A stretch of DNA of 64,000 nt from Zobellia uliginosa (GTDB taxonomy: Bacteria > Bacteroidota > Bacteroidia > Flavobacteriales > Flavobacteriaceae): NCBI RefSeq assembly GCF_900156625.1, contig NZ_FTOB01000003.1, positions 434,001 to 498,000 on the forward strand. The letters are read 5' to 3'. A program made the translations under genes and the position numbers. Of the stretch, positions 1 to 64,000 are shown in pieces (within the stretch, counting starts at the first letter, position 1; every line of letters begins with the position of its first letter). The notes under the pieces are model-generated. The model did not search any database and was not told the origin of the DNA. It saw only the letters and a program-made list of their open reading frames with translations.

Positions 1-1
1 T

Positions 2-1141
2 GAGGGATTTATCCTTCCCATGGAAAATGCCAAAGAAGCGGCTATAGAACCGGGGTTAAAGGTGTATGGGGTTACCAATATCAGTGAGGTCATTTCCTTC
101 TTTGATAAAGGAACACCCTTAGAGCAAATCATAGTAGATACCAAAGAGGAGTTTTATAAGGCCTTGGATTTTCCCGAGTATGATTTTGCCGATGTCAAAG
201 GGCAGGAAAGTATCAAGCGATGTATGGAGATTGCTGCAGCTGGAGGTCATAATATTATTTTAATAGGTCCCCCAGGAGCCGGAAAGACCATGTTGGCCAA
301 ACGTTTGCCGTCCATACTGCCGCCAATGACCTTGCATGAAGCTTTGGAAACAACAAAGATCCATAGTGTTGTGGGGAAAATAAAGAATATGGGCCTGATG
401 AGCCAACGTCCTTTTAGGAGCCCGCATCATACGACCAGTCCTGCCGCATTAGTGGGTGGGGGAAGTTACCCGCAACCGGGTGAAATATCCTTATCGCATA
501 ATGGGGTTCTGTTTTTAGATGAACTTCCTGAGTTCGAACGTAGGGTGCTGGAGGTAATGCGTCAACCTATGGAGGATCGTGAGGTCACCATTTCACGGGC
601 ACGTTTTACCGTTACCTATCCCAGTAGCTTTATGCTGGTGGCAAGTATGAACCCGAGTCCCGGAGGGTATTTTAATGATCCCGATGCTCCCGTGACATCT
701 TCTCCTGCTGAAATGCAACGGTATCTGGGGAAAATATCGGGCCCCTTGTTAGATCGTATCGATATCCATATCGAAGTGACCCCGGTTCCGTTTGAAAAAC
801 TATCGGAAGATAGAAAGGGGGAAAGCAGTGTAGAAATCAGAAAACGGGTGACGGCGGCCCGTGACATTCAAACCAAGCGGTTTGCCGAAATAGAAAATGT
901 ACACTACAATGCCCAGATGAATACCAAGCAAATACGGGAATTCTGTACCTTGGATGCGCCTTCCAAGGCATTGTTGAAAAATGCAATGGAGCGGCTCAAT
1001 CTCTCGGCCCGGGCCTATGACAGAATTTTAAAAGTGGCGCGAACCATAGCTGATTTGGAAGGTGTGGAACAGGTAGGTGGTAACCATATTGGTGAAGCTA
1101 TTCAGTATCGCAGTCTAGATAGGGAAGGTTGGCTGGGTTGA
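2..1141 (+). CDS. comM: ComM/YifB family Mg-chelatase-like AAA+ ATPase, 5' partial
   Basis: The 5' end is missing: the frame is already open at base 2 (…GFILP before the first visible Met at base 20). About 379 residues are visible of a family that usually has about 510, so the N-terminal Lon-protease-like part lies outside the window. The Walker A motif GPPGAGKT is about 83 residues after that Met, followed by a Walker B strand (VLFLDELPEF) and the C-terminal Mg-chelatase domain (SARAYDRILKVARTIADLEG). In Vibrio the family acts as a hexameric branch-migration helicase that helps integrate incoming DNA during natural transformation; that role here is by homology. A strong terminator follows the stop codon, so this is the end of a transcription unit. 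The family call is secure; the competence role is inferred. Confidence 0.93.
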   Translation, partial: EGFILPMENAKEAAIEPGLKVYGVTNISEVISFFDKGTPLEQIIVDTKEEFYKALDFPEYDFADVKGQESIKRCMEIAAAGGHNIILIGPPGAGKTMLAKRLPSILPPMTLHEALETTKIHSVVGKIKNMGLMSQRPFRSPHHTTSPAALVGGGSYPQPGEISLSHNGVLFLDELPEFERRVLEVMRQPMEDREVTISRARFTVTYPSSFMLVASMNPSPGGYFNDPDAPVTSSPAEMQRYLGKISGPLLDRIDIHIEVTPVPFEKLSEDRKGESSVEIRKRVTAARDIQTKRFAEIENVHYNAQMNTKQIREFCTLDAPSKALLKNAMERLNLSARAYDRILKVARTIADLEGVEQVGGNHIGEAIQYRSLDREGWLG

Positions 1142-1173
1142 TCGCTTGCCATCATATGGCCTTATAGGCTGTT

Positions 1174-1219
1174 AAAAGCAAGAGGCCGTAATTTTCAAAT
1201 TACGGCCTCTTGCTTTTTT
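1174..1219 (+). terminator. Intrinsic terminator after comM
   Basis: A perfect 21-bp inverted repeat (left arm 1174-1194, right arm 1197-1217) has a 2-base loop and runs into a T tract. It is AT-rich at both ends and G+C-rich in the middle. It lies 33 bases after the comM stop. The A run before the left arm means it could also work on the minus strand for the mini-ORF at 1303-1401. Confidence 0.9.
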
Positions 1220-1302
1220 GATCTGTTCAAAACTTGTGTAAAAGCACTATCTTTTCATTAGTGAGATGGGGCAAGCATGTTCTGAAAATAGATGGTTAAT
1301 TA

Positions 1303-1401
1303 TTAAAATGGCTGGTTCTTATAAAGAAAAATGGCCATAACAATAATAAAAATTACATTGAATGCTACATAAACGTAAGTAAGTTTGTCTTTTGTTTTCA
1401 T
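1303..1401 (-). CDS. Possible 32-residue single-pass membrane mini-protein
   Basis: A short minus-strand ORF begins with Met-Lys-Thr-Lys-Asp-Lys. It continues into one hydrophobic segment of about 19 residues (VYVAFNVIFIIVMAIFLY) and ends in a short polar tail (KNQPF). The layout of positive N-terminus, one helix and short tail is typical of real small membrane proteins. A perfect flavobacterial -7 element (TATTTTTG, minus strand at 1433-1426) lies 24 bases upstream of the start. Its stop is about 85 bases from the bidirectional-looking terminator at 1174-1219. I recognise no family and can give no function. A chance ORF of this length is quite possible in AT-rich DNA; the hydrophobic pattern and the promoter match are the only support. 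Confidence 0.45.
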   Translation of the reverse strand: MKTKDKLTYVYVAFNVIFIIVMAIFLYKNQPF

Positions 1402-1425
1402 AAAATTGCTGGTGTTGTTCCGCAG

Positions 1426-1433
1426 CAAAAATA
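1426..1433 (-). promoter_or_regulatory. Candidate -7 element for the 32-residue mini-ORF
   Basis: The minus strand reads TATTTTTG, a full match to the Bacteroidota -7 consensus TAnnTTTG. No TTG stands at the expected distance upstream, so the -33 half is missing or weak. Confidence 0.35.
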
Positions 1434-2003
1434 TGAGTAAGTGATTGTAAAATATTAAAGAAAATCCCCACATTTTTTGGGTTATTTTATTTGTTATTTG
1501 GGATTTGAATTACATCGAGTTGTGTTAAAAGTGTCTTGTTTTATAATCGTTTGTATGTGAGTATTCTTTGAATTTTCGTATAACTTTTTGATTATCAGTA
1601 ATTTTAGTGGGTACTAGCAAAGAATATCACATAAAGGGACCATAAGAAACAAAAAGCGCAAAAAATATAAACGAGGTAGTCGTTAAGGGTAGTTTTTTCC
1701 TTCATAGCAATTGTTTGATAGTAAAACGAAAACTTAAGGTTTTGTGTTTATACGGCTCGGGAAAGGGGGCTTATATTCGATGGGTGACCAAAAGATCGAC
1801 AAAAGGTATGTGAGTTCTTTAAAAGGCAATGGTCGACTTATCCTTTTAACGGAATAAAGTGACTTTTGTCTCTCGGTTTATAGAGGTGAGAGCTGGGGGA
1901 GGGGGTAAAATAAAGGAGGAAATAATGCTCGAATGGCACCTTTTGTGAACACGAGAGAAATCGGTTTTTAAGAAAATCGGAAGAAAAAATTGGTGTAGCG
2001 TGC
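1434..2003. other. Long intergenic stretch with no supported gene
   Basis: About 570 AT-rich bases lie between the mini-ORF promoter and the end of the GldL-like gene. I see no coding frame with sensible composition on either strand, no tRNA- or rRNA-like fold and no strong terminator. A purine-rich AGGAGG run near 1915 precedes only a seven-codon frame and is probably coincidence. Confidence 0.5.
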
Positions 2004-2567
2004 TTATAATTGATACTCCTCGTTGCCTTGGTCTTCTTTTTCGTTCTTGCTGGCGGCGAATACGTCTTTCAATATGTAGGCCACGATAATGGCTATTCCT
2101 ACGGCCATAAGGGGTATGGCGTATGTTTCGTTCAATATCTTCAATAGACTTCCGGCAATAATGGCCAAGGCTCCTATGACCATGGCAAAATTCCATATGA
2201 CGCGTGCCATACTGTTTTTGGCCCTGCGGTCTTCGTCCAAGAAATAAGCGGTTCCTTCCATAATAAACCATGTAATGAAAGAAATGGCAATGAGAATTTG
2301 AAAGAGTAGGGTAAAGGGAAGGTCTAATACCCTAAAAATACCGTTGAGGGTCCAGCTGACCACCATTATCAGTTTTACATAATCTATAAACTCTTTGGTT
2401 TGTTTTTTGTAAAAGCGAATTCCATATAGCACGAGAATGGCTATAAAGGCCGTTAATATGGCCTTGGGTGCGTGTGGCCAATGGAAGATACGAGACAACA
2501 TGCCCAATAGCAAAATAGCAATCGAAATTCTTAAAGGAATCTTTAAGATCTTTGTAGTATGTGGCAT
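2004..2567 (-). CDS. GldL-N-like multi-pass membrane protein, unknown function
   Basis: This is a 187-residue integral membrane protein with roughly five to six hydrophobic segments and a charged cytoplasmic-looking tail (KNEKEDQGNEEYQL). Near residue 25 it carries RIFHWPHA inside a hydrophobic stretch. That resembles the K-I-x-H-W-P-G motif at the start of the gliding/T9SS motor protein GldL. A second, weaker copy of the pattern (LLKILNETYAIPL) lies in the C-terminal third, so the protein may be a duplicated GldL-N-type module. It is not GldL itself: the long coiled C-terminus is absent and no gldKLMN neighbours are visible. It starts 17 bases after the stop of the zinc-knuckle gene upstream on the same strand, so the two are probably co-transcribed. 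Function is unknown. Confidence 0.7.
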   Translation of the reverse strand: MPHTTKILKIPLRISIAILLLGMLSRIFHWPHAPKAILTAFIAILVLYGIRFYKKQTKEFIDYVKLIMVVSWTLNGIFRVLDLPFTLLFQILIAISFITWFIMEGTAYFLDEDRRAKNSMARVIWNFAMVIGALAIIAGSLLKILNETYAIPLMAVGIAIIVAYILKDVFAASKNEKEDQGNEEYQL

Positions 2568-2584
2568 GGTATTAAGGTTTTGGT

Positions 2585-3028
2585 TTATATCGCTTTGATA
2601 TGTACGCGCAAGCCTTCCATTATCCCTAGAATATTAGTAACGGTTTCTTTAAGATAATATTTTATCAGGACATGGGGAATTCTTATGGTCGTAAAACCAT
2701 TTTGAAAGGAATGCATGGCCTCTTCAAGGTCGTTGATGGCCTGTTCATGGGTCATCATATGGTATTCTGTGTCGATTTCTATATTGAGTTTGACCCTTGA
2801 AATGGCAATGTCGATAGACTTTTTACCGTCCCACCATTCAAGCATTGAGCTCACGCCCGCTTCTTTGAGTCCATAATACAGTTGTATGGCCTCTCGAGGG
2901 GTGTTGTTTGTCTCCATTAGTTTTTTCATCCTTGGTCGGTGTTCACTACAAAGTTCAACACCTAATTCGTCCATCGAATTTTTGTGGTCGGTGTAGCCAA
3001 GCTTTCTGTTACATTCTAAGCACTTCAT
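2585..3028 (-). CDS. Small zinc-knuckle protein with nuclease-like core (PD-(D/E)XK-like)
   Basis: The protein has 147 residues. The N-terminus has a likely metal-binding knuckle: C3-x2-C6 and later C27-x2-H30 (LCSEH). The second half reads SIDIAI…KLNIEID…YH followed by a Phe-Thr-Thr-Ile-Arg-Ile strand. The acidic residue, then E-x-D, then the strand-helix order are what one sees in small PD-(D/E)XK or Vsr/DUF559-type nucleases. The match is structural and weak, and no exact family is recognised. It is the first gene of a minus-strand pair with the GldL-like membrane protein, 17 bases apart. An alternative is a non-catalytic zinc-binding protein of the same fold. Confidence 0.6.
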   Translation of the reverse strand: MKCLECNRKLGYTDHKNSMDELGVELCSEHRPRMKKLMETNNTPREAIQLYYGLKEAGVSSMLEWWDGKKSIDIAISRVKLNIEIDTEYHMMTHEQAINDLEEAMHSFQNGFTTIRIPHVLIKYYLKETVTNILGIMEGLRVHIKAI

Positions 3029-3310
3029 TTCAGTAGGTCAATTTGGCCCCGATTAAAATGTGGGGGAGTTCGATTTGGGATAATAATAACCCGTAATTTT
3101 TTCGGATATTATACACTCTCGACATATGACACCCTAGTTTTAGATGAACTGCAATTTTTTAGATAAACGACATTAAAAAATGTTAAAACTGTTGTGAAAT
3201 GAAGGGGGGAAAGGTAGTCGAATTTCTACTCTTGCCTTATTTTAGAAACCATTTTAAGGTTTTAGCCGTCTAAAAGATTATGAGTACTTTAGAAATTTCA
3301 AAGACGAAAA

Positions 3311-4054
3311 ATGAAGCCAGGTTATATAGACTTAAATAGTGATGTGGGTGAAGGTGTAGGTCTTGAAAAAGATCTTTTGCCCTTGATCTCGTCGTGTAAT
3401 GTGGCTTGTGGAGGGCATGCTGGTAATGCACAGAGTATTTCCGATATCCTAGGTCTTGCGCATATATATAATGTAAAAGTGGGGGCACATCCTTCCTATC
3501 CCGATAAATCTAATTTTGGTAGGGTTTCTATACAGATGCCCGATGTCGAGCTGATAGATAGTATCAGGGGGCAGGTATCCCTTTTGGAAGCAATGCTTCT
3601 TGAGAAGGGAAAGCCTATGCACCATATTAAGGCCCATGGGGCTTTGTATAACGATATCGCTAAAGATGTCGATTTGGCCCGTTTGTTTTTAAAGGCGGTG
3701 GAAAAATACAGGGAAACGACCTTTATATATGTACCCTATGGCTCCGAAGTGGCAAAGGAGGCCCTGCGTTTAGGGTTTATGGTGAAGTACGAGGCATTTG
3801 CCGACCGTAACTATAACGATGATTTGAGTTTGGTCTCCCGTCAGTTTGGAAACGGACTCATAACGTCTAAAGAAAAGGTTTTGGCGCACGTAGCCGAAAT
3901 GGTAGTGGCCCAGCAGGTGGTTACGGTTACGGGAAGGAAGGTAAAGATACTTGCCGATACTTTTTGTGTTCATGGGGATACCCAAGGTGCATTACAAATA
4001 GTATTGTATCTTACTCAGGAATTGTCGCACCTAAATATATTGATAGAAAAGTGA
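3311..4054 (+). CDS. pxpA: 5-oxoprolinase subunit A (LamB/YcsF family)
   Basis: With PxpB and PxpC this 247-residue protein forms the prokaryotic ATP-dependent 5-oxoprolinase, which opens 5-oxo-L-proline (pyroglutamate) to L-glutamate in the cytosol. Family signatures are all present: DLNSDVGE at residues 7-14, SCNVACGGHAG at 28-38, KVGAHPSYPD at 56-65, and the later HIKAHGALYND. Length is normal. It is the first gene of a tight three-gene operon: its TGA stop overlaps the GTG start of pxpB. Upstream of the ATG a near-consensus -7 box (TACTTTAG, 3285-3292) is seen without a clear -33 TTG. Confidence 0.96.
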   Translation: MKPGYIDLNSDVGEGVGLEKDLLPLISSCNVACGGHAGNAQSISDILGLAHIYNVKVGAHPSYPDKSNFGRVSIQMPDVELIDSIRGQVSLLEAMLLEKGKPMHHIKAHGALYNDIAKDVDLARLFLKAVEKYRETTFIYVPYGSEVAKEALRLGFMVKYEAFADRNYNDDLSLVSRQFGNGLITSKEKVLAHVAEMVVAQQVVTVTGRKVKILADTFCVHGDTQGALQIVLYLTQELSHLNILIEK

Positions 4055-4788
4055 AAAAGTATTCTATTTCTATACGGCCCTTTGGTAAACATGCCATTCT
4101 TCTGGAATGGCCAAGTAGGGTGGATCGTGATATATTGGAAGATATTCTTCAGTTTACCCAGTATTTGAGGGAGTGTTGCTTAAAGAGCGATCGTTGGGAG
4201 ATTGTCCCGGCCTATAATTCCGTTACATTGATCTACCGGGAAGAGCCGATAGAGTTCGATGATTTTAAGGAGAAGCTTAAAAATTGGTATAACGAGGATA
4301 TTAAAGTGGTCAATAGGCAGCGTGTGCTTTGGCGTTTGCCCGTATGCTATGATTTGGACTTCGGGATAGATCTAATTGAAATCGCCGAGAGGTCAGGAAT
4401 GTCTATAGGTGAAATTGTAAGCTTGCATACCTCCCATGTTTATACGGTATTCGGTATAGGCTTTTTGCCGGGCTTTACGTATTTAGGGGGACTTCCCGAA
4501 ATACTGGAGTTCGATAGAAGACCGCAGCCCCGTCCGAAGGTAGTGGCGGGATCCGTGGGTTTGGCCGGGAAGCAGACGGGGATATATCCTCAAGAATCGC
4601 CTGGGGGATGGAACATTATCGGAAACTGTCCGGTACCGATGTTCAACCCTAAGGAAGAAGAGCCTTGCTTTGTAAGTGTAGGTGACCAAGTGCAGTTCTA
4701 TTCCGTAAGTAGGGCAGAATACGACTTGCATAAGATTGAAAGTGAAGTTGGTATTTACAAATTGGAAAAAATTCTGTTAGATGCTTAA
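4051..4788 (+). CDS. pxpB: 5-oxoprolinase subunit B (KipI-like)
   Basis: This 245-residue subunit of 5-oxoprolinase is related to Bacillus KipI, an inhibitor of the sporulation kinase KinA. The conserved block HTSHVYTVFGIGFLPGFTYL and the later VAGSVGLAGKQTGIYPQESPGG are clear cyclophilin-like KipI/PxpB signatures. An open frame begins upstream at 3964, but coding homology begins only with KYSISIRPFGKHAILLEW. I therefore choose the GTG at 4051, which overlaps the pxpA stop (GTGA) and implies translational coupling. Its own stop overlaps the pxpC start by 8 bases. The kinase-inhibitor role is specific to spore formers and not expected here. Confidence 0.94.
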   Translation: MKKYSISIRPFGKHAILLEWPSRVDRDILEDILQFTQYLRECCLKSDRWEIVPAYNSVTLIYREEPIEFDDFKEKLKNWYNEDIKVVNRQRVLWRLPVCYDLDFGIDLIEIAERSGMSIGEIVSLHTSHVYTVFGIGFLPGFTYLGGLPEILEFDRRPQPRPKVVAGSVGLAGKQTGIYPQESPGGWNIIGNCPVPMFNPKEEEPCFVSVGDQVQFYSVSRAEYDLHKIESEVGIYKLEKILLDA

Positions 4789-5620
4789 AATACTTAAATC
4801 AGGACTTTTTACTACGTTACAGGATATGGGCCGATACGGATTTTTGGACAAAGGGGTGCCCGTTGCGGGGTGTATGGACAGTTTTTCGGCGAAAAAAATA
4901 AATCAGCTTTTAGAGAACGATAGTGCTGTGGCCGTATTGGAAATAACCATGACCGGCCCAACCTTGCTTTTTGAGGAAGCTACCTATGTCGCTATCGGGG
5001 GCGCATTATTGAGTGCTACCTTGAACAATGAACCTGTGGCCAATTATGAGGTAATCAAGGTTTCTGGGGGAGATATCCTTTCCTTTGGAAAACTTGAAAA
5101 AGGATTTCGTTGTTATTTGGCTATAAAAGGCGGTTTCAAAACACCCCTGGTGTTGGGTAGTCGTTCTTTATTTTCTTCCGTAACCAAAAAGAACCATCTT
5201 GTAGACGGTGAAGAGTTGCCTTATGGGGCCTCCCCTGATTTTAAGCCAAAGATCAGTAAATTGAAAGTTGACTCCTTTTTGGATGAACAGGTGTTGACCG
5301 TTTCAAAAGGGCCGGAGTACGACAGCCTTTCCGATAAGCAGTTGGAGATGTTGTTTTATAAGGCATTCTCCATAGCGAACGAAAACAATAGAATGGCCTA
5401 TCAATTGGAGGAAAAGATTATAGGCATCAAGACTTCGATGATTACCTCGGCGACACTTCCCGGAACGGTGCAACTCACTCCTTCCGGTAAATTGATTATT
5501 TTGATGAAAGACGGGCAGACCACTGGTGGCTATCCGAGAGTTTTACAGCTTTCCGATAGGGCGATATCGGTTCTGGCCCAGAAAAAGTATGGAGATGAGG
5601 TGCGATTTCAATTGAATTAG
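4781..5620 (+). CDS. pxpC: 5-oxoprolinase subunit C (KipA/biotin-dependent carboxylase-like)
   Basis: Third subunit of 5-oxoprolinase, 279 residues, slightly shorter than many homologues (about 300-330). Signatures include the opening LKSGLFTTLQDMGRYGFLDKGVPVAG, split here as residues 5-12 and 13-30, the ALLSATLNNEPV strand and the C-terminal PGTVQLTPSGKLIILMKDGQTTGGYPR region. The ATG overlaps the pxpB stop by 8 bases, so the three subunits are made in step. Unlike some Bacteroidota loci, no NRAMP-like transporter follows; the next feature is the ilv leader. Confidence 0.94.
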   Translation: MLKILKSGLFTTLQDMGRYGFLDKGVPVAGCMDSFSAKKINQLLENDSAVAVLEITMTGPTLLFEEATYVAIGGALLSATLNNEPVANYEVIKVSGGDILSFGKLEKGFRCYLAIKGGFKTPLVLGSRSLFSSVTKKNHLVDGEELPYGASPDFKPKISKLKVDSFLDEQVLTVSKGPEYDSLSDKQLEMLFYKAFSIANENNRMAYQLEEKIIGIKTSMITSATLPGTVQLTPSGKLIILMKDGQTTGGYPRVLQLSDRAISVLAQKKYGDEVRFQLN

Positions 5621-5689
5621 TAAAAATAGGGGTGTATTTCTGCGGATTATTCATTGCCGTAAAACCTCATTTTGCGTAATATTGTTATG

Positions 5690-5746
5690 ATGAAAATAAG
5701 CACACATACTATCGTGGTTGTGAGAGTCATTCCAAAAGAGGAATGA
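5690..5746 (+). CDS. Probable Val/Ile-rich leader peptide of the ilv operon
   Basis: An 18-codon ORF (or 19 from the adjacent ATG at 5687) encodes MKISTHTIVVVRVIPKEE and stops at 5744-5746. Seven of its residues are Ile or Val, six of them packed in I-V-V-V-R-V-I at codons 8-14. This strongly resembles the E. coli ivbL and ilvG leader peptides (VVVVRVVVVV and LLRVISLVV). It lies between pxpC and ilvD and is followed 20 bases later by a strong terminator (5766-5804). The control codons overlap the left arm of a hairpin (5727-5733 with 5740-5746), as expected when ribosome stalling decides RNA folding. Too short for gene finders; function is inferred from composition, position and folding. Confidence 0.75.
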   Translation: MKISTHTIVVVRVIPKEE

Positions 5747-5804
5747 TGCAGATTTTCATTGTTTGAAAAGGCCTGTATCATGTAAAATTGATACAGGCCT
5801 TTTT
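5727..5804 (+). promoter_or_regulatory. Transcription attenuator: pause hairpin, antiterminator, terminator
   Basis: There are three mutually exclusive pairings. (1) TCATTCC 5727-5733 with GGAATGA 5740-5746, covering the last Val/Ile codons of the leader peptide. (2) TGATGCAG 5744-5751 with CTGTATCA 5773-5780, one G-U pair, acting as antiterminator. (3) The 15-bp terminator stem, 5766-5780 with 5790-5804 and a T run. Pairings 2 and 3 compete for the same bases. Expected behaviour: scarce Val/Ile stalls the ribosome over 5714-5731, frees 5744-5751 and lets transcription reach ilvD. With ample Val/Ile the ribosome reaches the stop codon, blocks 5744-5751 and the terminator forms. Confidence 0.7.
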
Positions 5805-5805
5805 A
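5766..5805 (+). terminator. Leader terminator upstream of ilvD
   Basis: Left arm 5766-5780 and right arm 5790-5804 are complementary over about 15 bp with a 9-base loop, G+C-rich in the middle (GGCCTGTATCA). They end in a run of five T. The hairpin lies 240 bases before ilvD, so it either ends pxpABC transcripts or attenuates ilv transcription, or both. Confidence 0.85.
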
Positions 5806-5987
5806 ATTTTAGTGGCCAGATGGGGTTTAACCCCGTGGTTATACGGTTGGTAAGGTTAATGGAAGACGAATTGAATATGATAAAAAATAATAGTTAAATG
5901 ACTGTACTTTAGTGTATTGTGTAATTTTTTTAACTATTGGATTTAGATAGGGAAGCGCAATGGAAAATACTGAAATACAGAAAACGA

Positions 5988-5995
5988 TACCTTTG
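5988..5995 (+). promoter_or_regulatory. Candidate second ilvD promoter (-7 element)
   Basis: TACCTTTG matches TAnnTTTG fully and lies 50 bases before the ilvD ATG. No TTG stands 17-23 bases upstream. If active, it would start transcripts downstream of the attenuator and bypass it, so it matters for the attenuation model. Confidence 0.3.
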
Positions 5996-6045
5996 AATAT
6001 ATAGAACATTTAGTGTAAACTGAACAATCAATTTTAAATCTCTCA

Positions 6046-7722
6046 ATGGAACTTAACAAGTATAGCAAAAACGTAACTCAAGACCCAACTCAACCGGCTG
6101 CTCAGGCAATGTTATATGCCATCGGTTTTAAAGATGAAGACTTCAATAAACCCTTGGTCGGCATTGCCAGTACGGGCTATGAGGGCAACCCTTGTAATAT
6201 GCACCTTAACGATTTGGCCAAGTTGGTCAAAGAAGGGGTCAATTCAAAAGAAACGGTCGGCCTTATCTTTAATACGATTGGAGTCAGTGATGGTATATCT
6301 ATGGGTACGCCAGGGATGCGTTTTTCCTTGCCGTCAAGAGATTTGATTGCCGATTCTATGGAAACGGTGGTTCAGGGGATGTCTTATGATGGATTGGTGA
6401 CCGTTGTTGGTTGTGATAAAAATATGCCAGGGGCGTTAATGGCGATGTTGCGGTTGAACCGTCCTGCTATTTTGGTCTACGGTGGAACCATTGCTTCAGG
6501 GTGCCATAATCATAAGAAACTGGACATTGTTTCGGCTTTTGAGGCATGGGGGGAGAAAGTTGCCGGAACCATGGAGGAGACCGAGTATAAATGTATTATC
6601 AAAAAATCCATTCCGGGCGCAGGTGCATGTGGTGGTATGTATACAGCCAACACTATGGCCTCGGCGATTGAAGCCCTAGGGATGTCCTTGCCTTATAACT
6701 CTTCAAACCCCGCGATAAGCGACGATAAGAAACAAGAGTGCATCGCTGCCGGTAAGCAAATGCGTGTATTGATCGAAAAGGATATCAAACCTTTGGATAT
6801 CGTTACGCGAAAATCTTTGGAAAACGCTATTCGATTGGTCACTATTATGGGGGGGTCTACGAATGCGGTACTGCACTTTTTGGCTATCGCAAGAGCAGCG
6901 GATATAGAATTTACTTTACAAGATTTTCAACATATAAGTGATACTACACCTTTTATCGCCGACTTAAAACCCAGTGGTAAATTTTTAATGGAAGATGTTC
7001 ACCGTGTAGGTGGTATACCTGCCGTATTGAAGTATTTATTGAAGAATGGTTTGTTGCATGGTGACTGTTTAACGGTTACTGGTAAAACCTTGGCGGAGAA
7101 CCTTGAAAATGTTCCGGATTTAGAGGAAGGACAAGAAGTTATTATGCCGCTTGATAAGCCGATCAAGGCAACGGGCCATTTGCGTATGCTTTATGGAAAC
7201 CTGGCCGAAAATGGTTCGGTGGCCAAGATTACGGGTAAAGAAGGCTTGTTGTTTAAAGGGACCGCTAAAGTGTTTGATAGTGAATATGCGGCCAACGATG
7301 GTATTCGTACCGGATTGGTGAAGAAAGGTGATGTAGTGGTCATACGTTACGAAGGACCTAAAGGAGGACCGGGAATGCCGGAAATGTTAAAGCCAACTGC
7401 AGCTATTATGGGTGCGGGTCTAGGTAAGGACGTAGCCCTGATTACCGATGGTCGCTTCTCAGGAGGGACGCACGGTTTTGTGGTAGGGCATATTTCCCCC
7501 GAAGCACAAGAAGGTGGAACCATAGCCTTGGTGCAAGATGGTGATATCATTACCATCGATGCCGAAACCAACTCGATAAATGTTGAAGTTTCCGATGAAG
7601 AATTGGCAAAACGCAAGGAATCTTGGGTAGCCCCTGAATTGAAGTTTAAAAAAGGAGTGTTGTACAAGTATGCCCGTTCGGTCTCATCGGCGGCGCAGGG
7701 TTGTGTAACGGATGAATTTTAA
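6046..7722 (+). CDS. ilvD: Dihydroxy-acid dehydratase
   Basis: The enzyme dehydrates 2,3-dihydroxy-isovalerate and 2,3-dihydroxy-3-methylvalerate to the keto acids that become valine/leucine and isoleucine. At 558 residues it is of normal length. The three Fe-S cluster cysteines are in place: C50 in GNPCNMH, C123 in VGCDKNMPG and C195 in [14 protein letters not shown]. The C-terminal [17 protein letters not shown] signature is also present. It is the first gene of the ilv run and sits behind the leader peptide and attenuator, with ilvB following after 82 bases. The placement of ilvD first, rather than after ilvGM as in enterics, is common in Flavobacteria as far as I know. Confidence 0.98.
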
Positions 7723-7804
7723 TAACAAATAAGAACCTCTTGTTTTTGAGGGGTGTTTTGGCAGAGAGGTCTCTGCAGATTAGCTATTTAAGGATTAAAG
7801 GCCT

Positions 7805-9538
7805 ATGGAAACAGTAAAAATAAAAACACAGGAAAACCCGAAGAAGGAAACTCTGAAGATCAGTGGGGCCGAAGCTATTATTCATTGTCTGCTGGCCGAA
7901 GGGGTCGATTTGCTTTATGGGTATCCTGGCGGGGCCATCATGCCGGTCTATGATGAGCTGTACAAGTTTCAGGACAAGCTTACCCATATTTTAACGCGAC
8001 ATGAACAGGGGGCGGCGCATGCGGCGCAGGGTTATGCCCGTGTTTCGGGTAAAGTGGGGGTGGCTATGGCTACTTCCGGACCGGGTGCGACCAACTTGGT
8101 GACAGGTTTGGCGGATGCCCAAATAGATTCTACACCCATGGTGTGTATTACAGGGCAGGTCACCCGTCATTTGCTGGGGTCCGATGCCTTTCAAGAAACT
8201 GATATCATCGGAATTTCTACTCCTGTGACCAAATGGAACTATCAGATTACCGAGGCTTCCGAAATTCCTGAAATCATGGCAAAGGCTTTCTATATTGCCA
8301 AATCGGGAAGACCAGGTCCGGTATTGGTGGATATCACTAAAAACGCCCAGATCGACGAGTTTGAATTTAGTTATGAAAAATGCACGGCGGTAAGAAGTTA
8401 CGATGCAGTGCCTAAACCAAAGGTTGAAACAATTGAGGCGGCGGCCGAATTGATCAATAATGCAAAGAGACCATTTATAGTTTGGGGTCAGGGCGTTATT
8501 TTGGGAAGGGCCGAAGAGGAGCTTAAGGCCTTGGTCGAGAAATCGGGTATTCCTGCAGCTTGGACGATTATGGGGGCTTCGGCCTTAGATAGTGAGCACC
8601 CTTTGAATGTGGGTATGGTAGGGATGCACGGAAACTACGGGCCTAATATGTTGACCAACGAGTGTGATGTGCTTATAGCAATAGGTATGCGTTTTGATGA
8701 TCGTGTTACGGGAAGTCTTGATACCTACGCCAAACAGGCTAAAGTCATTCACTTTGAAATAGATAAGGCGGAGATAAACAAGAATGTCCATGCCGATGTA
8801 GCGGTTTTGGGCAACTCTAAAGAGACTTTAGGGCTAATGCTTCCGTTGATCAAAGAGAATACACATGAAGCTTGGCATAACGAGTTCAAGGAAAAATATA
8901 AAATCGAATTTGATCAGATAATCAAGAACGATATTCACCCGACCAAAGAAGGTTTGACCATGGGTGAGGTAATCGAGGAGATAAACATCGCATCTGAGCA
9001 AAATGCGGTTATCGTTACCGATGTAGGTCAGCATCAAATGATAGGCTGTCGGTATGCGAAGTTCAAAAAGAGTAAAAGTAACATTACCTCCGGGGGATTG
9101 GGTACTATGGGATTTGCCCTTCCTGCGGCCATAGGGGCCAAAATGGGTGCCATGGACCGTGAAGTGGTGGCCATTATCGGAGACGGGGGCTACCAAATGA
9201 CCATTCAAGAACTTGGGGTGATTTTCCAGCATAACGTTCCTGTTAAGATTGTGGTATTGAACAACGATCATTTGGGTATGGTACGTCAGTGGCAAGAGCT
9301 TTTCTTTGATAAGAGATATGCTTCTACTGTAATGGTAAACCCTGATTTTGTTAAGATTGCCGAAGGTTACAGCATCGAGGCGAAAAGGGTGGGCAAAAGG
9401 GAAGACCTTAAAACGGCCATTCAAGAAATGATCGCTTCTGATAAGCCTTATTTCCTAGAGGTTAAGGTGGAAAAGGAAGACAACGTGTTTCCGATGATTC
9501 CTTCCGGTGCCTCTGTTTCCGAAATACGATTGAAATAA
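7805..9538 (+). CDS. ilvB: Acetolactate synthase large (catalytic) subunit
   Basis: This thiamine-diphosphate enzyme joins two pyruvates to acetolactate, or pyruvate and 2-oxobutyrate to acetohydroxybutyrate, the first shared step of Val/Leu/Ile synthesis. Its 577 residues carry the catalytic Glu67 in RHEQGAAHAAQGYAR, the GDGG motif at 459-462 and NND some 26 residues later, which together bind Mg-ThDP. The FAD-binding middle domain is intact (GMHGNYGPNML, GMRFDDRVTG). The charged N-terminal 20 residues before ISGAEAI are not conserved in general. The small subunit ilvN does not follow directly: a methyltransferase gene and a decayed gene intervene. Confidence 0.98.
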   Translation: METVKIKTQENPKKETLKISGAEAIIHCLLAEGVDLLYGYPGGAIMPVYDELYKFQDKLTHILTRHEQGAAHAAQGYARVSGKVGVAMATSGPGATNLVTGLADAQIDSTPMVCITGQVTRHLLGSDAFQETDIIGISTPVTKWNYQITEASEIPEIMAKAFYIAKSGRPGPVLVDITKNAQIDEFEFSYEKCTAVRSYDAVPKPKVETIEAAAELINNAKRPFIVWGQGVILGRAEEELKALVEKSGIPAAWTIMGASALDSEHPLNVGMVGMHGNYGPNMLTNECDVLIAIGMRFDDRVTGSLDTYAKQAKVIHFEIDKAEINKNVHADVAVLGNSKETLGLMLPLIKENTHEAWHNEFKEKYKIEFDQIIKNDIHPTKEGLTMGEVIEEINIASEQNAVIVTDVGQHQMIGCRYAKFKKSKSNITSGGLGTMGFALPAAIGAKMGAMDREVVAIIGDGGYQMTIQELGVIFQHNVPVKIVVLNNDHLGMVRQWQELFFDKRYASTVMVNPDFVKIAEGYSIEAKRVGKREDLKTAIQEMIASDKPYFLEVKVEKEDNVFPMIPSGASVSEIRLK

Positions 9539-9566
9539 TAGGGGCTTGTCCTCATAGATTAGAGAT

Positions 9567-10148
9567 ATGCTCGACTCCCAAATAATGGATCAACCAAAAA
9601 TCTATCAAGAGATTCAGCGAAAATCGAAGGAAGTTGGCTTTACCATGCCTTCCGATCTATATGTCGGTAGCTTGTTGAAAACATTGATGTTGTCAAAGCC
9701 CAATGGAAGATTTTTGGAAATGGGCACGGGCATTGGCTTGAGCCTATCATGGATGATAGATGGTATGGGGCCTGGTAGTCGTTTGGTTTCCGTAGACAGT
9801 GATAGTGATCTCATAGAGATCGTATCGGGCTATTTTGGGGCCGACAAACGGGTGGAGTTGGTTTGTCAAGATGGATCGGAGTGGATCCGTTCGTATGAAG
9901 GGGCGCATTTCGATTTGATTTTTGCCGATGCTTGGCCTGGAAAATACAGTGAAATAGATGAAATGCTTCGTCTTTTGACTATAGGAGGTTTTTATATTGT
10001 GGACGATATGACGGCCCAACCCAATTGGCCTGAAGGCCATGAAGATAACGTAGGGCGTTTGGTGGGGTATTTGGAAGGTCGGGATGATCTTGTTTTGACC
10101 AAGTTGAACTGGTCTACAGGCCTGATCGTTGCGGTAAAAACCAAATAG
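9567..10148 (+). CDS. Class I SAM-dependent O-methyltransferase-like protein
   Basis: A 193-residue protein with a Rossmann-type methyltransferase fold: motif I FLEMGTGIGLS near residues 50-60, then SVDSDSD (ribose-binding acidic turn), FDLIFADAWPGKY, and GGFYIVDDMT as the later strand. It resembles small CmcI/catechol-O-methyltransferase-type enzymes. The substrate is unknown. It starts 28 bases after ilvB and is on the same strand, so it is co-transcribed with the ilv genes, separating the catalytic from the regulatory subunit of acetolactate synthase. A second possible start is Met-7 at 9585. No obvious step in branched-chain synthesis needs a methyltransferase. Confidence 0.85.
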   Translation: MLDSQIMDQPKIYQEIQRKSKEVGFTMPSDLYVGSLLKTLMLSKPNGRFLEMGTGIGLSLSWMIDGMGPGSRLVSVDSDSDLIEIVSGYFGADKRVELVCQDGSEWIRSYEGAHFDLIFADAWPGKYSEIDEMLRLLTIGGFYIVDDMTAQPNWPEGHEDNVGRLVGYLEGRDDLVLTKLNWSTGLIVAVKTK

Positions 10149-10197
10149 GTACAAGTCTTTGAAAAAAGTAAGGATAAGTCGGGTGGTTTATAATTGA

Positions 10198-10406
10198 AAT
10201 GCCCAAGTTTACAACGATAAGCATGCTTTCGTATACGATTATAAAAAAGCCTTGCTAGGGATTTTAACACCAAAATCGCATAAAAAGACCCTTGATTTCG
10301 GCTGTGGTTCGAATAAGTTGACCTTAATATAGCAAAAGAAGAACGGTTTATAGGGAATAAGTGGTGTACCGATTACAAAGGTATTCGGATTATAGCGAAT
10401 AAATAA
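10198..10406 (+). pseudogene. Relic of a second SAM-dependent methyltransferase
   Basis: An open stretch 10198-10329 reads NAQVYNDKHAFVYDY, then a region ending TLDFGCGSNKLT and a stop at 10330. This is the N-terminus and motif I of a trans-aconitate-methyltransferase-like protein, in which a Trp-Asn-Ala opening is usual; here the Trp codon position is TGA (10195-10197). A different frame at 10356-10406 reads WCTDYKGIRIIANK and a stop, which looks like the C-terminal end of the same family. The roughly 150-200 residues normally between are gone. I read this as a gene with start lost, an internal deletion and frame damage. It is unrelated in sequence detail to the intact methyltransferase just upstream. 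Confidence 0.55.
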
Positions 10407-10421
10407 AGAAGATAATAACCC

Positions 10422-10477
10422 TCGAGCGCAGTTGAGGGCGAATAAAATTGAATAATTTGGTTGTCGACTGCGCTCGA
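10422..10477. repeat. 11-bp inverted repeat, possible dispersed palindromic element
   Basis: TCGAGCGCAGT at 10422-10432 is exactly complementary to ACTGCGCTCGA at 10467-10477, with a 34-base spacer. A short inner hairpin CCCTC/GAGGG lies at its left side. Sequences of the form CGACTGCGCTCGA are common between genes in Flavobacteria, so this may be one copy of a repeated family; copy number cannot be judged from one window. The right arm ends 22 bases before the ilvN ATG and may affect its translation. Confidence 0.55.
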
Positions 10478-10499
10478 TCAGATACTATTAAAATACGCA

Positions 10500-11030
10500 A
10501 TGGAAAAACAATGGTTTACCATATCGGTATATTCCGAGAACAATGTAGGTTTGCTGAATAGAATTTCAGGGATTTTCTTAAAGAGACACATTAATATAGA
10601 AAGTTTAAATGTTTCTAAGTCAGAGATAGATGGCGTATCTAAATTTACCATTGTTGTGCATACCACCGAGCGATGGACGCACAATATCGTAGGTCAGATA
10701 GAAAAACAGATCGAGGTGATAAAGGCCTTTTATCATACCGACGACGAAACGATCTATCAAGAATCGGCCCTGTTTAAGATTGCATCGGACCTCTTGTTCG
10801 ATGAAAGACAGATCCAAAATATCATAAAAGAGAACAACTCGCAGATCGTTACCGTGGCGCGTGACTTTTTTGTGATCGCAAAATCGGGACGTAGAAACGA
10901 AATCGATGAAATGTACGATCAGTTAAAGCCTTTCGGTATTATGCAATTTGTACGTTCGGGCCGTATTTCGGTATCTAAGGAGGAAATGCGGATTACCGCT
11001 TTGCTCAATGAATTTTATCAAGAAAAATAA
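10500..11030 (+). CDS. ilvN: Acetolactate synthase small (regulatory) subunit
   Basis: The regulatory partner of IlvB gives feedback inhibition by valine. It has 176 residues, with the N-terminal ACT domain FTISVYSENNVGLLNRISGIFLKRHINIESL and the conserved C-terminal half (FVIAKSGRRNEIDEMYDQLKPFGIMQFVRSGRISV). The frame extends upstream to a TTG at 10461, but that extension runs through an inverted repeat and lacks homology. The ATG at 10500, immediately before EKQWFTISVYSEN, is the sensible start. It is separated from ilvB by an intact methyltransferase and a decayed one. Confidence 0.95.
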   Translation: MEKQWFTISVYSENNVGLLNRISGIFLKRHINIESLNVSKSEIDGVSKFTIVVHTTERWTHNIVGQIEKQIEVIKAFYHTDDETIYQESALFKIASDLLFDERQIQNIIKENNSQIVTVARDFFVIAKSGRRNEIDEMYDQLKPFGIMQFVRSGRISVSKEEMRITALLNEFYQEK

Positions 11031-11125
11031 CAAAATTATATTCAATAATTAATTTAATAAAAAGTCTTGTTGATGTCTATGAAGTAAGATAGCTTTAGCG
11101 AGAATTTGAAAAACACGATTGAAAA

Positions 11126-12601
11126 ATGGCAAATTACTTTAATACACTTTCTTTAAGAGATCAATTGGCCCAGTTGGGAAAATGTAGGTTTATGGAAGCT
11201 TCGGAATTCTCCGAAGGTGTATCGGCTTTAAAAGGAAAGAAAATAGTTATCGTTGGTTGTGGGGCCCAAGGTCTCAACCAAGGTCTCAACATGCGTGATT
11301 CGGGTCTTGATATTTCGTACGCGCTAAGGGATGCCGCAATTAAAGAAAAAAGACAATCGTTTTTGAACGCTACGGAAAACGGTTTTACCGTTGGTGCCTA
11401 TGCGGATTTGATTCCTAGTGCCGATATGGTAATCAACCTTACTCCTGACAAACAGCATACTGCCGTTGTTGGTGCGGTAATGCCATTGATGAAAAAGGGA
11501 GCGACTTTATCGTATTCACATGGTTTCAACATTGTGGAAGAAGGTACTCAAGTACGCGAAGACCTTACTGTGATTATGGTAGCGCCCAAGAGTCCAGGTT
11601 CTGAGGTGCGTGAAGAATACAAAAGAGGTTTTGGTGTACCTACCTTGATCGCGGTTCACCCGGAGAACGATCCAGAAGGAAAGGGCTTGGAGCAGGCCAA
11701 GGCATACGCCGCTGCTACTGGAGGCCATAGGGCAGGTGTTTTGGAATCTTCCTTTGTTGCCGAGGTAAAGTCCGATTTAATGGGTGAGCAAACCATTCTT
11801 TGTGGATTGTTGCAAACAGGTAGTATTCTTTGTTTCGATAAAATGATCGAAAAGGGAATCGATTCCGGTTATGCTTCCAAATTGATCCAATACGGATGGG
11901 AGACCATTACCGAAGGAATGAAATACGGTGGTATCACCAATATGATGGATCGTTTGTCGAATCCTGCCAAAATCAAGGCTTTTGAACTTTCTGAAGAATT
12001 GAAAGACATCATGCGTCCGCTTTTCCAAAAGCATATGGATGATATTATGACCGGCCATTTCTCAAAAACCATGATGGAAGACTGGGCCAATGACGATAAA
12101 AATCTTTTGACTTGGCGTGCGGAAACCGGTGAAACGGCTTTTGAAAAAACTCCTGCAGGTGACGATAAAATATCTGAGCAAGAATTTTACGACAATGGGG
12201 TGTTAATGATCGCTATGGTAAGGGCCGGTGTTGAATTGGCTTATGAAAGCATGACGGAATCGGGTATTATCGGTGAGTCGGCTTACTATGAGTCATTGCA
12301 CGAAACTCCGCTAATTGCAAACACCATTGCAAGAAAGAAATTGTTCGAGATGAATCGTGTTATTTCCGATACCGCTGAGTACGGTTGTTACCTGTTCGAT
12401 CATGCCTGTAAGCCGCTATTGGCCGATTTTATGAAAAAAATCGATACCGACGTTATCGGTAAGGCTTATGGAGAAGGTAAAGACAACGGGGTTGACAATG
12501 CTAAACTCATAGCCGTGAACAAAGTACTTCGTGAGCATCCGGTCGAAATCGTAGGCGCAAGACTTCGCGCATCTATGACGGCCATGAAGCCGATTGTATA
12601 A
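11126..12601 (+). CDS. ilvC: Ketol-acid reductoisomerase, class II (long form)
   Basis: The enzyme converts acetolactate and acetohydroxybutyrate to the dihydroxy acids by a Mg-dependent alkyl shift and NADPH reduction. The length of 491 residues equals the long enterobacterial/plant form, with a duplicated C-terminal knotted domain. The Rossmann motif [20 protein letters not shown] is near residue 40, and metal-binding acidic patches such as [13 protein letters not shown] and the later repeat are present. It is 95 bases after ilvN and followed by a terminator-like hairpin before ilvA. Confidence 0.98.
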
Positions 12602-12612
12602 TTGATAAAACG

Positions 12613-12676
12613 ACCCTGTCCGGTTTTTTTAGTCTTCCAAACTATAGGAAGTTAAAATTCTAGACAGGGTTTTTTA
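12613..12676 (+). terminator. Possible terminator between ilvC and ilvA
   Basis: ACCCTGTC 12613-12620 pairs with GACAGGGT 12663-12670, followed by six T. The loop is large (42 bases) but holds an inner hairpin CTTCC/GGAAG (12634-12638 with 12647-12651). It may only reduce read-through into ilvA, which starts 3 bases after the T run. Confidence 0.6.
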
Positions 12677-12678
12677 AT

Positions 12679-13929
12679 ATGACGTATTTTCCTAGTATAC
12701 CGGATATCAAAAAGGCGGCTGCGACCATCGCCCAGGTGGCTTCGGAAACCCCTTTAATGCAAAGCATACGGCTGTCAAAGGCTTATGGTGCCAATGTTCT
12801 TCTTAAGCGAGAAGACCTGCATCGGGTGCGTTCCTATAAAATTCGAGGGGCATTCAATAAGATCAGTTCGCTTTCGGAAGAGGAAAGGGTAAAGGGAATT
12901 GTGTGCGCCAGTGCGGGAAACCATGCCCAAGGCGTAGCTTTTGCTTGTAATCATCTAAAAATTCAAGGTACGGTATATATGCCTTCGGTAACACCGAAGC
13001 AAAAAATAGAGCAGACCAAAATGTTCGGCGGTGAATGGGTCACCGTTGTGCTTGAAGGCGATACTTTTGACGACTCGTCTAAAAGTGCCAGGGCATTTTG
13101 TGAAAGCAGCGATAAGACCTATATCCATCCTTTTGACGACCCTAAGGTCATTGAAGGGCAGGCTACGGTAGGCTTGGAGCTCTTGGAACAGTTTAAGGAG
13201 CCTATAGATTACATTTTTGTGGCCGTGGGCGGAGGTGGACTCGCTTCGGGTTTAATAGGCGTCTTTAAAGAACTGTCGCCTAGCACCAAAATCATAGGTG
13301 TTGAGCCCGAAGGGGCGCCATCTATGAAGACTTCCATGGAAAATAACGTGAATACCGAGCTTTTAAAAATCGATAAGTTTATTGATGGTGCTGCGGTACA
13401 AAAAGTGGGGGATTTGACCTTTTCCATCTGTAAGGAAGGACTTTATGATATGGTAACCGTGCCGGAAGGTAAAGTGTGCCAGACCATTCTTGACCTGTAC
13501 AATAGGGATGCCATTGTAGTCGAACCTGCCGGGGCATTGACCATAGCGGCTTTAGATGGCTTTGCTTCCGAAATAAGGGACAAGAGCGTTGTTTGCATTC
13601 TTAGTGGAAGCAATAACGATATCACCCGAACGGCGGAGATTAAGGAAAGAGCCCTTTTATACGGCCGCCTTAAACATTATTTTATTGTAAGGTTTCCACA
13701 AAGACCTGGTGCCTTAAAGGAGTTCGTAGCAGAGATTTTAGGCCCTGATGATGATATTACCCATTTTGAATATTCAAAAAAATCGAGTCGTGAAAACGCG
13801 CCGGCCATTGTTGGTATCGAGCTCAAAAGTCCTGAAGACCTAGAACCACTGGTACAGCGAATGAAGGCAAACAACTTTTATGGAGACTACCTGAATGACA
13901 AACCCGACTTGTTTCAGTATCTCGTGTAA
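12679..13929 (+). CDS. ilvA: Threonine dehydratase (biosynthetic type)
   Basis: A pyridoxal-phosphate enzyme deaminating threonine to 2-oxobutyrate, the first step of isoleucine synthesis. It has 416 residues. PLP lysine K54 is in RVRSYKIRGAF, the phosphate loop GGGGLASG is present, and a C-terminal ACT-like regulatory domain begins near residue 333 (YFIVRFPQRPGALKEFV). One regulatory domain places it with the shorter form seen in Bacillus and Corynebacterium rather than the 514-residue E. coli enzyme. The ATG lies just after the ilvC hairpin, so its expression depends on read-through or on a local promoter I cannot identify. Confidence 0.96.
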   Translation: MTYFPSIPDIKKAAATIAQVASETPLMQSIRLSKAYGANVLLKREDLHRVRSYKIRGAFNKISSLSEEERVKGIVCASAGNHAQGVAFACNHLKIQGTVYMPSVTPKQKIEQTKMFGGEWVTVVLEGDTFDDSSKSARAFCESSDKTYIHPFDDPKVIEGQATVGLELLEQFKEPIDYIFVAVGGGGLASGLIGVFKELSPSTKIIGVEPEGAPSMKTSMENNVNTELLKIDKFIDGAAVQKVGDLTFSICKEGLYDMVTVPEGKVCQTILDLYNRDAIVVEPAGALTIAALDGFASEIRDKSVVCILSGSNNDITRTAEIKERALLYGRLKHYFIVRFPQRPGALKEFVAEILGPDDDITHFEYSKKSSRENAPAIVGIELKSPEDLEPLVQRMKANNFYGDYLNDKPDLFQYLV

Positions 13930-14009
13930 AGGTTTCACGATTTTCGGTTGTTTTATGAAATTCGTGTAAGGGAGGCCTATTTTAGGTAACTTCGATTTTT
14001 ATAATTATG

Positions 14010-14017
14010 TACTTTTG
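14010..14017 (+). promoter_or_regulatory. Candidate promoter for the GapN-like gene
   Basis: TACTTTTG is a full -7 match placed 50 bases before the ATG. The expected -33 TTG is absent. It suggests the dehydrogenase can be expressed apart from the ilv operon. Confidence 0.4.
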
Positions 14018-14067
14018 TAAGAATTGTACTCCTTAATTTTTTAAGTTAAAGAACTAACCTTTTTAAA

Positions 14068-15648
14068 ATGACAACTATACCTGAAGCATATCAGATTAAC
14101 AAGATAATAGACCAAAGAAAATACTTGGTAAACGGAGAGCTGAAAACGTGGGAAGGTAAGACCACAGAGGTCTTTTCTACCATATCTTCTACCGAAGCCT
14201 ATAAACCCACATTATTGGGTAGTATTCCCGACATGGGCGAGCCTGAAGCCCTTGATGCCCTAGATTCCGCCATGAAGGCTTTTAATAGGGGGCAAGGCGT
14301 TTGGCCGACCATGCACGTAAAAGACCGTATTGAATGTATGGAGAACTTTGTACGGCAGATGAAGACCAAACGGGAGGAAATCGTAAAATTGCTGATGTGG
14401 GAAATCGGTAAATCGTTACCCGATAGCCAGAAAGAATTTGACCGTACCGTAGATTATATAAACGATACCATCGAGGAGTATAAGGATTTGGACCGCAATT
14501 CGGCCAAGTTTCAAAAACACGATGGTGTCTATGCCCATATTAAAAGGGGACCTGTAGGGGTTGTACTTTGTTTGGGGCCTTATAACTATCCGCTCAATGA
14601 AACCTTTGCATTGCTTATTCCTGCCATTATTATGGGGAATACCACTATTTTTAAGCCGGCAAAGCACGGGGTCTTATTGATTACGCCTTTGTTGGAGGCC
14701 TTTCAGACCAGTTTCCCTAAAGGTGTGGTAAACATCCTTTTTGGAAGGGGTAGGGCCGTTGCGGCACCCATTATGCAGACCGGTAAGGTAGATGTATTGG
14801 CCTTGATAGGAAACAGTAAATCGGCAAACGCCTTGCAAGAGCAACACCCTAAAAGCAACCGTTTGCGTTTGGTTTTAGGTTTGGAGGCTAAGAATCCGGC
14901 CATTATTCTTCCTGATGCCGACCTAGATCTGACCATCGATGAGTGTATTGCCGGAACCCTGTCTTTTAATGGTCAAAGATGTACGGCCTTAAAAGTAATC
15001 TATGTACATGAAGATATCAAGGGTGAGTTTTTGAAACGCTATTCCAAAAGGGTAGACGATTTAAAATTCGGAAATCCTTGGGAAGACGGGGTGAAATTGA
15101 CACCTCTTCCAGAGCCGGGAAAACCGGCCTATATTCAAGAGTTGATTGATGACGCCCTTGAAAAAGGAGCAAAAATAAAGAACAAAAAAGGAGGTCAAAA
15201 ATTCGATAATTACATCTGGCCTGCCGTGCTTTATCCGGTTAACAAGGATATGAGGGTATACCAAGAGGAACAGTTCGGACCTGTGGTACCTGTACTTTCA
15301 TTCTCCGATATTGAAGAGCCCTTAAACGATATGGCGGAAAGTAATTACGGACAACAGGTGAGTTTGTTCGGAAAGGATGTATACGCACTTTCCCCCTTAA
15401 TTGACTCCTTGGTTAACTTGGTGTGTAGGGTGAACTTGAACAGTTCTTGCCAACGTGGTCCCGATGTGTATCCGTTTACGGGAAGAAAAGATTCGGCCCA
15501 AGCCACTTTAAGCGTTCATGATGCTTTGCGATCCTTCTCTATTCGAACATTCGTCGCCTTTAAGGATAACGATTTGAACAATGAGACCATTCAGCAGTTA
15601 TTGGAAGCCAAACTTTCGAATTTTGTCAGTACGGACTATATACTGTAA
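14068..15648 (+). CDS. NADP-dependent non-phosphorylating glyceraldehyde-3-phosphate dehydrogenase (GapN type)
   Basis: Aldehyde dehydrogenase superfamily, 526 residues. The catalytic cysteine is C305 in [11 protein letters not shown] and the general base is the Glu near 273 in [11 protein letters not shown]. Strand [18 protein letters not shown] and the nucleotide loop with KPAKHG are clear. The [10 protein letters not shown] and NSSCQRGPD motifs fit the GapN/ALDH11 group, which oxidises glyceraldehyde-3-phosphate directly to 3-phosphoglycerate and yields NADPH. Branched-chain synthesis uses NADPH at IlvC, so the placement after ilvA may be more than chance, but co-regulation is not shown. 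A terminator follows at 15749. Confidence 0.87.
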
Positions 15649-15748
15649 TGTAGGCTTGAATTAGGGGAATGCAAGGAGTTTCATTGTATTCCTGCACATC
15701 TCTCAAGCTTTGTTAAGTTGGACTGAGAATAGGTCTAAAGTATAAGAT

Positions 15749-15779
15749 ATTACCCCTGCTTATAGGGGTAATTTTTTTT
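15749..15779 (+). terminator. Terminator after the GapN-like gene
   Basis: ATTACCCCT 15749-15757 pairs with AGGGGTAAT 15764-15772 around a 6-base loop, then seven T. It sits 100 bases after the stop codon. Confidence 0.85.
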
Positions 15780-15840
15780 ATGGGGTAATATAACATAGAA
15801 ATTTGACAAAGGGGCATAGTTACGCTGTGTTTTCGTGCCC

Positions 15841-15848
15841 TACATTTG
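15841..15848 (+). promoter_or_regulatory. Candidate promoter for the MFS gene
   Basis: TACATTTG fully matches the -7 consensus, 81 bases before the MFS ATG and just after the preceding terminator. No TTG lies at the ideal distance. Confidence 0.45.
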
Positions 15849-15929
15849 TAGTGTAAATAGAAGTTGTTTTTGTAATGTAAGTTTTGACGCCTTGCAAAGA
15901 CAAATGTTGAATGAAAAAAATGATGTGAT

Positions 15930-17129
15930 ATGAAAGCAAACACAGCAAATAGGAGGGCGCTAATTTCTTTGGCGATAGGAGGTTTCGGTATTGGATTGAC
16001 GGAGTTTGTGATTATGGGCATTCTTCCCGATGTGGCCAAAGGATTGAATATTAGTATTCCCGAAGCGGGCCATTCCATTGCCGCTTATGCCCTTGGTGTA
16101 GTGGTGGGGGCACCATTATTGGCCAAAATAGGCTCAAAATTGAATTCCAGGACCGTTTTGTTGTTATTGATGGGATGGTTTACCTTATTCAATACCTTAT
16201 CCGGTTTTGCCGATAGTTATGGTACGTTGCTGGTGACCCGATTCTTATCTGGTTTGCCCCATGGTGCCTTTTTTGGTATCGGCGCCGTTGTAGCGGGTAA
16301 ATTGGTCAAGGCGGGCAAGTCTGCTCAAGCAATTGCCGTAATGTTCTCAGGGTTGACGATAGCCAATGTAATCGGAGTGCCGACGGGAACCTATATCGGA
16401 CACCATTATGATTGGAGCATTTCTTTCTTTATGGTAGGTGTAGTTGGGTTTTTGGCGATATCGAGTGTATTTTTCTGGATGCCTAAAATTGCCCCTGAAT
16501 TGCCTAAACCGCGTTCAAAGGACAATAAGGGATTGAGAAATACGGAACTTTGGGCGCTAATCGCCCTTACAACTATCGGTACAGGAGGATTTTTTGCTTG
16601 GTACAGCTATATTGCCCCCTTGGTGACCGATGTTGCGGGTTGGGGTGAGAATATGGTGAGTTATGCCATGATATTGGCAGGGTTAGGTATGGTGGTGGGG
16701 AACTTTCTAGGGGCAAAGATGGCCGAGTGGTTCGTGCCGCTAAAAGCCGTGGCCATTAGTCTTGGTTTTATGGTAGCGCTATTGCTGGTCAATGCGGTAG
16801 TGGCAACAAACCCCAACGTCTTACTGGTTATGACCTTTTTGATAGGACTCGCATCTTTTACGGTTTCGACACCCATACAAATGGCAATAATCAACACCTC
16901 AAAAGGAAACGAAATGCTAGGGTCTTCAATGAACCAAAGTGCTTTTAATATGGGGAATGCATCTGGAGCCTATTTGGCCGGACTGCCAATTGCCTATGGT
17001 TATGGGGTGGTCTATTCGGGAGTCGTAGGTGCGGTACTGGCCGGTACCGGGGTGGCAATGGCCGTAGCCATACTCGTGTATAGAAGGCAAAGGGCCAATA
17101 AGTACCGAAAGTTGGCGTATAATAGCTAA
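15930..17129 (+). CDS. MFS transporter, AraJ/YdhP-type exporter
   Basis: This 399-residue inner-membrane carrier has about twelve hydrophobic helices and a cytoplasmic Arg/Lys-rich end (YRRQRANKYRKLAYNS). The drug:H+ antiporter-1 pattern is visible in loop 2-3 (GAPLLAKIGSKLNSRTVLLLLM) and motif C-like VIGVPTGTYIG in helix 5. The opening, GGFGIGLTEFVIMGILPDVA, is typical of the AraJ/PbuE/NepI-like group that exports sugars, purines or drugs. Substrate unknown. It stands alone between two terminators, followed by two AraC regulators on the same strand which may control it. Confidence 0.88.
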   Translation: MKANTANRRALISLAIGGFGIGLTEFVIMGILPDVAKGLNISIPEAGHSIAAYALGVVVGAPLLAKIGSKLNSRTVLLLLMGWFTLFNTLSGFADSYGTLLVTRFLSGLPHGAFFGIGAVVAGKLVKAGKSAQAIAVMFSGLTIANVIGVPTGTYIGHHYDWSISFFMVGVVGFLAISSVFFWMPKIAPELPKPRSKDNKGLRNTELWALIALTTIGTGGFFAWYSYIAPLVTDVAGWGENMVSYAMILAGLGMVVGNFLGAKMAEWFVPLKAVAISLGFMVALLLVNAVVATNPNVLLVMTFLIGLASFTVSTPIQMAIINTSKGNEMLGSSMNQSAFNMGNASGAYLAGLPIAYGYGVVYSGVVGAVLAGTGVAMAVAILVYRRQRANKYRKLAYNS

Positions 17130-17170
17130 TTAAGGTAGCACGTAAAAAAATCACATTTTAAATTGAGATA

Positions 17171-17206
17171 AAAAAACTCCCAAGCGATTTCTTGGGAGTT
17201 TTTTTG
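17171..17206 (+). terminator. Terminator after the MFS gene
   Basis: AAAAACTCCCAAG and CTTGGGAGTTTTT (17172-17184 with 17191-17203) form a 13-bp stem with a 6-base loop and a T run. It is symmetrical enough to work in both directions. Confidence 0.9.
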
Positions 17207-17299
17207 TGGCCAATTATACCGTATTCCCTACAAGCGATACAATATATACGTTATAAATATCGGTTTTTTACTACTTTAGTGATAGTCAATACGTTAAAT

Positions 17300-18148
17300 A
17301 TGTATACTGCATACCCTCCACCCGAAGCATTGCTCCCTTTTGTTTCTTTCTTTTACGAAGTAAAATGGGAGCGAAAAGATTATGGGGAAAAGATAGAGGA
17401 ATTTGTGCTTCCTAGTGGAATGGGCTTTATGGTGTTTCAATATTCAGGGAGCATTTATGGTTCTATAGGGGGTAAAAAGCCTTTTGTTCCCAAGTGTTAT
17501 ACTATAGGTCAACAAATTAACACCTACACGCTTACTTCAGATGACGATATTGTAGCGCTAATTGGTGTAGCCTTTAAGCCGGCAGGACTCCGTAAATTGT
17601 TTGGTTTTGATATGCATACCTTGGTAGATACTCCCTTGAGTACGGAAAGCCTTCTCAATGTGAATCTCACTGAGCTTTTACATCAGCTTGAACGGACTAC
17701 AGACCCACGGGAAAGAATTTCAAGGGTAGAAAAATTATTGCTAAACAGGGTAAAAGGGGCGTGTAAAACTAGTCCTATGGTTGATTTGGGGGTAGAAATG
17801 ATGTGCGAATCTTATGGGTGTATTCAAGTAAGGGAAGTAACGGACAAACTTAATGTGAGTATGCGTTATTTTCAAAAAAAATTTAAGGAGGTCGTCGGAA
17901 TTCCCCCTTCGACCTTTAACCGTATCGTACGCTTTAATAATCTGTTTTCTGAAATTGATATGAATGCGCAGAACGATTATGCCAGCCTAGGTACATTGTA
18001 TAATTATTATGATTTTTCACATTTTTATAAAGACTTTAAAAAGTACTGTGGCCATACACCGAACGAGTTTCATATAGAGCGATTTAAACTTATTCAAGAA
18101 TTATTTGTCAGGGATTCACTTTTTATTAAAAATGCGCAAACGTATTGA
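17300..18148 (+). CDS. AraC-family transcriptional regulator (first of two)
   Basis: The 282-residue protein pairs an N-terminal sensing part (LLPFVSFFYEVKWERKDYG… VLPSGMGFMVFQYSG… TIGQQINTYTL… IGVAFKPAGLRKLFGF, the DUF6597-type layout) with a C-terminal AraC helix-turn-helix pair near residues 185-270 (VREVTDKLNVSMRYFQKKFK; YNYYDFSHFYKDFKKYCGHTPNEF). An upstream extension to a TTG at 17192 would run through the terminator and is rejected; the ATG at 17300 fits the family. It is a paralogue of the next gene. Effector and targets are unknown; the MFS gene upstream is a natural candidate. Confidence 0.88.
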   Translation: MYTAYPPPEALLPFVSFFYEVKWERKDYGEKIEEFVLPSGMGFMVFQYSGSIYGSIGGKKPFVPKCYTIGQQINTYTLTSDDDIVALIGVAFKPAGLRKLFGFDMHTLVDTPLSTESLLNVNLTELLHQLERTTDPRERISRVEKLLLNRVKGACKTSPMVDLGVEMMCESYGCIQVREVTDKLNVSMRYFQKKFKEVVGIPPSTFNRIVRFNNLFSEIDMNAQNDYASLGTLYNYYDFSHFYKDFKKYCGHTPNEFHIERFKLIQELFVRDSLFIKNAQTY

Positions 18149-18238
18149 TGTTTTTGACTGACTTGTAGTTAGTTATATTCGTTGGAGGTCATTTAGAACG
18201 CATTTTTACATCCTTCCCTAAAACCTATTTCTTTTCTT

Positions 18239-18274
18239 CGTTGTCAAGTGTGAAAGACGATACAGCGTTGACAA
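18239..18274. promoter_or_regulatory. Near-identical 9-bp direct repeats, possible AraC operator
   Basis: CGTTGTCAA at 18239-18247 and CGTTGACAA at 18266-18274 differ in one base and start 27 bp apart. TTGTCAA and TTGACAA within them also form an inverted pair. They lie in the gap before the second AraC gene. Direct repeats are the usual binding layout of AraC proteins, but 27 bp is longer than the common 21 bp. Confidence 0.25.
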
Positions 18275-18387
18275 TTCCCTTGTATCACATCAATAGCAAA
18301 ATGGGTCTGCAAAAGCCCTTTTGTTTTTGCCCTCTGTACGAAGGCCCTTTAGGGTTTTCGATGACATTCTAATTCAATTTTTGTAAT

Positions 18388-19224
18388 ATGGCTACGCGTG
18401 AATTTATTACTAAGGCGCCTTCCAAATTATTGGAACCTTACGTTTATTTCTATTTTCAACAAAAGATTAGTGGAGATAGGCAAAAGAATCCTCATTTGTA
18501 TCGGCAGACCAGCTTACCCACAGGGTGCGTTTTTCTTGGGTTTAATTTTAATGGTTCATTGGTTTGTGACTTCAGGGATCAAGTTGGACTCATTGATTAC
18601 CCCGTGTTTATAACTGGTCAACAAGACTGTATGTATGCAATGGAAATGCCTCAAGATAGCGATTTGTTTGGGGTGGTTTTAAAGCCGACGACGGCTTGTC
18701 GTTTAACGAAAATACCTATTAACGAATTACGGAATTTTGCCATTGAGGCCAACTACCACTTAGATAAAAGCCTAAAGGATCTCCATGGGAAAATGATGGG
18801 GAGCGATATTAATAGTCGTGTTTTACTTTTTGAACAATGGCTTGGTTCCCAGGTTCTAAAACAGAGACAAGATCCGGTATTCACCGATTGGGCGGTAGAG
18901 GAAATCATTAATCGGAAAGGGATCATTCATACCAATACCTTGGCCCAAACGCTAAAAGTAAGTGAACGTCATTTACAACGTGCATTTAAGGAACGTATCG
19001 GTCTTCGGCCCCATCAATATGCCACTATTGTTAAGATCAATCATATTGTAAACGATTTTAATCGTACCAAAGCCCCCTTGATCGATTTGTTATGTCAATA
19101 TGAGTATTATGACAAATCACATTTTCGCAAACAATTTCGAGCGATAACACATACAACACTTTCTTCCTACATGGGCTTTCAGAATGAGGCCGCCCAGTCG
19201 TTTTTAAAGCAGATTGCATTTTAG
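18388..19224 (+). CDS. AraC-family transcriptional regulator (second of two)
   Basis: At 278 residues it has the same architecture as the upstream AraC protein: sensing half with SLPTGCVFLGFNFNGSL, ITGQQDCMYAMEM and FGVVLKPTTACRL, and a C-terminal HTH pair (NTLAQTLKVSERHLQRAFKERIG; LCQYEYYDKSHFRKQFRAITHTT). The two are diverged tandem paralogues 239 bases apart. The ATG at 18388 is the first in frame. No recognisable metabolic gene sits beside it; downstream is a small unknown protein. Regulated genes cannot be named. Confidence 0.88.
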   Translation: MATREFITKAPSKLLEPYVYFYFQQKISGDRQKNPHLYRQTSLPTGCVFLGFNFNGSLVCDFRDQVGLIDYPVFITGQQDCMYAMEMPQDSDLFGVVLKPTTACRLTKIPINELRNFAIEANYHLDKSLKDLHGKMMGSDINSRVLLFEQWLGSQVLKQRQDPVFTDWAVEEIINRKGIIHTNTLAQTLKVSERHLQRAFKERIGLRPHQYATIVKINHIVNDFNRTKAPLIDLLCQYEYYDKSHFRKQFRAITHTTLSSYMGFQNEAAQSFLKQIAF

Positions 19225-19342
19225 TCGGTTTTTTACCCCCATAACAGTCTTTCTTCCAAGTATTTTGGCTTCATGAAAGCTTCAGCGGAGTAAATGACCC
19301 CGCAGATAGTATAAATGATTGTTTAATTTAAATCTATAAGCT

Positions 19343-19702
19343 ATGCCTATTGTATCGGATTTTATTACGGTTATTGGTAATGACCATGTGTTAATTACAG
19401 ATGTTGAACAGGACTTTCCTTTCGGAACAGGTGGGAGGGAAGGGAATCGGAATGCTGTTATTTTTATTATGGTTAGAAATTTAAGGGAGACCCTTCCTGT
19501 TAAAATCAATGGAAAGCATATTGGGGACTTGACTGCTTATGATCCTTCTTGGGATTTTCAAGATGCTTGGTTTACACAGATCCTAACTTTTCCTGGGTCT
19601 TATTTGAAAGTGCAAGGGAATAATGAACTTGAACTGGAATCGTCTACTACGGACAATTACTTTGTTAAAAACGTGCATTGTTTTTTTCATCAGAATGCTT
19701 AG
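19343..19702 (+). CDS. Small beta-rich protein of unknown function
   Basis: A soluble 119-residue protein without signal peptide or membrane segment. The middle reads AVIFIMVRNLRETLPVKING and later SYLKVQGNNELELESSTTDNYFVKNV, alternating strands with Gly/Asn turns, ending in an aromatic-His tail (HCFFHQNA). This has the look of a jelly-roll or carbohydrate-binding module, but I recognise no family. It starts 118 bases after the second AraC gene. Codon use is more AT-rich than in the housekeeping genes here, suggesting an accessory gene. Confidence 0.6.
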   Translation: MPIVSDFITVIGNDHVLITDVEQDFPFGTGGREGNRNAVIFIMVRNLRETLPVKINGKHIGDLTAYDPSWDFQDAWFTQILTFPGSYLKVQGNNELELESSTTDNYFVKNVHCFFHQNA

Positions 19703-20005
19703 GCCTTAGAACTTAAGGAAAACGAAATTCTTTAAAACGGGGTCTAAGCTCATCAAAACTCTTCGGAATCAGGATGAAGGTGCTTTTGTTACATTTTTTC
19801 TTGATTCCGATTAAAAAGTCTACGGTCTAAAACTTATAGGAACCAGGCAGATGGCAAATTCTACGCTTAGAAACCTTACGACCTAGCGCTGCCATTAACT
19901 AATCAAACAGAAGAGTATGAATAAAACTTGAATGGGATGAACTCAAGCCGTTTGCTAAGATTACAAATCACGAAATTAAATATAAACCTCTAAACACTAT
20001 AAATT
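19703..20005. other. Intergenic stretch, nothing firm seen
   Basis: About 300 AT-rich bases between the beta-rich protein and the lipoprotein. There is a 9-bp inverted repeat (TCGGAATCA near 19763 with TGATTCCGA near 19802), too widely spaced for a terminator, and only very short frames. Confidence 0.4.
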
Positions 20006-20581
20006 ATGAAAACTACAATGAAATTTTACTTATCGATCTTTGCTCTAGGGCTATTTTTTGTTGCTTGCGATAAAAGCGATGATACTGAGGATAAAACAGA
20101 TGGGGAAGATATAGAAGAAGTCACTATTGTTGAAATCTGGAAATCTACCGCTTCAATTATGGAAGAAGCTAGTGATTTTAATAATGACGGGACGAAGAAT
20201 ACAGATTTTAATAAAGAGGTAGAAGGTATCCCTCAGGGCACTATTACCCTTAAAAGTGACGGCACAGGAACGACATCTAGCCTAGGTGTTTTGTATATAG
20301 TGTATTCAGAAGAGGAGGATGCATACGAAACAATTTACGAGCCAGCAAAAGAATCAGAAGCTGAAGTTGAAATAGTTTGGACTAAAGATGGGGATAAAAG
20401 GATTTTAAAATATAATGCGGATACTGATCAGTCATACACACAAACTGGGGTTGTTTCCGGGACAACCCTTGAAATCTCGAGTGCATTACCAATTTTTATG
20501 CATAATACCGAAGAAGATGTATATGAGTTTTATGAGGAGAAACAAATTTCTTGGTTTTATGGAAAAGAAGATGTTCAGTAG
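20006..20581 (+). CDS. Lipoprotein with lipocalin-like domain
   Basis: The 191-residue precursor has a type II signal: charged start, hydrophobic FYLSIFALGLFF and lipobox VAC with Cys22, followed by an acidic Asp/Glu/Lys linker. The mature part has the pattern of Bacteroidota lipocalin-like lipoproteins: an initial Trp (VEIWKSTAS), ITLKSDGTGTTS, a Trp-Thr-Lys-Asp-Gly turn, YTQTGVVSGTTLEIS and a final aromatic strand. It is probably anchored in the outer membrane. The acidic run after the Cys may affect surface export. No operon partner is evident and ligand is unknown. Confidence 0.72.
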   Translation: MKTTMKFYLSIFALGLFFVACDKSDDTEDKTDGEDIEEVTIVEIWKSTASIMEEASDFNNDGTKNTDFNKEVEGIPQGTITLKSDGTGTTSSLGVLYIVYSEEEDAYETIYEPAKESEAEVEIVWTKDGDKRILKYNADTDQSYTQTGVVSGTTLEISSALPIFMHNTEEDVYEFYEEKQISWFYGKEDVQ

Positions 20582-20619
20582 TTTAAGATGTAACTATTGT
20601 ACTCTTGACCGTCATTTTT

Positions 20620-20751
20620 ATGATAGGAAATGGGTTTAAAGTATGGACGGCCGTGCGCAACGTATTAACAAAAAATGAGGCTAAGAAAAAAGAACTTTTA
20701 GTAATAGCCGAAAAAGAAAAATTGCATATCTCGGTTCTTAACTGGGTGTGA
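20620..20751 (+). CDS. Possible 43-residue ORF, low support
   Basis: An ORF starts at an ATG 38 bases after the lipoprotein stop and encodes a basic, helix-prone peptide (VRNVLTKNEAKKKELLVIAE then KEKLHISVLNWV). It could be the remnant of a larger gene or a chance frame. No family, promoter or conserved motif is seen. It lies in a 443-base gap that otherwise holds nothing I can identify. Confidence 0.2.
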   Translation: MIGNGFKVWTAVRNVLTKNEAKKKELLVIAEKEKLHISVLNWV

Positions 20752-21024
20752 CTAATGAAACATCGGTAGTAAAAGATGGATGCTTTGAAATTTTATAATG
20801 TAATGGAAGTTAATGTGTTAGTTCTGTTTTTTTAGAAATATTCATTTAAAACTTACTAGTGAAAAGAGTAGTGCAACTCACACCAATAATTATTGATTGA
20901 AATGTATCAAAAGAATAATTGCTTAGTTGATATCAGATCCAAGTAGCAATTCTTTTTCTTTTTTGCTTCTTATCAAAAAGGTATTAGAGACGATTTGCAA
21001 TTATTAATAATAAAAACGAGAGAT

Positions 21025-21714
21025 ATGAAAAAAATAAATTTTTCACTTATATATTTTTTGATAGTGGTAAGCTATTCGTGTACCCCAAAATTTAGTATGA
21101 CGATAAAGCCGACAACACTTTGCCCTAGAGAGGAATTTAAAATTGAGTGGGGGAGTAATGATATAAAAAAACTTAGGGTCGAAACAACTAGACCAACAGA
21201 TCCACCGTTTTCTGGAGAGATAGCTAAGGAGGGGAAGGTTAACTTAACAGCTGAGGAATCAACAAGAATAACCATGTATGCACCAGATAATAGTAACCTA
21301 GGAGAAAAGATTATAGATGTTCAAATAATTGACGAAGATATAACTAGGACCTTAGACTTTTTATGGTCGGGTTGTGTGGTTGCCCAAGGACAAAGGGTCG
21401 GATATATCCCATTGTCTGATCTTAGTGTAAGTTCGGGAATTACAATAAAGGGAGTAGTTAATACTTCTGGAAGACATATTATTCTTAGTCATAGTGGTGT
21501 GAGTATACCGTTGGCACCAAATGAGGTGACAAATGGATTTAACTCTAATCCGTATAAAGGAGAGTGGAGCGTGAGATTGGATCCTAGACGGATACCTCCT
21601 CTTATTGATTCATTCACAATAGAGGGGTGTCCCTTGGGTGAAACCAACCCGGATCCAATAATAACCTATGTAGACCCTCCGTCTTTAACTGTGTCTATAA
21701 CTATGGGGTGTTGA
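21025..21714 (+). CDS. Lipoprotein with Ig-like fold, unknown function
   Basis: Residues 1-18 form a lipoprotein signal (hydrophobic LIYFLIVVSYSC; lipobox SYSC). The following segment FKIEWGSNDIKKLRVE… GKVNLTAEESTRITMYA matches the rhythm of Ig-like stalk domains (Trp, Val-x-Ile, Gly-x-Val, Thr-x-Thr-x-Tyr). A second beta-rich part has paired cysteines (SGC, EGC, MGC). The frame opens at a TTG at 20995, but the ATG at 21025 directly precedes the signal. It has 229 residues and is AT-rich. A strong convergent terminator separates it from leuB. Function unknown. Confidence 0.65.
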   Translation: MKKINFSLIYFLIVVSYSCTPKFSMTIKPTTLCPREEFKIEWGSNDIKKLRVETTRPTDPPFSGEIAKEGKVNLTAEESTRITMYAPDNSNLGEKIIDVQIIDEDITRTLDFLWSGCVVAQGQRVGYIPLSDLSVSSGITIKGVVNTSGRHIILSHSGVSIPLAPNEVTNGFNSNPYKGEWSVRLDPRRIPPLIDSFTIEGCPLGETNPDPIITYVDPPSLTVSITMGC

Positions 21715-21767
21715 TGAATCACCACAATCGTCCTCTTAGTTTTTTGAGTTATCGGTCAGATAAATAG

Positions 21768-21826
21768 AAAAGTGCTAAATCCTAAAACCTCCTTTAAAAA
21801 GGGGTGTCTAGGGATTTAGCACTTTT
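21768..21826. terminator. Bidirectional terminator between lipoprotein and leu operon
   Basis: A 15-bp perfect stem (AAAAGTGCTAAATCC 21768-21782 with its complement 21812-21826) has an A run on one side and T on the other. It serves both the plus-strand lipoprotein gene and the minus-strand leuB. Confidence 0.85.
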
Positions 21827-21870
21827 AAATATCAATTGTCCCGCGCTAGTCGTTGGGAAAATAGATCTAC

Positions 21871-22926
21871 TTAAACGTTCTTGGCCAACCAATCACCAAC
21901 TTCGCTTGTTTTGTACGATTTGGCGTCTTCGGAAAGGTCTTCGGTTACGATGCCTTCGGCTAAAGATTTGTTCACAACACGACGGATATCTTCGGCTTCT
22001 TCCTGTAGACCGAAATCTTCAAACATCATAGCTGCAGAAAGTACGGTAGCCAATGGGTTGGCAATGTCTTTTCCTGCGGCCTGTGGGTATGAACCGTGAA
22101 TAGGTTCGTACAGTTTTGTTTTTTCGCCTACGGAAGCAGAAGGCATTAATCCCATAGAGCCTGAAATTACAGAGGCTTCATCGGTCAAAATATCTCCGAA
22201 AAGGTTTTCTGTGATGATAACGTCGTATCCTTTTGGCCATTGCACCAATCGCATGGCAACAGCATCAACAAATTCGTAAGAAACCTCAACCTCAGGATAG
22301 TCTTTTTCCATGGCCTGTACGGTTTCTCTCCATAAACGTGATGACTCTAAAACGTTGGCCTTGTCAACACAACAAAGGCGTTTAGAACGGTTCATGGCCA
22401 TTTCAAAACCTTTTTTTGCCAAACGTTGAATCTCGGCGCGTGTGTAGGTCATGGTGTCAAAAGCCGTATTGCCATCGTCTTTTCTACCGCGCTCTCCAAA
22501 ATATACACCACCGGTCAATTCCCTAAGGATAATCAAATCGGTACCTTCAATGCGCTCGCGCTTTAAGGGCGACTTATCGATTAAAGAAGGGAAGGTGAAA
22601 GTCGGGCGTACATTGGCAAAAAGACCCAGTTTTTGTCTCATTTTCAATAAACCTTGCTCAGGGCGAACTTTTGCGGAAGGGTCATTGTCAAACCTAGGGT
22701 GGCCTATGGCTCCAAAAAGAACGGCATCTGCACTGGCACAAACTTCATGGGTTTCATCCGGATAAGGTTCTCCAACGGCATCAATGGCCGCGGCGCCTGT
22801 CAACGCAGGTTTCCAGCTGATTTCATGCTTATATTTTGCTGCGATAGCATCGCAAACTTTTACGGCTTGGTCAATAACTTCGGGGCCGATTCCATCTCCG
22901 GCCAATAGTGCAATGTCTAGTTTCAT
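21871..22926 (-). CDS. leuB: 3-isopropylmalate dehydrogenase
   Basis: The enzyme oxidises and decarboxylates 3-isopropylmalate with NAD, the third leucine-specific step. It has 351 residues with the family markers: LLAGDGIGPEV at the start, the substrate loop LLKMRQKLGLFANVRP, RELTGGVYFGERG, and SGSMGLMPSAS then YEPIHGSYPQAAGKDIANPLA. Last gene of the minus-strand leuC-leuD-leuA-leuB operon, separated from leuA by 211 bases that hold a 46-residue ORF. Transcription ends at the terminator 21768-21826. Confidence 0.98.
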   Translation of the reverse strand: MKLDIALLAGDGIGPEVIDQAVKVCDAIAAKYKHEISWKPALTGAAAIDAVGEPYPDETHEVCASADAVLFGAIGHPRFDNDPSAKVRPEQGLLKMRQKLGLFANVRPTFTFPSLIDKSPLKRERIEGTDLIILRELTGGVYFGERGRKDDGNTAFDTMTYTRAEIQRLAKKGFEMAMNRSKRLCCVDKANVLESSRLWRETVQAMEKDYPEVEVSYEFVDAVAMRLVQWPKGYDVIITENLFGDILTDEASVISGSMGLMPSASVGEKTKLYEPIHGSYPQAAGKDIANPLATVLSAAMMFEDFGLQEEAEDIRRVVNKSLAEGIVTEDLSEDAKSYKTSEVGDWLAKNV

Positions 22927-22994
22927 TCTTTTTTAGCTTTACGCTACACGCCAATTACTTTGTGCTATGTATCTACTTTGGTGTGTAAGGTTAA

Positions 22995-23135
22995 TTACAT
23001 TTTATTTATCAAATTATTTAAACTTTTCCTGATCCTGTCAACGTTGTCATTAAGGTCCTCAAAAAATTGCCCTTCTATATATCCCAAATCCTTCGCTGAA
23101 ACCGTAAAGTGTTCCAGTTCGTGGGCCGATAGCAT
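22995..23135 (-). CDS. 46-residue conserved-looking ORF between leuA and leuB
   Basis: The ATG lies 2 bases after the leuA TAG stop, ideal for translational coupling. The 46-residue product is acidic and helix-forming with heptad-like hydrophobics: MLSAHELEHFTVSAKDLG, then YIEGQFFEDLNDNVDRIRKS and LNNLINKM. It has no signal, membrane span or cysteine. Codon use is like its neighbours. I recognise no family. It could be a small structural or regulatory partner of LeuA, or the worn remains of a C-terminal extension. Too short for default gene finders and likely missed in annotations. Confidence 0.6.
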   Translation of the reverse strand: MLSAHELEHFTVSAKDLGYIEGQFFEDLNDNVDRIRKSLNNLINKM

Positions 23136-23137
23136 AA

Positions 23138-24655
23138 CTAAATGATATTGAGCATCTTTTCGGTCGCTTTGATCGCCGATACGGTTTGATCGGAATCCAG
23201 TCCCCGGGTAATCAATTCCTTATCGCCATTTTGCCAAGTGATTATAGTTTCACATAGGGCGTCTGAATTACTCCCCGGTGGAATCCTTACGGCATAGTCC
23301 GTTAGTTTCGGAAACTCCATGTTCTTTGAGGTGTAGAGTTTGCGAAGGGCATTCATAAATGCATCGTATTGTCCATCCCCTTGGGCATGGGCCTCTAAGA
23401 GCTCGCCATTGATTTCTAAGGAAACCGTAGTCGATGGACGTAGCCCCTTTGAATGGGTGAGTACGTAGGATCTTATGAATACTTTCTGTTGATGGTCGTC
23501 ACCCTCGCCTAAAACATCGGAAATGATATAGGGCAGATCATCTTTGGTTACCCTCTCTTTTTTATCACCCAGTTCAATGATACGTTGGGTAACTTTTTTC
23601 AGCTCTTCATCGTTAAGAGTGAGTCCGAGTTCCTGTAAATTCTTCTGTATGTTGGCTTTTCCCGAGGTTTTGCCTAAGGCATATTTTCTTTTACGGCCAA
23701 AACGTTCGGGCAATAGGTCGTTAAAATACAAGTTCTTTTTACTATCCCCATCCGCATGTATTCCAGCGGTTTGTGTAAATACATTATCCCCTACAATAGG
23801 TTTGTTCGAGGGAATTCCGACCCCTGTAAAGGCCGAAACCAATTTACTGACTTTGTAGAGCGAAGACTCGTTGACCTGAATCTGAATGTTCGGTAAAAAA
23901 TCGTTGATTACGGCAATGGCACTTGCCATTGGGGCATTACCGGCCCGTTCTCCCATACCGTTAACCGTTAGATGAAGACCATGGCAACCGGCTTTTACGG
24001 CTTCCATTACATTGGCGACCCCAAGGTCGTAATCGTTGTGCCCGTGGAAATCAAAATGGGCATCGGGGTAACGTGTTACGATTTCTGAAATATAGGCGTA
24101 GGTTTCCGAATAGGTGAGTACGCCCAAGGTATCGGGAAGCAAGACCCGTTTAATGGGTTGCTGTGTCAAAAAATCGAGGTATTGAAAAACGTACTCCTTT
24201 GAAGAGCGCATACCGTTACTCCAATCTTCTAAATAAACATTGGTGACAATACCGTTTTTTGAAGCCTGTTCTATAGATTTTGCAATATCGGAAAAATGTT
24301 CTTCAGGCGTTTTTTTAAGTTGATAGGTAAGGTGGTTCAACGAACCTTTGGTCAAGAGATTCTGTACTTTGGCCCCGGCCGTTTTCATCCAATCTATCGA
24401 TACACCGCCATCAACGAAGGTGAGCACCTCCACTTTGTCGATACAATTCTTGTCAGAAGCCCATTGTGCGATTTGTTTGACGGCTTCGAGCTCCCCATCG
24501 GAAACCCGTGCCGAGGCAACTTCGATACGGTCAACTTTTAATTCTTCTAAAAGTAGTTTGGCCAAGGTCAGTTTCTCGGAAACGGAAAAGGATACACCAG
24601 AGGTTTGTTCGCCGTCTCGCAGCGTGGTATCCATAATTTCCAGTTTTCTTTTCAT
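23138..24655 (-). CDS. leuA: 2-isopropylmalate synthase family protein (LeuA/citramalate-type)
   Basis: A 505-residue DRE-TIM metallolyase. Metal and substrate motifs: MDTTLRDGEQTSG near residue 8, FDFHGHNDYDLGVANVMEAV and NGMGERAGNAP; the C-terminal third is the LeuA allosteric domain (LRPSTTVSLEINGELLEAHAQG). It condenses acetyl-CoA with 2-oxoisovalerate if a true LeuA. The core resembles a distinct Bacteroidota branch, and HGHNDYDLG differs from the usual H-x-HNDLG, so a citramalate or related substrate is possible. Position between leuD and leuB favours the leucine role. The stop is 2 bases before the 46-residue ORF. Confidence 0.85.
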   Translation of the reverse strand: MKRKLEIMDTTLRDGEQTSGVSFSVSEKLTLAKLLLEELKVDRIEVASARVSDGELEAVKQIAQWASDKNCIDKVEVLTFVDGGVSIDWMKTAGAKVQNLLTKGSLNHLTYQLKKTPEEHFSDIAKSIEQASKNGIVTNVYLEDWSNGMRSSKEYVFQYLDFLTQQPIKRVLLPDTLGVLTYSETYAYISEIVTRYPDAHFDFHGHNDYDLGVANVMEAVKAGCHGLHLTVNGMGERAGNAPMASAIAVINDFLPNIQIQVNESSLYKVSKLVSAFTGVGIPSNKPIVGDNVFTQTAGIHADGDSKKNLYFNDLLPERFGRKRKYALGKTSGKANIQKNLQELGLTLNDEELKKVTQRIIELGDKKERVTKDDLPYIISDVLGEGDDHQQKVFIRSYVLTHSKGLRPSTTVSLEINGELLEAHAQGDGQYDAFMNALRKLYTSKNMEFPKLTDYAVRIPPGSNSDALCETIITWQNGDKELITRGLDSDQTVSAIKATEKMLNII

Positions 24656-24786
24656 TTGCTCTAGGGTTTCTTTAGAACTGTATTAGGTTGATTTTCTAGC
24701 GATTGATGTAAAGGAAAAAACAACCTACCGAAACTCTGATGGTTCGGCAGATTGCGTTAATCTTTTAGGAGGTCTGCAACAGAAGC

Positions 24787-25383
24787 CTATAACGGTCTGT
24801 CAGCGGCAAATTCCTTGATTTCGTCCTGAATGTTCAAAAGGTAATCGATGTCGTCAAAACCGTTTAACATGTTCGCTTTTTTGTAAGCGTTGATGTCAAA
24901 ACTTTCCGATTCCCCTGTGCTTTCAATGGTAATCGTCTGCTCAGGAAGGCTCACCTCAAAAGAGGCCTTAGGGTCGGCTTCGATGGCCTTAAAGATTTTA
25001 TCTAAAAATTCGGCACTTACCTGTACGGGAAGAACACCGATGTTCAAACAGTTGTTTCTGAAAATATCGGCAAAGAAACTTGATACCACACAACGGAATC
25101 CGTAATCGTAAACGGCCCAAGCGGCGTGCTCACGGGAAGAGCCTGATCCGAAGTTTTTACCGCCGACCAAAATACGGCCGCTATAGGTTGGGTTGTTCAG
25201 TACAAAGTCTTTCTTTTCGGTACCGTCACTGTTATAACGCCAATCCCTAAAAAGGTTGTCTCCGAAACCCTTACGTTCGGTGGCTTTTAAGAATCTTGCA
25301 GGTATGATCTGATCGGTATCCACATTCTCTATGGGAAGTGGTACGGCCGATGATTTTAATATATTGAATTTATCGTATGCCAT
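24787..25383 (-). CDS. leuD: 3-isopropylmalate dehydratase small subunit
   Basis: Swivel domain of isopropylmalate isomerase, working with LeuC to convert 2- to 3-isopropylmalate. The 198-residue protein shows NVDTDQIIPARFL near residue 20, the hallmark GGKNFGSGSSREHAAWA and ADIFRNNCLNIGVLPV. It lies 39 bases downstream of leuC and 131 bases upstream of leuA, all minus strand. That second gap contains a short CCGAA/TTCGG hairpin with no T run. Confidence 0.98.
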   Translation of the reverse strand: MAYDKFNILKSSAVPLPIENVDTDQIIPARFLKATERKGFGDNLFRDWRYNSDGTEKKDFVLNNPTYSGRILVGGKNFGSGSSREHAAWAVYDYGFRCVVSSFFADIFRNNCLNIGVLPVQVSAEFLDKIFKAIEADPKASFEVSLPEQTITIESTGESESFDINAYKKANMLNGFDDIDYLLNIQDEIKEFAADRPL

Positions 25384-25422
25384 AATTTCAAATTGTAATT
25401 CTGAATTAAAAGTAAATTAGGA

Positions 25423-26838
25423 TTAGGCGGTTTCAAGTTCCATTAAGTCCCTTGGATCGGTAACCTTTCCTGTTACTGCAGCCGCAGCGGCAACTAACGG
25501 ACTGGCCAACAAAGTCCTTGAACCTGGGCCTTGTCTCCCTTCAAAGTTTCTGTTTGACGTGCTCACCGCATACTTTCCGGCAGGTACCTTGTCGTCGTTC
25601 ATGGCCAAACAAGCCGAACAACCAGGCTCGCGAAGTTCAAAACCGGCTTCGTTCAAAATGGACAATAGACCTTCGTCTTTAATAGCTTTTTCTACCCTGT
25701 GTGAACCGGGAACCAACCAAGCGGTAACGTTAGGGGCTTTTTGACGGCCTTTTACCAAGGAGGTGAACAACCTGAAATCTTCAATTCTTCCGTTCGTACA
25801 GCTTCCCAAGAAAACAAAATCGATAGGTTTGCCCATCATGCTGTCTCCCTCACTGAAGTTCATGTACTGTAAGGACTTTTTGTATGTGGCAACGCCACCT
25901 TCAACAGCTTCCGCTTGCGGAATACCGTGTGTGATTCCGATGCCCATGCCAGGGTTGGTACCATAGGTAATCATCGGTTCTATGTCGGCAGCGTTGAAAG
26001 TAATCTCTTTATCAAATTCTGCGCCTTCTTCGGTAGGAAGGGATTTCCAATAGGCCATAGCCTTGTCCCATGCCTCACCGGTGGGCGTAAATTCCCTTCC
26101 TTTTACGTATTCGAATGTTTTTTCATCGGGGGCGATCATTCCTCCACGGGCACCCATTTCAATACTAAGGTTGCAGACCGTCATTCGGCCTTCCATGGTC
26201 ATATCCCTGAAAACTTGTCCGGCATACTCCACAAAATAGCCTGTGGCACCTGATGTAGTCAATTGTGAAATGATGTACAAGGCCACATCTTTAGGGGTAA
26301 CCCCTTTATTAAGGCTGCCCTCAACATTGATCCGCATACTCTTTGGCTTGGTCTGCATAATACACTGCGTAGCCAAAACCATTTCTACTTCCGATGTGCC
26401 GATACCAAAGGCGATGGCTCCGAAAGCTCCGTGAGTGGAGGTATGTGAATCACCACAAACGATGGTGGCGCCAGGTTGGGTGATGCCGTATTCCGGTCCT
26501 ACAACGTGAACAATACCGTTTTTTTCATGCCCGAGACCCCAATATGAAATACCAAACTCATTGGAGTTCTCCTCTAACATACGCAATTGATTGGCGGAAA
26601 GCGGGTCTTCAACAGGTAGGTGTTGGTTGATGGTAGGGGTGTTATGGTCGGCCGTAGCAAACGTTTTTTCAGGATGCAGCACCTTGATGCCCCTATTTTT
26701 TATACCTAAAAAAGCAACGGGACTCGTTACTTCGTGCACCATGTGGCGGTCTATAAACAATACGTCAGGTCCGTTTTCAATGTGTTGTACCACATGCGAA
26801 TCCCAAACTTTATCGAATAATGTTTTTTTTGTATTCAT
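25423..26838 (-). CDS. leuC: 3-isopropylmalate dehydratase large subunit
   Basis: The aconitase-fold catalytic subunit has 471 residues and a [4Fe-4S] cluster: FLGSCTNGR supplies the first cysteine and [10 protein letters not shown] the other two. [15 protein letters not shown] and the opening [12 protein letters not shown] are typical. First gene of the leu operon; a -7 element (minus strand 26867-26860) lies 22 bases before its ATG, leaving an untranslated leader too short for an attenuator, unlike the ilv operon. Confidence 0.98.
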
Positions 26839-26859
26839 CTCATTTAAATTCTAAGCTCA

Positions 26860-26867
26860 CAAATCTA
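26860..26867 (-). promoter_or_regulatory. Candidate leu operon promoter
   Basis: The minus strand reads TAGATTTG, a full -7 match, in the 78-base gap between recG and leuC. The -33 half is poor. The 5' leader would be about 15 bases. Confidence 0.5.
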
Positions 26868-26916
26868 ACGAATGTGGGTGTTGTTAAGAAATTATTGTGG
26901 TTGAAAATTACGATGT

Positions 26917-29022
26917 TCAACTTATATAATTCCAGATATTTTTGTATTTCGCCAGCTGGGCGTACGTGTGTCTGATAGCCATATTTTCCGGTTTTTCAAG
27001 GCTGGGGTCGTCTTTTAATAATTGTATGGCATGGTACCTGGCCGTTTTAAGAATATCATTGTCTTTTACGATATCGGCAATCTTTAAATTCAGTACGCCA
27101 CTTTGTTGGGTGCCCATGATGTCCCCAGGGCCACGTAGCTTTAGGTCGACCTCGGCAATTTCAAAGCCGTCGTTGGTATGTACCATGGTCTGTAATCGGG
27201 TTTTGGCTTCGGTAGATAATTTGTGCCCGGTCATGAGGATACAGAAACTCTGGTCGGCACCCCGGCCCACACGACCCCGCAACTGGTGGAGTTGCGATAG
27301 GCCGAATCGTTCGGCGCTCTCTATGATCATCACGGAGGCATTGGGGACGTTTACGCCTACTTCTATAACCGTAGTGGCGACCATGATCTGGGTTTCTCCC
27401 TTTACGAAGCGTTCCATTTCATAATCTTTGTCCGCCGGCTTCATTTGTCCGTGTACAATGGAAATCTGGTAATCGGGTAGGGGGAAGTCGCGCGCAATGC
27501 TTTCATACCCATCCATTAAATCTTTGTAATCTAAGGCTTCAGACTCTTGAATGAGGGGGTATACGATATAGACTTGACGCCCTTTTTTTATTTCGTCCCG
27601 TATAAATTGAAAAACCTTTAAGCGGTTGCTATCGTACCGGTGTACGGTTTTTATGGGTTTTCTTCCAGGAGGGAGCTCGTCGATTATGGAAACATCCAAG
27701 TCGCCATAAAGGCTCATGGCCAAGGTGCGGGGAATGGGCGTTGCCGTCATGATCAATATGTGGGGCGGAATCTGGTTCTTGCGCCAAAGCTTGGATCGTT
27801 GTGCAACACCGAACCTATGCTGTTCGTCTACAATGGCGAGTCCTAAATTTTTAAATTTCACCTTGTCTTCCAATAGGGCGTGGGTGCCTATTATAATGTT
27901 GAGTTCGCCGCTTTCCAGTTTTTCGTGGATCGGACGCCGGTGCGCCTGTTTTACCGAGCCCGTCAAAAGGGCACAGTTGATGCCTGTACCTTTAAGAAGG
28001 TCTACGATACCGGTATAGTGTTGGTTCGCCAAAATTTCAGTGGGGGCCATAAGGCAGGCCTGAAAACCGTTGTCAATGGCCAAAAGCATGGTCATTACGG
28101 CGACTATAGTCTTTCCGGAGCCTACATCGCCCTGTAAAAGGCGGTTCATTTGGGCATTACTTCCTAAATCGGCCCTGATTTCCTTGATGACCCGCTTTTG
28201 GGCACCCGTAAGCTCAAAAGGTAAGTGGTTTTTGTAAAAATCGTTAAAAAGAACACCCACTTGGTCAAAGTTAAAACCCTTTATTTTTTGCTTGTGCAAC
28301 ATGTTCTTGGCAATCAATTGAAGCTGAATGTAGAACAGCTCTTCGAACTTTAACCGGAATTGGGCCTTGGCCAATAGCTCTTGGTTCTTTGGAAAATGTA
28401 TGTTGAACAGGGCTTCGCTCTTGGGGATAAGCTTTAGCCCGAACATCAATTTTTCCGAAAGGGTCTCGGTAAACCTCCCCTTGGTTTCAATGAATATTTG
28501 TTGAACCAGTTTGCTTATTACCCGGTTGGTAATTCCTTTGTTGCTAAGTTTTTCGGTTGATGGATACACGGGTTGCATCAACACCTTAAGGCCTTGCTCA
28601 TGGTCTTTTAAAAGTTCCATTTCGGGGTGGGGCATAGAAAACTTGCCGTTGAACCAATTGCATTTTCCGAAAATCACATATGGGGTGTTCAGTTTTAAAT
28701 TTTCCCTGATCCATTTTTGTCCCCTGAACCACACCAGTTCCATCTCGCCGGTCTCATCGACAAAATTGGCAACAAGGCGTTTGCCTTTTTTTTGCTCCAC
28801 GGTTTTGATGTGTACTACCTTTCCGATAACCTGCACATCTGCATTGCTGCGCTGCAGTTGGTTTATCTTGTAGTAACGGGTTTTGTCAATATAACGGTTG
28901 GGAAAAAGATTCAGTAAATCTTGAAACGTATGTATACCCAATTCAGACTGTAAGGTTTGGGCCCGATTGGGGCCTACACCTTTTAGGTATACAATAGGTG
29001 TCTGAAGTGAATTAGCGTTCAT
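26917..29022 (-). CDS. recG: ATP-dependent DNA helicase RecG
   Basis: The branch-specific helicase remodels stalled forks and Holliday junctions. It has 701 residues. The N-terminal wedge/OB domain is present (NADVQVIGKVVHI… WFRGQKWI), then motif I LLQGDVGSGKTIVA, motif II IVDEQHRFGVAQR, motif III MTATPIPRTLA, and the C-terminal helicase domain with QLHQLRGRVGRG. It is on the minus strand immediately upstream of the leu operon with a 78-base gap, and divergent from the M1 peptidase. Length is standard. Confidence 0.98.
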   Translation of the reverse strand: MNANSLQTPIVYLKGVGPNRAQTLQSELGIHTFQDLLNLFPNRYIDKTRYYKINQLQRSNADVQVIGKVVHIKTVEQKKGKRLVANFVDETGEMELVWFRGQKWIRENLKLNTPYVIFGKCNWFNGKFSMPHPEMELLKDHEQGLKVLMQPVYPSTEKLSNKGITNRVISKLVQQIFIETKGRFTETLSEKLMFGLKLIPKSEALFNIHFPKNQELLAKAQFRLKFEELFYIQLQLIAKNMLHKQKIKGFNFDQVGVLFNDFYKNHLPFELTGAQKRVIKEIRADLGSNAQMNRLLQGDVGSGKTIVAVMTMLLAIDNGFQACLMAPTEILANQHYTGIVDLLKGTGINCALLTGSVKQAHRRPIHEKLESGELNIIIGTHALLEDKVKFKNLGLAIVDEQHRFGVAQRSKLWRKNQIPPHILIMTATPIPRTLAMSLYGDLDVSIIDELPPGRKPIKTVHRYDSNRLKVFQFIRDEIKKGRQVYIVYPLIQESEALDYKDLMDGYESIARDFPLPDYQISIVHGQMKPADKDYEMERFVKGETQIMVATTVIEVGVNVPNASVMIIESAERFGLSQLHQLRGRVGRGADQSFCILMTGHKLSTEAKTRLQTMVHTNDGFEIAEVDLKLRGPGDIMGTQQSGVLNLKIADIVKDNDILKTARYHAIQLLKDDPSLEKPENMAIRHTYAQLAKYKNIWNYIS

Positions 29023-29048
29023 GGGACTAAAATAGGTGATAGGTGCAA

Positions 29049-29075
29049 TTGCGACAAACTAAAACATTAAATTTG
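29049..29075 (+). promoter_or_regulatory. Promoter for the M1 aminopeptidase
   Basis: TTG at 29049-29051, a 16-base spacer and TAAATTTG at 29068-29075: both halves of the Bacteroidota promoter at near-ideal spacing. Expected start is about 20 bases before the ATG. Confidence 0.55.
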
Positions 29076-29100
29076 GTCTACTATTTGTTTCTAAAAATTC

Positions 29101-31161
29101 ATGAGATACTTTTTTTTACTTCTTTTTTTCGGTTTTGTTTCTTTTTCCTTTGGGCAGCATCAAGATAAGGTCGACTTTGTTCGTGCCGATGTATATATAG
29201 AACCCGTCCCTTTGAATAAAGAGGTCAAGGGGAGGGTGGTCTATCGATTTGACGTGCTTCAAAATGTAGACTCGGTTTTTCTCGATGCCAAGGATATGAG
29301 GTTTGAAAAAGTGGAGTTGAACGGCAAGCAGGTCGATTATATTACGACCGACAAGACGATTTCCATTCGTAAAAAGCTAAAAAAGGATACATCCCACAAG
29401 CTTACGATAGCCTATGTGGCCAAACCAAGGCAAACGGTTTACTTTTTGGGCTGGGGCGATAAAATAGAAGGGAACGAACAGGTGTGGACGCAAGGTCAGG
29501 GTAAGTACACCAGTCATTGGCTGCCTAGTTTTGACGATATGAACGAAAAGGTCGAGTTCGACTTGGCCGTTCAGGCAAATCACCCCTATGAGGTAATTGC
29601 TAACGGTAAATTGGTGTCGGTCTCTAAGGGCGACAATGGTAGGCCTGTGTGGCTTTTCGATATGGAAAACCCTATGAGTAGCTACCTCCTAGCCTTTGCC
29701 ATCGGCCATTATAGCAAGCAAGAACTGAGGTCTTCAAGGGGTGTTCCCATTGTAAATTACTTCTATCCGAAGGATAGTGCAAGGGTTGGGCCTACTTATC
29801 GCCATACCCAGCGGATTTTTGATTTTTTAGAGAATGAAATAGGGGTTTCCTACCCTTGGCAGGATTACAAGCAGATTCCGGTAAGGGACTTCCTTTACGC
29901 GGGGATGGAAAATACGGGGGCTACTATTTTTTCCGATGGATATGTCATAGACGCTACGGCCTTTGTGGATAAGAACTACATCAATGTCAATGCCCACGAA
30001 TTGGCGCACCAGTGGTTCGGTAATTTGGTTACTGAAAAAAACGGAAGCCATCATTGGTTGCAAGAGGGCTTTGCTACCTATTATGCCTATTTGGCCGAAA
30101 AGGAAATTTTTGGTGATGACCATTTCTATTGGAAATTATTCGACACGGCCAAGGAACTACGTGAAATGAGCGAAGGTGGTAAAGGTCAGGCCCTGGTCGA
30201 CCCTAAAGCCAGTAGCGCCACTTTTTACGAAAAGGGGGCTTGGGCCTTGGTGATGCTCAGGGAGTTGGTAGGGGATAGGCCCTTTAAAAAAGGGGTTTCC
30301 GATTATTTGAACGCCCATCGATTCAAAAATGTAACAATCGACGATTTTTTAAAGGAGATGGAACAAGCGTCAACCATGAGCCTGGAGGGATTTAGGGTAA
30401 AATGGTTGGAGTCCTCCGAATTTCCATGGGATGAAGCCAAGACCTATCTCATGAATAAGAACGAAGCCCTTTCCGCCTTTCTTGGGTCGGGACACGAACT
30501 GAAGGATTTGGAAAAGGAACTACGGGCGGAAAGGCCGGTACAGTATAAAGTAGCCTTGGTAGATGAACTGGCCCAAGAGATTTTGGAACAAGATCGGTTC
30601 GCTCCTTTATTTGGGCATCCTCAGTTAAAAGTCCGCCAAAAAGCTATTCAGCTGGTCAACCAAATTTCAGATGTCCATAAGGAAAGTGCGGAAAAATTAT
30701 TGGGCGATTCCAGTTATATAACCCGAGAGTTGGCCCTGTTCAAGCTTTGGTCGTCTTTTCCCGAGAGCCGTAAGGTCTATTTGGATGCGACGAAGGAAGT
30801 GGTCGGCCTGCCGAACAAGAATGTCCGCTTACTGTGGTTGTTCCTCGCCGTGGCTACCGAAGGATATGAGTCGGAAAACACCCGGAAATACTTTTCGGAA
30901 TTAATCGCTTATACTTCGCCCGAATATGGTTGGGAAGTGCGTATCGGGGCTTTCCAGTATTTGCGGGAAATAGGTTTTACAGACGAGGGGCTGGCTAATC
31001 TTATAAATGCAACCAACCACCACTCTTGGCAATTTAAAAAGTATGCACGGGGCCTAATCGGGCAACTTTTGGAAGATCAAGAGTATAAAACCCGTATTGA
31101 AAAGTTGGAAGGGAAACTAAACCAAGAGGAAACGCGTTATATTAGCACCAAACTAAACTAA
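29101..31161 (+). CDS. M1 family metallo-aminopeptidase, exported
   Basis: The 686-residue precursor has a signal peptide (LLLFFGFVSFSFGQ), so it acts in the periplasm or outside. The N-terminal beta domain resembles leukotriene-A4 hydrolase/PepN; the exopeptidase motif is G268-MEN; zinc site H299-ELAH303 and E322 in LQEGFATYYAY. The region after about 470 is alpha-helical and repeat-like, as in other M1 enzymes. It removes N-terminal residues from peptides. The patatin gene begins 3 bases after its stop, so they form an operon. No T9SS sorting domain is seen at the C-terminus. Confidence 0.93.
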   Translation: MRYFFLLLFFGFVSFSFGQHQDKVDFVRADVYIEPVPLNKEVKGRVVYRFDVLQNVDSVFLDAKDMRFEKVELNGKQVDYITTDKTISIRKKLKKDTSHKLTIAYVAKPRQTVYFLGWGDKIEGNEQVWTQGQGKYTSHWLPSFDDMNEKVEFDLAVQANHPYEVIANGKLVSVSKGDNGRPVWLFDMENPMSSYLLAFAIGHYSKQELRSSRGVPIVNYFYPKDSARVGPTYRHTQRIFDFLENEIGVSYPWQDYKQIPVRDFLYAGMENTGATIFSDGYVIDATAFVDKNYINVNAHELAHQWFGNLVTEKNGSHHWLQEGFATYYAYLAEKEIFGDDHFYWKLFDTAKELREMSEGGKGQALVDPKASSATFYEKGAWALVMLRELVGDRPFKKGVSDYLNAHRFKNVTIDDFLKEMEQASTMSLEGFRVKWLESSEFPWDEAKTYLMNKNEALSAFLGSGHELKDLEKELRAERPVQYKVALVDELAQEILEQDRFAPLFGHPQLKVRQKAIQLVNQISDVHKESAEKLLGDSSYITRELALFKLWSSFPESRKVYLDATKEVVGLPNKNVRLLWLFLAVATEGYESENTRKYFSELIAYTSPEYGWEVRIGAFQYLREIGFTDEGLANLINATNHHSWQFKKYARGLIGQLLEDQEYKTRIEKLEGKLNQEETRYISTKLN

Positions 31162-31164
31162 ATC

Positions 31165-32085
31165 ATGAGGGCATTGGTCATATCGGGCGGAGGTAGTAAA
31201 GGCGCTTTTGCAGGAGGCGTAGCGCAATACCTTATGGAGGAACTCCATCACAAGTACGACCTGTTTTTGGGAACGTCTACGGGCAGCTTGCTGATTTCGC
31301 ACCTGGCCCTTCAGAAAATCGAAAAAATCAAGGAGGTGTATACCTCGGTGAACCAGCATAGTATTTTTAGCAATTGCCCCTTTACCATACAAAAGAAGCA
31401 CGGGGTACACACGATCGGTATCGATCACTGGAACGTGCTGAAGAATTTTTATAAGGGAAGGAAAACCTTTGGGGAAAGCCGAAACCTTTTGAAACTGATT
31501 AAAAGGACCTTGACGGTAGAAGAGTTTGAAATTTTAAAGCAGGGGCCTAAGGAAATTATTGCTACGGTTTCCAATCTTTCCTTAAATCAAGTGGAGTATA
31601 AAAGTATAAACGACTACAGTTACGAAGAGTTCTGTGAGTGGATATGGATTTCGTGCAACTATACTCCATTTATGAGTTTGGTGCGCAAGAACGGCTGTGA
31701 ATATGCCGATGGTGGCCTTGGGAATATGGTGCCGATAGAGGAAGCTATAAAACGAGGGGCCAAAGAGGTCGATGTTATTGTATTGCAGACCGAGGTGAGC
31801 CATTTGAACCGCTTGCCGTCACGTAATGCCTTTTCCTTGCTTACTACCATGTTCGAATATATGCTTGATCGTATCGAGCATCAAAATATAAGGATCGGCA
31901 AATATGTTGCCAGGCATAACGATGCCATTATCAATTTCTATTATACCCCGACCGTGCTCACCACGAATTCCCTTATTTTCGATAAGGAAAAAATGACGGT
32001 CTGGTGGGAGAGTGGCTATAATTTCGCAAAATACAAGAATACGGAACTCAACCAGATCGAACCGGAAAAAGGCGAGGTGCTCTAA
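31165..32085 (+). CDS. Patatin-like phospholipase
   Basis: A 306-residue Ser-Asp dyad hydrolase: oxyanion loop GGGSKG at 8-13, nucleophile S38 in LGTSTGSLL, and D182 in YADGGLGNMVP. No signal peptide, so it is a cytosolic or membrane-surface lipid acyl hydrolase. The start is 3 bases after the M1 peptidase stop, which implies co-expression; the biological link between them is not clear. A minus-strand terminator follows at 32084-32123 for the convergent gene. Confidence 0.92.
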   Translation: MRALVISGGGSKGAFAGGVAQYLMEELHHKYDLFLGTSTGSLLISHLALQKIEKIKEVYTSVNQHSIFSNCPFTIQKKHGVHTIGIDHWNVLKNFYKGRKTFGESRNLLKLIKRTLTVEEFEILKQGPKEIIATVSNLSLNQVEYKSINDYSYEEFCEWIWISCNYTPFMSLVRKNGCEYADGGLGNMVPIEEAIKRGAKEVDVIVLQTEVSHLNRLPSRNAFSLLTTMFEYMLDRIEHQNIRIGKYVARHNDAIINFYYTPTVLTTNSLIFDKEKMTVWWESGYNFAKYKNTELNQIEPEKGEVL

Positions 32086-32123
32086 AAAAAAAGACCACCG
32101 AACAAAAATATGCCCAGTGGTCT
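32084..32123 (-). terminator. Terminator for the minus-strand gene at 32150
   Basis: AGACCAC 32092-32098 pairs with GTGGTCT 32117-32123; on the minus strand the stem is followed by a T run (the A tract 32084-32092). Convergent with the patatin gene. Confidence 0.65.
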
Positions 32124-32149
32124 ACTAGAATGAAAGGATTCTAATTGAT

Positions 32150-32671
32150 TTATTCCCAAAGGTATTTGATCTCTTTTTTGATAAAAGAGAGTGCGGTACC
32201 TGAAGGGGATTGTTTTTCCATCGTTTCCGTTAAGATGTCTTCCCTTAGTTTGTCGGCCGATTCGGTTTCGCTCATGGCCGCTTTTCTGATCATTTGTACC
32301 GTAGCGCTTTTTGCCGCCTTGATAACGTTCCAACACTCGTCGGTCATGTAGATCTGTTGCGACAGATTGTGTTCGAACTCGGTCTCTATGCTTTTGATCA
32401 GCAAACTTTCGTAGGCATTTTTATCGGACGATTTTGGGGCCACGCGAACCACTAGGCTCGGTATGGCGATGCGCTCAAGAAAAAGGGCCATGCGTTCATA
32501 GGCTTGCAAGCGAACCGGAATAGTGCTCTTCTGCGAGTCTTTGTGCAAAAGAAAACGTCTACGTCCTTCTTCGTTCTTGGTGTGCATCTTAAAAAAGTAA
32601 AAGGCCACAACGCCAGTGACTACCGCCGGTAATAAAAAACCGAACATTTGTAAAATTCCTTCTCCAGACAT
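32150..32671 (-). CDS. Membrane-anchored protein of unknown function
   Basis: The 173-residue protein has one N-terminal hydrophobic helix (MFGFLLPAVVTGVVAFYFF) followed by basic KMHTKNEEGRRR and a long, mostly helical, charged soluble part. The type is common in Flavobacteria upstream of envelope genes, but I cannot name the family with certainty. It is likely inner-membrane with a cytoplasmic body. On the minus strand 75 bases downstream of the OmpA-like gene, it may be in the same transcript. No catalytic motif is visible. Confidence 0.65.
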   Translation of the reverse strand: MSGEGILQMFGFLLPAVVTGVVAFYFFKMHTKNEEGRRRFLLHKDSQKSTIPVRLQAYERMALFLERIAIPSLVVRVAPKSSDKNAYESLLIKSIETEFEHNLSQQIYMTDECWNVIKAAKSATVQMIRKAAMSETESADKLREDILTETMEKQSPSGTALSFIKKEIKYLWE

Positions 32672-32746
32672 GTTTTTGGTATTTGGTTAATTTGGGTATT
32701 AGAACGGAGGATTTTAGCAAAAAGTATATGACGTTTCGTATAACTT

Positions 32747-33517
32747 TTAGTTCTTCATGTGCTCTCTTACCATCAGGTAAAACTTGTCGAACTCAGGGTG
32801 GATGTTCACTTGTACCCCTTCTTTTAGATTTCCGTCCCGTCCAAGGGCCTTAATGCGCTCTGCGGGAATATTGAACTTACTTTGAAGCAATGTGGCCAAT
32901 GCTACGGCTTGCTTGGCCGGGGTTTTAAGGTCTCCAGTCATACTAAGGCCTTCAATGGTCACCGCTGTAGTAGGGTTGGCATTTAAGATGTTCGCTATTT
33001 TTTCCACCCAAGCTTCGGCCTGTGGGGTCGGGGTCGTTCCTGTGTCGCTTCCAAAGAGGCTGGCGAGGTCAGACGAAATCACCACGGCGCCTTCCGAAAC
33101 ACCGATTTTGGCATTCTCGCCCATAGTCTGTTTTACGTTGGTAAGAACCACTATGGTGGTAGAATCGTTTGTGGCAATTGCATCCTTGATGGCCTTTAAC
33201 TGTCTTTCCTTGGCTTCGAGGCTTTCCATGGCGCTGTTTACAATATTCGAATTTTTGTTCGATACCTCGGCAAAACTGTTTAGGTTTTTCATGAGGGTGT
33301 TGTTCGCGTCTTGAAGCTCGGTGACCTGCGATTCAAACGATTCGGCCTTGGCTACGGCTACTTTTTCGTTCTTTCTGGCGTCGAATATCTCGGCGTTAAC
33401 AGAGTCTAACTGCGACTTTAATTGGTCGATTTCGGCTAAAAGATCACTTTTTCTCTGGGCTTGTAACGATATACAGGTACATGCGATAAGGCCAAGGGCA
33501 AGTAGGGATTTTTTCAT
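32747..33517 (-). CDS. Secreted coiled-coil protein with OmpA-like C-terminal domain
   Basis: The 256-residue precursor begins with a signal peptide (SLLALGLIACTCISLQAQ; possible lipobox is not convincing). Residues 25-110 are a coiled coil rich in Asp/Glu/Lys/Gln (DQLKSQLDSVNAEI…). The C-terminal part has the OmpA/MotB-type layout: GAVVISSDLASLFGSDT, then ILNANPTTAVTIEGLSMTGD and an AERIKALGRDG loop. Some consensus OmpA residues are absent, so peptidoglycan binding is uncertain. Probably a periplasmic spacer between outer membrane and cell wall. Confidence 0.72.
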   Translation of the reverse strand: MKKSLLALGLIACTCISLQAQRKSDLLAEIDQLKSQLDSVNAEIFDARKNEKVAVAKAESFESQVTELQDANNTLMKNLNSFAEVSNKNSNIVNSAMESLEAKERQLKAIKDAIATNDSTTIVVLTNVKQTMGENAKIGVSEGAVVISSDLASLFGSDTGTTPTPQAEAWVEKIANILNANPTTAVTIEGLSMTGDLKTPAKQAVALATLLQSKFNIPAERIKALGRDGNLKEGVQVNIHPEFDKFYLMVREHMKN

Positions 33518-33585
33518 GAATTACACTGATTAATTATTTTGTTAATATGATTTGGAAATACTAAATAACCGTTAACAAATGTATA

Positions 33586-35160
33586 TTATTCTTTGGTGTT
33601 TTCACAATGCTTTCCACCTAAGTAAATACAATCGTATAGTTTTTGCATGTTCTCGAACGGTACTTTTGTCTTGTTATATCCATAGGCAGAAGCCAAACTA
33701 CGACTTAGGTCGTTGTCGTCGACGTTTAGTTGGATGTCGTCCATAGTGTATTGACAAGGGTGTTCGTATCCCGAAGCATGGGTGATTTCCAAGAACTCTT
33801 TTCTAAAGGTCATAAAATATTGTGCCAGGCGGTCGGACTTTAACGGTATGTCAATGCCTTTTTGCAGCCACTTGTTCTGGGTGGCTACCCCTGCGGGGCA
33901 GCGGTTGGTGTGACACACTTGCGCCTGAATACAGCCAATGCTCATCATGGCTTCACGGGCCACGTTGATACAGTCTACGCCCATGGCAAAGGCCATGGCG
34001 GCCTTGGCGGGAAAACCGAGTTTTCCACTGCCGATAAATACGATGCGATCGGTGAGTTTGCGTTTGAGGAATACCTTGTAAAGGCTTGAAAATCCGTATA
34101 CCCAAGGCAAGGATACATGGTCGGCGAATGATGGTGGAGCGGCGCCCGTTCCGCCTTCCCCGCCGTCAACGGTGATAAAGTCAGGACCTTTGCCTGTCTT
34201 TTCCATTAGATCGGCCAGTTCTTCCCATTGGTCCAATTTCCCGATGGCTCCCTTGATCCCTACGGGCAATCCGGTTTCTTCCGCGATGTCCTCAATAAGC
34301 TGTAAAAGCTCCGCTATGTTGTTGAACGCCTTATGGGTAGCGGGCGAGAGTACGTCCTTGCCGACTTCCACACCGCGTATATCGGCGAGTTCCTGAGTTA
34401 TCTTGGCTCCGGGCAATACACCGCCTTTTCCAGGTTTGGCCCCCTGTGATAATTTGATTTCTATGGCTTTTATACTGGGGTTTTCCTCCACGAGTCTTTT
34501 CATTTTTTCCATGGAAAAATTGCCATCAGGCGTACGTACGCCAAAATAGCCCGTTCCAAAATGGAAAATGACATCGCCGCCCTGCTTGTGATACGATGAA
34601 AGTCCGCCTTCGCCGGTATTGTGATAGGCGCCAGACTTGGCCACCCCTTTGTTCATGGCTTCAATGGCCGCGGCCGATAATGATCCAAAACTCATTGCCG
34701 ATACGTTGATGATGGATTTGGGCCGAAAAGGCTTCCGTCTGTTGTTGTAGGCACCCATGACCTTGGCGCAGGGAACAAAGGTTTTGTCGATGGCATTGAT
34801 ATGGCCTTCGGGTACCTTGTAGGCCATCATCTGGTTCTTTACGAAAATGTGCTGATGGGCATAGATATCGCGATCGGTACCAAAGCCTTCGTAATTGTTC
34901 TCTTTTTTGGCGGAAGCGTATATCCATCCTCTTTCGATACGGTTGAAAGGAAGTTCTTCGCGGTTATTGGCCACAAAATATTGACGCATTTCGGGCCCTA
35001 TGCTTTCGAGCCAATAACGTAAATGTCCGACAATCGGAAAATTGTGTGAAATGGTGTGGGAACGTTGAAAAAAGATGTCGCGAATACTCACTAAAACAAG
35101 AATGATCAAAAGCCATCCCCACCAAGGAATGGCCTGTAAAGTGTCGAGAATTTGGCTCAT
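33586..35160 (-). CDS. FMN-binding glutamate synthase-like protein
   Basis: The 524-residue protein has an N-terminal membrane segment (IPWWGWLLIILVLVSI) and then the GltB FMN/[3Fe-4S] domain: NVSAMSFGSLSAAAIEAMNKG, NTGEGGLSSYH, VDGGEGGTGAAPP, and the cluster cysteines in CIQAQVCHTNRCPAG. It lacks the amidotransferase and GXGXG domains of full GltB, so it is a membrane-anchored stand-alone alpha/beta-barrel oxidoreductase, family FMN-binding glutamate synthase. The physiological substrate is not established. No gltD neighbour. It is 49 bases downstream of the M20 amidohydrolase on the same strand. Confidence 0.88.
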   Translation of the reverse strand: MSQILDTLQAIPWWGWLLIILVLVSIRDIFFQRSHTISHNFPIVGHLRYWLESIGPEMRQYFVANNREELPFNRIERGWIYASAKKENNYEGFGTDRDIYAHQHIFVKNQMMAYKVPEGHINAIDKTFVPCAKVMGAYNNRRKPFRPKSIINVSAMSFGSLSAAAIEAMNKGVAKSGAYHNTGEGGLSSYHKQGGDVIFHFGTGYFGVRTPDGNFSMEKMKRLVEENPSIKAIEIKLSQGAKPGKGGVLPGAKITQELADIRGVEVGKDVLSPATHKAFNNIAELLQLIEDIAEETGLPVGIKGAIGKLDQWEELADLMEKTGKGPDFITVDGGEGGTGAAPPSFADHVSLPWVYGFSSLYKVFLKRKLTDRIVFIGSGKLGFPAKAAMAFAMGVDCINVAREAMMSIGCIQAQVCHTNRCPAGVATQNKWLQKGIDIPLKSDRLAQYFMTFRKEFLEITHASGYEHPCQYTMDDIQLNVDDNDLSRSLASAYGYNKTKVPFENMQKLYDCIYLGGKHCENTKE

Positions 35161-35209
35161 AAGTAGTAACGGTATATTTAAATTGATGATTTAAGTTGAG
35201 TGTTTTAAG

Positions 35210-36487
35210 TTATTGCTTGTTAAGATAATCAATGCTTATTTCTGTCAAGGCTTTAACACCGAGGAGCAAACCACTATCATCAATGATGAAATCGGGGGTG
35301 TGGTGTGGAAACGATGCTGTATTTCCTGGGGTCATTCCTCCTAAAAAGAAAAAGAACCCGGGGACTTCCTTTTGGAAATATGAGAAATCTTCAGCTCCTG
35401 TAACGGCTTTTTGGGGCTGTACATTGTGTTCGCCCGCCACTCTGTTCAGGGTGGGGAGCATTTGTGTAACCAGGTCGGGGTCGTTGTAGGTGATTTCCGT
35501 TGCGTCTACAATTTCAATGGAGGCATCACCGCCATAGGCCTTGGCGATAGCGGGCACCATTTCTTCCATACGTTTGTTGATAAGGCTTTTCATGTCGTAA
35601 TCAAGCGTACGTATGGTGCCGATCATTTCAGCGTCTTCCGGAATGATGTTGAAGCGAACACCGCTTGTGATCTTTCCTACCGTGATTACGGCCGCCTCGT
35701 TAGTGAGTTCGGCTTCGCGGCTGATTATGGTCTGTAGTCCGTCGATGATCTTGGCGCTGATCAATATGGGATCGACTCCCGACCAGGGGCGGGCGCCGTG
35801 GCTTTGTTTTCCTTTTACCCTGATGGTGAATTTTTGCGCTGCGGCCATGGTTCCTCCGGATTTATAACGGATGACGCCAACGGGCGTTTGGGAGTTGATG
35901 TGGAGTCCGAAAATGGCATCGACATCGGGATTTTTTAATACGCCTTCCTTGACCATGAGTAGGGCTCCGCCTTCTTCCCCAGGAGGGGGACCTTCTTCGG
36001 CAGGTTGGAAAATGAATTTTACGGTCCCCTTTATTTTGTCAGTATGTTTGGAAAGGATTTCTGCAACGCCCATGAGGATGGCCGTATGGGTATCGTGTCC
36101 GCAAGCGTGCATGACAGGGGCTTGCTCTCCTTTAAAATCGGCGGTTACGGTGGATTTAAAAGGGAGTTCGTTTCGTTCAAGAACGGGAAGGGCATCAATA
36201 TCGGCCCGTAAGGCCACCACCTTGCCAGGTTTTTTTCCTCGCAGAATGCCGACAACCCCGGTATGGGCTACCCCGGTCTGCACTTCTAAGCCCAGGGCGG
36301 TCAGGTGTTCGGCTATTTTTTCGGCCGTTTTAAACTCGCGATTGGAGAGTTCGGGGTTTTGGTGGATTTCCCTTCGCCATTCGATGACCTTGCTTTCGAT
36401 CGCTTTGTAGTCCTTCTCGAATTTTTGGGCCAAGGTCGGAAGGGTGAGCCCAAAATAGAACAATAGGCCTATGGATAGTTTTGTCAT
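35210..36487 (-). CDS. M20 family amidohydrolase, exported
   Basis: The 425-residue precursor has a signal peptide (SIGLLFYFGLTLPTLAQ). Dinuclear-metal motifs: MHACGHDTHTAILMG and FQPAEEGPPPGEEGGA, with the distal HTPDFI near the C-terminus. It is the IAA-amino-acid/hippurate hydrolase type (M20D), cleaving N-acyl or amide-linked amino acids outside the cytosol. The lid domain TIRVKGKQSHGARPWSGVDP is typical. It starts a minus-strand pair with the glutamate synthase-like gene and is divergent from parE. Confidence 0.92.
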   Translation of the reverse strand: MTKLSIGLLFYFGLTLPTLAQKFEKDYKAIESKVIEWRREIHQNPELSNREFKTAEKIAEHLTALGLEVQTGVAHTGVVGILRGKKPGKVVALRADIDALPVLERNELPFKSTVTADFKGEQAPVMHACGHDTHTAILMGVAEILSKHTDKIKGTVKFIFQPAEEGPPPGEEGGALLMVKEGVLKNPDVDAIFGLHINSQTPVGVIRYKSGGTMAAAQKFTIRVKGKQSHGARPWSGVDPILISAKIIDGLQTIISREAELTNEAAVITVGKITSGVRFNIIPEDAEMIGTIRTLDYDMKSLINKRMEEMVPAIAKAYGGDASIEIVDATEITYNDPDLVTQMLPTLNRVAGEHNVQPQKAVTGAEDFSYFQKEVPGFFFFLGGMTPGNTASFPHHTPDFIIDDSGLLLGVKALTEISIDYLNKQ

Positions 36488-36700
36488 GCGATAAAGGGTT
36501 TGTCGATTTTATTTTTTTTCACTGTGATTTATTTTACGGAAGCTTTTTGTTATAAAAAGTCCGAAAGAGGCTATATTTCTGATTTTCTGTTTAAAATACC
36601 CCTTCTAAAGCGCAAAATTTGACATAATAAGTGAATATATCAACAAAATGGATAAATTCATTGTTAATTACTTTAACACTTTGGGGTTTTATCTTTTTAA

Positions 36701-36729
36701 TTGTCGTATTATCTTTAGCGATACTTTAG
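36701..36729 (+). promoter_or_regulatory. parE promoter
   Basis: TTG 36701-36703, an 18-base spacer and TACTTTAG 36722-36729 (7 of 8 to TAnnTTTG). The expected transcription start is only about 10 bases before the ATG at 36747. Confidence 0.5.
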
Positions 36730-36746
36730 TTCCAAACCCCTGATTT

Positions 36747-38609
36747 ATGTCCGATAATTCCCAGTACACAGAAGACAATATCCGTTCACTCGATTGGAAA
36801 GAGCATATTCGACTGCGACCTGGTATGTATATCGGTAAGTTGGGCGATGGCTCATCTGCCGATGATGGTATATATATATTATTAAAGGAAACCATAGACA
36901 ACTGTATCGATGAGTTTGTAATGGGGGCGGGTAAGACCGTAGAGATTTCCATTCAAGGTGAACGTGTAATCGTTCGCGATTACGGTCGCGGTATTCCTTT
37001 AGGTAAGGTGGTGGATGTGGTTTCAAAAATGAACACCGGTGGTAAGTACGACTCGCGTGCCTTTAAAAAGTCCGTTGGTTTGAACGGTGTAGGTACCAAG
37101 GCGGTAAATGCCCTTTCGAGTTATTTCCGTGTAGAAAGTACGAGGGACGGAAAATCAAAGTCCGCCGAATTTAAGACCGGGGAACTACAGAACGAGGAAC
37201 TGCTAGAGGAAACCACTAGACGTAGGGGGACCAAGGTCACCTTTATTCCTGATGAGACCATATTCAAGAAATTCAAGTATAGAAACGAATACGTTGAGCG
37301 CATGCTCAAGAATTATGTCTATCTCAATCCGGGGTTGACCATAGTTTTCAATGGGGAAAAATTTCACTCCGAGAACGGTCTAAAGGATTTATTGGAAGAC
37401 AATAACAACGCCGAAGACATTCTTTACCCGGTAATCCACCTTAAGGGGGAAGATATCGAAGTGGCCATTACGCACAGTAAGACCCAATATAGCGAGGAGT
37501 ACCATTCTTTCGTAAACGGACAGCATACGACCCAGGGCGGTACGCACCAAGCGGCCTTCCGTGAGGCCTTGGTAAGGACGATTCGTGATTTTTACGGAAA
37601 GAATTACGATGCATCCGATGTTCGAAAATCGATTATTTCTGCGATTTCCATCAAGGTGATGGAGCCGGTTTTCGAAAGTCAGACCAAAACCAAGTTGGGG
37701 TCAACGGAAATGGGGGGTGATTTCCCGACCGTACGTACCTATATCAATGATTTTATAGGGACACATCTCGATAACTACCTGCATAAGAACCCTGAAACGG
37801 CCGATAAGCTTCAGCGTAAGATCATGATGGCCGAAAAGGAAAGAAAGGAACTTTCCGGTATTCGGAAGCTGGCGCGCGACCGGGCGAAAAAGGCTAGTTT
37901 GCACAATAAGAAGTTAAGGGATTGTCGCGTGCACTTGGGCGATATGAAAAACGATCGCCGTTTAGAGAGCACCTTGTTCATTACCGAGGGGGATTCCGCT
38001 TCGGGGTCCATTACCAAATCAAGGGACGTGAATACGCAGGCTGTATTCAGTCTACGAGGTAAGCCCTTGAACTCTTATGGCATGTCGAAAAAAATCGTTT
38101 ATGAAAACGAGGAGTTCAATTTGTTGCAAGCGGCATTGAATATTGAGGAGTCGATGGAAGATTTGCGATATAACAATATTGTAATCGCTACGGATGCCGA
38201 TGTGGATGGTATGCACATTCGCTTACTTTTGATTACCTTCTTCCTGCAATTTTTTCCAGAGTTGATAAAAGAAAATCATTTGTATATTTTGCAAACCCCA
38301 TTGTTCCGTGTCAGGAACAAGAAGGAAACCATATATTGCTATAGTGAGGAAGAGCGAAAAAATGCAATTCAAAAATTGACCGGTAAAGCTGAAATAACAC
38401 GCTTTAAAGGTTTGGGTGAAATATCGCCCGATGAGTTCAAGCATTTTATCGGGGGGGATATTCGCTTGGAACCCGTAATGCTCGACAAGGCTATGTCCAT
38501 AGAGCAATTATTGAGTTTTTACATGGGCAAGAATACGCCCGACCGACAAGAATTCATCATAGAAAACCTTAAAGTAGAGGTTGACCTTGTGGAAGAAAAT
38601 CAATTATAA
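36747..38609 (+). CDS. parE: DNA topoisomerase IV subunit B
   Basis: ATPase subunit of topoisomerase IV, which decatenates daughter chromosomes. The 620-residue protein shows the GHKL ATP site [26 protein letters not shown] and [13 protein letters not shown], a transducer domain, then [17 protein letters not shown] and [12 protein letters not shown]. Length equals ParE (about 630) rather than GyrB (about 800) and the neighbour is parC. parC starts 25 bases later on the same strand. No insert is seen in the TOPRIM domain. Confidence 0.96.
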
Positions 38610-38634
38610 ACCAAAGAAATACGATTTTTTCTGA

Positions 38635-41373
38635 ATGGAGGAAAATGACGAGCTGAACGAAGCTAACAATCAGAATTCGCCTGAAGGCCAATCGGAGCAA
38701 TCCGCCGAAGAAGGCCAGGGGCAAGTCAATGATTCGGAGGTAACGGATGGAGAAGACCAGGGACAGGATGACGCGCTTACGCGGGTTACCGGAATGTACA
38801 AGGACTGGTTTTTGGATTATGCATCCTATGTAATCTTAGAGCGCGCGGTGCCGGCCATAGAAGATGGTTTTAAACCTGTGCAACGGCGTATCATGCATTC
38901 TTTAAAAGATCTTGATGATGGTCGTTACAATAAGGTGGCCAACGTGGTAGGGCATACGATGCAGTACCACCCGCATGGTGATGCCAGTATTGCCGACGCC
39001 ATGGTGCAGATCGGGCAAAAAGACCTTTTGATAGATACCCAGGGTAACTGGGGGAATATTTTAACGGGTGACCGCGCAGCGGCCTCGCGATATATTGAAG
39101 CGCGATTGTCGAAATTTGCCTTAGAGGTGGTTTTTAGTCCGAAAATTACCGAATGGCAACTTTCATACGATGGTAGAAAAAAAGAACCGGTAAACCTTCC
39201 GGTAAAGTTTCCATTGCTTTTGGCGCAAGGGGCCGAAGGTATTGCAGTTGGACTTTCGACCAAGATATTGCCGCATAACTTTATCGAGTTGATAGATGCC
39301 TCTATTAAGCACTTAAAAGGTCAGCGCTTCAAGTTGTTTCCCGATTTCCCAACAGCAGGGATCATCGATGTATCCAATTACAACGACGGACTCCGTGGGG
39401 GGAAGATCCGGGTACGGGCCAAGATTGCCCAGCAATCGAAATCTACCTTGATTATAAGTGAGATACCCTATGGAACCAACACTTCTTCTTTAATCGATTC
39501 CATTCTCAAGGCAAATGAAAAAGGGAAGATAAAGGTCAAGAAAATTGAAGACAATACCGCTGCCGAGGTAGAGATATTGGTGCATCTGCCGCCAGGTATC
39601 TCGCCAGACAAAACTATTGATGCCCTATATGCCTTTACGGCTTGTGAATCTTCGATTTCTCCCTTGGGGTGTATTATTGAAGACAATAAACCCCTGTTTA
39701 TAGGGGTGACCGAAATGCTGCGCCGTTCTACGGATGCTACGGTGGAATTGCTTCGACAGGAGCTAGAGATCCAACTTTCGGAACTGGAGGAGCAGTGGCA
39801 TTTTGCCTCTCTGGAAAGAATATTTATAGAAAACCGTATTTACCGCGATATTGAAGAGGAAGAAACGTGGGAAGGGGTTATTTCGGCGATCGATAAGGGG
39901 CTTGCTCCGTATACAAAACATTTAAGGCGTGCGGTGACCGAGGAGGATATTGTTCGCTTGACTGAAATCCGTATTAAGCGTATTTCAAAATTTGATTTAG
40001 ATAAGGCGCAGCAACACCTTGACAATCTGGAAGAAAGAATATCGGAAGTAAAACATCATTTAGAGCATCTGACGGATTATGCCATCGCTTATTTCCAAAA
40101 ACTGAAGGATACCTATGGTGAGGGACGTGAGCGTAAATCCGAAATACGTCTTTTTGATGATATTGAAGCGACCAAGGTGGTCATTCGAAATACAAAACTA
40201 TATGTAAACCGCGAGGAAGGCTTTGTCGGAACCTCGCTAAAGCGCGATGAGTACGTAACCGATTGTAGTGATATCGATGATATTATCGCTTTTACCCAAG
40301 ATGGAAAGATGATGGTTTTTAAGGTCGATTCAAAGACCTTTGTGGGCAAGGGGATAATCTATGTTGCGGTATTTAAGAAAAAGGATAAGCGTACGGTGTA
40401 CAATATGATCTATAGGGATGGCAAAGGTGGCCCTACCTATATTAAGCGCTTTAATGTGACCAGTATTACGCGGGACAAGCATTATGAGATGGGCAAGGGT
40501 AAGCCGGGTACTTTGGTACATTATTTTTCGGGCAACCCTAATGGGGAGGCCGAGGTGGTAACGGTGAACCTGCGTCATGTGGGGAGTATTAAAAAATTGA
40601 GATGGGATATTGATTTTGCCGATATCATGATCAAGGGGCGGGCCTCGAAAGGTAATATCGTAACCAAATACGCCGTAAAACGCATCGATTTAAAAGAAAA
40701 AGGACTTTCTACCCTAAAACCGCGAAAATTGTGGTTCGATGAAACGGTTCGGCGCTTGAATATGGATGAGCGCGGGGAATTCTTGGGGGAGTTCACTAGT
40801 GAGGATCGATTGTTGATCGTGAATCAGACCGGTCTTGTGAAAACCGTAATTCCTGAATTGACGCTCCATTTCGATGAAGATATCGTTGTTCTTGAGAAGT
40901 GGATTCCGAAAAAACCTTTATCGGTAGTGTACTGGGAAGGGGATAAGGGGTTGTATTATGTTAAGCGCTTTCTGATAGAGCATCCCGATAGGGAAGAAAA
41001 TGTGTTGACCGATCACCCAAAATCGCATCTTGAGATATTCAGTACCGATTACAGGCCAATGATCGAGGTGATTTACGCGAAGAAGCGTGGTCAGGAAAGA
41101 AAAGAGAATTGGTCGGTGAGTCTAGAGGAGTTTATTTCCATTAAGGGTATAGGGGCCATGGGGAATCAGCTGACTAAGGAAAAGGTTTTGGAAATCAATG
41201 TTTTGGACCCTTTGCCGTATGAAGAGCCCGAGCCTCAAAAAACCGAGGATATCGAGGTGGTTGATGAGGAAAGTTTAGGAAGTAATGCCAGTACCAAGGC
41301 GGATGGGTCGACTGATCCGAAATCGGATAAAGGAGGCGATGATGATGATGTGCAGACCTCTTTGTTTGAGTAA
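38635..41373 (+). CDS. parC: DNA topoisomerase IV subunit A
   Basis: The 912-residue breakage-reunion subunit begins with an acidic, Gln-rich low-complexity stretch of about 55 residues before ALTRVTGMYKDWFLDYASYVI. The active-site tyrosine is Y153 in GDRAAASRYIEARLS, preceded by YHPHGDASIADAMVQ. The C-terminal beta-pinwheel is longer than in E. coli and ends in another acidic tail (GGDDDDVQTSLFE). Length over E. coli ParC (752) comes from both tails and the pinwheel. The GyrA box is not evident, supporting ParC. A weak hairpin (41474-41502) follows. Confidence 0.95.
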   Translation: MEENDELNEANNQNSPEGQSEQSAEEGQGQVNDSEVTDGEDQGQDDALTRVTGMYKDWFLDYASYVILERAVPAIEDGFKPVQRRIMHSLKDLDDGRYNKVANVVGHTMQYHPHGDASIADAMVQIGQKDLLIDTQGNWGNILTGDRAAASRYIEARLSKFALEVVFSPKITEWQLSYDGRKKEPVNLPVKFPLLLAQGAEGIAVGLSTKILPHNFIELIDASIKHLKGQRFKLFPDFPTAGIIDVSNYNDGLRGGKIRVRAKIAQQSKSTLIISEIPYGTNTSSLIDSILKANEKGKIKVKKIEDNTAAEVEILVHLPPGISPDKTIDALYAFTACESSISPLGCIIEDNKPLFIGVTEMLRRSTDATVELLRQELEIQLSELEEQWHFASLERIFIENRIYRDIEEEETWEGVISAIDKGLAPYTKHLRRAVTEEDIVRLTEIRIKRISKFDLDKAQQHLDNLEERISEVKHHLEHLTDYAIAYFQKLKDTYGEGRERKSEIRLFDDIEATKVVIRNTKLYVNREEGFVGTSLKRDEYVTDCSDIDDIIAFTQDGKMMVFKVDSKTFVGKGIIYVAVFKKKDKRTVYNMIYRDGKGGPTYIKRFNVTSITRDKHYEMGKGKPGTLVHYFSGNPNGEAEVVTVNLRHVGSIKKLRWDIDFADIMIKGRASKGNIVTKYAVKRIDLKEKGLSTLKPRKLWFDETVRRLNMDERGEFLGEFTSEDRLLIVNQTGLVKTVIPELTLHFDEDIVVLEKWIPKKPLSVVYWEGDKGLYYVKRFLIEHPDREENVLTDHPKSHLEIFSTDYRPMIEVIYAKKRGQERKENWSVSLEEFISIKGIGAMGNQLTKEKVLEINVLDPLPYEEPEPQKTEDIEVVDEESLGSNASTKADGSTDPKSDKGGDDDDVQTSLFE

Positions 41374-41473
41374 TTTTTGATGATGAAATCGTGTCAGGGA
41401 GAATTCGCTGGAATGAGGCGAGTTTTTTTGGAAAAAATAAAAAATCGAATAAATTGTTCAATATCGGCGCTTG

Positions 41474-41502
41474 AAAAAGCGTCGATAGAGCTTGAGCTTT
41501 TT
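41474..41502 (+). terminator. Weak possible terminator after parC
   Basis: AAAAAGC 41474-41480 with GCTTTTT 41496-41502; 7 bp, AT-rich, loop 15. An overlapping CGCTT/AAGCG hairpin competes. Low strength. Confidence 0.35.
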
Positions 41503-41628
41503 ATATTAAAATAAAATGATACTTCACGGAACCATATTTGTGTTGGCTATACTGTAATAGTCTTAAATGATGAACATAATGCAAATTAGGTCTTATTAAT
41601 GTTATCTTTGGCCAAAATTGTTTGAAAT

Positions 41629-42585
41629 ATGGATTTGACGAACCCCCTAATTTATGGTGTGCCCTGCTTTATAGCATTTATTTTGCTAGAAATCACTTAT
41701 AGCCACACGCACGGAGATAAAGACCTCTATGTGTGGAAAGATTTTATGGCCAGTGGTGCAATGGGTATCGGTTCGGCAATATTGGGCCCGCTTATCAAAG
41801 TGACCGTTCTTATTACGGTATTTACATATACCTATGAATTTTTTAACCCTGTAGTCGATGGGGTTCGTACCAATATAATGGGGTATGAGTCTTTCGGGTA
41901 TTCATGGTATGTTTTCTTACTGTGTCAATTAGCCGATGATTTTACCTATTACTGGTTTCATCGGGCCAACCATGAAGTGAGGATATTGTGGGCCGCACAT
42001 ATCGTACACCATTCTTCTGATCATTTTAATTTAGGTACGGCTATTCGTAATGGGTGGTTTACGCTTTTGTACAAGCCGTTTTTCTATATGTGGATGCCGG
42101 CAATCGGTTTCCCTGTGGAGGTGGTGATTTTTGCCTTGGCCATCGAGTCTTTCTGGCAATTTCAATTGCATTCAAAGTATGTGCCTAAAATGGGGTGGGT
42201 CGAAAAGATTTTCAACACCCACACCATGCACCAGGTGCACCATTCCCAAAACGTGGAATATTTGGATAAGAATCACGGGGGATTTCTGAATATCTTTGAT
42301 AAGATGTTCGGTACCTGGAAAGAGCTTGATGATGATGTGGAAGTGAAATTCGGTGTTATCCATGCGCCTAAAAGTTATAATCCCCTAGTAATCCTTACCC
42401 ATGAGTTTAAGGATATATGGGCCGATGTTAAAAAGGCCAAGAAATTTTCGCATAAGCTAATGTATATTTTTGGACCTCCGGGATGGAGTCCTGACGGCAG
42501 TACGCTAACGGTAAAACAGCAGCAACGACTCTTTAAGGAGCATCGGAAAAAGAGTCCTGAAGTGGCTTATAGTCGACCGAATTAA
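41629..42585 (+). CDS. Sterol desaturase / fatty acid hydroxylase family membrane protein
   Basis: The 318-residue integral membrane di-iron oxidase carries its histidine clusters: HRANHEV, HIVHHSSDH, HTMHQVHHSQ and KNHGG, with four to five hydrophobic helices before and between. The family hydroxylates or desaturates sterols, fatty acids or carotenoids using O2; in Flavobacteria it often acts on ornithine lipids or carotenoids, but the substrate here is unknown. A full -7 match (TATCTTTG, 41603-41610) lies 18 bases before the ATG. Terminated by the hairpin at 42601. Confidence 0.9.
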   Translation: MDLTNPLIYGVPCFIAFILLEITYSHTHGDKDLYVWKDFMASGAMGIGSAILGPLIKVTVLITVFTYTYEFFNPVVDGVRTNIMGYESFGYSWYVFLLCQLADDFTYYWFHRANHEVRILWAAHIVHHSSDHFNLGTAIRNGWFTLLYKPFFYMWMPAIGFPVEVVIFALAIESFWQFQLHSKYVPKMGWVEKIFNTHTMHQVHHSQNVEYLDKNHGGFLNIFDKMFGTWKELDDDVEVKFGVIHAPKSYNPLVILTHEFKDIWADVKKAKKFSHKLMYIFGPPGWSPDGSTLTVKQQQRLFKEHRKKSPEVAYSRPN

Positions 42586-42600
42586 GAAAGGCTTTATGAT

Positions 42601-42639
42601 AAACAAAAAAACGACCCGTTTAGGTCGTTTTTTTTGTTT
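42601..42639 (+). terminator. Terminator after the hydroxylase gene
   Basis: ACGACC 42611-42616 with GGTCGT 42623-42628, extended by an A-rich left and T-rich right flank to about 16 bp, with an eight-T tail. Confidence 0.9.
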
Positions 42640-42934
42640 AAATACTCTATTGAAATTAGTTGCGTGTCACTTATTGAAGTTTTGGTTCAATCGTAAATCC
42701 GCCATGGGCAGTTGCTGTTTTGCAATGTTCGGTATTTCGATTTTGGACAATGAAGGTGTGGGGTGTCTGTCTTAAACCGGGTTTTTAAGCCTTTTTAAGG
42801 TTGTTTTTGTATCTAGGTAGGGTTGGTGTTGTTTCTTTTTTAAATCTACATGCAGAAGCCATGTGTGGAGGTGATAGGACTTTGGGAGCTTGTCTTGTGA
42901 GCTGAAATTGCTTGCGGGAAAAAGCTGCGAGTGC
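42640..42934. other. Intergenic stretch between convergent genes, nothing seen
   Basis: About 295 bases between the hydroxylase terminator and the minus-strand lipoprotein. G/T-rich in places, with no frame longer than about 24 codons and no clear hairpin. Confidence 0.4.
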
Positions 42935-43312
42935 TTACTCTATTTTTATGGCGGTACCTCTGGAAGGTTGGCCTTGGCCTACGATATTGAATTCAAAAGT
43001 ATACGAATCCTCTGTTGTGGATAGTATTTTCATGTGGATCGATTGCTCTTCCGATTTGTTTTTCGGATTCAGCTTTTTAACGATGTATTCGCAATCGTTG
43101 ATCCATCGAACAGATGATGAATCCGCTTTTCCTTCGTAGTAATCGATTTCGAGGTCGCCGTAACGTTCGAACAGTGTTGTTTTTTCTTCGCCGTCAATAG
43201 TGGTGGTGAACGAGTATTTTCCGTCCTTGAAATCAGTGCAGTTTCTTTCGGGCTGGTAACACGACGCCGTTAGGAGCAGCGTAGCCATAATGGGGAGTAT
43301 TTTCTGTATCAT
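42935..43312 (-). CDS. Small lipoprotein, unknown function
   Basis: From the ATG at 43312 the 125-residue precursor has a type II signal (ILPIMATLLLTASC, lipobox TASC, Cys17). The mature part begins CYQPERNCTDFKDGKYSFTT and is a compact beta-sheet protein with another cysteine pair. The frame extends further upstream, but that extension overlaps the C-terminus of the HTH gene and is not signal-like. It is 25 bases downstream of the XRE regulator on the same strand, so the two may be one operon. Function unknown. Confidence 0.72.
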   Translation of the reverse strand: MIQKILPIMATLLLTASCYQPERNCTDFKDGKYSFTTTIDGEEKTTLFERYGDLEIDYYEGKADSSSVRWINDCEYIVKKLNPKNKSEEQSIHMKILSTTEDSYTFEFNIVGQGQPSRGTAIKIE

Positions 43313-43337
43313 TCCTGCAAAATAAAGAAATAAAAGC

Positions 43338-43721
43338 CTATTTATTGTCATAAGCCTTAAAACTTCCATCGGAATAAAAGATGACGATTTTCTCAATGGT
43401 TTTTTCCGATTCGGCAACTACCTTTTGTACAATGCTTTGTGGTGGGGAAGAAGGGGTTTTGGGTTTGGGGCGGGGAGCTTCTTCCTGTTTAGGTTCTGGA
43501 GGGAAAGATCCCTTCCCGTTAAGTAGCCAATAGAGGTTTACCTCGGGAAAAGCCTTTACGACTTTTAAAACAAAATCGAGACTTGGTTTGTTTCTGCCGG
43601 ATAACAGGTGTGATATGCTCGAGCGCTGTACATTGATTTTGTCCGCGAAACCCGAGGCGGACAAGCTGTAATAGCTTAAAAGATGCTCTAGGCGTTGAAT
43701 GAAATCCGTCGTGTTTACCAT
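43338..43721 (-). CDS. XRE-family helix-turn-helix protein with Pro-rich linker
   Basis: The 127-residue protein has an N-terminal Cro/CI-type HTH (LEHLLSYYSLSASGFADKIN, VQRSSISHLLSGRNKPSLDF). It is followed by VNLYWLLNGKGSF, which is typical of phage-derived and Bacteroidota XRE regulators. A Pro/Lys/Glu-rich linker (EAPRPKPKTPSSPP) then leads to a short C-terminal beta motif (KIVIFYSDGSFKAYDNK), often found in Flavobacteria. A DNA-binding dimer is likely. It is divergent from the M14 peptidase and upstream of the small lipoprotein. Confidence 0.82.
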   Translation of the reverse strand: MVNTTDFIQRLEHLLSYYSLSASGFADKINVQRSSISHLLSGRNKPSLDFVLKVVKAFPEVNLYWLLNGKGSFPPEPKQEEAPRPKPKTPSSPPQSIVQKVVAESEKTIEKIVIFYSDGSFKAYDNK

Positions 43722-43959
43722 TGTAACAATTATTAGGTTAAAAGTAGTGAATTTGATGCAAATACGGCTCCCTTTAACATTTAAACATGAAATTATGCAG
43801 GTGTGTTACTTTATATAATAGTATATAATTAACTGAATATAAGTTTGTTATGTTTTAAAATCATTTGTTGTGCAAAAAATAGGTGTTTTTCGTTTACAAA
43901 TGTATAGATGAGCTAAAGCGCCCTTTAAAATGTAGTTTACAATTGTGTATTTTAATGGT

Positions 43960-43967
43960 TACATTTG
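43960..43967 (+). promoter_or_regulatory. Candidate promoter for the M14 peptidase
   Basis: TACATTTG (full -7 match) lies 45 bases before the ATG at 44013. A TTG at 43943 is 14 bases upstream, closer than ideal. TTTACA/TGTAAA symmetry around it could also be a binding site for the divergent XRE regulator. Confidence 0.4.
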
Positions 43968-44012
43968 TAAAATAATTAGGGCTTATTTTTGCGGTTAAAA
44001 TATATAGGCCAA

Positions 44013-45122
44013 ATGAGCATTACACCATCCCACTATAATACGATCAAGGAAAGTTCGGTTTACGGACGCTATGTTGTTAACGAGCAGATTTTAGATTTTT
44101 TAAGTAGCAATGAAGGTCGGCATCAAGTAAAAACTATAGGGAGTTCCGTGCAGGGTCGTCCGATAAAAAGTCTGCAAATGGGTGTGGGGCCCATAAAGGT
44201 TTTAATGTGGTCTCAGATGCACGGCAACGAATCGACCACAACGAAGGCGGTGTTGGACTTGGTCAACTTTTTGAATGAGGGGACTCCCATCGCTGAATCC
44301 ATTTTAAAGAATTGTACGCTGTTGATCATTCCGATGTTGAATCCTGATGGGGCATCGGTATATACACGTGTAAATGCAAATCAGGTCGATTTGAATAGGG
44401 ATGCGCAGGATAGGACGCAGCCCGAGAGTGTTGTTTTGCGAGGGGTTTTTGAAGCCTTTGGGCCAGATTACTGTTTGAATCTTCATGATCAGCGTACCAT
44501 ATTTAATGTGGGATTTACCGATAAGCCGGCAACGGTATCGTTTTTGGCTCCGGCCCACGACCCTGAACGCAGTATTTCAAAAACAAGGGGAGTGAGTATG
44601 CGGTTGATCGTAGCGATGAACCAACTTTTGCAAAAAATGATTCCTGGTCAGGTGGGACGATATGACGATGCCTTTAATGCGAATTGTATTGGTGATAGTT
44701 TTCAGATGTTGAACGTGCCGACCATTCTGTTCGAGTCCGGTCATTATCCGGGCGACTATGATCGAGAGCGTACAAGGGAGTATATTTTTTATGCTTTGTT
44801 GAAGGTGTTGGAGGTGATTTCGGAAAATACTATAGGTGCCTATCCGCAGCAAGACTACTTTAATATTCCTGAAAACGGAAAGTTGTTTTATGATATCCTT
44901 ATTAAGAATGCCCAAGTTCTTGGAGAAAAATGGGGAGAGGGAGAGGCCATTGGTATTTTATATGTGGAAACTTTAAAAGGAAATACCTTGGAATTTGTAC
45001 CTTCGCTCGCTAAATCTGGGAAACTAGACGGGTGCTTCGGCCATAAAACGTACGATTGTCTTAATGAAACCGATAGGGAGGAACTAAGGCAACAGTCTTT
45101 TTATCAGCTGATTAAAGCGTGA
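44013..45122 (+). CDS. M14 family zinc carboxypeptidase
   Basis: The 369-residue metallopeptidase shows the first two zinc ligands H70 and E73 in SQMHGNEST, the third H158 in LNLHDQRTIFNVG and a catalytic Glu candidate E241 in LFESGHYPGDY. There is no signal peptide, so it probably acts on cytosolic substrates such as murein-derived or small peptides. The frame opens earlier at a TTG, but the ATG at 44013 fits. It lies 115 bases upstream of the Lrp/AsnC gene. The exact M14 subfamily cannot be fixed by eye. Confidence 0.88.
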   Translation: MSITPSHYNTIKESSVYGRYVVNEQILDFLSSNEGRHQVKTIGSSVQGRPIKSLQMGVGPIKVLMWSQMHGNESTTTKAVLDLVNFLNEGTPIAESILKNCTLLIIPMLNPDGASVYTRVNANQVDLNRDAQDRTQPESVVLRGVFEAFGPDYCLNLHDQRTIFNVGFTDKPATVSFLAPAHDPERSISKTRGVSMRLIVAMNQLLQKMIPGQVGRYDDAFNANCIGDSFQMLNVPTILFESGHYPGDYDRERTREYIFYALLKVLEVISENTIGAYPQQDYFNIPENGKLFYDILIKNAQVLGEKWGEGEAIGILYVETLKGNTLEFVPSLAKSGKLDGCFGHKTYDCLNETDREELRQQSFYQLIKA

Positions 45123-45212
45123 ATTTTTTGAACATTATTTTTTAAAATCATTGAATCTTTACGTTTTTGTTAAAAAAATGCAAGTTTTAATGCGTATTAT
45201 TCCTTAATTTTT

Positions 45213-45220
45213 TAATTTTG
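45213..45220 (+). promoter_or_regulatory. Candidate promoter for the Lrp/AsnC gene
   Basis: TAATTTTG is a full -7 match 17 bases before the ATG, giving a leader of only about 10 bases. -33 is not clear. Confidence 0.4.
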
Positions 45221-45237
45221 CCGAAAACACAACCACG

Positions 45238-45717
45238 ATGGGAAAAGTAAAATTAGACGAAATTGATCACCAGATTCTAGACATGTTAATCGATAACACT
45301 AGAACTCCTTTTACTGATATAGCTAAAAAACTTTTGATTTCTGCAGGTACGGTACACGTACGTGTGAAGAAAATGGAAGAAGCAGGTATTATAAAAGGAT
45401 CATCGCTAACCTTGGATTATGTAAAGCTAGGGTATGCCTTTATCGCTTATGTAGGAATCTTTTTGGAAAAAACGCATCAGACGAAATTCGTTCTAGAGCG
45501 ATTGGAGCAAATTCCAAACGTAACTGTTGCACATATCACTACGGGTAAATTCAATATCTTTTGCAAGATTAGGGCGAAAGATACCAATCATGCCAAGAAC
45601 ATTATCTTTAGAATCGACGATATCGATGGAATCAGTCGTACGGAAACCATGATTTCCCTTGAAGAAAGCATAAATGATAAAAAGAGGTTGATGCATACGA
45701 TTTTTAACGAATTGTAG
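45238..45717 (+). CDS. Lrp/AsnC family transcriptional regulator
   Basis: The 159-residue regulator has an N-terminal winged HTH (LDEIDHQILDMLIDNTRTPF, TDIAKKLLISAGTVHVRVKK) and a C-terminal RAM/ACT-like ligand domain (GYAFIAYVGIFLEKTHQTKF… VTVAHITTGKFNIFCKI). Members sense amino acids and control their metabolism. Given the ilv, leu, ald and proline genes nearby it is an attractive regulator of them, but there is no binding-site evidence. A strong terminator follows at 45740. Confidence 0.93.
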   Translation: MGKVKLDEIDHQILDMLIDNTRTPFTDIAKKLLISAGTVHVRVKKMEEAGIIKGSSLTLDYVKLGYAFIAYVGIFLEKTHQTKFVLERLEQIPNVTVAHITTGKFNIFCKIRAKDTNHAKNIIFRIDDIDGISRTETMISLEESINDKKRLMHTIFNEL

Positions 45718-45739
45718 AACTACCTATTGAGATAATCAT

Positions 45740-45775
45740 AAATTCCCGGGTGGTCGAACTGCCCGGGAATTTTTA
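45740..45775 (+). terminator. Terminator after the Lrp/AsnC gene
   Basis: AAATTCCCGGG and CCCGGGAATTT (45740-45750 with 45762-45772) form an 11-bp stem with a T run. The DinB ATG follows only about 11 bases later. Confidence 0.9.
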
Positions 45776-45785
45776 TTTGTATCCT

Positions 45786-46304
45786 ATGAGAACTACCGAT
45801 ATAGTACTGCCGAAACCGGCACCCTTTTACAAGGCTTATATTGATGTATTGGGCGATGTGGAACTTTTGGGTATGCTCGAGCGACAATTGGATAATTTTC
45901 CAAAATTTATCGAAAGCATTCCCGACGATAAAATGTCGTATGCCTATGGCCCGGATAAGTGGACGACTGCCCAAGTACTTTTGCATATCATCGATTCGGA
46001 ACGCGTGTTTCAGTATCGTGCCCTTCGGTTTTCGAGAGGGGATCAAACTTCCTTACCGGGATTTGATCAAGATTTGTACGTACTCAATTCCGAAGTGGAA
46101 AAGCGTTCAAAAGAAAGTATCATAAAGGAGTATCGGACCGTGAGGGAAGCTACTATATCGCTCTATAGGAGTTTCGACCCGTCAATTCTAGGTCGTGAGG
46201 GCTTAGCCAGTAGCTTGCCGTGGAGCGTTGCTTTACTGGGCTTCGTTATCTGTGGGCATCAAAAACACCACCGTAATATTTTGCGGGAGCGTTATCTGCC
46301 ATAA
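45786..46304 (+). CDS. DinB family protein
   Basis: From the ATG at 45786 this is a 172-residue four-helix-bundle protein with a probable metal site: first His in VLLHIIDSERVF and later the GHQKHH motif. The family includes thiol-dependent transferases and damage-inducible proteins; function here is unknown. A longer frame begins inside the upstream terminator and is rejected. Convergent with a minus-strand unknown gene 18 bases away. Confidence 0.87.
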   Translation: MRTTDIVLPKPAPFYKAYIDVLGDVELLGMLERQLDNFPKFIESIPDDKMSYAYGPDKWTTAQVLLHIIDSERVFQYRALRFSRGDQTSLPGFDQDLYVLNSEVEKRSKESIIKEYRTVREATISLYRSFDPSILGREGLASSLPWSVALLGFVICGHQKHHRNILRERYLP

Positions 46305-46322
46305 GTTTTCTTGAGGTAGACT

Positions 46323-46649
46323 TTAGTCAAGTTCTTCCGCTTCGTTTTCGGACGAATTTTCAAATTCAAAATCTCGATGTTCCGATTCGTTCAGAATGGG
46401 CGATTCCTTGTCTTCGAGTTCCTTTTCCATATTCTCTTCGAAATTGGCGATAAAATTAGAAAGGCTCTTGCTGATCTTTACGAGGTAAATAGTGTCGGAA
46501 GTCCTTATTTCTACGGCTTCAACAATCTCCCCTTTTAGGTTTTTGAAAATGATGATGTCATCGTCTCCATAGCCACTAGGGTATGTTTCAATGAGCAATG
46601 CGGCTAACTGATGGTCTAACTTTTGGTAATCTACTAATTTTCGTAACAT
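46323..46649 (-). CDS. Small acidic protein, unknown function
   Basis: The 108-residue protein begins MLRKLVDYQKLDHQLAALLI, followed by a beta-rich core with IIIFKNLKGEIVEAVEIRT, and ends in a long Asp/Glu/Ser-rich tail (EFENSSENEAEELD). There is no signal, membrane segment or catalytic motif. Such a protein often lies next to aroB in Flavobacteria in my recollection, but I cannot name it. It is 132 bases downstream of aroB on the same strand. Confidence 0.6.
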   Translation of the reverse strand: MLRKLVDYQKLDHQLAALLIETYPSGYGDDDIIIFKNLKGEIVEAVEIRTSDTIYLVKISKSLSNFIANFEENMEKELEDKESPILNESEHRDFEFENSSENEAEELD

Positions 46650-46781
46650 GGTAGGTCGGTTTTTAGACCCGATGTTTTTGGGTCGATTAATTGATTTGGG
46701 TTATAAATCCGTACCTAAACTATGTAATTTTTTTAGTGAATTCGTGAAAGAGTTGTCAAAATCGAATATTAGTATATGTAG

Positions 46782-47846
46782 CTAGTGATCAGCGTAGTAA
46801 GCGAAGGCTCCTTCGTACAGTTCATCGGGAATGGTAATGTCTATTTCCGGTGTTCCGATGGCTGATAGAAGAACAAAATTAATGTTGCCATGTGAATTTT
46901 TCTTATCGAATTTCAAAAGTGAAAGAATCGTAGTGATGTCTTCTTTGCTGAAAACGACCTTGTCGTAATACGAAAGAAAAGTTGTCTTGATGTCCTTAAG
47001 CTCGTCTTCAGGAAAGCCGAGCAATTCTTTTGATAGGTAGGCTTCCAATATCATTCCGATGCCGATGGCCTCCCCATGTAAAAGTGTTTTGTGTGTCTTG
47101 CTTTCAAGAAAATACGATTCTATGGCGTGCCCTAGGGTGTGACCGTAGTTGAGTATTTTTCTAAGGTTTTGTTCGGTAGGGTCTTGTAGGACTACCTCGT
47201 TTTTAATGACTACGGAGTCATATATCAAATCGTCTATATGAATAAAGTCTTTTACTTTTTTAAGGGCTTCCCAGTATGTTTTGTTTTGAATAAGGCCATG
47301 CTTGAGCATTTCGGCAAAACCGCTACGTAGTTGTCTTTCTTCCAGGGTCTTTAAGAAGCTGGTGATAATCAAGACCATTTGCGGTTGGTTGATCACGCCG
47401 ATTTGGTTTTTTAAGGGGCCTAGGTCGACCCCTGTTTTACCGCCCACGGAAGCGTCAACCATAGATAGTAGGGTAGTAGGTACATTTATGAAATCTATTC
47501 CTCTTTTAAAAGTCGATGCCACAAATCCCCCTAAATCAGTAAGTACCCCGCCGCCTAGGTTGATAACTAGGCTTTTTCGGTCCCCGTCGAGTTCCGATAA
47601 AGCGTTCCAAACGCCGACGCAGGTTTCGATGTTTTTGTTTTCTTCCCCAGATTCGATTTCTATAATCTCAAAATCATAATCGCCCCGTACCTGTGCTAAA
47701 AAATTGGGCAGACAATGTGTGTGCGTGTTTTCGTCTACCAAGATGAATATTTTGGAATAGGTTTTTTCCGACAAGTGGGTGTTCAGTGCGTCGTAAGCCC
47801 TTTGGTTGAAATGTACGGCGTAAGATGATGTTGTTATAGATTGCAT
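46782..47846 (-). CDS. aroB: 3-dehydroquinate synthase
   Basis: Second shikimate-pathway step, converting DAHP to 3-dehydroquinate with NAD and a metal. From the ATG at 47846 it has 354 residues. Signatures: ESGEENKNIETC, NLGGGVLTDLGGFVAST, DASVGGKTGVDL, and the metal ligands in EMLKHGLI and NYGHTLGHAIES… LLHGEAIGIGM. A longer frame upstream to 47936 adds 30 residues without homology. The gene is divergent from proline dehydrogenase. Confidence 0.97.
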   Translation of the reverse strand: MQSITTSSYAVHFNQRAYDALNTHLSEKTYSKIFILVDENTHTHCLPNFLAQVRGDYDFEIIEIESGEENKNIETCVGVWNALSELDGDRKSLVINLGGGVLTDLGGFVASTFKRGIDFINVPTTLLSMVDASVGGKTGVDLGPLKNQIGVINQPQMVLIITSFLKTLEERQLRSGFAEMLKHGLIQNKTYWEALKKVKDFIHIDDLIYDSVVIKNEVVLQDPTEQNLRKILNYGHTLGHAIESYFLESKTHKTLLHGEAIGIGMILEAYLSKELLGFPEDELKDIKTTFLSYYDKVVFSKEDITTILSLLKFDKKNSHGNINFVLLSAIGTPEIDITIPDELYEGAFAYYADH

Positions 47847-47946
47847 TAAAGGTTGATTTTTTGCTTCCGCTATTGCGGTGATAATTTTAACGACCAATTC
47901 ACAAAATAAAGCATATTTTTTCTCTAAAGAATACAATTTCTGTCTT

Positions 47947-47954
47947 TATATTTG
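47947..47954 (+). promoter_or_regulatory. Candidate promoter for proline dehydrogenase
   Basis: TATATTTG, full -7 match, 22 bases before the ATG at 47977. No ideal -33 TTG. Confidence 0.4.
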
Positions 47955-47976
47955 GTCCCGCTAGAAATCATAATAA

Positions 47977-49143
47977 ATGAAACGAATTTTTGAAGATACT
48001 GCAACGGCTTTTGCCTTGAAAACGGACTCCGAACTGGAGCGTGCCTATTTTTTGTTCCGGATGATCGCCAATGAGCCTTTGGTCAGGATCGGTACCGCAA
48101 TGACGAATTTTGCGATTAAGGCCCATCTTCCTGTTGAAGGGTTGATACGGGCAACGGTTTTTGATCATTTCTGTGGAGGGGTCAGTGAAAAGGATTGTAT
48201 GCCGGTAGTGGATAAGATGTACACTAAAAATGTATGTTCGGTTTTAGATTATTCGGTAGAGGGAAAGGATACGGAAGATCCTTTTGATGATGCTATGGAT
48301 ATGATCTTAAAAGTGTTGGACTTTGTAAAGGAAAAGGATGCTATTCCCTTTGCGGTTTTTAAGCCTACCGGATATGGTAGGTTCGCCCTTTTTCAAAAAC
48401 TGTCGGAAGGAAAGTCGCTAAGCGATAAAGAGCAGGAAGAGTGGGAAAGGGTGGTGACCCGATTTGACAAGACCTGTAAAAAAGCCCATGATCTAGATGT
48501 TAGTCTGCTTATCGATGCCGAAGAAAGCTGGATGCAAGATGCCGCGGATCAGCTTGTAGAGGAAATGATGCGCAAGTACAATAAAGAAAAGGCGATAGTG
48601 TTCAATACCCTTCAGATGTATCGTTGGGATCGGTTGGACTACTTGAAGCAATTGGAAAAACGCGCCGGACAGGAAGGCTTTAAAATAGGGGTAAAAGTTG
48701 TGCGGGGCGCCTATATGGAAAAGGAGAATGAAAGGGCAGAGGAAAAAGGCTATAGGTCGCCTATCTGTCCCTCGAAAAAAGAAACCGATGAGAATTTTGA
48801 TAATGCCGTCGCGTATATTGTAAACCATCTAGATGCGATTTCCATCTTTGCGGGAACGCATAATGAGGAAAGCTCGTATAAGTTGATGGCATTGATGGCT
48901 GAAAAAGGAATTACCCATAACGATAACCGTGTTTGGTTTGGGCAGTTATATGGTATGAGCGATCATATATCCTTCAACTTGGCCAATGCCGATTACAATG
49001 TGGCCAAGTACCTGCCATTTGGGCCCGTGCGCGATGTTATGCCTTATCTGATACGCCGTGCTGAAGAAAATACTTCGGTGGCCGGGCAGACGACTCGTGA
49101 GTTGTCCCTTCTAAAAAAGGAACGGCAACGAAGAAAAATATAG
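47977..49143 (+). CDS. Proline dehydrogenase
   Basis: The 388-residue FAD enzyme oxidises proline to pyrroline-5-carboxylate, the first step of proline catabolism. The beta/alpha barrel is the stand-alone PRODH type, without the P5C dehydrogenase half of PutA. Motifs: FAVFKPTGYGRFALFQKL, LLIDAEESWMQDAAD, KVVRGAYMEKENERA, and the C-terminal LPFGPVRDVMPYLIRRAEEN with the substrate Arg pair. Transcribed away from aroB and ended by the hairpin at 49154. Confidence 0.95.
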   Translation: MKRIFEDTATAFALKTDSELERAYFLFRMIANEPLVRIGTAMTNFAIKAHLPVEGLIRATVFDHFCGGVSEKDCMPVVDKMYTKNVCSVLDYSVEGKDTEDPFDDAMDMILKVLDFVKEKDAIPFAVFKPTGYGRFALFQKLSEGKSLSDKEQEEWERVVTRFDKTCKKAHDLDVSLLIDAEESWMQDAADQLVEEMMRKYNKEKAIVFNTLQMYRWDRLDYLKQLEKRAGQEGFKIGVKVVRGAYMEKENERAEEKGYRSPICPSKKETDENFDNAVAYIVNHLDAISIFAGTHNEESSYKLMALMAEKGITHNDNRVWFGQLYGMSDHISFNLANADYNVAKYLPFGPVRDVMPYLIRRAEENTSVAGQTTRELSLLKKERQRRKI

Positions 49144-49153
49144 AGAATAAAAG

Positions 49154-49184
49154 ACCCGGAAAGATAATTTTTTCGGGTTTTTTT
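49154..49184 (+). terminator. Terminator after proline dehydrogenase
   Basis: ACCCGGAAA 49154-49162 with TTTTCGGGT 49170-49178 (one G-U pair), then a T run. Confidence 0.8.
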
Positions 49185-49566
49185 ATGGGTAAGAAATAGA
49201 TTCTAAAAGTGCTTTTTCCTTGCAATTCCTAATTTTGAGGATGGCTTCCCTCTCTTTGATGGAACCTTCTATAATGTAGGTTTTGCATGGTGTGGTCTTG
49301 GTTTCGCTATTTGAAAAATCAACGTCGCCATTTCTTAAGATATTGAGGATGTCGAGGGTGTCGATTTTCTTTTCGGAAAACAGTCGGTTGACTTCCTCGG
49401 AATAGGACATAGGTTTCGAACGGATATCCTTTAGGGTCCTGCAATTCGGAAAATAGCAGAACTCCGTGCCAGTTTCCTCTGATTTTTTCTTTAGGAAAAA
49501 GGTTAAAAAAACTATTCCTATGGAAAGTCCTACTAGGTAAAAGCCCAAACGTTTTAAAAAATCCAT
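49183..49566 (-). CDS. DUF4258-like membrane-anchored protein
   Basis: The 127-residue protein has one N-terminal transmembrane helix (LGFYLVGLSIGIVFLTFFL) followed by a soluble beta-alpha part with TEFCYFPNCRTLKDIRS and TPCKTYIIEGSIKEREAILK. I recognise the layout as a DUF4258-type protein. The two cysteine-containing segments may form disulphides or bind metal. It is on the minus strand downstream of alanine dehydrogenase (145-base gap). Role unknown. Its 3' end overlaps the U tract of the convergent terminator. Confidence 0.7.
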   Translation of the reverse strand: MDFLKRLGFYLVGLSIGIVFLTFFLKKKSEETGTEFCYFPNCRTLKDIRSKPMSYSEEVNRLFSEKKIDTLDILNILRNGDVDFSNSETKTTPCKTYIIEGSIKEREAILKIRNCKEKALLESISYP

Positions 49567-49711
49567 TCTTTGCTGTTGCTGAAATTAGTGCCTTTGTCAA
49601 TTCCTTGGTCAAATAGTTACTGTTGAAATCCGATGATCCAAAGCGAAGGCAAAAATAGCAATAAACCTTCTATCTATGACGGGCAAGTGCCATAGATGCG
49701 AAAATAAAGCT

Positions 49712-50911
49712 TTAAAAAATAAGGAAATTAATGTCACTGTACTGTAAATCAAACCATTCGCCTACCGATTTGTTTGTTAGTATACCGTGGTACATGTAAA
49801 GCCCGTTTCGCAATCCTTTGTCAAAGCGAAGCGAATTTTCGAGTCCTCCGTTTTCTCCCAGCTCCAATAAGTATGGGGTGAATATATTGCTGATCGATAA
49901 GGTGGCCGTTTTTGGGTATCTCGATGGGATGTTGGGTACCCCGTAGTGGATTACCCCGTACTTTTCAATGGTGGGTTTGTTGTGTGTGGTAAGTACGCTG
50001 GTTTCAAAGCAGCCACCCATATCGATGCTGACATCAATGATAACGGCTCCCTTTTTCATATGCTCTACCATACTGCTGGTAACCACGACGGGAGATCGGT
50101 CCTTTCCGCGGGTAGCGCCAATGGCGACATCACAACGTTTCAGCGACTTCAATAGGTTCTTGGGTTGAATGGTAGAGGTGTATACCGTTTGTCTAAGGTT
50201 TGATTGAATACTTCGCAGTTTGGAGATGGAATTGTCAAAAATCTTTACGTTGGCTCCAAGTCCTAAAGCTGAACGGGCGGCAAATTCACCGACGGTCCCT
50301 GCGCCGATAATGACGACCTCTACAGGGGGTACCCCGCTTATGTTTCCGAACATGAGTCCATTACCGTCGTTGGTAGCGGCCATGATCTCAGAAGCGATAA
50401 GAACCGAAGATATTCCGGCAATCTCGCTTAATGAGCGTACGGCAGGATATTTTCCGTCTTCGTCGCGTATGTATTCAAAGGCGATGGCGGTAATTCTTTT
50501 CTTGGCCATTTTTTCAAAATAGGCCTTACTCTGGGTTTTGATTTGCAGGGCGGAAATAATGGTCGCTTGCGGATTCATCATTTCGATTTCCAAGAGTGTA
50601 GGGGGCTCCACCTTCAGTAAGAGCGGGCAAGAAAAAACTTTCTTGGTATCTCGGGTTATTTCGCCTCCGGCATTCGTGTATTCTAAATCGGTGTAATTGG
50701 CGCCTTCCCCGGCTCCGGATTCGATAAGGACCCGGTGTCCGTTCGATGTAATGGCGTTAACGGCGTCAGGGGTCAGGCAAACGCGCTGTTCCTGATATTG
50801 GTTTTCTTTGGGAATGCCTATAAAAAGCTCTCCTTTTTGACGAAGAACTTCCAGAGTTTCCTCTTGTGGAAGCAGCTGTTGCTTGCTGAAAGGAGAAGGT
50901 GGTCGATCCAT
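49712..50911 (-). CDS. ald: Alanine dehydrogenase
   Basis: The 399-residue NAD enzyme converts L-alanine to pyruvate and ammonium reversibly. Markers: FIGIPKENQYQEQRVCLTPDAV at the substrate lobe, VLIESGAGEGANYTDLEYTNAG, the LLKVEPPT strand and the Rossmann loop VVIIGAGTVGEFAARSALGLGA. The C-terminus has the Bacteroidota-type extension. It might also be read as a PntA-like fold, but length and the substrate residues favour Ald. Minus strand; no partner transhydrogenase subunit is present. Confidence 0.9.
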   Translation of the reverse strand: MDRPPSPFSKQQLLPQEETLEVLRQKGELFIGIPKENQYQEQRVCLTPDAVNAITSNGHRVLIESGAGEGANYTDLEYTNAGGEITRDTKKVFSCPLLLKVEPPTLLEIEMMNPQATIISALQIKTQSKAYFEKMAKKRITAIAFEYIRDEDGKYPAVRSLSEIAGISSVLIASEIMAATNDGNGLMFGNISGVPPVEVVIIGAGTVGEFAARSALGLGANVKIFDNSISKLRSIQSNLRQTVYTSTIQPKNLLKSLKRCDVAIGATRGKDRSPVVVTSSMVEHMKKGAVIIDVSIDMGGCFETSVLTTHNKPTIEKYGVIHYGVPNIPSRYPKTATLSISNIFTPYLLELGENGGLENSLRFDKGLRNGLYMYHGILTNKSVGEWFDLQYSDINFLIF

Positions 50912-51016
50912 AGTTTTTCTTCTAATCGTATCTTAGTCGATCAGCAGTAAAAATACGATAATTTGTTGGATTTTTGGCAGTATTAGCCGATTCAACGACT
51001 TAAAAATGGGGTGATT

Positions 51017-51694
51017 TTAAAATTTAAATTGTAGCCAATTACTTATTTTATGCTGGGCTTGTTTTAAGGAATTGCCTTTCTCCGAATTGGGTTGTTCGAC
51101 CTTATCGGTATCTGCGGTATTTTCGTCTTCATCGGCCTTATCCGCAGTTTCTGATGAGATGAATTTATCGAGCTTGGCATTTTCCTCGCGTGAGGCCTGC
51201 TTTTTCTTTAAGGCGGTAAGTTCGGCTTCCATGGCTTCTAAATCGATACCGTGTACATATTTGTCTACCAGTTTGATCCTGATGAAGTAAACTAGGGGAA
51301 TTACGACCATACATACAGGCAAAAGCCAAATAATATTTTTGGTGTCTACGATGTTGTCTTCGGAATACAGTACTTCATATATCTGAAATGCGTACATGGT
51401 AGCCGGAATTAAGATAATATGGTACCACCAATGTTTGCAAGTTAGAAACCAAAGGATGAACAGATAGAAAGGGACGATTTTACTAAGTAAAAACCAGGCA
51501 AACGTATTTAGGTCTGCAAAACCATGATTGTTGATTTCCAGTCCTAGAATATTTATGGTAGCATTAGGTTCGCTTGGTAGATATTGGTGTAGTTTGAAAA
51601 CAAAAGGAGAAAGTATGATAAGAAGGACCCCAATGGAGTCCATGAGGATTTTTTTACGCGCTTTTTTCCTAGTTTCTGGGTGTTCGTTTTGCAT
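51017..51694 (-). CDS. Four-helix membrane protein, unknown function
   Basis: The 225-residue protein from the ATG at 51694 has about four hydrophobic helices: IGVLLIILSPFVF, FAWFLLSKIVPFYLFILWFL, HIILIPATMYAFQI, and IIWLLPVCMVVIPLVYFI. It ends in a charged, Asp/Glu/Lys-rich coiled C-terminal tail (MEAELTALKKKQASREE…). I recognise no domain. The frame's first codon upstream is a TTG and is not needed. Minus strand, alone between alanine dehydrogenase and the repeat lipoprotein. Confidence 0.65.
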   Translation of the reverse strand: MQNEHPETRKKARKKILMDSIGVLLIILSPFVFKLHQYLPSEPNATINILGLEINNHGFADLNTFAWFLLSKIVPFYLFILWFLTCKHWWYHIILIPATMYAFQIYEVLYSEDNIVDTKNIIWLLPVCMVVIPLVYFIRIKLVDKYVHGIDLEAMEAELTALKKKQASREENAKLDKFISSETADKADEDENTADTDKVEQPNSEKGNSLKQAQHKISNWLQFKF

Positions 51695-51733
51695 TGTTTT
51701 TCTCAAGAATGGCCATTGCTTAGTTCTTGAAAC

Positions 51734-51764
51734 GAAAAAAAGGGTAATTTATTGATTACCCTTT
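51734..51764 (-). terminator. Terminator for the repeat lipoprotein gene
   Basis: AAAGGGTAAT 51739-51748 pairs with ATTACCCTTT 51755-51764; on the minus strand seven T follow. Confidence 0.8.
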
Positions 51765-51793
51765 GAAATATATTTATTTTTTTTTCAAGCCTG

Positions 51794-52063
51794 CTATTTT
51801 CTGGCTTGGGAAGGAATTTTTGTTTTGTCAACAAAGCTCTGTTTTTTGGCTTGGGAAGGGATTTTTGTTTTGTCTACAAAACTTTGCTTTTTGGCTTGTG
51901 AAGGGATTTTTGTTTTGTCCACAAAACCTTTGTTCGCTTGTGAAGGGATTTTTCTCTTATCCACTCCTTGTTCGTATACAGAATCTTCATCGGCGGTTGA
52001 TGAATCACAAGATACGGCTAACAAGGTTACACATGCCAAAAGGCCAAACGCTAGTTTTTTCAT
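51794..52063 (-). CDS. Small lipoprotein built of tandem 15-residue repeats
   Basis: The 89-residue precursor has a lipobox (TLLAVSC, Cys19) in a clear signal from the ATG at 52063. After a short acidic linker come four copies of a basic 15-residue unit of the form V-D-K-T-K-I-P-S-Q-A-K-K-Q-S-F; the first is 14 long and variant (KRKIPSQANKGF) and the last ends early. The protein would be a lipid-anchored, strongly basic, probably unfolded chain. The DNA repeats (45 bp) are near-identical, so copy number may vary between strains. No known family. A -7 match precedes it. Confidence 0.75.
   Translation of the reverse strand: MKKLAFGLLACVTLLAVSCDSSTADEDSVYEQGVDKRKIPSQANKGFVDKTKIPSQAKKQSFVDKTKIPSQAKKQSFVDKTKIPSQARK
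51803..51962. repeat. Tandem 45-bp repeats inside the lipoprotein gene
   Basis: Units start at 51803, 51848, 51893 and 51935 (spacing 45, 45, 42). Each contains GGGATTTTTGTTTTGTC and a CTTTG-TTTTTGGCTT part on the plus strand. The third is one codon short and the fourth diverges. Confidence 0.9.
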
Positions 52064-52104
52064 TTTCAGGGGTTTTAAATTGTACATTAATTAGTTATTT
52101 CTCT

Positions 52105-52112
52105 CAAATGTA
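52105..52112 (-). promoter_or_regulatory. Candidate promoter for the repeat lipoprotein
   Basis: The minus strand reads TACATTTG (full match), 41 bases before the ATG. -33 not clear. Confidence 0.4.
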
Positions 52113-52253
52113 GGAAAAAAAATCTCTGATTGTACGTCTATAAATGTTAAAAAGAGCAATTTGTCCGATAAGATTGTATTTGGCCTAATTTAACAAGTTT
52201 TGCACAATAAATTTCAATATAGAACGATGTTTTTTGCTTTTTGTCCCTAAGCC

Positions 52254-52667
52254 TTACTCTTTTAGCTTAATTCGCCTTGTGTGTATGTCTATTATTTCTA
52301 TCTCTATTTCGGAACTGTCTAAGGGGAGAAAGGACTCGATTTTTTCGGGCCATTCTATAAAGACATAGACGCCTTGGTTTAGGTAATCCTCCAGTCCCAT
52401 GTCTAAAGCCTCGGTCTCATCGTTCAGGCGGTAAAAGTCAAAATGATAGGCTAGCAGTTGTCCGTTTTCGTTTTGGTATTCGTTCACAATGCCGAAAGTG
52501 GGACTATTGCCTGCGTCGCTTACCCCAAGGTTTTTGGCGATAGCCTTGATCAGGGTGGTTTTTCCTGCTCCCATAGGGGCGCGGAAGAGAAGGGTTTTGT
52601 TAGGGGCCTTGGCGATTACCGCTGCGGCAACCTTGTCGATTTCACTTTCCGTATAGATAGTCTCCAT
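52254..52667 (-). CDS. tsaE: tRNA N6-adenosine threonylcarbamoyltransferase ATPase subunit
   Basis: A 137-residue P-loop protein with Walker A at 29-38 (RAPMGAGKTT), LGVSDAGNSPTFGIVNEYQ and YHFDFYRL, the TsaE signatures. With TsaB and TsaD it makes t6A37 in ANN-decoding tRNAs. Length is normal. It lies 12 bases downstream of porX on the same strand, the arrangement I know from other Bacteroidota, suggesting a shared transcript. Its partners are not in the window. Confidence 0.93.
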   Translation of the reverse strand: METIYTESEIDKVAAAVIAKAPNKTLLFRAPMGAGKTTLIKAIAKNLGVSDAGNSPTFGIVNEYQNENGQLLAYHFDFYRLNDETEALDMGLEDYLNQGVYVFIEWPEKIESFLPLDSSEIEIEIIDIHTRRIKLKE

Positions 52668-52679
52668 GATATATAAAGG

Positions 52680-54221
52680 TTATTTGGGGGATAAGACTAT
52701 AAAGGGGATTATCATTTCTTCCAATGAGATTCCGCCATGTTGATAGGTGTTACGATAGTAGCTCACGTAATGGTTGTAGTTGTTGGGGTAGGCAAAAAAC
52801 AAATCGTTTTTCGCGAATATAAACGAACTGCTCATATTGATACGCGGTAAATGGATTTCGGTCGGGTCTTTAGCGGCCAAAACGTCCTTTTCTTCGTAGG
52901 TAAGGCTTCTTCCGGTCTTATATCTAAGGTTGAGGCTCGTTTCCTTGTCTCCTATGACCTTTGAAGGTTGTTTTACGTTGATCGTTCCGTGGTCGGTGGT
53001 GATGATCAATTTCATGCCCATCTGTTGGGCCTGTTGTATTATCTCCAATAACGGAGAGTTCTTAAACCAACTCTGGGTAAGCGATCGGTAGGCTTTGTCG
53101 TTACTGGCCAGTTCTTTTATGACCTCCATTTCTGTTTTTGAATGCGAGATCATGTCCACAAAGTTGTATACGAGTACGCTTAGGTCGTTGTCTTTTTGCG
53201 ATTTAAAATTTTGCGATAGGTTTTTACCTTGCTTAAGGGTGCTGATTTTATGGTACTCCCATTTTATGTCAAGTCCCAGTCGCTTGATTTGCGCTCCTAA
53301 GAAATCGGCTTCATACAGGTTTTTTCCGCCTTCTTCCGTATCGTTTTTCCACCAATCGGGGTGTTTTTTCTCCATGGCCAATGGGGTTAGGCCGGAAAAA
53401 ATGGCGTTACGCGCATACTGGGTAGCGGTAGGCAAAATGCTGAAATAAGATTCTTCCTTGGTTTTCTTATAGAATGAACTTACGGTATCTTCAAAGGCGT
53501 ACCACTGGTCGTAGCGTAGGTTGTCGATTACAAGGAGTAGGGTGGGGCCTTCTTTTAATTCGGGCTGGACGAGTTCCTTGAACAGACGGTGGGAGAGTAC
53601 GGGGCCATCGCCGTCGAACCAGCTTTCGTAATTTCGCTCGACGAATTTTCCGAAATGGGTGTTGGCTTCGGCTTTTTGTGATTCGAGAATTTCGAACATA
53701 CTGCTGTCTTCAATGTCTTCGAGTCGAAGTTCCCAATAGATCAGTCGCTTGTATAGGTCTACCCATTCTTCCACGCAATTTACCATGGAAAGGTCCATGG
53801 CAATTTTTCGGAACTCCTGTTGGTAGTTGGAGGTGGTTTTTTCTGACACCAGGCGCGAATGGTCCAAATTCTTCTTTAAGGACAAAAGAATTTGGTTCGG
53901 GTTGACGGGTTTTATAAGGTAATCGGCAATTTTGGAGCCGATGGCCTCTTCCATAATGAATTCTTCCTCGCTCTTGGTTATCATTACCACGGGAAGCGAT
54001 AGATCTATTTTTTTTATCTCCGCCAAGGTTTCCAGCCCTGAGATACCGGGCATGTTTTCATCTAAAAAAACGATGTCTACTTGAGATTGCTGTAGCTCTT
54101 CCAAAGCTTCTTGGCCGCTCTGACAGGTTATGACATCGTAGTTTTTTCCTTGGAGAAATATTATATGTGGTTTGAGTAGATCGATTTCGTCATCTACCCA
54201 TAATATGGTGATTTTATTCAT
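52680..54221 (-). CDS. porX: PorX-type response regulator (REC + PglZ)
   Basis: The 513-residue protein has a receiver domain with acidic D10-D11 and phospho-acceptor D54 in VFLDENMPG and K104-like VMITKSEEE. A helical linker leads to a C-terminal PglZ/alkaline-phosphatase-type domain (LLLVIDNLRYDQWYAFEDT… TTDHGTINVKQP). PorX with kinase PorY regulates the type IX secretion system in Porphyromonas; its PglZ part cleaves cyclic oligonucleotides in reported work. porY is not in the window. This supports a T9SS-bearing flavobacterium. The gene is divergent from the HD gene and precedes tsaE. Confidence 0.93.
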   Translation of the reverse strand: MNKITILWVDDEIDLLKPHIIFLQGKNYDVITCQSGQEALEELQQSQVDIVFLDENMPGISGLETLAEIKKIDLSLPVVMITKSEEEFIMEEAIGSKIADYLIKPVNPNQILLSLKKNLDHSRLVSEKTTSNYQQEFRKIAMDLSMVNCVEEWVDLYKRLIYWELRLEDIEDSSMFEILESQKAEANTHFGKFVERNYESWFDGDGPVLSHRLFKELVQPELKEGPTLLLVIDNLRYDQWYAFEDTVSSFYKKTKEESYFSILPTATQYARNAIFSGLTPLAMEKKHPDWWKNDTEEGGKNLYEADFLGAQIKRLGLDIKWEYHKISTLKQGKNLSQNFKSQKDNDLSVLVYNFVDMISHSKTEMEVIKELASNDKAYRSLTQSWFKNSPLLEIIQQAQQMGMKLIITTDHGTINVKQPSKVIGDKETSLNLRYKTGRSLTYEEKDVLAAKDPTEIHLPRINMSSSFIFAKNDLFFAYPNNYNHYVSYYRNTYQHGGISLEEMIIPFIVLSPK

Positions 54222-54365
54222 TCAATTATAGTATTGCTTCGTTTCTTAAAGGCGAAATTTATGATTTTAAACCTGCTTATGCTATCAAAATATTAATTTA
54301 CCGAGTTTATTACTTTCGCTTTTAACTAACTTTACCATCGTGAACATTGCAAAGCAACAGCCATT

Positions 54366-55595
54366 TTGATAAATTCTAGAAAGCTTAAAATTTTTAATGA
54401 TCCAATTTACGGATTTATTACAATTCCTAACGGACTAATATTCGACTTGATCGGGCATCCTTACTTTCAGCGTTTGAGAAGGATTTCCCAAATGGGACTG
54501 TCGTATCTGGTTTATCCAGGGGCGCACCATACAAGGTTTCATCATGCCTTGGGCTCTATGCATCTTATGCAGAAGGCCTTACAGGTTTTGAAGTATAAAG
54601 GGGTCGATATTACCGAAGAAGAGGAGGAAGGCCTGTGTTGTGCCATCCTTTTGCACGACATCGGGCACGGACCTTTTTCCCATGCCATGGAACACAGTAT
54701 AGTAGAGAGTACGGACCACGAGTATATTTCATTGCAGTTTATGCATGCCCTGAACGAAATCTTTGACGGTCGGCTTTCGATGGCCATTTCAATTTTTAAG
54801 GGGCAGTACGAAAAACGCTTTTTGAACCAATTGGTGTCGAGTCAACTGGATATGGATCGACTCGATTACTTGAAGCGTGACAGTTTTTATACCGGTGTAG
54901 CCGAAGGCAATATCAATTCGGAACGATTGATTACCATGCTCAACGTAGTTGGTGGCAACCTGGTAGTTGAGGAAAAAGGAATTTATTCCGTCGAGAAATT
55001 TCTGATGGCCCGTCGTTTCATGTATTGGCAGGTTTACTTACACAAAACAGGAATTGTGGCCGAACAGTTGTTGATCCGAATTCTCAAGCGGGCCAAGGAA
55101 ATTATGGGGGAAGGACAGGTCATTGTATGTAGTGATGCCCTCCGTTTTTTTATGGAGCACCGAATCGAAAAGGAAAATTTTGATCTTAAAATATTGAATA
55201 TTTTTTCAAAACTTGACGACGTTGATGTCTTGGGGGCTATAAAATCATGGCAAGATCACGATGATTTTATCCTTTCCAAGCTTTGTGAGATGTTAATAAA
55301 TCGGTGGTTTCTCAAGGTGAAATTGAAGAATAGTCCTATAGCCGATACCGTTTTTCAAAAGCATACATCGCGTGTAAGGGAAAAATATACGCTTACGGAA
55401 AGTGAGGCGGCCTATTTTGTTTTTAAGGGGGTGATTGAAAACCGGGCCTACGACCGTCATCATCAGAACATCAATATTTTAAGAAAGAACAAGAAGCTTA
55501 TTGATGTAGCAAAGGCTTCCGATCAGTTGAATCTGAAAGCGCTCTCAAAAACGGTTACCAAATATTATATCTGTTATCCCAAAGATTCTGTTTAA
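54366..55595 (+). CDS. HD-domain phosphohydrolase (SAMHD1/COG1078-like)
   Basis: The 409-residue protein opens with [20 protein letters not shown], the family hallmark. Metal ligands: His in [20 protein letters not shown] in [17 protein letters not shown] and the distal Asp in [15 protein letters not shown]. Relatives hydrolyse dNTPs or related nucleotides. No ATG lies at the conserved start; a TTG at 54366 just before it is the only reasonable start, so TTG initiation is likely. lpxD follows after 23 bases. Function is likely nucleotide pool control; not certain. Confidence 0.87.
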
Positions 55596-55618
55596 CAATT
55601 TTTCTTACTTTTGTGCTC

Positions 55619-56668
55619 ATGGTATTTACAGCAGGTCAAATTGCAGGTATTTTAGAAGGAGAACTACACGGAAACCCAGAGGTGACCGTTCATAAATTGG
55701 CCAAGATAGAAGAGGGCGAGGAAGGTGCATTGACCTTTTTGGCAAATCCGAAGTATACTTCACATATATATTCCACGAAGGCATCCGTCACTATAGTGAA
55801 TAAGGATTTTGTCCCTGAGCACCCGCTCGAGACCATTCTTATTAAAGTGGATGATGCTTACGAGGCCTTTTCAAAAATTTTGGAGTTCTACAATCAGGTA
55901 AAGAATAACAAGACGGGAATAGAGGAACCGGTGTTTAAATCGGAGACGGCCAAATACGGTGCCGACTTCTACCTCGGTGCTTTTTCCTATCTCGGTAATA
56001 ACGTTACCATTGGGGATAACGTAAAAATACACCCTAATGTATACGTTGGCGACAATGTAAGCATTGCCAACAACGTTACCATATTTGCCGGGGCCAAAAT
56101 TTACTCCGAAACGGTTATAGGAAATAATTGTGTCATTAACAGTGGTGTCGTTATAGGTGCGGATGGCTTTGGATTTAGCCCGAATAAAGACGGTGAATTT
56201 CAAAAAGTGCCCCAGACCGGTAATGTTATCCTTGAAGATAACGTTGATATAGGGGCTGGTACCACAATAGATAGGGCTACTTTAGGTTCTACTATTTTGA
56301 GAAAGGGCGTCAAACTAGACAATCAGATTCAAATAGCACATAACGTAGAAATCGGTGAGCATACCGTTATTGCCGCGCAAACAGGCATTGCAGGGTCTAC
56401 CAAGATAGGTAAGCATTGTATGATCGGTGGCCAGGTCGGTATCGTTGGCCATATTACGATAGGAGACAACGTTAAAATCCAGGCCCAATCGGGTATCGGT
56501 CGAAATATAAAGAGTAATGAGGTATTGCAGGGATCTCCTGCCTTGAATTACGGAGACTACAATAAGTCGTATGTTTACTTTAAGAATTTACCGAAGATTT
56601 TAAATAGAATTGACGAACTGGAAAAAAACTACAGCGATCAATACAAGAATGAAACAGAGAACCATTAA
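55619..56668 (+). CDS. lpxD: UDP-3-O-acylglucosamine N-acyltransferase (canonical copy)
   Basis: Third step of lipid A synthesis, adding the N-linked acyl chain. At 349 residues it has the N-terminal uridine-binding domain ([11 protein letters not shown]), a left-handed beta-helix of hexapeptide repeats (V-x-I-G-x-N) and the catalytic His in [22 protein letters not shown]. The frame opens at a GTG at 55613 but the ATG at 55619 fits. Its 3' end overlaps the lpxC-fabZ start by 20 bases. It is the first of two lpxD-like genes in the window. Confidence 0.95.
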
Positions 56669-58034
56669 GAAAGAGGTTATTTTAAAAGGCGTGGGTCTTC
56701 ACACCGGCGCAGAAGTAACCATGAAATTTGTTCCCGCAGCAGAGAATCACGGGTACGCATTCAAGAGGGTAGACCTAGAGGGTGAGCCTATTATTGAGGC
56801 CGATGCCAACTATGTGGTGAACACACAAAGAGGTACCAACTTGGAAAAGAGAGGGGTTAAAATACAGACTTCAGAGCATGTATTGGCCGCTTTGGTAGGT
56901 ATGGAAATCGACAATGTACTCATTGAACTCGATGCTCCCGAACCTCCTATTATGGATGGTTCGTCAAAATTCTTTGTGGAAGCCTTGGAGGAAGCGGGTG
57001 TTGAAGAACAGAATGCGGAAAGGGAAGAATATATCGTAAAAGACGTTATCTCATACAAAGATGAGGCAACGGGTAGTGAAATTACCGTTATTCCGGCAGA
57101 GAATTACCAAGTGACTACCATGGTGGACTTTGGTACTAAAGTGCTGGGAACGCAGAATGCCACCTTGGAGCGATTGTCCGATTTTAAGGATGAAATCTCG
57201 GAGGCCCGTACCTTTAGCTTCCTTCATGAATTGGAGATGCTTTTGGAAAACGGACTTATAAAAGGTGGTGACCTGAACAATGCTATCGTATATGTTGACA
57301 AGGAAATTTCCGAGGAAACCATGCGCAAGCTTGAAAATGCTTTCAATAAAAAGAAGCTTTCGGTAAAGCCTAATGGAATATTGGATAACCTTACCTTGCA
57401 TCAGCCCAATGAGGCCGCTAGGCATAAATTACTAGATGTGATCGGTGATTTGGCCTTGGCCGGTACCCGAATTCGCGGAAAGGTAATAGCGAACAAGCCA
57501 GGGCATCACGTGAATACCCAGTTCGCTAAAAAAATAGCGAAAATCATAAAACTTGAAAAGCGAAACAGCGTACCGAAGTACGACTTGGACAAGCAGCCTT
57601 TAATGGATATCCACCAGATTATGGATATGTTGCCACATAGGCCTCCATTTTTGTTGATCGACCGTATTTTGGAACTTTCCGATAGCCACGTTGTGGGGAT
57701 GAAGAATGTTACCATGAATGAACCTTTCTTTGTAGGCCACTTTCCGGGAGCACCGGTGATGCCAGGGGTTCTTCAGGTTGAGGCTATGGCGCAGACGGGT
57801 GGTATTTTGGTGCTTAGTACGGTTCCGGATCCCGAGAATTATCTTACTTTGTTTATGAAGATAGACAATGTAAAGTTCAAACAAAAAGTATTACCTGGTG
57901 ATACGCTTATTTTTCACTGTAGCTTGATTTCACCTATCCGTAGGGGTATTTGCCACATGCAGGCCTATGCCTATGCCAATGGAAAATTGGTTTGTGAAGC
58001 TGAAATGATGGCGCAAATCGTAAAAAAGAAATAG
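56649..58034 (+). CDS. lpxC/fabZ: Bifunctional LpxC deacetylase / FabZ dehydratase
   Basis: A 461-residue fusion. LpxC, residues 1-305: zinc ligands H77, H259 and D263 ([23 protein letters not shown]) deacetylate UDP-3-O-acyl-GlcNAc. FabZ, from residue 319: [20 protein letters not shown] with catalytic H364 in [12 protein letters not shown] and E378, dehydrating hydroxyacyl-ACP. This fusion is known and typical of Bacteroidota. It couples lipid A and fatty acid synthesis, which compete for hydroxyacyl-ACP. It overlaps lpxD by 20 bases; lpxA starts 1 base after its stop. Confidence 0.97.
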
Positions 58035-58035
58035 T

Positions 58036-58821
58036 ATGAACCAACCCCTGGCCTATATTCACCCGGGCGCAAAAATTGCTAAAAACGTTGTGGTGGAGCC
58101 TTTTACCACAATTCATAATAATGTAACGATAGGTGATGGCACTTGGATCGGTTCTAATGTAACCATAATGGAAGGCGCACGTATTGGGAAGAATTGTAAT
58201 ATTTTTCCGGGAGCCGTGATTTCCGCTCCGCCCCAAGACTTAAAATATAACGGAGAAGATACCATTGTAACCATTGGGGACAACACCACCATTCGGGAGT
58301 GTGCCACCATTCATAAGGGTACCTCCGATAGACATAAGACCGTAATAGGTAAGAATTGCCTGATTATGGCATATTGCCATATAGCCCACGATTGCATTGT
58401 GGGAGATAATTGTATCTTTTCGAACAATTCAACCCTTGCCGGTCATGTTACCATCGGGGATAACGTTATTTTGGCGGGCTTGGTGGCCGTGCACCAATTT
58501 GTATCGGTAGGCCAGCATGCCTTCGTTACGGGCGGGTCATTGGTAAGAAAAGATGTGCCGCCCTTTGTGAAGGCGGCCCGTGAACCTTTATCCTACGTAG
58601 GAATCAATTCTGTAGGCTTGCGTAGACGTGGTTTTCCTTCGGAAAAAATCCGCGAAATTCAGAATATCTATCGTATTCTTTATCAAAAACACTACAACAA
58701 TTCACAGGCAACTCAAATTATAGAGGCTGAAATGGAAGCAACACCCGAAAGGGACGAAATCCTTCAGTTTATAAGAGATTCCCAACGTGGAATCATGAAG
58801 GGGTATTTTAGCAATAATTAA
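58036..58821 (+). CDS. lpxA: UDP-N-acetylglucosamine acyltransferase
   Basis: First lipid A step, reversible acyl transfer from hydroxyacyl-ACP to UDP-GlcNAc. Length 261 residues is standard. Hexapeptide beta-helix repeats fill residues 8-190; the catalytic His lies in YCHIAHDCIVGDN; the C-terminal helical domain (SEKIREIQNIYRILY) is present. Start codon is two bases after the lpxC-fabZ TAG, so translation is coupled. Enzymes for steps 1-3 are thus consecutive here, in the order D-C/Z-A. Confidence 0.97.
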   Translation: MNQPLAYIHPGAKIAKNVVVEPFTTIHNNVTIGDGTWIGSNVTIMEGARIGKNCNIFPGAVISAPPQDLKYNGEDTIVTIGDNTTIRECATIHKGTSDRHKTVIGKNCLIMAYCHIAHDCIVGDNCIFSNNSTLAGHVTIGDNVILAGLVAVHQFVSVGQHAFVTGGSLVRKDVPPFVKAAREPLSYVGINSVGLRRRGFPSEKIREIQNIYRILYQKHYNNSQATQIIEAEMEATPERDEILQFIRDSQRGIMKGYFSNN

Positions 58822-58904
58822 TCATAGAATTAAGACGGAAACCAAATCATCGTAGGATAAAAATGGCCTCCGTTAAGGATCGTTAATAAAACAGTAAATT
58901 AGAA

Positions 58905-59471
58905 ATGGCATCAACATCAGATATTAGAAAAGGGCTTTGTATCCGTTATAATAACGATATATATAAAATCATTGATTTTTTACACGTAAAACCCGGGAAA
59001 GGACCGGCTTTTGTTCGTACAAAGTTGAAGAGCGTTTCGTCGGGAAAGGTATTGGACAATACTTTTTCTGCAGGCCATAAAATTGAAGATGTGCGAGTTG
59101 AGACCCGTACCTACCAATTTTTGTACGCCGAAGGTGAAACCTATCACTTTATGAATACCGATGATTATAACCAGATTACCCTTCAAGAAAGTGCGCTTGA
59201 TGCTCCTGGGTTGTTAAAGGAAGGAGAAGTGGTAAAGATTCTTTTCAACACGGAGGACAGTATGCCGTTAGCGGTAGAGATGCCCGCCAGTGTTATTCTG
59301 GAAGTCACCTATACCGAACCGGGCGTAAAAGGAAATACGGCTACTAATGCCACAAAGCCCGCCAAAGTTGAAACAGGGGCAGAGGTCAACGTGCCATTGT
59401 TTATCAATGAAGGGGACAAAATCAAGATAGATACCGAAAAGGGTAGCTATATGGAGCGTGTCAAGGAGTAA
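58905..59471 (+). CDS. efp: Translation elongation factor P
   Basis: The 188-residue factor relieves ribosome stalling at polyproline. The domain I loop carries Lys32 in VKPGKGPAFV at the site that is modified in E. coli (K34); no epmA/epmB pair is in the window, so modification is not known. The ending is the usual RxKE-type (GSYMERVKE), and length is normal. It sits between lpxA and the second lpxD-like gene, 84 bases after lpxA and 66 bases before the next gene. Confidence 0.97.
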   Translation: MASTSDIRKGLCIRYNNDIYKIIDFLHVKPGKGPAFVRTKLKSVSSGKVLDNTFSAGHKIEDVRVETRTYQFLYAEGETYHFMNTDDYNQITLQESALDAPGLLKEGEVVKILFNTEDSMPLAVEMPASVILEVTYTEPGVKGNTATNATKPAKVETGAEVNVPLFINEGDKIKIDTEKGSYMERVKE

Positions 59472-59536
59472 CGAATCTTGACAGCACGCTTTTATCAGAC
59501 GCTTTTCTTTTAGTAATAACCGTATACTACCGTCAA

Positions 59537-60469
59537 TTGAAATTTCCAAAGCCGCATTCCCTTAAAGCTGTTGCCACCCTGATTGATTGTGAATATGTGG
59601 GGGCAGATGATTTTCAAGTTTTGGGAATGAACGAAATCCACGTTGTCGAAAGCGGGGATATCGTTTTTGTAGATCATCCGAAATATTACGATAAGGCCTT
59701 GTCTTCGAAGGCTACGATAGTTCTTATCAATAAGAGAGTGGACTGCCCTGAAGGGAAGGCACTTTTGATCTCTGATGATCCTTTTCGTGATTTCAATAAA
59801 CTTTCGCTTCACTTTAAACCTTTTGAGAGGGCTACGGCCCTTGTGTCGCCTTCTGCTGAAATTGGCGAACATACCGTAATTCAACCCAATGCATTTATTG
59901 GAAACAATGTCAAGATCGGAAGGAATTGTTTGATCCATGCCAATGTCTGTTTGTACGATAATTGTGTGATTGGTGATAATGTTATTATTCACTCGGGAAC
60001 GGTTTTAGGGGGTGATGCCTTTTACTATAAAAACCGCCCTGAAGGGTTTGATAAACTGGTTTCCTGTGGTCGTGTCGTTATTGAAGACAATGTTGAAATC
60101 GGGGCACTTTGTACTATAGACAAGGGAGTTACGGGCGATACCACGATCAAGAGGGGGACGAAGTTGGACAATCAGGTCCATGTGGGGCACGATACCGTGA
60201 TCGGTGAGAAATGTTTGATCGCTTCCCAGACCGGAATTGCGGGTTGTGTTATTATTGAGGATGAAGTGACTATTTGGGGGCAAGTAGGAACAAATAGTGG
60301 AATAACCATAGGAAAAAAAGCCGTAATCATGGGGCAGACCGGGGTTACAAAATCTGTCGTAGGAGGTAGGAGCTACTTTGGGACACCCATTGAAGAATCC
60401 CGCGAAAAGTTAAAGCAACTGGCCAATGTCAAAAAAATTCCGTCCATTCTCAAAAAATTAGAAGAATAA
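59537..60469 (+). CDS. Second LpxD-like acyltransferase
   Basis: The 310-residue LpxD paralogue is shorter than the copy at 55619. The N-terminal domain is diverged (GDIVFVDHPKYYDKALSSKA), a hexapeptide helix follows, and the catalytic-type His is retained in NQVHVGHDTVIGEKCLIASQ. There is no ATG near the conserved start; the TTG at 59537 immediately precedes KFPKPHSLKAVATLI and upstream codons offer no ATG, so TTG is the start. The gene lies directly after efp and before sucD, apart from the other lpx genes. It may acylate a different sugar nucleotide or be a second N-acyltransferase. Confidence 0.85.
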   Translation: MKFPKPHSLKAVATLIDCEYVGADDFQVLGMNEIHVVESGDIVFVDHPKYYDKALSSKATIVLINKRVDCPEGKALLISDDPFRDFNKLSLHFKPFERATALVSPSAEIGEHTVIQPNAFIGNNVKIGRNCLIHANVCLYDNCVIGDNVIIHSGTVLGGDAFYYKNRPEGFDKLVSCGRVVIEDNVEIGALCTIDKGVTGDTTIKRGTKLDNQVHVGHDTVIGEKCLIASQTGIAGCVIIEDEVTIWGQVGTNSGITIGKKAVIMGQTGVTKSVVGGRSYFGTPIEESREKLKQLANVKKIPSILKKLEE

Positions 60470-60505
60470 TATGCGGTCTGAGTTCAGATTTCATTTGTAA
60501 ACCTA

Positions 60506-60513
60506 TATTTTTG
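60506..60513 (+). promoter_or_regulatory. Candidate sucD promoter
   Basis: TATTTTTG, full -7 match, 26 bases before the ATG at 60540. -33 TTG at suitable distance is absent. Confidence 0.4.
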
Positions 60514-60539
60514 TTACATTAAAATAAACTAGAGAGTAT

Positions 60540-61412
60540 ATGAGCGTTTTAGTCAATAAAGATTCCAAGATAATTGTTCAGGGCTTTACAGGTAGTGAAG
60601 GTACTTTTCATGCGGAACAAATGATCGAGTACGGTACCAATGTCGTAGGTGGTGTTACCCCTGGCAAAGGTGGTCAAGAACATTTAGGTAGACCGGTTTT
60701 TAACACGGTTGAAGAAGCCGTTGAAAAAGTAGGTGCGGATACAACCATTATTTTTGTGCCACCCGCTTTTGCTGCTGACGCTATTATGGAAGCTGCTAGT
60801 GCTGGTATTAAAGTCATTATAACCATTACCGAGGGTATACCCGTTGCCGACATGGTAAAGGCCTCTAATTACATCAAGCATATGGATTGCCGTTTGGTAG
60901 GTCCTAACTGTCCCGGTGTTATTACCCCAGGTGAAGCTAAAGTTGGTATTATGCCAGGTTTCGTTTTCAAAAAGGGAAATGTGGGTATCGTGTCTAAATC
61001 AGGTACGTTGACCTATGAAGCTGCCGATCAGGTAGTTCGTCAGGGCTTAGGTATTACTACGGCCATCGGAATAGGTGGTGACCCGATTATCGGAACCACT
61101 ACAAAGGAAGCCGTTGAGCTTTTGATCAATGATCCCGAAACCGAATGTGTCGTTATGATCGGTGAGATAGGTGGACAATTGGAGGCTGATGCCGCCAAAT
61201 GGTACAAAGAAAGTGGTAGCAAGAAGCCTGTAGTAGGTTTTATTGCCGGTGAAACTGCTCCCGCAGGAAGAACCATGGGCCATGCTGGTGCTATTGTAGG
61301 AGGAAGCGATGATACGGCTCAGGCTAAGAAGAAAATCATGAGGGAGCACGGAATTCACGTGGTGGATTCTCCTGCGGAAATCGGATTAAAAGTTAAGGAA
61401 GTTATGGGGTAA
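60540..61412 (+). CDS. sucD: Succinyl-CoA ligase, alpha subunit
   Basis: TCA-cycle enzyme, succinyl-CoA to succinate with substrate-level phosphorylation; the alpha subunit carries the phospho-histidine H248 in [12 protein letters not shown] and the CoA-binding domain ([15 protein letters not shown]). At 290 residues it is standard. The beta subunit sucC is not next to it, which is unusual outside Bacteroidota but common within. It ends in a strong terminator at 61431. Confidence 0.97.
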
Positions 61413-61430
61413 TTCCCTTACGGATATAAG

Positions 61431-61466
61431 AATCCCGTTTTCGATTTCTCGGAAACGGGATTTTTT
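61431..61466 (+). terminator. Terminator after sucD
   Basis: AATCCCGTTT 61431-61440 with AAACGGGATT 61453-61462 and six T. Confidence 0.9.
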
Positions 61467-61490
61467 ATAGCCGTTCTATAAAACAAAACT

Positions 61491-61498
61491 TATATTTG
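61491..61498 (+). promoter_or_regulatory. Candidate fabG promoter
   Basis: TATATTTG, full -7 match, 29 bases before the ATG. It lies after the sucD terminator, so fabG would have its own start. Confidence 0.45.
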
Positions 61499-61527
61499 GA
61501 GTAGAACAAAGCAAATTTATTTAGAGC

Positions 61528-62274
61528 ATGAAATTGTTAGAAGGAAAAAATGCGATTATCACAGGTGCGAGTAGGGGAATTGGTACCGGTATTGCCAGGG
61601 TTTTTGCCGAAAATGGGGCCAACGTAGCCTTTACGTACAGTTCAAGTGAAGGACCGGCCTTGGAACTTGAAAAAGAATTATCAGGTTTAGGGGTTAAGGT
61701 CAAGGCCTATAAAAGTAATGCGGCCAGTTTTGAGGCGGCCGAGCAACTAGTGGCTTCGGTTTTGGAAGATTTTGGTGGAATCGACATTTTGATCAACAAT
61801 GCGGGTATCACTAAAGATAACTTGCTTATGCGTATGTCGGAAGCTGATTTTGATAGCGTTATAGAAATAAATTTAAAGTCCGTTTTCAATATGACCAAGG
61901 CGGTTCAGCGTACTATGTTGAAGCAAAGAAAAGGGAGTATTGTAAACATGAGTAGCGTGGTGGGTGTTAAAGGAAACGCTGGCCAGGCCAATTATGCCGC
62001 TTCAAAGGCAGGTATGATCGGTTTTACCAAATCCGTTGCTTTGGAGTTGGGCTCAAGAAATATTAGGTGCAATGCCATAGCGCCAGGTTTTATAGAAACC
62101 GAAATGACCGCTAAGCTCGATGAAAAAGTAGTTCAGGGCTGGCGAGAAGGTATTCCGCTTAAAAGGGGCGGTTCTCCTGAAGATATTGCAAATGCCTGTC
62201 TATTTTTTGCTTCAGACCTATCGGCATATGTTACGGGCCAGGTGCTGAACGTAGATGGTGGCATGCTGACATAG
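61528..62274 (+). CDS. fabG: 3-oxoacyl-ACP reductase
   Basis: The 248-residue short-chain dehydrogenase has TGASRGIG at 12-19, NNAG at 90-93, catalytic S143, Y156 and K160 (ANYAASKAG) and the final GGMLT. Full-length similarity to FabG of fatty acid elongation is strong (SSVVGVKGNAGQANY; PGFIETEMTAKL). NADPH is expected as cofactor. It stands between the sucD terminator and a hairpin before the VWA gene. Confidence 0.95.
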   Translation: MKLLEGKNAIITGASRGIGTGIARVFAENGANVAFTYSSSEGPALELEKELSGLGVKVKAYKSNAASFEAAEQLVASVLEDFGGIDILINNAGITKDNLLMRMSEADFDSVIEINLKSVFNMTKAVQRTMLKQRKGSIVNMSSVVGVKGNAGQANYAASKAGMIGFTKSVALELGSRNIRCNAIAPGFIETEMTAKLDEKVVQGWREGIPLKRGGSPEDIANACLFFASDLSAYVTGQVLNVDGGMLT

Positions 62275-62282
62275 CTTATATG

Positions 62283-62312
62283 GTCCGGAGAGGCATCAAT
62301 GCCCCTCCGGAC
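62283..62312 (+). terminator. Strong hairpin after fabG, terminator without clear T run
   Basis: GTCCGGAG-A-GGCAT pairs with ATGCC-C-CTCCGGAC (62283-62296 with 62299-62312), one mismatch and a 2-base loop. Only a short T-rich tail follows, so it may be an inefficient terminator or an mRNA-stabilising hairpin. Confidence 0.55.
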
Positions 62313-62338
62313 ATTTGGCTTTAAAAGAAACTTCTTTA

Positions 62339-64000
62339 ATGGATACCCAGACGATTCTCTTTATGATCTTGGCCGCAATTGTTTCGCTGGCGCTGGTGTT
62401 ATTTCAATATTTCTACAAAAATAAAGGTGGCGGAAAGCTTATAATAGCTTTGTCGTTTTTGCGTTTCATAGCTTTTTTTGGGTGCTTTTTATTACTTATA
62501 AATCCCAAGTTCACCCAAAATACCTATGCTATAGAGAAAGTAGACCTTGTAGTTTTGGTCGATAACTCTTCTTCAATGGCTTCCTCAAAGGAAACCGTGA
62601 ATACTATTCTTGAAGCTATTGATGGCAATCAAGCCTTGGCCGAGAAGTTCAATATAGAAAAATACAGGTTCGACAGTAGATTGGGGGCTTTCGATAGTCT
62701 GGGTTTAGATGGGCAAAATACCAATATCTCTGGAGGGTTAAAAGGGCTACAGGAGATATATGCATCAAAAAAGGCCGCGGTAGTGTTGCTTTCGGACGGA
62801 AACCAGACCCTAGGCCAAGATTATGGCTTCTACGGGCAAAATACTGCTCTTCTCGTATATCCTGTCGCTATCGGCGATACCACAAAGTATGAGGATGTGT
62901 CCCTTACCCAGGTAAACGTCAATCGCTATGCGTTTTTAAAGAACAAGTATCCCATTGAGATTTATGTGTCGTATTTCGGGAAGGATGAAATAACGGTCCC
63001 GGTTACGGTTTCTGAGGGAGGAAAAAGGGTTTTTAGGGAAAATATTACCCTTTCGGGGACAAAGAACAGTGCGGTGGTCAAAACCCTTCTCGACGCAAAT
63101 TCGGTCGGGGTAAAGAATCTTCAGTTAAGTGTGGGGAGCTTGGGGAATGAAAGGAATTTGGCCAACAACAAAAGGGAAACGGTCGTAGAGGTCATCGATG
63201 AGAAAACCAAGGTGGCCATTGTGTCTAGTTTGATGCATCCGGATATAGGAACACTGAAAAAATCCATTGAGAGCAACGGGCAACGTAATGTGGTCATTAA
63301 AAAACCTACGGACTCCATGAATTCGTGGGACGATGTAGATCTTTTTATCCTGTATCAGCCCAATGCCTCGTTTAAATCGGTATTTGAATACACCGAGAAG
63401 AAACGGGCGAGTAGACTGTTGGTTACCGGGCCACAGACTGATTTCAATTTCCTCAACCGCGTACAAAAGAGTTTTACAAAAAACAGTTATAATCAAGAGG
63501 AAGAGGTGTTTGCCGTACTTAACCCGGCATTCGCCTTGTTCGGTAGTGGTGGTTTTTCCTTGACCGATTTTCCGCCGCTTAAAAGTAGTTTGGGCGATGT
63601 TGTCTTGCACGGGAAAAACGATGTGTTGTTGACCCAGCGTATCAGGGGGATAGACACCGACCAACCCTTATTGGCTTTCTTTGAAACCGAACAGGCCCAG
63701 CGAGAGGCCGTGTTTTTCGGGGAGCATATATGGAAGTGGAGAATGCAGACCTTTAGGAATGATCGTAATTTTAAGAATTTCGATGATTTTATGGGGCTGG
63801 TGATACGGTATTTGGCCACCCAAAAATCAAGGGAAAGACTGACCTTGCTCTATGAAAACGTATATGAAAATGCCAGTGGAGCCAAGGTAGAGGCAACATA
63901 TTTTGACAAGGCCTTTACTTTCGATGCAAACGCCCAATTGAACCTACGGTTAAAAAATAGCGATACGGGCCAAACCCTTTCTGTACCCATGCTTTTAAAA
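62339..64000 (+). CDS. VWA-domain membrane protein, 3' partial
   Basis: The frame from the ATG at 62339 is open to the window end (554 codons). Two N-terminal transmembrane helices (LFMILAAIVSLALVLFQYFY; FLRFIAFFGCFLLLI) precede a von Willebrand A domain with MIDAS D75-NSSS and the later LLSDGNQ. A long periplasmic beta-rich part (VPVTVSEGGKR…) follows. The layout matches Bacteroidota BatA/BatB-neighbour or VWA 'hypothetical' proteins of about 650-700 residues. It is likely an envelope protein; function unknown. The 3' end is cut off. Confidence 0.8.
   Translation, partial: MDTQTILFMILAAIVSLALVLFQYFYKNKGGGKLIIALSFLRFIAFFGCFLLLINPKFTQNTYAIEKVDLVVLVDNSSSMASSKETVNTILEAIDGNQALAEKFNIEKYRFDSRLGAFDSLGLDGQNTNISGGLKGLQEIYASKKAAVVLLSDGNQTLGQDYGFYGQNTALLVYPVAIGDTTKYEDVSLTQVNVNRYAFLKNKYPIEIYVSYFGKDEITVPVTVSEGGKRVFRENITLSGTKNSAVVKTLLDANSVGVKNLQLSVGSLGNERNLANNKRETVVEVIDEKTKVAIVSSLMHPDIGTLKKSIESNGQRNVVIKKPTDSMNSWDDVDLFILYQPNASFKSVFEYTEKKRASRLLVTGPQTDFNFLNRVQKSFTKNSYNQEEEVFAVLNPAFALFGSGGFSLTDFPPLKSSLGDVVLHGKNDVLLTQRIRGIDTDQPLLAFFETEQAQREAVFFGEHIWKWRMQTFRNDRNFKNFDDFMGLVIRYLATQKSRERLTLLYENVYENASGAKVEATYFDKAFTFDANAQLNLRLKNSDTGQTLSVPMLLK

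Follow-up and report, generated by a model that had tools for sequence, protein, structure and literature searches.

In Escherichia coli, the ilvBN and ilvGMEDA operons are preceded by attenuators, ivbL and ilvL respectively, with leaders rich in codons for branched-chain amino acids. Leader-peptide attenuation requires that translation be tightly coupled to transcription. In 2010, such systems were listed from Proteobacteria and Actinobacteria only, ermC apart, and Firmicutes were then added (available text of PMC2965389). For Bacteroidetes, excerpts of two papers mention short ORFs or leader genes in general terms only (PMC7366714, PMC4833913), and the mRNAs of Bacteroidota are described as being without Shine-Dalgarno sequences (PMC6847099). 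A preliminary description of the present locus held that attenuation was little described in flavobacteria; it had, however, already been mentioned for Flavobacterium psychrophilum, where in 2021 leader-peptide attenuation was inferred before amino acid operons and conserved 5' elements were named at pheA and hisG (PMC9723704, in part). The term "ilv" is absent from the main text of that paper. Elsewhere, the trpL attenuator transcript of Sinorhizobium meliloti trpLE(G) begins with the leader ATG (PMC7298713, excerpt), and Salmonella mgtCBR carries tandem leader ORFs and attenuators on one transcript (PMC3641672, excerpt).

The locus considered here lies near the start of the window, by which we mean the whole 64-kb stretch of DNA, from a marine flavobacterium, that was analysed. 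It very probably contains a ribosome-mediated transcription attenuator in front of ilvD-ilvB-ilvH-ilvC-ilvA. We favour attenuation because of the leader ORF, the terminator, the mutually exclusive and conserved pairings, covariation in the terminator and the 1:2 hairpin, the codon spacing, and His, Trp, and Phe leaders elsewhere in the genus. The features are as follows.

Between the end of pxpC (5620) and the start of ilvD (6046), plus strand: leader region
5677-5684, plus strand: -7 box of predicted promoter P1, TAATATTG, matching TAnnTTTG at 5/6 positions; predicted +1 at about 5689-5690
5687-5746, plus strand: longer form of the leader ORF, MMKISTHTIVVVRVIPKEE and stop
5690-5746, plus strand: leader ORF of 18 codons from the second ATG, MKISTHTIVVVRVIPKEE and stop; alternative ATG at 5687
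5711-5731, plus strand: control codons Ile-Val-Val-Val-Arg-Val-Ile, with conserved spacing to segment 2
5726-5733, plus strand: segment 1, GTCATTCC, partner of 5740-5747 in the covarying 1:2 hairpin
5743-5751, plus strand: segment 2, ATGATGCAG, overlapping the stop codon; partner of segment 3 in the antiterminator
5752-5759, plus strand: linker, ATTTTCAT, complementary to the leader start, ATGAAAAT (5690-5697)
5763-5806, plus strand: intrinsic terminator, 18-pair stem and 8-nt loop, then T-rich sequence
5773-5781, plus strand: segment 3, CTGTATCAT, shared by antiterminator and terminator
5790-5800, plus strand: segment 4, within the terminator
5937-5947, plus strand: upstream element of candidate promoter P2, TTGGATTTAGA
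5988-5995, plus strand: -7-like box of candidate promoter P2, TACCTTTG, a perfect TAnnTTTG, 3' of the terminator
6046-7722, plus strand: ilvD, dihydroxy-acid dehydratase, first structural gene (TIGR00110 and NF002068 above cut-off)
7805-9538, plus strand: ilvB (NCBIfam naming)
9567-10148, plus strand: small methyltransferase-like ORF in the gap between ilvB and ilvH (weak NCBIfam match only)
10461-11030, plus strand: ilvH (NCBIfam naming)
11126-12601, plus strand: ilvC (NCBIfam naming)
12679-13929, plus strand: ilvA (NCBIfam naming)

Gene order and strand suggest that the five ilv genes share one transcript. The weak match of the small ORF at 9567-10148 was to a polyamine aminopropyltransferase (21.2 bits, NCBIfam). 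A LeuA-like gene occupies 23147-24646 on the minus strand (TIGR00973, 278 bits, below cut-off); a better LeuA match is found elsewhere in the same genome.

The Val/Ile-rich ORF that the preliminary description had placed at 5687 is present with its Ile-Val-Val-Val-Arg-Val-Ile codons, ends with UGA at 5744-5746, and contains no Leu codon. Its start is more likely the second ATG, at 5690, because relatives align there and because the -7 box would set +1 at about 5689-5690. The same description likened the peptide to that of E. coli ivbL; the likeness lies in a run of Val codons and does not amount to evidence of homology.

Conservation was assessed in 196 regions upstream of IlvD relatives: 80 of 588 confirmed relatives (mostly Flavobacteriaceae, with some records labelled otherwise), nine genomes of the genus, and 107 others (27 loci and 80 stretches) drawn from 195 family genomes with a match. 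Zobellia russellii (L080), with an IlvD 95% identical, probably belongs to the same genus as the window. Removal of duplicates left 187 regions, of which 184 reached at least 500 nt (L150, of doubtful orientation, included). Terminators were called with a local-fold finder; a strict-hairpin finder had missed many. A leader followed by a terminator was called before ilvD in 73 of the 184 loci (26/77 titled loci and 47/107 others). The reverse complement gave a call in 10/184, and three dinucleotide-shuffled sets in 18, 14, and 19 of 184. The 73 calls include some that arose by chance; a recurring terminator motif is present in 62 loci. The other 111 loci gave no call, and some of these may have ilvD in a later operon position or a leader overlooked by the caller; leaders were overlooked in L067, L077, and L095.

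Within the genus, the arrangement precedes ilvD in 9/9 genomes. The caller found eight (L081, which is the window's own leader, L084-L089, and L080 = L083, identical over the last 400 compared bases), and the ninth, L082, was seen by eye to have the window's peptide and a visible terminator. A covariance model, R1, recovers the leader in all nine. As a specific detector R1 was rejected: scores of 30-48 bits also occur at unrelated places and on the opposite strand of true sites. Because of this lack of specificity, its tallies were left unused and 22 loci were inspected instead.

A slightly looser set of 90 leader calls in 73 loci was filtered for a recurring stem motif in a terminator below -10 kcal/mol, which kept 74 leaders in 62 loci, and 73 after one overlapping ORF of L044 was removed by hand; this selection favours recurring classes. 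Class B, with the terminator core CTGTATC...GATACAG as in the window, accounts for 34 of the 73. Non-B leaders belong mostly to class A (CCTTCC...GGAAGG) or class C (CCCTT...AAGGG, mainly from Aquimarina). Across the class-B leaders, Ile and Val make up 41% of codons in frame 0 and 9% and 6% in the other frames, and stops number zero in frame 0 against 52 and 41 in the others. The leader is a short ORF rich in codons for products of the pathway, in a single frame, as in known attenuators.

Leaders matched to other amino acids were found in front of the corresponding operons in the nine genus genomes: an ORF with HHH before hisG (9/9; L246-L254), one with WWW before trpE (9/9; L255-L263), and one with FFF and FYFYFFF before pheA (9/9; L279-L287). 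The trpE leader has a perfect -7 box 5 nt before its ATG in 9/9. Terminators were called at 8/9 his, 7/9 phe, and 0/9 trp loci; on inspection, hairpins were visible in L249 (his) and L283 (phe), both missed by the caller, and a hairpin with a short T run was visible in L257 and L258 (trp). The hisG gene lies about 1.6 kb past the end of the window in the same genome. At the nine leuA loci, no Leu-rich ORF with a terminator was found within 600 nt (two distant ones occur in L267), and no Leu leader was seen by eye near leuA in L268. None was found for homoserine dehydrogenase in a 1.5-kb flank, which may stop short of the gene start.

That the ORF arose by chance and happens to precede an ordinary terminator is an explanation that we consider next to negligible. 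Short ORFs are common, and the looser caller does fire in 14-19 of 184 shuffled loci. However, a strict caller (at least six Ile/Val codons and a terminator at or below -15 kcal/mol) fires in only 2/20 dinucleotide-shuffled 64-kb windows; in the real window it fires at one place on the plus strand, on both ATGs of the leader ORF, and nowhere on the minus strand. Chance also fits poorly with an ORF conserved throughout the genus, with frame-specific Ile and Val codons in class B, and with the His, Trp, and Phe leaders before matching operons.

Between the leader and the first structural gene stands an intrinsic terminator, as expected of an attenuator. The preliminary description had proposed a 15-bp terminator with a T run, sharing 5773-5780 with the antiterminator; the terminator is there, followed by T-rich sequence, but the stem has 18 pairs and an 8-nt loop. 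The antiterminator it proposed, TGATGCAG at 5744-5751 with CTGTATCA at 5773-5780, was found exactly, with one more A-U pair (5743:5781). Folding of the 129-nt leader gave -50.9 kcal/mol compared with a shuffled mean of -23.3 (z = -8.2; 0/200 shuffles as good).

Pairing statistics were taken from an alignment of the 34 class-B leaders (A1). The terminator helix is paired in 99.5% of 374 cells, with 3 pairs (21 cells) changed on both sides, and the 1:2 hairpin in 95.2% of 272 cells, with 4 pairs (29 cells) changed on both sides. The number of pairs changed on both sides was equalled by 56/500 shuffles for the terminator and 62/500 for the 1:2 hairpin, whereas the count of such cells and the covariation score of either helix were reached by 0/500, a test in which kinship among sequences can beat shuffles without any structure. 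The antiterminator is paired in 98.7% of 238 cells over the 34 leaders, compared with 17-46% in versions slid along the alignment. Within class B it has no double-sided change and a score not above shuffles; its changes are one-sided and G-U-compatible, and both outcomes follow from an invariant segment 3 (CTGTATC in 34/34 leaders, themselves selected by CTGT[AG]TC), which leaves the shuffle control uninformative for this helix. The covarying stems foreseen in relatives were therefore borne out by compensatory changes in the terminator and the 1:2 hairpin, but the antiterminator offers one-sided changes only. With the ORF and the antiterminator pairing both conserved, the attenuator reading is supported; as in other attenuators, the antiterminator is mutually exclusive with the terminator whose strand it shares.

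Comparison between classes also bears on segment 2. Median scores of the helix between linker and segment 3 were 16.5 for class B with its own segment 3 and 11 with that of A or C; 15 for class C with its own, 12 with A, and 12.5 with B; and 12.5 for class A with its own, 11 with B, and 12 with C, a weak difference. A different segment 3 thus tends to go with a matching segment 2, apparently clearly for B and C and weakly for A. Compared with 200 shuffled linkers, a leader's own linker forms the better helix with segment 3 at p ≤ 0.05 in 32/73 leaders and at p ≤ 0.01 in 16/73.

A riboswitch that binds a metabolite, or a T-box, would likewise present a structured RNA and a terminator before a biosynthetic operon, with no need for a translated leader. 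We regard this alternative as very improbable: no Rfam family reaches its gathering score within the window, and the best sub-threshold match is to a leader family (Thr_leader, at 31.8 bits where the threshold is 55). What is conserved, moreover, is the codons of one frame, while the pairing strands change sequence between classes.

The spacing of the control codons was examined, together with folding, in 32 of the 34 class-B leaders (two without the segment 2 core were left out). An Ile or Val codon stands six codons above the segment 2 core in 32/32 leaders and five above in 24/32, and Ile and Val fill only 3-4% of positions one to four codons above; the run of such codons breaks off sharply some 15 nt 5' of the antiterminator strand. 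At this boundary, the front of a stalled ribosome should halt before reaching segment 2. In six leaders (L069, L076, L093, L117, L162, and L174) the stop codon comes 8-12 nt before segment 2, and the last Ile, Val, or Leu codon is still 14-18 nt before it. Folding snapshots were computed with the transcript ending four bases past segment 3 and ribosome footprints of 10, 13, and 16 nt. When the last Ile/Val codon occupied the A site, the 2:3 pairing had a mean probability of 0.98; the mean was 0.10 with the ribosome at the stop (0.19, 0.10, and 0.01 for the three footprints, which agree in outline) and 0.28 without a ribosome, a state in which 10/32 leaders exceeded 0.5. In these in silico snapshots of 32 of the 34 leaders, a stalled ribosome frees segment 2 and a terminating ribosome covers it. 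For the window's leader the probability was 0.89-1.00 over the control codons, 0.82-0.95 at earlier codons, 0.00 at the stop, and 0.81 without a ribosome; with the antiterminator so favoured, untranslated transcripts would therefore terminate poorly.

The linker is also complementary to the leader start. Pairing of ATGAAAA with the linker was found in 8/8 genus loci tested, and in L001, and may limit initiation to the first ribosome. As a general feature this helix was rejected, being absent from most non-genus loci tested.

The P1 box ends 5 nt before the ATG at 5690. Of the 26 single class-B leaders, eight of which are from the genus, 24 have a TAnnTTTG box, matching at 5/6 or better, whose end is 3-5 nt from the ATG. 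In 20/25 single non-B leaders a box lies 8-10 nt before the ATG. Many transcription start sites of F. johnsoniae lie 4-5 nt after the -7 box (PMC6847099, in part), and positions -12 to -5 are given for the box of F. psychrophilum (PMC9723704, in part). Based on the spacing of the P1 box and these known distances, the leader AUG would be at +1 or one base from it. The window's leader mRNA is accordingly likely to be leaderless or nearly so; leaderless mRNAs are in the minority in F. psychrophilum (5.5%; PMC9723704, in part).

Behind the terminator, the preliminary description had suggested a second promoter at 5988 that could bypass the switch. The perfect TAnnTTTG box is there and recurs in relatives; its bypass role is putative. 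A 6/6 box lies 48-58 nt before ilvD in all 26 single class-B loci, and at 41-64 nt in 3/36 other loci with a kept leader and 36/122 loci without one. Anywhere between terminator and ilvD, it occurs in 32/62 loci compared with 15.2 in shuffles. A TTGRATTTA-like sequence usually stands about 50 nt 5' of the box; TGTTAAAA is often found between the two in single class-B loci. The box together with TTGRATTTA or TGTTAAA occurs in 34/122 loci without a kept leader, 26 of which have no CTGTATC in the 330 nt upstream. Since the P2 pattern recurs in loci without a kept leader, it does not require the class-B attenuator. In the genus, the combined pattern marks the ilvD site in 9/9 genomes and only 7 other places in all nine together; the reversed control gave one match. 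From these motifs we lean towards P2 being an active promoter. The region is possibly a promoter with putative regulator sites, 3' of the attenuator, and may carry much of ilv transcription.

It could be argued from the same data that the operon is expressed mainly from P2 under a DNA-binding regulator, with the leader and terminator marking the end of the pxpABC unit or a minor regulatory tail. The presence of the box in 26/26 single class-B loci, the P2 pattern in the 34 loci without a kept leader, and the end of pxpC at 5620 on the same strand would all suit such an account. We nevertheless consider it unlikely: a plain 3' terminator leaves unexplained the Ile/Val ORF, the covarying 1:2 hairpin, the spacing of codons to segment 2, and the P1 box at the ATG, and P2 and an attenuator are compatible with each other.

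Two leaders in series were found in 11 of the 62 loci (L036, L041, L070, L117, L123, L137, L143, L165, L007, L023, and L034). Each is an Ile/Val leader with a terminator of its own, mostly 5' of ilvD; L218, L224, and L231 are further examples. At 8/11 serial loci the second leader is of class B and the first is not, with a gap of 3-25 nt after the first terminator. At none of these loci does a -7 box stand 3-5 nt 5' of the second leader's ATG, so the second leader should require read-through of the first one. The layout differs in L023, where 101 nt separate the leaders and a 6/6 box lies 6 nt 5' of the second ATG.

Beyond the family, leaders were also seen among the highest-scoring R1 matches from other families in the same class. 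A leader precedes ilvD in L219 (family f22), lies between ilvD and ilvB in L220, L221, and L223 (f13), and lies about 1 kb or more 5' of ilvD in L229 (f22) and L231 (f16, two leaders). L224 (f24) has two leaders and no ilv gene matched nearby. The R1 matches beside ilvB in L222 and L230 gave no leader by ORF criteria.

The proposed order of events is as follows: RNA polymerase would start at about 5689-5690, placing the leader AUG at the 5' end or one base from it, and a ribosome would then follow the polymerase. The switch would sense charged tRNA-Val and tRNA-Ile. When both are plentiful, the ribosome would reach the UGA at 5744-5746 and cover segment 2, and the 3:4 terminator would form. 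When either is short, the ribosome would stall over 5711-5731, covering segment 1 and leaving segment 2 free. The 2:3 pairing would then form before segment 4 is made, and transcription would run on into ilvD. Transcripts begun at the P2 box, 5988-5995, could bypass the switch. Start sites, translation of the leader, stalling, termination in vivo, and use of P2 are steps that we infer.

More tentatively, the observations might be joined into a single reading, which we judge possible rather than probable. Attenuators would be family-wide, with a pioneer ribosome loading on a leaderless AUG and initiation independent of Shine-Dalgarno sequences. In the genus, the linker, made just after segment 2, would pair with the start codon, and later ribosomes might be shut out. 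The conserved promoter behind the terminator would supply an unattenuated basal transcript, and two leaders in series, in relatives, would act as an AND gate.

The conserved ilv, his, trp, and phe leaders offer a direct means of asking if, and in what manner, the first ribosome is coupled to RNA polymerase in Bacteroidota. They further suggest that peptides of roughly 15-24 residues have been overlooked, and they predict that in an abundant marine group major operons are controlled by amino acids.

This kind of attenuator is known and has been glimpsed in the family; the ilv case, the spacing rule, the near-leaderless start, the bypass box, and the serial forms were not met in the literature searched. 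Within the attenuation literature on Bacteroidota and flavobacteria, subscription journals lying mostly outside, no title or abstract opening names an ilv leader. The attenuators of F. psychrophilum come from the same family as the window, and leaders at pheA and hisG were found here too; the available text of that account (PMC9723704) presents neither sequences nor a model of the pairings, and does not describe codon spacing or leaders in series. E. coli ivbL and ilvL serve the same pathway and share with the present locus a short leader rich in branched-chain codons, alternative pairings, and a terminator. The present locus differs in having no Leu codon in its leader, ilvD as the first gene, a predicted near-leaderless start, and a promoter-like box behind the terminator, and we claim no sequence homology between the leaders. 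S. meliloti trpLE(G) resembles the prediction made here in that its 5' end is the leader ATG, making it leaderless, but it belongs to an Alphaproteobacterium, responds to Trp, and encodes a peptide with reported roles in trans (PMC7298713, excerpt). Salmonella mgtCBR (PMC3641672, excerpt) parallels the serial leaders proposed in the window's relatives; it senses ATP and proline, whereas both leaders of the flavobacterial pairs are rich in Ile and Val.
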